In this document: positions 1 through 64,000 of the stretch, piece after piece
How the letters are laid out: the number at the start of each line of letters is the position of its first letter
Position numbering within the stretch: the stretch's first letter is position 1
Source of the DNA: Amphibalanus amphitrite
Taxonomy: Eukaryota; Arthropoda; Thecostraca; Balanomorpha; Balanidae
NCBI RefSeq assembly: GCF_019059575.1
Contig: NW_024882757.1
Coordinates: 62,001 to 126,000, forward strand
DNA: 64,000 bases
Direction of reading: 5' to 3'
The notes under the pieces: model-generated
Told to the model about the DNA's origin: nothing
What the model saw: the letters and a program-made list of their open reading frames with translations, nothing else
The model's database searches: none
Position numbers and translations under genes: made by a program

Positions 1-45480
<45,480 letters not shown>

Positions 45481-47724
45481 TGAGGCGGACTTCAGTCCAC
45501 AGGGCAGTATTGCCTTCAATCATCGGGTTAGGTCTGTGAAACATAAACAGAGGTAAAATTAGGATATAACCGATATAAACACACCATCTTGGAGAGTCCA
45601 TCAGCGGTGTTTTATACGATACTTTACTTATAAGTCCTTCTTATCACAGACAGTGTAAGCTGGGATTCTGCGAAAGCGTTTCAAAATAAGGTAGACAAAA
45701 AAAAAAGAAATACCTGCGGGTGTAAAAAAAAAATATTGAAACGCAAAGCTATGCGGGAAATCGTAACTCAAACAGGACACCAGCGGATACAAACGCAAAT
45801 CAAAATGCATCCCGAACATGTTTGAAGCACTATTATTTCAAAAAAGGTGAAAACAAAATACATTCATCACAAAGTTACCTAATCCAAATTCCAATCATTC
45901 TTGAGAGTATGATCGGATGACATTCCGTGGCGTCATTTCAACTGCATGGTGCATGGTCTCAACTACCTCTAAATTGCAGAAGGCAGGCCACAGGACGGTC
46001 GTCCATGTTATCGTTCGGAGGTCGAGAGGTCCGGTGGTTGATGTCGGCGCTAGTTGGAGACAACGGACTCGGTAGGCATTCGACGTGGAATCTAATCCAT
46101 GCGCCCTGGAAAACGAGGAAGCAATGAAACAGGAGGCATTCTGACAAACTGGACGTAGTGAGCGAGGGACTTGATGACCATGCCACCGAGGGTACGGCCC
46201 AGAGAATGTGTTACGAGAAAATTCGTTGAGCAACGAGCGAGTCACTCAAAACTAATGTCTTTCTTTGCTGTCTTCTCTTGGTCTAGTATTCACTGGCGGA
46301 AAATAGCTCTGGGTAGAATCTGAAAGATCATCGAGTAAGACAATTAACGATAAATGAACGAATTATGCTGATCACGAGTAAAAACTAAGTGGTGAAATAA
46401 CAAACGTCTCGCGATATGAGAACCGTTTCATCGGGTAATATCAATATTCAGCGAAGGTGGCTCCAAGTATTAAGAATTACAGTAAAGTGCAAACTTTTAT
46501 CTGGCATCTGGATCTGAGCCACGAAGGCCCCGACGCCAGCACTCCATGGTTAGGCCTCAACTCAACTTGACATTCGTCAATTTAAAGATTGACGAGATCA
46601 TTGACATGCAGCATCAGTCATTGAATATAGGTCCTGAAAAATATATCTCAGGTTTGTTTGCAGCTTGAAAGGGATAAATTACATACGTATGTACTTTCAT
46701 TTCATTCCACCGATATTGAATGGGGGGGGGCTCTTGGATGAAACCGATTTCTTTTGGCGCTCGGAGTCCGGAAAACAGAAAGGCATGAACTCTTTCGAGT
46801 CTGAGGCCAACAAGGAGCCCCGAGTCAAGAGGCCGACATGGGGCCTTTCGAAAACAGAGGCCGACATGGGGCCCTCAGTAGCAGGCATGGGGCCTCAGCC
46901 CTCAGAGGCCGGTGTGGAGGCCTCAGTGGCCGGCATGGCCATGGGGACCCAAGGTAGGCAGCGGCATGGAGTCCCCGGCGCCCGGCGGTCGGCTGCCGCG
47001 CGGTGGCTGACGTCAGGCATGGGGAGCTTAGAAGTCGGCGTGAAGCACTCAAACTTCAGAGACCAGCGTGGGGCCCACGCAGGGCTCATGGAGACCCTCA
47101 ACTCTCAAGCAAGGCTGGTTTGGTCAGGGTGTGGTGACCGACGCGGGCCATTTCCTTCCGGGCCGGGCCATGGGTCCCGGATGGGTCCCGGCCGGAAGCC
47201 CTGTCACCAGTTTCATTTTTTTTGTAACCTGTAGCATCATCCACCCACACGTGAGTGGCGTTTGTGTATCAGACGTATGTAACTATCTCAATCTCCTTAT
47301 TGACATTGTATCTTCGTGTCGGACCTCTCGATAGTCGATACCAATGCTTCTCCTTCCTGCACTGAATTTATTCATTCAGTAGTGTTATCAGTGCGTGAGA
47401 TAGATGATCGCTCCGTTAGATACCTATCTATTATTGTTTATTGTCTACACTAACATGCAATAAAAACATTTTAAAAAATGCCAACTCCCATCCTCAGCGT
47501 CAGCTCTCAGCCAACACGATTACTCAACGCGCCAAAATTGCACTTTCTGCGCCATTGCAAATGCAGCGCCAATAATTGCTTGTACCTTTTTTGTCTGTAA
47601 ATGTAAAATGACGTAATCAGTACTTATTACATTTCAGACGAAACGCCCTTCTATAGAACCTTTGCTCTGTTTGTTGCACTGAACTCTTACCGGGGTTACA
47701 TGAGCAAGTAAATGCGTATCAGGA
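45481..47724. other. Intergenic DNA upstream of the ZSWIM gene
   Basis: No supported gene. A-runs occur at about 45,700 and 45,727. Positions 46,800-47,200 are a degenerate GC-rich repeat with GAGGCCGACATGGGGCC-type units. The remainder is AT-rich without recognised content. Confidence 0.6.
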
Positions 47725-47733
47725 ACGGATTTT
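47725..47733. repeat. 9-bp target-site duplication, left (ACGGATTTT)
   Basis: Identical to 59,535-59,543 and directly abuts the left end of the foldback element. Confidence 0.93.
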
Positions 47734-47963
47734 ATGTAACGGAAGTTAGCCCACATTCAGCCCACATTCGGCCCAGCCCAGATTGGGGCTGCCAAATCTA
47801 GGGAAAAATCTAGAAATCTAGGGAAAAATCTAAAAACCGTTTTACGCCTAAACGGCTGGAGGAAACTGAAAAATAAGACCACCATTTGAAAGATCTCTTC
47901 ACCCCGGACCTAATGATATGGTTAAATACTGGATCAATTTAACCAAAAGCATGATTTAACCAG
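47734..47963 (+). repeat. Left unique terminal inverted repeat of the foldback element
   Basis: 230 bp, near-perfect reverse complement of 59,305-59,534. It contains the internal repeats AGCCCACATTC(A/G)G(C) and AAATCTAGGGAAAAATCTAG (twice), possible transposase-binding subterminal repeats. Confidence 0.92.
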
Positions 47964-50900
47964 GATGAAAATTTTCGGTCAATGGGGCGGCCCCTACGAT
48001 TTTCTTCAAAATCGGCATGGTGATACTACAGGCCCAGATGACCAATCTGGCTGAAGAAACCCCTATGGGCATTGAAATCTATGGGGTAAAAACACCCTTG
48101 GAAAGTTTTAGCCACGCATTTCTGGCAAGACTATCGCACGCATCCCCCCAATATGGGTATCATATGAAAGCCCATGAAAACCCAAACAAAATGGTGGGGT
48201 AAAATTTACCCATTACCCCATCCAGGGTAAAACTTACCCAAGATCAAAATTTTCGGTCAATGGGGCGGCCCCTACGATTTTCTTCAAAATCGGCATGGTG
48301 ATACTACAGGCCCAGATGACCAATCTGGCTGAAGAAACCCCTATGGGCATTGAAATCTATGGGGTAAAAACGCCCTTGGAAAGTTTTACCCACGCATTTC
48401 TGGCAAAACTATCGCACGCATCCCCCCAATATGGGTATCATATGAAAGCCCATGAAAACCCAAACAAAATGGTGGGGTAAAATTTACCCATTACCCTATC
48501 CAGGGTAAAGTTTACCCAAGATGAAAATTTTCGGTCAATTGGGCGGCCCCTACGATTTTCTTCAAAATCGGCATGGTGATACTACAGGCCCAGATGACTA
48601 ATCTGGCTGAAGAAACCCCTATGGGCATTGAAATCCATGGGGTAAAAACGCCCTTGGAAAGTTTTACCCACGCATTTCTGGCAAGACTATCGCACGCATC
48701 CCCCCAATATGGGTATCATATGAAAGCCCATAAAACCCAAACAAAATGGTGGGGTAAAATTTACCCATTACCCCATCTAGGGTAAAGTTTACCCAAGATG
48801 AAAATTTTCGGACAATGAGGCGGCCCCTACGATTTTCTTCAAAATCGGCATGGTGATACTACAGGCACAGATGACCAATCTGGCTGAAGAAACCCCTATG
48901 GGCATTGAAATCTATGGGGTAAAAACGCCCTTGGAAAGTTTTACCCACGCATTTCTGGCAAGACTATCGCACGCATCCCCCCAATATGGGTATCATATGA
49001 AAGCCCATGAAAACCCAAACAAAATGGTGGGGTAAAATTTACCCATTATCCCATCCAGGGTAAAACTTACCCAAGATGAAAATTTTCGGTCAATGGGGCG
49101 GCCCCTACGATTTTCTTCAAAATCGGCATGGTGATACTACAGGCCCAGATGACCAATCTGGCTGAAGAAACCCCTATGGGCATTGAAATCTATGGGGTAA
49201 AAACGCCCTTGGAAAGTTTTACCCACGCATTTCTGGCAAGACTATCGCACGCATCCCCCCAATATGGGTATCATATGAAAGCCCATGAAAACCCAAACAA
49301 AATGGTGGGGTAAAATTTACCCATTACCCCATCCAGGGTAAAACTTACCCAAGATGAAAATTTTCGGTCAATGGGGCGGCCCCTACGATTTTCTTCAAAA
49401 TCGGCATGGTGATACTACAGGCCCAGATGACCAATCTGGCTGAAGAAACCCCTATGGGCATTGAAATCTATGGGGTAAAAACGCCCTTGGAAAGTTTTAC
49501 CCACGCATTTCTGGCAAGACTATCGCACGCATCCCCCCAATATGGGTATCATATGAAAGCCCATGAAAACCAAAACAAAATGGTGGGGTAAAATTTACCC
49601 ATTACCCTATCCAGGGTAAAGTTTACCCAAGATAAAAATTTTCGGTCAATGGGGCGGCCCCTACGATTTTCTTCAAAATCGGCATGGTGATACTACAGGC
49701 CCAGATGACTAATCTGGCTGAAGAAACCCCTATGGGCATTGAAATCCATGGGGTAAAAACGCCCTTGGAAAGTTTTACCCACGCATTTCTGGCAAGACTA
49801 TCGCACGCATCCCCCCAATATGGGTATCATATGAAAGCCCATGAAAACCCAAACAAAATGGTGGGGTAAAATTTACCCATTACCCCATTCAGGGTAAAAC
49901 TTACCCAAGATGAAAATTTTCGGTCAATGGGGCGGCCCCTACGATTTTCTTCAAAATCGGCATGGTGATACTACAGGCCCAGATGACCAATCTGGCTGAA
50001 GAAACCCCTATGGGCATTTAAATCTATGGGGTAAAAACGCCCTTGGAATGTTTACCCACGTATTTCTGGCAAGACTATCGCACGCATCCCCCCAATATGG
50101 GTATCATATGAAAGCCCATGAAAACCCAAACAAAATTGTAGGGTAAAATTTACCCATTATCCCATCCAGGGTAAAACTTACCCAAGATGAAAATTTTCGG
50201 TCAATGGGGCGGCCCCTACGATTTTCTTCAAAATCGGCATGGTGATACTACAGGCCCAGATGACCAATCTGGCTGAAGAAACCCCTATGGGCATTTAAAT
50301 CTATGGGGTAAAAACGCCCTTGGAATGTTTACCCACGTATTTCTGGCAAGACTATCGCACGCATCCCCCCAATATGGGTATCATATGAAAGCCCATGAAA
50401 ACCCAAACAAAATTGTAGGGTTAAATTTACCCATTATCCCATCCAGGGTAAAACTTACCCAAGATGAAAATTTTCGGTCAATGGGGCGGCCCCTACGATT
50501 TTCTTCAAAATCGGCATGGTGATACTACAGGCCCAGATGACCAATCTGGCTGAAGAAACCCCTATGGGCATTGAAATCTATGGGGTAAAAACGCCCTTGG
50601 AAAGTTTTACCCACGCATTTCTGGCAAGACTATCGCATGCATCCCCATAATATGGGTATCATATGAAAGCCCATGAAAACCCAAACAAAATGGTGGGGTA
50701 AAATTTACCCATTACCCCATCCAGGGTAAAACTTACCCAAGATGAAAATTTTCGGTCAATGGGGCGGCCCCTACGATTTTCTTCAAAATCGGCATGGTGA
50801 TACTACAGGCCCAGATGACCAATCTGGCTGAAGAAACCCCTATGGGCATTTAAATCTATGGGGTAAAAACGCCCTTGGAATGTTTACCCACGTATTTCTG

Positions 50901-51869
50901 GCAAGACTATCGCACGCATCCCCCCAATATGGGTATCATATGAAAGCCCATGAAAACCCAAACAAAATTGTAGGGTAAAATTTACCCATTATCCCATCCA
51001 GGGTAAAACTTACCCAAGATGAAAATTTTCGGTCAATGGGGCGGCCCCTACGATTTTCTTCAAAATCGGCATGGTGATACTACAGGCCCAGATGACCAAT
51101 CTGGCTGAAGAAACCCCTATGGGCATTGAAATCTATGGGGTAAAAACACCCTTGGAAAGTTTTACCCACGCATTTCTGGCAAGACTATCGCACGCATCCC
51201 CCCAATATGGGTATCATATGAAAGCCCATGAAAACCCAAACAAAATGGTGGGGTAAAATTTACCCATTACCCCATCCAGGGTAAAACTTACCCAAGATGA
51301 AAATTTTCGGTCAATGGGGCGGCCCCTACGATTTTCTTCAAAATCGGCATGGTGATACTACAGGCCCAGATGACCAATCTGGCTGAAGAAACCCCTATGG
51401 GCATTGAAATCTATGGGGTAAAAACGCCCTTGGAAAGTTTTACCCACGCATTTCTGGCAAGACTATCGCACGCATCCCCCAATATGGGTATCATATGAAA
51501 GCCCATGAAAACCCAAACAAAATGGTGGGGTAAAATTTACCCATTACCCTATCCAGGGTAAAGTTTACCCAAGATGAAAATTTTCGGTCAATGGGGGGGC
51601 CCGTACGATTTTCTTCAAAATCGGCATGGTGATACTACAGGCCCAGATGACTAATCTGGCTGAAGCAACCCCTATTGGCATTGAAATCTATGGGGTGAAA
51701 ACGCCCTTGGAAAGTTTTACCCACGCATTTCTGGCAAGACTATCGCACGCATCCCCCCAATATGGGTATCATATGAAAGCCCATGAAAACCCAAACAAAA
51801 TGGTGGGGTAAAATTTACCAATTACCCCATCCAGGGTGAAGTTTACCCAAGATGAAAATTTTCGGTCAA
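47964..51869 (+). repeat. Left satellite arm, about 14 x 278 bp
   Basis: Monomers follow one another every 277-278 bp (landmark GGCATGGTGATACTACAGG at 48,013, 48,291, 48,569, 48,846 and so on). Three monomers (beginning about 49,958, 50,236 and 50,791) share a private set of changes (GCATTTAAATC, one T lost before TTTACCC, ATTGTAGGG), evidence of local duplication. Confidence 0.95.
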
Positions 51870-54800
51870 AAAATTTTCATATGATACCCATATTGGGGGG
51901 ATGCGTGCGATAGTCTTGCCAGAAATGCGTGGTTAAAACTTTCCAAGGGCGTTTTTACCCCATAGATTTCAATGCCCATAGGGGTTTCTTCAGCCAGATT
52001 AGTCATCTGGGCCTGTAGTATCACCATGTCGATTTTGAAGAAAATCGTAGGGGCCGCCCCATTGACCGAAAATTTTCATCTTGGGTAAACTTTACCCTGG
52101 ATGGGGTAATGGGTAAATTTTACCCCACCATTTTGTTTGGGTTTTCATGGGCTTTCATATGATACCCATATTGGGGGGATGCGTGCGATAGTCTTGCCAG
52201 AAATGCGTGGGTAAAACTTTCCAAGGGCGTTTTTACCCCATAGATTTCAATGCCCATAGGGGTTTCTTCAGCCAGATTGGTCATCTGGGCCTGTAGTATC
52301 ACCATGCCGATTTTGAAGAAAATCGTAGGGGCCGCCCCATTGACTGAAAATTTTCATCTTGGGTTAACTTTACCCTGGATGGGCAATGGGTAAATTTTAT
52401 CCCACCATTTTGTTTGGGTTTTCATTGGCTTTCATATGATACCCATGTTGGGGGGATGCGTGCGATAGTCTTGCCAGAAATGCGTGGGTAAAACTTTCCA
52501 AGGGCGTTTTTACCCCATAGATTTCAATGCCCATAGGGGTTTCTTCAGCCAGATTAGTCATCTGGGCCTGTAGTATCACCATGCCGATTTTGAAGAAAAT
52601 CGTAGGGGCCACCCCATTGACCGAAAATTTTCATCTTGGGTAAACTTTACCCTGGATGGGGTAATGGGTAAATTTTACCCCACCATTTTGTTTGGGTTTT
52701 CATGGGCTTTCATATGATACCCATATTGGGGGGATGCGTGCGATAGTCTTGCCAGAAATGCGTGGGTAAAACTTTCCAAGGGCGTTTTTACCCTATAGAT
52801 TTCAATGCCCATAGGGGTTTCTTCAGCCAGATTAGTCATCTGGGCCTGTAGTATCATCATGCCGATTTTGAAGAAAATCGTAGGGGCCGCCCTATTGACC
52901 GAAAATTTTCATCTTGGGTAAACTTTACCCTGGATGGGGTAATCGGTAAATTTTACCCCACCATTTTGTTTGAGTTTTCCTGTGCTTTCATATGATACCC
53001 ATATTGGGGGGATGCGTGCGATAGTCTTGCCAGAAATGCGTGGGTAAAACTTTCCAAGGGCGTTTTTTCCCCATAGATTTCAATGCCCATAGGGGTTTCT
53101 TCAGCCAGATTAGTCATCTGGGCCTGTAGTATCACCATGCCGATTTTGCAGAAAATCGTAGGGGCCGCCCCATTGACCGAAAATTTTCATCTTGGGTAAA
53201 CTTTACCCTGGATGGGATAATGGGTAAATTTTACCCAACAATTTTGTTTGGGTTTTCATGGGCTTTCATATGATACCCATATTGGGGGGATGCGTGCGAT
53301 AGTCTTGCCAGAAATGCGTGGGTAAAACTTTCCAAGGGCGTTTTTACCCCATAGATTTCAATGCCCATAGGGGTTTCTTCAGCCAGATTAGTCATCTGGG
53401 CCTGTAGTATCACCATGCCGATTTTGAAGAAAATCGTAGGGGCCGCCCCATTGACCGAAAATTTTCATCATGGGTAAACTTTACCCTGGATGCGGTAATG
53501 GGTAAATTTTACCCCACCATTTTGTTTGGGTTTTCATGGGCTTTCATATGATACCCATATTGGGGGGATGCGTGCGATAGTCTTCCCAGAAATGCGTGGG
53601 TAAAACTCTCCAAGGGCGTTTTTACCCCGTAGATTTCAATGCCCATAGGGGTTTCTTCAGCCAGATCGGTCATCTGGGCCTGTAATATCACCATGCCGAT
53701 TTTGAAGAAAATCGTAGGGGCCGCCCCATTGACCGAAAATTTTCATCTTGGGTAAACTTTACCCTGGATGGGGTAATGGGTAAATTTTACCCCACCATTT
53801 CGTTTGGGTTTTCATGGGCTTTCATATGATACCCATATTGGGGGATGCGTGCGATAGTCTTGCCAGAAATGCGTGGGTAAAACTCTCCAAGGGCGTTTTT
53901 ACCCCATAGATTTCAATGCCCATAGGGGTTTCTTCAGCCAGATTGGTCATCTGGAACTGTAGTATCACCATGCCGATTTTGAAGAAAATCGTAGGGGCCG
54001 CCTCATTAACCGAAAATTTTCATCTTTGGTAAACTTTACCCTGTATGGGGTAATGGGTAAATTTTACCCCACCATTTTGTTTGGGTTTTCATGGGCTTTC
54101 ATATGATACCCATATTGGGGGGATGCGTGCGATAGTCTTCCCAGAAATGCGTGGGTAAAACTTTCCAAGGGCGTTTTTACCCCATAGATCTCAATGCCCA
54201 TAGGGGTTTCTTCAGCCAGATTAGTCATCTGGCCCTGTAGTATCACCATGCCGATTTTGAAGAAAATCGTAGGGGCCGCCCCATTGACCGAAAATTTTCA
54301 TCTTGGGTAAACTTTACCCTGGATGGGGTAATGGGTAAATTTTACCCCACCATTTTGTTTGGGTTTTCATGGGCTTTCATATGATACCCATATTGGGGGG
54401 ATGCGTGCGATAGTCTTGCCAGAAATGCGTGGGTAAAACTTTCCAAGGGCGTTTTTACCCCATACATTTCAATGCCCATAGGGGTTTCTTCAGCCAGATT
54501 AGTCATCTGGGCCTGTAGTATCACCATGCCGATTTTGAAGAAAATCGTAGGGGCCGCCCAATTGACCGAAAATTTTCATCTTGGGTAAACTTTACCCTGG
54601 ATGGGGTAATGGGTAAATTTTACCCAACCATTTTGTTTCGGTTTTCATGGGCTTTCATATGATACCCATATTGGGGGGATGCGTGCGATAGTCTTGCCAG
54701 AAATGCGTGGGTAAAACTTTCCAAGGGCGTTTTTACCCCATAGATTTCAATGCCCATAGGGGTTTCTTCAGCCAGATTAGTCATCTGGGCCTGTAGTATC

Positions 54801-57800
54801 ACCATGCCGATTTTGCAGAAAATCGTAGGGGCCGCCCCATTGACCGAAAATTTTCATCTTGGGTAAACTTTACCCTGGATGGGATAATGGGTAAATTTTA
54901 CCCAACAATTTTGTTTGGGTTTTCATGGGCTTTCATATGATACCCATATTGGGGGGATGCGTGCGATAGTCTTGCCAGAAATGCGTGGGTAAAACTTTCC
55001 AAGGGCGTTTTTACCCCATAGATTTCAATGCCCATAGGGGTTTCTTCAGCCAGATTAGTCATCTGGGCCTGTAGTATCACCATGCCGATTTTGAAGAAAA
55101 TCGTAGGGGCCGCCCCATTGACCGAAAATTTTCATCATGGGTAAACTTTACCCTGGATGCGGTAATGGGTAAATTTTACCCCACCATTTTGTTTGGGTTT
55201 TCATGGGCTTTCATATGATACCCATATTGGGGGGATGCGTGCGATAGTCTTCCCAGAAATGCGTGGGTAAAACTCTCCAAGGGCGTTTTTACCCCGTAGA
55301 TTTCAATGCCCATAGGGGTTTCTTCAGCCAGATCGGTCATCTGGGCCTGTAATATCACCATGCCGATTTTGAAGAAAATCGTAGGGGCCGCCCCATTGAC
55401 CGAAAATTTTCATCTTGGGTAAACTTTACCCTGGATGGGGTAATGGGTAAATTTTACCCCACCATTTCGTTTGGGTTTTCATGGGCTTTCATATGATACC
55501 CATATTGGGGGATGCGTGCGATAGTCTTGCCAGAAATGCGTGGGTAAAACTCTCCAAGGGCGTTTTTACCCCATAGATTTCAATGCCCATAGGGGTTTCT
55601 TCAGCCAGATTGGTCATCTGGAACTGTAGTATCACCATGCCGATTTTGAAGAAAATCGTAGGGGCCGCCTCATTAACCGAAAATTTTCATCTTTGGTAAA
55701 CTTTACCCTGTATGGGGTAATGGGTAAATTTTACCCCACCATTTTGTTTGGGTTTTCATGGGCTTTCATATGATACCCATATTGGGGGGATGCGTGCGAT
55801 AGTCTTCCCAGAAATGCGTGGGTAAAACTTTCCAAGGGCGTTTTTACCCCATAGATCTCAATGCCCATAGGGGTTTCTTCAGCCAGATTAGTCATCTGGC
55901 CCTGTAGTATCACCATGCCGATTTTGAAGAAAATCGTAGGGGCCGCCCCATTGACCGAAAATTTTCATCTTGGGTAAACTTTACCCTGGATGGGGTAATG
56001 GGTAAATTTTACCCCACCATTCTGTTTGGGTTTTCATGGGCTTTCATATGATACCCATATTGGGGGGATGCGTGCGATAGTCTTGCCAGAAATGCGTGGG
56101 TAAAACTTTCCAAGGGCGTTTTTACCCCATACATTTCAATGCCCATAGGGGTTTCTTCAGCCAGATTAGTCATCTGGGCCTGTAGTATCACCATGCCGAT
56201 TTTGAAGAAAATCGTAGGGGCCGCCCAATTGACCGAAAATTTTCATCTTGGGTAAACTTTACCCTGGATGGGGTAATGGGTAAATTTTACCCAACCATTT
56301 TGTTTCGGTTTTCATGGGCTTTCATATGATACCCATATTGGGGGGATGCGTGCGATAGTCTTGCCAGAAATGCGTGGGTAAAACTTTCCAAGGGCGTTTT
56401 TACCCCATAGATTTCAATGCCCATAGGGGTTTCTTCAGCCAGATTAGTCATCTGGGCCTGTAGTATCACCATGCCGATTTTGAAGAAAATCGTAGGGGCC
56501 GCCCCATTGACCGAAAAATTTCATCTTGGGTAAACTTTACCCTGGATGGGGTAATGGGTAAATTTTACCCCACCATTTTGTTTGGGTTTTCATGGGCTTT
56601 CATATGATACCCATATTGGGGGGATGCGTGCGATAGTCTTGCCAGAAATGCGTGGGTAAAACTTTCCAAGGGCGTTTTTACCCCATAGATTTCAATGCCC
56701 ATAGGGGTTTCTTCAGCCAGATTGGTCATCTGGGCCTGTAGTATCACCATGCCGATTTTGAAGAAAATCGTAGGGGCCGCCCCATTGACTGAAAATTTTC
56801 ATCTTGGGTAAACTTTACCCTGGATGGGGTAATGGGTAAATTTTACCCCACCATTTTGTTTGGGTTTTCATGGGCTTTCATATGATACCCATATTGGGGG
56901 GATGCGTGCGATAGTCTTGCCAGAAATGCGTGGGTAAAACTTTCCAAGGGCGTTTTTACCCCATAGATTTCAATGCCCATAGGGGTTTCTTCAGCCAGAT
57001 TGGTCATCTGGGCCTGTAGTATCACCATGCCGATTTTGAAGAAAATCGTAGGGGCCGCCCCATTGACCGAAAATTTTCATCTTGGGTAAACTTTACCCTG
57101 GATGGGGTAATGGGTAAATTTTACCCCACCATTTTGTTTGGGTTTTCATGGGCTTTCATATGATACCCATATTGGGGGGATGCGTGCGATAGTCTTGCCA
57201 GAAATGCGTGGGTAAAACTTTCCAAGGGCGTTTTTACCCCATAGATTTCAATGCCCATAGGGGTTTCTTCAGCCAGATTAGTCATCTGGGCCTGTAGTAT
57301 CACCATGCCGATTTTGAAGAAAATCGTAGGGGCCGCCCCATTGACCGAAAATTTTCATCTTGGGTAAACTTTACCCTGGATGGGGTAATGGGTAAATTTT
57401 ACCCCACCATTTTGTTTGGGTTTTCATGGGCTTTCATATGATACCCATATTGGGGGGATGCGTGCGATAGTCTTGCCAGAAATGCGTGGGTAAAACTTTC
57501 CAAGGGCGTTTTTACCCCATAGATTTCAATGCCCATAGGGGTTTCTTCAGCCAGATTAGTCATCTGGGCCTGTAGTATCACCATGCCGATTTTGAAGAAA
57601 ATCGTAGGGGCCGCCCCATTGACCGAAAATTTTCATCTTGGGTAAACTTTACCCTGGATGGGGTAATGGGTAAATTTTACCCCACCATTTTGTTTGGGTT
57701 TTCATGGGCTTTCATATGATACCCATATTGGGGGGATGCGTGCGATAGTCTTGCCAGAAATGCGTGGGTAAAACTTTCCAAGGGCGTTTTTACCCCATAG

Positions 57801-59304
57801 ATTTCAATGCCCATAGGGGTTTCTTCAGCCAGATTAGTCATCTTGGCCTGTAGTATCACCATGCCGATTTTGAAGAAAATCGTAGGGGCCGCCCCATTGA
57901 CCGAAAATTTTCATCTTGGTTAAACTTTACCCTGGATGGGGTAATGGGTAAATTTTACCCCACCATTTTGTTTGGGTTTTCATGGGCTTTCATATGATAC
58001 CCATATTGGGGGATGCGTGCGATAGTCTTGCCAGAAATGCGTGGGTAAAACTTTCCAAGGGCGTTTTTACCCCATAGATTTCAATGCCCATAGGGGTTTC
58101 TTCAGCCAGATTGGTCATCTGGGCCTGTAGTATCACCATGCCGATTTTGAAGAAAATCGTAGGGGCCGCCCCATTGACTGAAAATTTTCATCTTGGGTAA
58201 ACTTTACCCTGGATGGGGTAATGAGTAAATTTTATCCCACCATTTTGTTTGGGTTTTCATGGGCTTTCATATGATACCCATATTGGGGGGATGCGTGCGA
58301 TAGTCTTGCCAGAAATGCGTGGGTAAAACTTTCCAAGGGCGTTTTTACCCCATAGATTTCAATGCCCATAGGGGTTTCTTCAGCCAGATTAGTCATCTGG
58401 GCCTGTAGTATCACCATGCCGATTTTGAAGAAAATCGTAGGGGCCGCCCCATTGACCGAAAATTTTCATCTTGGGTAAACTTTACCCTGGATGGGGTAAT
58501 GGGTAAATTTTACCCCTCCATTTTGTTTGGGTTTTCATGGGCTTTCATATGATACCCATATTGGGGGGATGCGTGCGATAGTCTTGCCAGAAATGCGTGG
58601 GTAAAACTTTCCAAGGGCGTTTTTACCCCATAGATTTCAATGCCCATAGGGGTTTCTTCAGCCAGATTGGTCATCTGGGCCTGTAGTATCACCATGCCGA
58701 TTTTGAAGAAAATCGTAGGGGCCGCCCCATTGACCGAAAATTTTCATCTTGGGTAAACTTTACCCTGGATGGGGTAATGGGTAAATTTTACCCCACCATT
58801 TTGTTTGGGTTTTCATGGGCTTTCATATGATACCCATATTGGGGGGATGCGTGCGATAGTCTTGCCAGAAATGCGTGGGTAAAACTTTCCAAGGGCGTTT
58901 TTACCCCATAGATTTCAATGCCCATAGGGGTTTCTTCAGCCAGATTAGTCATCTGGGCCTGTAGTATCACCATGCCGATTTTGAAGAAAATCGTAGGGGC
59001 CGCCCCATTGACCGAAAATTTTCATCTTGGGTAAACTTTACCCTGGATGGGGTAATGGGTAAATTTTACCCCACCATTTTGTTTGGGTTTTCATGGGCTT
59101 TCATATGATACCCATATTGGGGGGATGCGTGCGATAGTCTTGCCAGAAATGCGTGGGTAAAACTCTCCAAGGGCGTTTTTACCCCATAGATTTCAATGCC
59201 CATAGGGGTTTCTTCAGCCAGATTAGTCATCTGGGCCTGTAGTATCACCATGCCGATTTTGAAGAAAATCGTAGGGGCCGCCCCATTGACCGAAAATTTT
59301 CATC
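51870..59304 (-). repeat. Right satellite arm, about 27 x 278 bp, inverted
   Basis: Same monomer in reverse orientation, starting with a truncated copy at the junction (about 10 bp lost between two TTTCAT repeats). It contains a six-monomer segment repeated with an offset of 1,667 bp (about 53,070-54,810 against 54,737-56,477). Confidence 0.95.
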
Positions 59305-59534
59305 CTGGTTAAATCATGCTTTTGGTTAAATTGATCGGGTATTTAACCATATCATTAGGTCCGGGGTGAAGAGATCTTTCAAATGGTGGTCTTATTTTTC
59401 AGTTTCCTCCAGCCGTTTAGGCGTAAAACGGTTTTTAGATTTTTCCCTAGATTTCTAGATTTTTCCCTAGATTTGGCAGCCCCAATCTGGGCTGGGCCGA
59501 ATGTGGGCTGAATGTGGGCTAACTTCCGTTACAT
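59305..59534 (-). repeat. Right unique terminal inverted repeat of the foldback element
   Basis: Reverse complement of the left end, differing at only a few bases (for example GATCGGGTATTT against AAATACTGGATC). Confidence 0.92.
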
Positions 59535-59543
59535 ACGGATTTT
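59535..59543. repeat. 9-bp target-site duplication, right (ACGGATTTT)
   Basis: Matches 47,725-47,733 exactly. Confidence 0.93.
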
Positions 59544-59556
59544 CCTATTCGCTCAC

Positions 59557-59663
59557 CATTGTAGTCCGTTTGTAATGCGTATATTAACTCTGCTCATGTA
59601 ACCCCGAGCTCTATAATGTGGAATGCGCATCGGCCGCCAGATGGTGTCCAACGGTGCCGCCAT
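59557..59663 (-). CDS. Candidate first coding exon of an unrecognised gene
   Basis: The minus-strand ATG at 59,661-59,663 has a strong Kozak context (AACATGG). It opens 35 codons (MAAPLDTIWRPMRIPHYRAR, GYMSRVNIRITNGLQ) ending at a consensus donor GTGAGC (59,551-59,556) in phase 2. The N-terminus is basic, as in many mitochondrially imported proteins, but I do not recognise the family. The foldback element begins only 17 bp beyond the exon, so if this is a gene its first intron contains the 11.8-kb insertion. A damaged inverted copy of its 5' end lies at 61,640-61,830. It could also be part of a repeat. No second exon was found. Confidence 0.3.
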
Positions 59664-59830
59664 GTTGCGCAGACCAGAAAGCGGCCGCCGCCTGTGTTGG
59701 GGAATAGGGAATTCGGGACCTCGATTTACGTTTGCGGTCGCTGCATCCGTTACGTTCAAGCTATGTGGACACAGAACCCAGCATCTTACGCAGAATTGAG
59801 TGGAGAACAAGATGAAATCCTAAAAAATCC
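59636..59830. repeat. Inverted duplicate of 61,640-61,830 (left copy)
   Basis: About 190 bp matching the reverse complement of 61,640-61,830 at roughly nine bases in ten by eye. Shared landmarks are GCGCAGACCA, GCGGCCGCCGCC/CGGCCGCCGCC, GGGAATTCGGGACCTCGATT and CATCTTACGCAGAATTGA. It covers the start codon and upstream region of the candidate exon. Confidence 0.85.
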
Positions 59831-59871
59831 TCAGATATAAGGAACTACTACGTTAAAGGGACCATCCCACC

Positions 59872-60346
59872 TTAAAGGGACCCTCCCACCTTAACATTAG
59901 TTTTGAGTTGAGATAGCCAAGTTTGCGGCCAGGCTCAGAAACCACCATTTATCCTGGTCGCAACCCCCGCAGCTTTATGGTGTTCAAGAAATTTCTTCCC
60001 TTTACTTGCAGGGTGGGACCAGCGTGGTCCCTATCTCTTAACCATTACGGGAGTCTGATGACGTCATCAGGCTTTCGAACGTCCGTTAAATGTTTGACTA
60101 AAACGTTTTGTAGCACGCGGTGGTATATGCTGCTTTGCGCGCAACAAATGCCGCACTTTCAAATAAAGTCGCTAGAAACAGCGGAGATCACAAAAAGTAA
60201 ACAAAAGTAAAAGTCTAATATCTTGAAAACCGGTGAATATTTTTCGATGAAATTTGGTAGATATTCGTTTTTGCTCTTTCTGAACCGAGCGACATCACTT
60301 TCATGCCAATTCATTAACTTTTTTGAAGGTGGGAGGGTCCCTTTAA
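59872..60346. mobile_element. TTAA-flanked MITE, copy 1 (~475 bp)
   Basis: Begins TTAAAGGGACCCTCCCACCT and ends with the reverse complement form AAGGTGGGAGGGTCCCTTTA(A). A solo variant of the same end (TTAAAGGGACCATCCCACC) lies just before it at 59,853. The TTAA at both ends suggests a piggyBac-type mobiliser, though the inverted repeat does not start with CCC. It contains a 16-bp palindrome CTGATGACGTCATCAG (60,055-60,070). No coding capacity. Confidence 0.65.
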
Positions 60347-60489
60347 CATTAGTTTTGAGTTGAGATAGCCAAGTTTGCGGCCAGGCTCAGAAACCACCAT
60401 TTATCCTGGTCGCAAACCCCGCAGCTTTATGGTGTTCAAGAAATTTCTTCCCTTTACTTGCAGGGTGGGACCAGCTTAGTCCCTATCTC
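60347..60489. mobile_element. Fragment of the same MITE family
   Basis: Nearly identical to 59,893-60,040 (5' part of copy 1), cut at CCCTATCTCTTAA, where copy 2 begins. In copy 1 this same point is an intact TTAA, consistent with copy 2 having inserted into another copy. Confidence 0.6.
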
Positions 60490-60963
60490 TTAAAGGGACC
60501 CTCCCACCTTAACATTAGATTTGAGTTGAGATAGCCAAATTGGTGGCCATGGCCTGAAAATACCGGTTTGGGCACTCACAACATCGAAAAATGCTTTAAT
60601 TCGGAGATATCGAATTTCAAACTTGCAGTTTTCGGATTCTAAGGGGCTAATGCATTGGTATGCCCCCTTAGAATTTGTGACGTCAGCGGAGATCTAACGA
60701 TTTTAAATCTTTTACTAAAACGTTTGGTAGCACGCGGTGGTATATGCTGCTTTGCGCGCAACAAATGCCGCACTTTCAAATAAAGTCGCTAGGAACAGCG
60801 GAGATCCCGAAAAGTAAACAAAAGTAAAAGTCTAATATCTTGAAAACCGGTGAATATTTTTCGATGAAATTTGGTAGATATTCGTTTTTGCTCTTTCTGA
60901 ACCGAGCGACATCACTTTCATGCCAATTCATTAACTTTTTTGAAGGTGGGAGGGTCCCTTTAA
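60490..60963. mobile_element. TTAA-flanked MITE, copy 2 (~474 bp)
   Basis: Same inverted ends as copy 1. The right two-thirds (from about ACTAAAACGTTTGGTAGCAC, 60,713) is nearly identical to copy 1; the left third differs. Confidence 0.65.
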
Positions 60964-61639
60964 ACCCTTATAAGTCAATGGGGAAATATGAAAACTGCTA
61001 TTTTGGCGCCGAGAATGATCTGAAACTATCTCAAGCACATAGAATCTTGATTTCATGCACTCCTTGCAAGGTTCTATGCTTCATATTTACATTGTTGCCC
61101 TTGCGTGACGTCATTTGTGACGTCACAAGGGTCACAATTTTACTTCAATAACTCCCGATTAAATTGAGCTAGCGAGTCGGGAAAGCCACCAATGGACTGA
61201 GGAAGACCTGCCGAATCGAATGATATGCGACATGACCTCTTTCGACCAACTTCGTGACCTGGGGGTGCTGACCTGACCTTGACCTGAGGTCAACATCCTA
61301 AGTTGACCTGACCCGAACAAAAAGTATATCATTCGATGCGCCTGAGCTAGCTGAACACGATGATGCCAAAATCGCGGCTCTACGGCCATTTTTGGCGAAG
61401 TTATTTACCAAAAACCGAACCCGTGCCTTAGATCACTTGACCTGACCTCAGAGGTCACCGGTTGACCTGAGACCTGTACAGCGGGTTCCTACCAGTCACT
61501 CTGCATTATACTTTGCCGCATACGACCACTTAACCGCTTAATTCTAGTTAAATTAGCGGCGCATTAGCGAGGTGGGTTCAATCAACCCCCTCGGCCGGGG
61601 CAAATGTAGGTCCGGCGAGTGAATTTAAGGAATTCTGAA
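60964..61639. other. Intergenic DNA with TGACC / GGTCA clusters
   Basis: No gene. There is an imperfect inverted repeat of two TGACGTCA sites (about 61,098-61,131). Positions 61,235-61,320 and 61,435-61,475 have many TGACCT / AGGTCA pentamer-hexamers, like those in the piggyBac-like MITE, suggesting another old mobile fragment. Confidence 0.5.
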
Positions 61640-61830
61640 GATACGATCGTGTTCCCCATTCAATTCTGCGTAAGATGCCGGGTTCCGTATCTACGTAACT
61701 TGAACGTAACGGATGCGGCGGCCGCAAACGTAAATCGAGGTCCCGAATTCCCTATTCCTCAACACAGGCGGCGGCCGGTTCTTGGTCTGCGCAATATGGC
61801 CGCGACCGTTAGACACCACGGCCAATAGGA
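61640..61830 (+). pseudogene. Inverted, damaged copy of the candidate first exon's 5' region
   Basis: Reverse-complement match of 59,636-59,830. The equivalent ATG (61,796-61,798) opens only 10 codons (MAATVRHHGQ) before TAG, because a small deletion has shifted the frame relative to the left copy. The downstream part of the exon and the donor are missing. Confidence 0.4.
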
Positions 61831-63440
61831 TTGAAGCGGCATTGCTCCCCTGTGGTTTGTTGTCAAAAATATTCCTTATCTAGCTTTTTTTATCCGTTCC
61901 TCATCAACAAATTGATTTTACTACCAGAAAACATGGAATGAGGAGTCCGGCTATTATTTGCCTGGCTACGCATTTGTTTATTTTGATGACGTAAGAGACC
62001 CATGTAATCAGCCATCCTTATTTGCGTGAAAAATCCTTGCAAAATTTATTCAGTTCTCTATATACCGTGAATTTATGGCTCTCTCTATCGCCTGGATAAA
62101 AATAGGCCCCGCCCATCCCAATCAGCTGCTGCATGACGAGTTGATGACGACAACCACTACTTACCAGCAACCAATCTAGGGATAGCGTACGTGACAGTAA
62201 TGGTGCAGCGGTTGCAAAATATTACATTGTTATTCAAACGGTTTTTGCTATTAGGGCCTTGTTAGATGAGGATGAGGTTAGATTAGATGAGGTGTTGATG
62301 AAGGCAGGTATTTTTTAAAAATATTTTTTTGACAATTTTTTGCCCTTGTTTTACTTAATAGCTGAACCCGGGACCACCTGAAGTCTAAACCTTATTTTAT
62401 ATAACATGTCAATGCTGATGCTGTCTTGAAATCAAAATGTGAAATTTAGACAATGGTAATAGGAATAATGAATAGCAATTTCACCAACAACATTTTAATC
62501 TCTAGGAAGTGCAATTAAAATTGAAATCACTGTCTGCCACACTGCTCCATCCTGGTCATGCAACCAACGTTCATGGGTGGTGTTTCACGGCAGAGCACGC
62601 ACTGCAGTGCTCAGCACTGCAGTGCGCTGCGTGTGTCAGAGCATTGGGTTTCCATGGCAGTGTCAACAAACTTCACTGTGACGCTAAGCTATGACAGCAT
62701 CCCAGAACGCTAGCACGCTGCGGTACCAGCACCAGCAGCATGCTAGCAGTATTTGAACTCAAACCTCTGTTCTTGGTACGGTTTTTCAGAACCTCTCACT
62801 CTGTTCCAAACGCGATTGATCATAAACTAAGAGGTCACATGCAACGTCATTTGAGTGATGCTATGGTATGCCGTAGCTACCAGTGCACACAGTGTCTGGA
62901 TGGTGAAACAGGGCCATTATTAATCACATTTGCTTTGCTTTGTTTCAGCAGAAACCTGTCTGCACATGGGAGGAGCGCAACAAAAGCCCATCAAGTTCAT
63001 GCATGGCAGTGGATCTCAACAGGAGAAAACCAGAAAGAACATGGATGCTTGTAGATTGCAGTTGTACACTGCTGTTATCACCTGATGTGCGTGGCTGGCA
63101 TTGCTCCTGGCAAGAACCACCTGCAAGTGATGAGATGGTGCCTCAGTCGTTGAGTGTGCTGCAGTGTGAGAGGCGCCCTGATCTCTACTTTGTGATGGGT
63201 TTCCATTGGAGGTTCAACTGAGAAGTGAGAACTGACTGTGACCATGCTTGAGCATGCCACTGGAGCTTTACATGCTTAGGGCAGCTTTTGAACAGATGCT
63301 GACCATGGCATGTCCCATCCAGTTATCACGTGCACAGAATGGTGGGGGGGAGGGCAACTCTGGGCTCTTGAGTCAGCCCTACTGCACAGGGGGTACAGAT
63401 GGCCGCTTACGTTTGGTGTGTCCTGCACTGCATTATCAAG
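61831..63440. other. Intergenic DNA, no gene recognised
   Basis: AT-rich to about 62,500, then moderate GC. A tight GCACTGCAGTGC TCA GCACTGCAGTGC repeat-palindrome is at 62,598-62,624. Plus-strand frames around 62,740-63,221 match nothing I know. Confidence 0.5.
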
Positions 63441-63444
63441 CCCA

Positions 63445-64000
63445 GTCTGCGCCACAGGCAATGGGTCGGGCTGCACTATGTTAAAGGCAGACTATCTTGC
63501 AAAGGAGGCTGGCATCCTCTCCCATAATGACACACCAATTGGCAATCATCGCTGCGATGATCACGAGGGTGTCCGCTTATCTAACATGGTGAGGTGGAGA
63601 GCCAGTTCAAGCTGGCCTGAGGGATGGTTTTACTTCATCTGAGGCCCCCTTTCCCCGCCTGCCAGGTCCGGTCAAACGACCGCTTCACAGTGAACGACTT
63701 GCAGTGGATGCCGTCCCACAGCGCAACGAGCTCGCCGACCAGAGGCGGCGGCCAAGAGGCGGCCGCGCTCCCCCAGTCGACGGTCCCGGTGGACGTCGGC
63801 AACGCCCACCGCGCGACCATCAGATCGGCTCGCGACAGCGCCGTCGCCGACTGACCGCATGACTGGTATCTGTTCTTGATGTGGGACCGACTGCCACCGC
63901 CGGTCGCGGAAGGGCATCGCTCATCGGCCATCGACGTCCGCCAGCTTCGCGTGGGTCACTGTTCGGGCTGCCACCAATACACCGAATCGGATGGAACCCT
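63445..64000 (+). pseudogene. Decayed RNase H-like fragments of a non-LTR retrotransposon
   Basis: Two broken pieces. At about 63,480-63,530 the frame reads KADYLAKEA, like the end of a retroelement RNase H (G-N-x-x-AD-x-LAKEA). At about 63,690-63,960 it reads LQWMPSHS, then after a frameshift NELADQ, then QLRVGHCSGCHQY, the usual order (W-x-PSH, N-E-AD, L-R-x-GH) in the RNase H and following region of I/Jockey-type LINE polymerases. The second piece is much more GC-rich and runs off the window. Frames are interrupted, so it is not functional as seen. Family assignment is by motif order only. Confidence 0.4.

Follow-up and report, generated by a model that had tools for sequence, protein, structure and literature searches.

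The FB (Foldback) elements of Drosophila melanogaster consist largely of long inverted arms of tandem repeats and are flanked by 9-bp duplications; their internal repeats are short, as opposed to the 278-bp repeat of the element described here. Closer in design is Tetris of Drosophila virilis, described as a non-autonomous foldback element in which an external domain is followed by tandem repeats of about 220 bp in both inverted arms, with duplications of 8–10 bp; a partner transposase was not known for it, and Mutator was proposed (PMC4079207). The same account gives Tetris a middle domain, arms of up to 1,735 bp and three structurally complete copies only; a similar 37-bp stretch is common to the external domain and the repeat, and long arrays (up to 66 repeats) lie mostly on contigs made of repeats alone (PMC4079207). 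Satellite arrays arose there from the repeats of the foldback arms; according to the authors' suggestion, transposition may be disrupted when arrays are large (PMC4079207).

Several other families have parts of this design in common. Tm1 of root-knot nematodes has composite inverted repeats that are foldback-like and vary in length, and 9-bp duplications, but its repeats are of 13–15 bp and, according to its description, its transposase is known, a FLYWCH-MULE (Phantom) enzyme (PMC3169594). Muta1 of Aedes aegypti is reported with long ends, subterminal tandem repeats, 8–9-bp duplications and many non-autonomous derivatives; it differs in its 12-bp repeats, its 145-bp ends and a MULE transposase active in yeast (PMC5225508). 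Galileo has long, internally repetitive inverted repeats, a tandem repeat of about 210 bp in subfamily F and chimeric copies, but is placed in the P superfamily, with 7-bp duplications and, as described, at most three repeats per arm (PMC3573991). More generally, a review counts short internal arrays that expand within transposons among the sources of satellites (PMC12628747).

The element reported here lies in a window of 64,000 nucleotides from the barnacle Amphibalanus amphitrite (C1260:62001-126000); by title and opening of the abstract, a literature search found no paper on it or on a comparable barnacle satellite. Its closest precedent is Tetris, the likeness to the published description being one of architecture only. 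The first-pass annotation, made from the letters of the window, had regarded a foldback element with monomers of this size as unusual, which was overstated given that Tetris already has foldback-arm repeats of about 220 bp that give rise to satellite arrays (PMC4079207). The design as such is known; what is new, compared with Tetris as described, is far longer arrays in intact, duplication-flanked copies, with up to 55 full monomers in a single copy and with the arms joined directly.

Structure and insertion site of the window element

The element spans 47734–59534 of the window (11,801 bp), or 47725–59543 with both 9-bp duplications, an observation exact to the single base. The target site duplication, ACGGATTTT, stands at 47725–47733 and, perfectly repeated, at 59535–59543. 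Within it lie the terminal inverted repeats, the unique part of which is 232 bp long and starts with ATGTAACGGAAGTTAGCC; the left one (47734–47965, plus strand) and the right one (59303–59534, minus strand) mismatch at two positions. The left arm (47966–51852, plus strand) is made up of 14 full 278-bp monomers and the right arm (51875–59302, minus strand) of a 204-bp part monomer, next to the centre, and 26 full monomers, 40 full copies in all. The arms meet head to head at a centre of 22 bp (51853–51874), which consists of a monomer start and filler; a unique middle domain is absent. The perfect duplication, the unique inverted ends of about 230 bp and the roughly 41 copies of one 278-bp satellite in opposed arms, as read in the first-pass annotation, are thus confirmed, and Tandem Repeats Finder agrees on two arrays, of 14.1 and 26.8 copies with 97% matches.

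On a finer scale, the left end has an 11-bp direct repeat near the terminus, noted by eye, and a tandem repeat of two 20-bp units (47794–47836), and in the right arm a block of five monomers, R12–R16, recurs six monomers on as R18–R22 with 0–1 differences per monomer. In a first alignment the two arms appeared very different (19.5 differences), which was rejected as an effect of register offsets; with whole-monomer registration, the monomers show 8.0 differences between arms versus 7.4 and 6.1 within arms. The longest open stretch of this copy is 100 codons; Pfam gave zero matches in the four window frames checked and Rfam zero matches within the window. Very long inverted arms composed mostly of tandem repeats are the structure of foldback-type elements, and taken as a whole the locus is best explained as a non-autonomous DNA transposon of this type, its body formed by two opposed 278-bp arrays behind 232-bp inverted ends, a classification that is very probably correct.

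The site of insertion can be recognised. The flanks of the element, joined with one duplication kept, match uninterrupted at 37 of the 41 places listed, and all six of the 37 that were fetched carry a single ACGGATTTT without insert. Such matches are many because the element inserted in a short MITE-like repeat; for the window copy, insertion into a host repeat is proved.

The family of copies in the genome

When the genome (807.55 Mb in 2,644 contigs) was searched with the terminal 25 bp, at most three mismatches being allowed, 433 matches were obtained, and none with the reversed pattern as control. Among the first 100 end matches listed, all of them exact, there are 43 convergent pairs with spacings of 1.6–21 kb (median 7.6 kb), 14 unpaired ends and one divergent neighbouring pair. 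A 37-bp pattern from the monomer gave 1,856 matches genome-wide (control, 0), and the pattern of the end-monomer junction occurs 140 times; by division, this corresponds to about 70 elements with window-type arrays of about 26 monomers each and, by subtraction, leaves about 290 ends without a window-type junction at up to three mismatches.

Duplications were checked in 35 pairs. A first set of 15 fetched elements, chosen for the visibility of both ends, all have duplications of 9 or 10 bp, at 14 distinct sites (L021 and L022 being one site on two contigs); they measure from 3.0 kb (L018) to 15.9 kb (C204) and contain 9–55 full monomers. Left out of this set were L016 and L017, in which one end is interrupted or lies beyond the stretch, L027, at the edge of a contig, L028, which is nested and has adjacent ends, and C1345, which lacks a duplication. 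Of 20 further pairs, among which the locus of L017, C305, was counted with its far end, 12 have 9-bp and three 10-bp duplications and five have none; mismatched ends, as control, gave 1 in 342. Overall, 30 of 35 pairs are duplicated, 25 with 9 bp and five with 10 bp. Duplications of 8–10 bp at other copies of the terminal sequence, on which the first-pass annotation had made its reading depend, do therefore occur, and the search of the assembly with end and monomer that it had proposed, with pairs and duplications counted, has yielded paired, dispersed copies with target duplications, as in the foldback group. The paired copies and 9-bp duplications support its central claim, a satellite array within a foldback-like DNA transposon.

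Seven ends were singled out since their monomer junction is absent from the exact list. Five have an ordinary end and monomers; L116 (C750) and L121 (C902) have only 42–46 bp in common with the element. The latter two were considered as a transposase-bearing partner and dropped, a nested insert in the end being likelier, as is proved for C305 only. As a separate observation, pieces of Rft-1 lie inside a nested element, a case of host gene capture by a MULE-like element in this genome. Among the about 290 ends without window-type junction is the convergent pair C32:1248573-1257927, the ends of which read ATGTAACGGAAGTTAGCACAGATTC and which is flanked by the 9-bp duplication GTCAAGTTA. Its end aligns with that of the window element over the first 54 bp, and further in lies a stretch alignable with the monomer at a score of 67, versus 21 on the opposite strand (both scores stand without a shuffle control). 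Judged from the 281 and 46 bases read, the element is a sister type with diverged ends, one example from among these about 290 ends.

Long arrays of near-identical monomers are difficult to assemble, and opposed arms could arise as artefacts of assembly or library, be it as foldback chimeras or as collapsed or misjoined arrays. Two places are in line with such an origin: C1345 has the right flank of the window element but a different left flank, a different array and no duplication, and, over the 14 bases shown, the left flank of C75 and the right flank of C83 are reverse complements of each other. These copies are either recombinants or assembler joins through arrays, and the arm lengths of single assembled copies are therefore unreliable without reads. 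As the source of the two-arm design itself, an artefact is highly improbable in the face of the 43 pairs that the first 100 listed ends form, of matching duplications in the flanking DNA of 30 of 35 pairs, of arm lengths, monomers and centres that vary among copies, and of two elements, L012 and L013, which are concordant over 8.3 kb at unrelated sites; artefacts may, however, distort the monomer counts of single copies. Where a copy lacks the duplication, it may point to a rearrangement of the chromosome.

Movement of the arrays and origin of the monomer

L012 (C1745) has 28 full monomers and L013 (C47) 27. Of the two elements, one measures 8.3 and the other 8.5 kb; over 8,266 aligned bp they show 13 mismatches, besides a single indel of 277 bp, and the order of monomers is common to both through the two arms and the centre. 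Their target duplications differ and their flanks are unrelated, with a local score of 16, as opposed to 486 and 487 when L021 and L022, from one site, are compared. Near-identical arrays at unrelated sites argue that whole arrays move intact, and the pair, the one clear case, is explained best by whole-array transposition with one monomer gained or lost. Together with the many duplication-flanked copies, this shared array of 27–28 monomers argues against the suggestion of the Tetris authors that large arrays disrupt transposition.

Over 13 elements, monomers differ per 278 bp by 5.3 when at least five apart in the same arm, by 6.0 when adjacent, by 6.5 between arms and by 8.1 between elements. 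Neighbouring monomers thus show no closer likeness than those far apart within an arm, and the main process visible here is something other than simple local duplication. Compared arm by arm, the monomers fall into two groups; in L022, the left arm belongs to one of them and the right arm to the other. The centres are diverse as well: as read from the junctions, 19 loci have 14 kinds, with 0–22 bp of filler. One type is common to the window element, L017, L021 and L022 (reversed in the window element), a second to L012 and L013 and a third to L018 and L023+L024 (C204), and L025+L026 (C85) switches strand at additional points and has 154 bp of the end within its arrays. Such varied centres would be the expected result if hairpin tips were repaired or if the arms underwent inversion with each other.

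Of the 1,856 monomer matches, the first 100 listed were compared with the transposon ends. Paired ends enclose 95 of them, on C2, C9, C21, C26 and C29, two adjoin an end on C5, and three (C5:2229888-2230481) were placed in neither class; free satellite arrays outside transposon ends were not seen among these 100. The first-pass annotation had considered that such an element could seed genomic satellites, which finds no support here; compared with Tetris, it is whole arrays that appear mobile.

An origin of the monomer inside the element, by duplication within the end, is favoured, though not proved, by moderate evidence from the likeness of the two. The inner part of the end, about 190 bp, resembles a diverged monomer. 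Compared in register, the whole end ranks first among 278 phases, and three of 500 shuffles reach its score; when the comparison is confined to the inner 190 bp, which was picked as the length after the alignment was seen, none of 500 shuffles does, and with the inner 75 bp, 35 of 500 do (rank 2 of 278). Without an anchor, a local alignment of end and monomer is not significant (score 41; best of 200 shuffles, 49). Accordingly, what had first been called a probable origin of the satellite within the transposon stands as the favoured reading, and not as a proved one. The reverse order, in which a pre-existing genomic satellite was captured by the transposon and then spread, would suit the repeat's ordinary satellite length and homogeneity as well as the result of the unanchored comparison, and a MULE-like element with captured pieces of a host gene (the nested element with Rft-1) is present in the genome. 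Capture is nevertheless improbable, given that 95 of the first 100 listed monomers are within paired ends and two beside one, that the inner part of the end is similar to the monomer when compared in register, and that a monomer-like stretch follows the ends of the sister element on C32 as well, as aligned without a shuffle control.

Mobilisation and meaning

Duplications of 8–11 bp, mostly 9 bp, are typical of Mutator; in the present family, 25 of 35 pairs have 9 bp and five 10 bp, and C1345, checked apart, has none. From duplication length and end structure, mobilisation of Mutator type is the best guess. A search for the MULE domain (PF10551) gave 111 matches in the genome; the 20 best were inspected with about 1.5 kb of flank on each side, within which none has the ends of the window element, which match ATGTAACGGAAGTTAG, and a partner with more distant ends would be missed at that span. 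Eight of the 20 belong to one MULE family with repetitive ends of its own, and by eye zero of the listed MULE places lie between listed paired ends. The Mutator-like transposase with the same ends that the first-pass annotation had anticipated was thus not found among these 20 loci. One of the MULE loci, L102, has a single mismatch to the first 16 bp of the element; it was rejected as the match falls outside that MULE's own ends, in sequence which by eye resembles a non-LTR reverse transcriptase.

An enzyme of another superfamily with 8–10-bp duplications (Merlin and hAT are examples), or a P-like one as in Galileo, would be in keeping with the result for the 20 best of 111 MULE matches. Moreover, foldback structures are described as having arisen with different transposases (PMC3573991, PMC3169594). 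Such an enzyme is still rather unlikely, as duplications of 9 bp (25) and 10 bp (5) are close to those reported for MULE foldbacks (9 bp in Tm1, 8–9 bp in Muta1, 8–10 bp in Tetris) and long ends with subterminal repeats also suit a MULE. With Mutator-type mobilisation, a MULE transposase produced elsewhere would cut at ATGTAACGG, and the element would be pasted back with a stagger of 9 bp. In the intervals between jumps, the number of monomers would change and the copies would be homogenised through unequal exchange and conversion, and the centre would be remade at the tip of the hairpin by deletion or template switching. The repeat itself probably goes back to an inner segment of the inverted repeat that became duplicated.

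It is conceivable, and put forward tentatively, that this satellite exists solely as a transposon's body, with arrays that jump as units and, between jumps, grow, shrink and are re-centred, and with subfamilies (the window and C32 types) keeping the two-arm design. Since copies that share an ancestor differ in their number of monomers, array growth, homogenisation and repair of the palindrome centre can be measured copy by copy. If true, satellite expansion would be a heritable, perhaps selected part of the life cycle of the transposon and not a product of its decay, and the array could serve, for instance, as a ladder of transposase-binding sites.

Host repeat and shared insertions

The array element of the window (47734-59534), a foldback-type transposon with 232-bp inverted ends and opposed arms of 278-bp monomers, is inserted into a short MITE-like repeat (CTTACCGGGGTTACATGAGC...), which makes up its flanks at 47690-47724 and 59544-59606; at 37 of the 41 places listed this host repeat is found without interruption. 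Another insertion of the array element is present on two contigs, C431 (locus L021) and C180 (L022), and these copies show one mismatch over 3,744 aligned bp, the difference between them being a 1,494-bp insert within the array. The copies on C2049 (L035) and C85 (L026) may also represent the same insertion on two contigs, because the 14 bases flanking their right ends were found, by eye, to be identical.

Monomer arrays and other repeats of the window

The array on contig C257 (L042, L048) carries an insert which, as judged by eye, resembles a Penelope-like GIY-YIG region. Among the monomers listed (the first 100 of 1,856 genome matches to a 37-bp monomer pattern), the only candidates for a location outside an element are three at G000:C5:2229888-2230481, 38 kb from the nearest of the element ends listed. 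Elsewhere in the window, two stretches of 42-bp tandem repeats (17312-17800 and 19721-19992) have the core CCAAGGTC in common, and a composite repeat at 59853-60970 has AAGGTGGGAGGGTCCCTTTAA-type ends and duplicated blocks. An open frame on the minus strand (44740-45285) has a likeness, by eye, to ZSWIM proteins; a Pfam search of this frame returned no match.

MULEs and elements within array-element ends

Eight of the 20 MULE (PF10551) loci fetched (L096-L098, L101, L102, L104, L105 and L108) are members of one family, the ends of which are asymmetric and foldback-like, with short repeats of about 14 bp; in L108 a 9-bp duplication was seen by eye. In other copies of the array element, on C30 (L016), C750 (L116) and C902 (L121), the end is broken at about the same position as in the C305 copy described below, the adjoining sequence being GCGTATTTAC-like or GCGCATATTTAC-like, and this common position is possibly a preferred target of another element. 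Within the right end of the array element on C305 (L017 and L122) lies a nested element of 6,794 bp (about 437022-443815), which has long inverted ends starting GCGTATATATC... and is flanked by a 9-bp duplication of its own, GGGCCGAAT. Inside it are pieces of an Rft-1 gene, one stretch of which matches PF04506 with an E-value of 5.9e-21 and a second with 0.0003, below the cut-off; the nested element with its Rft-1 pieces is a Pack-MULE-like gene capture.
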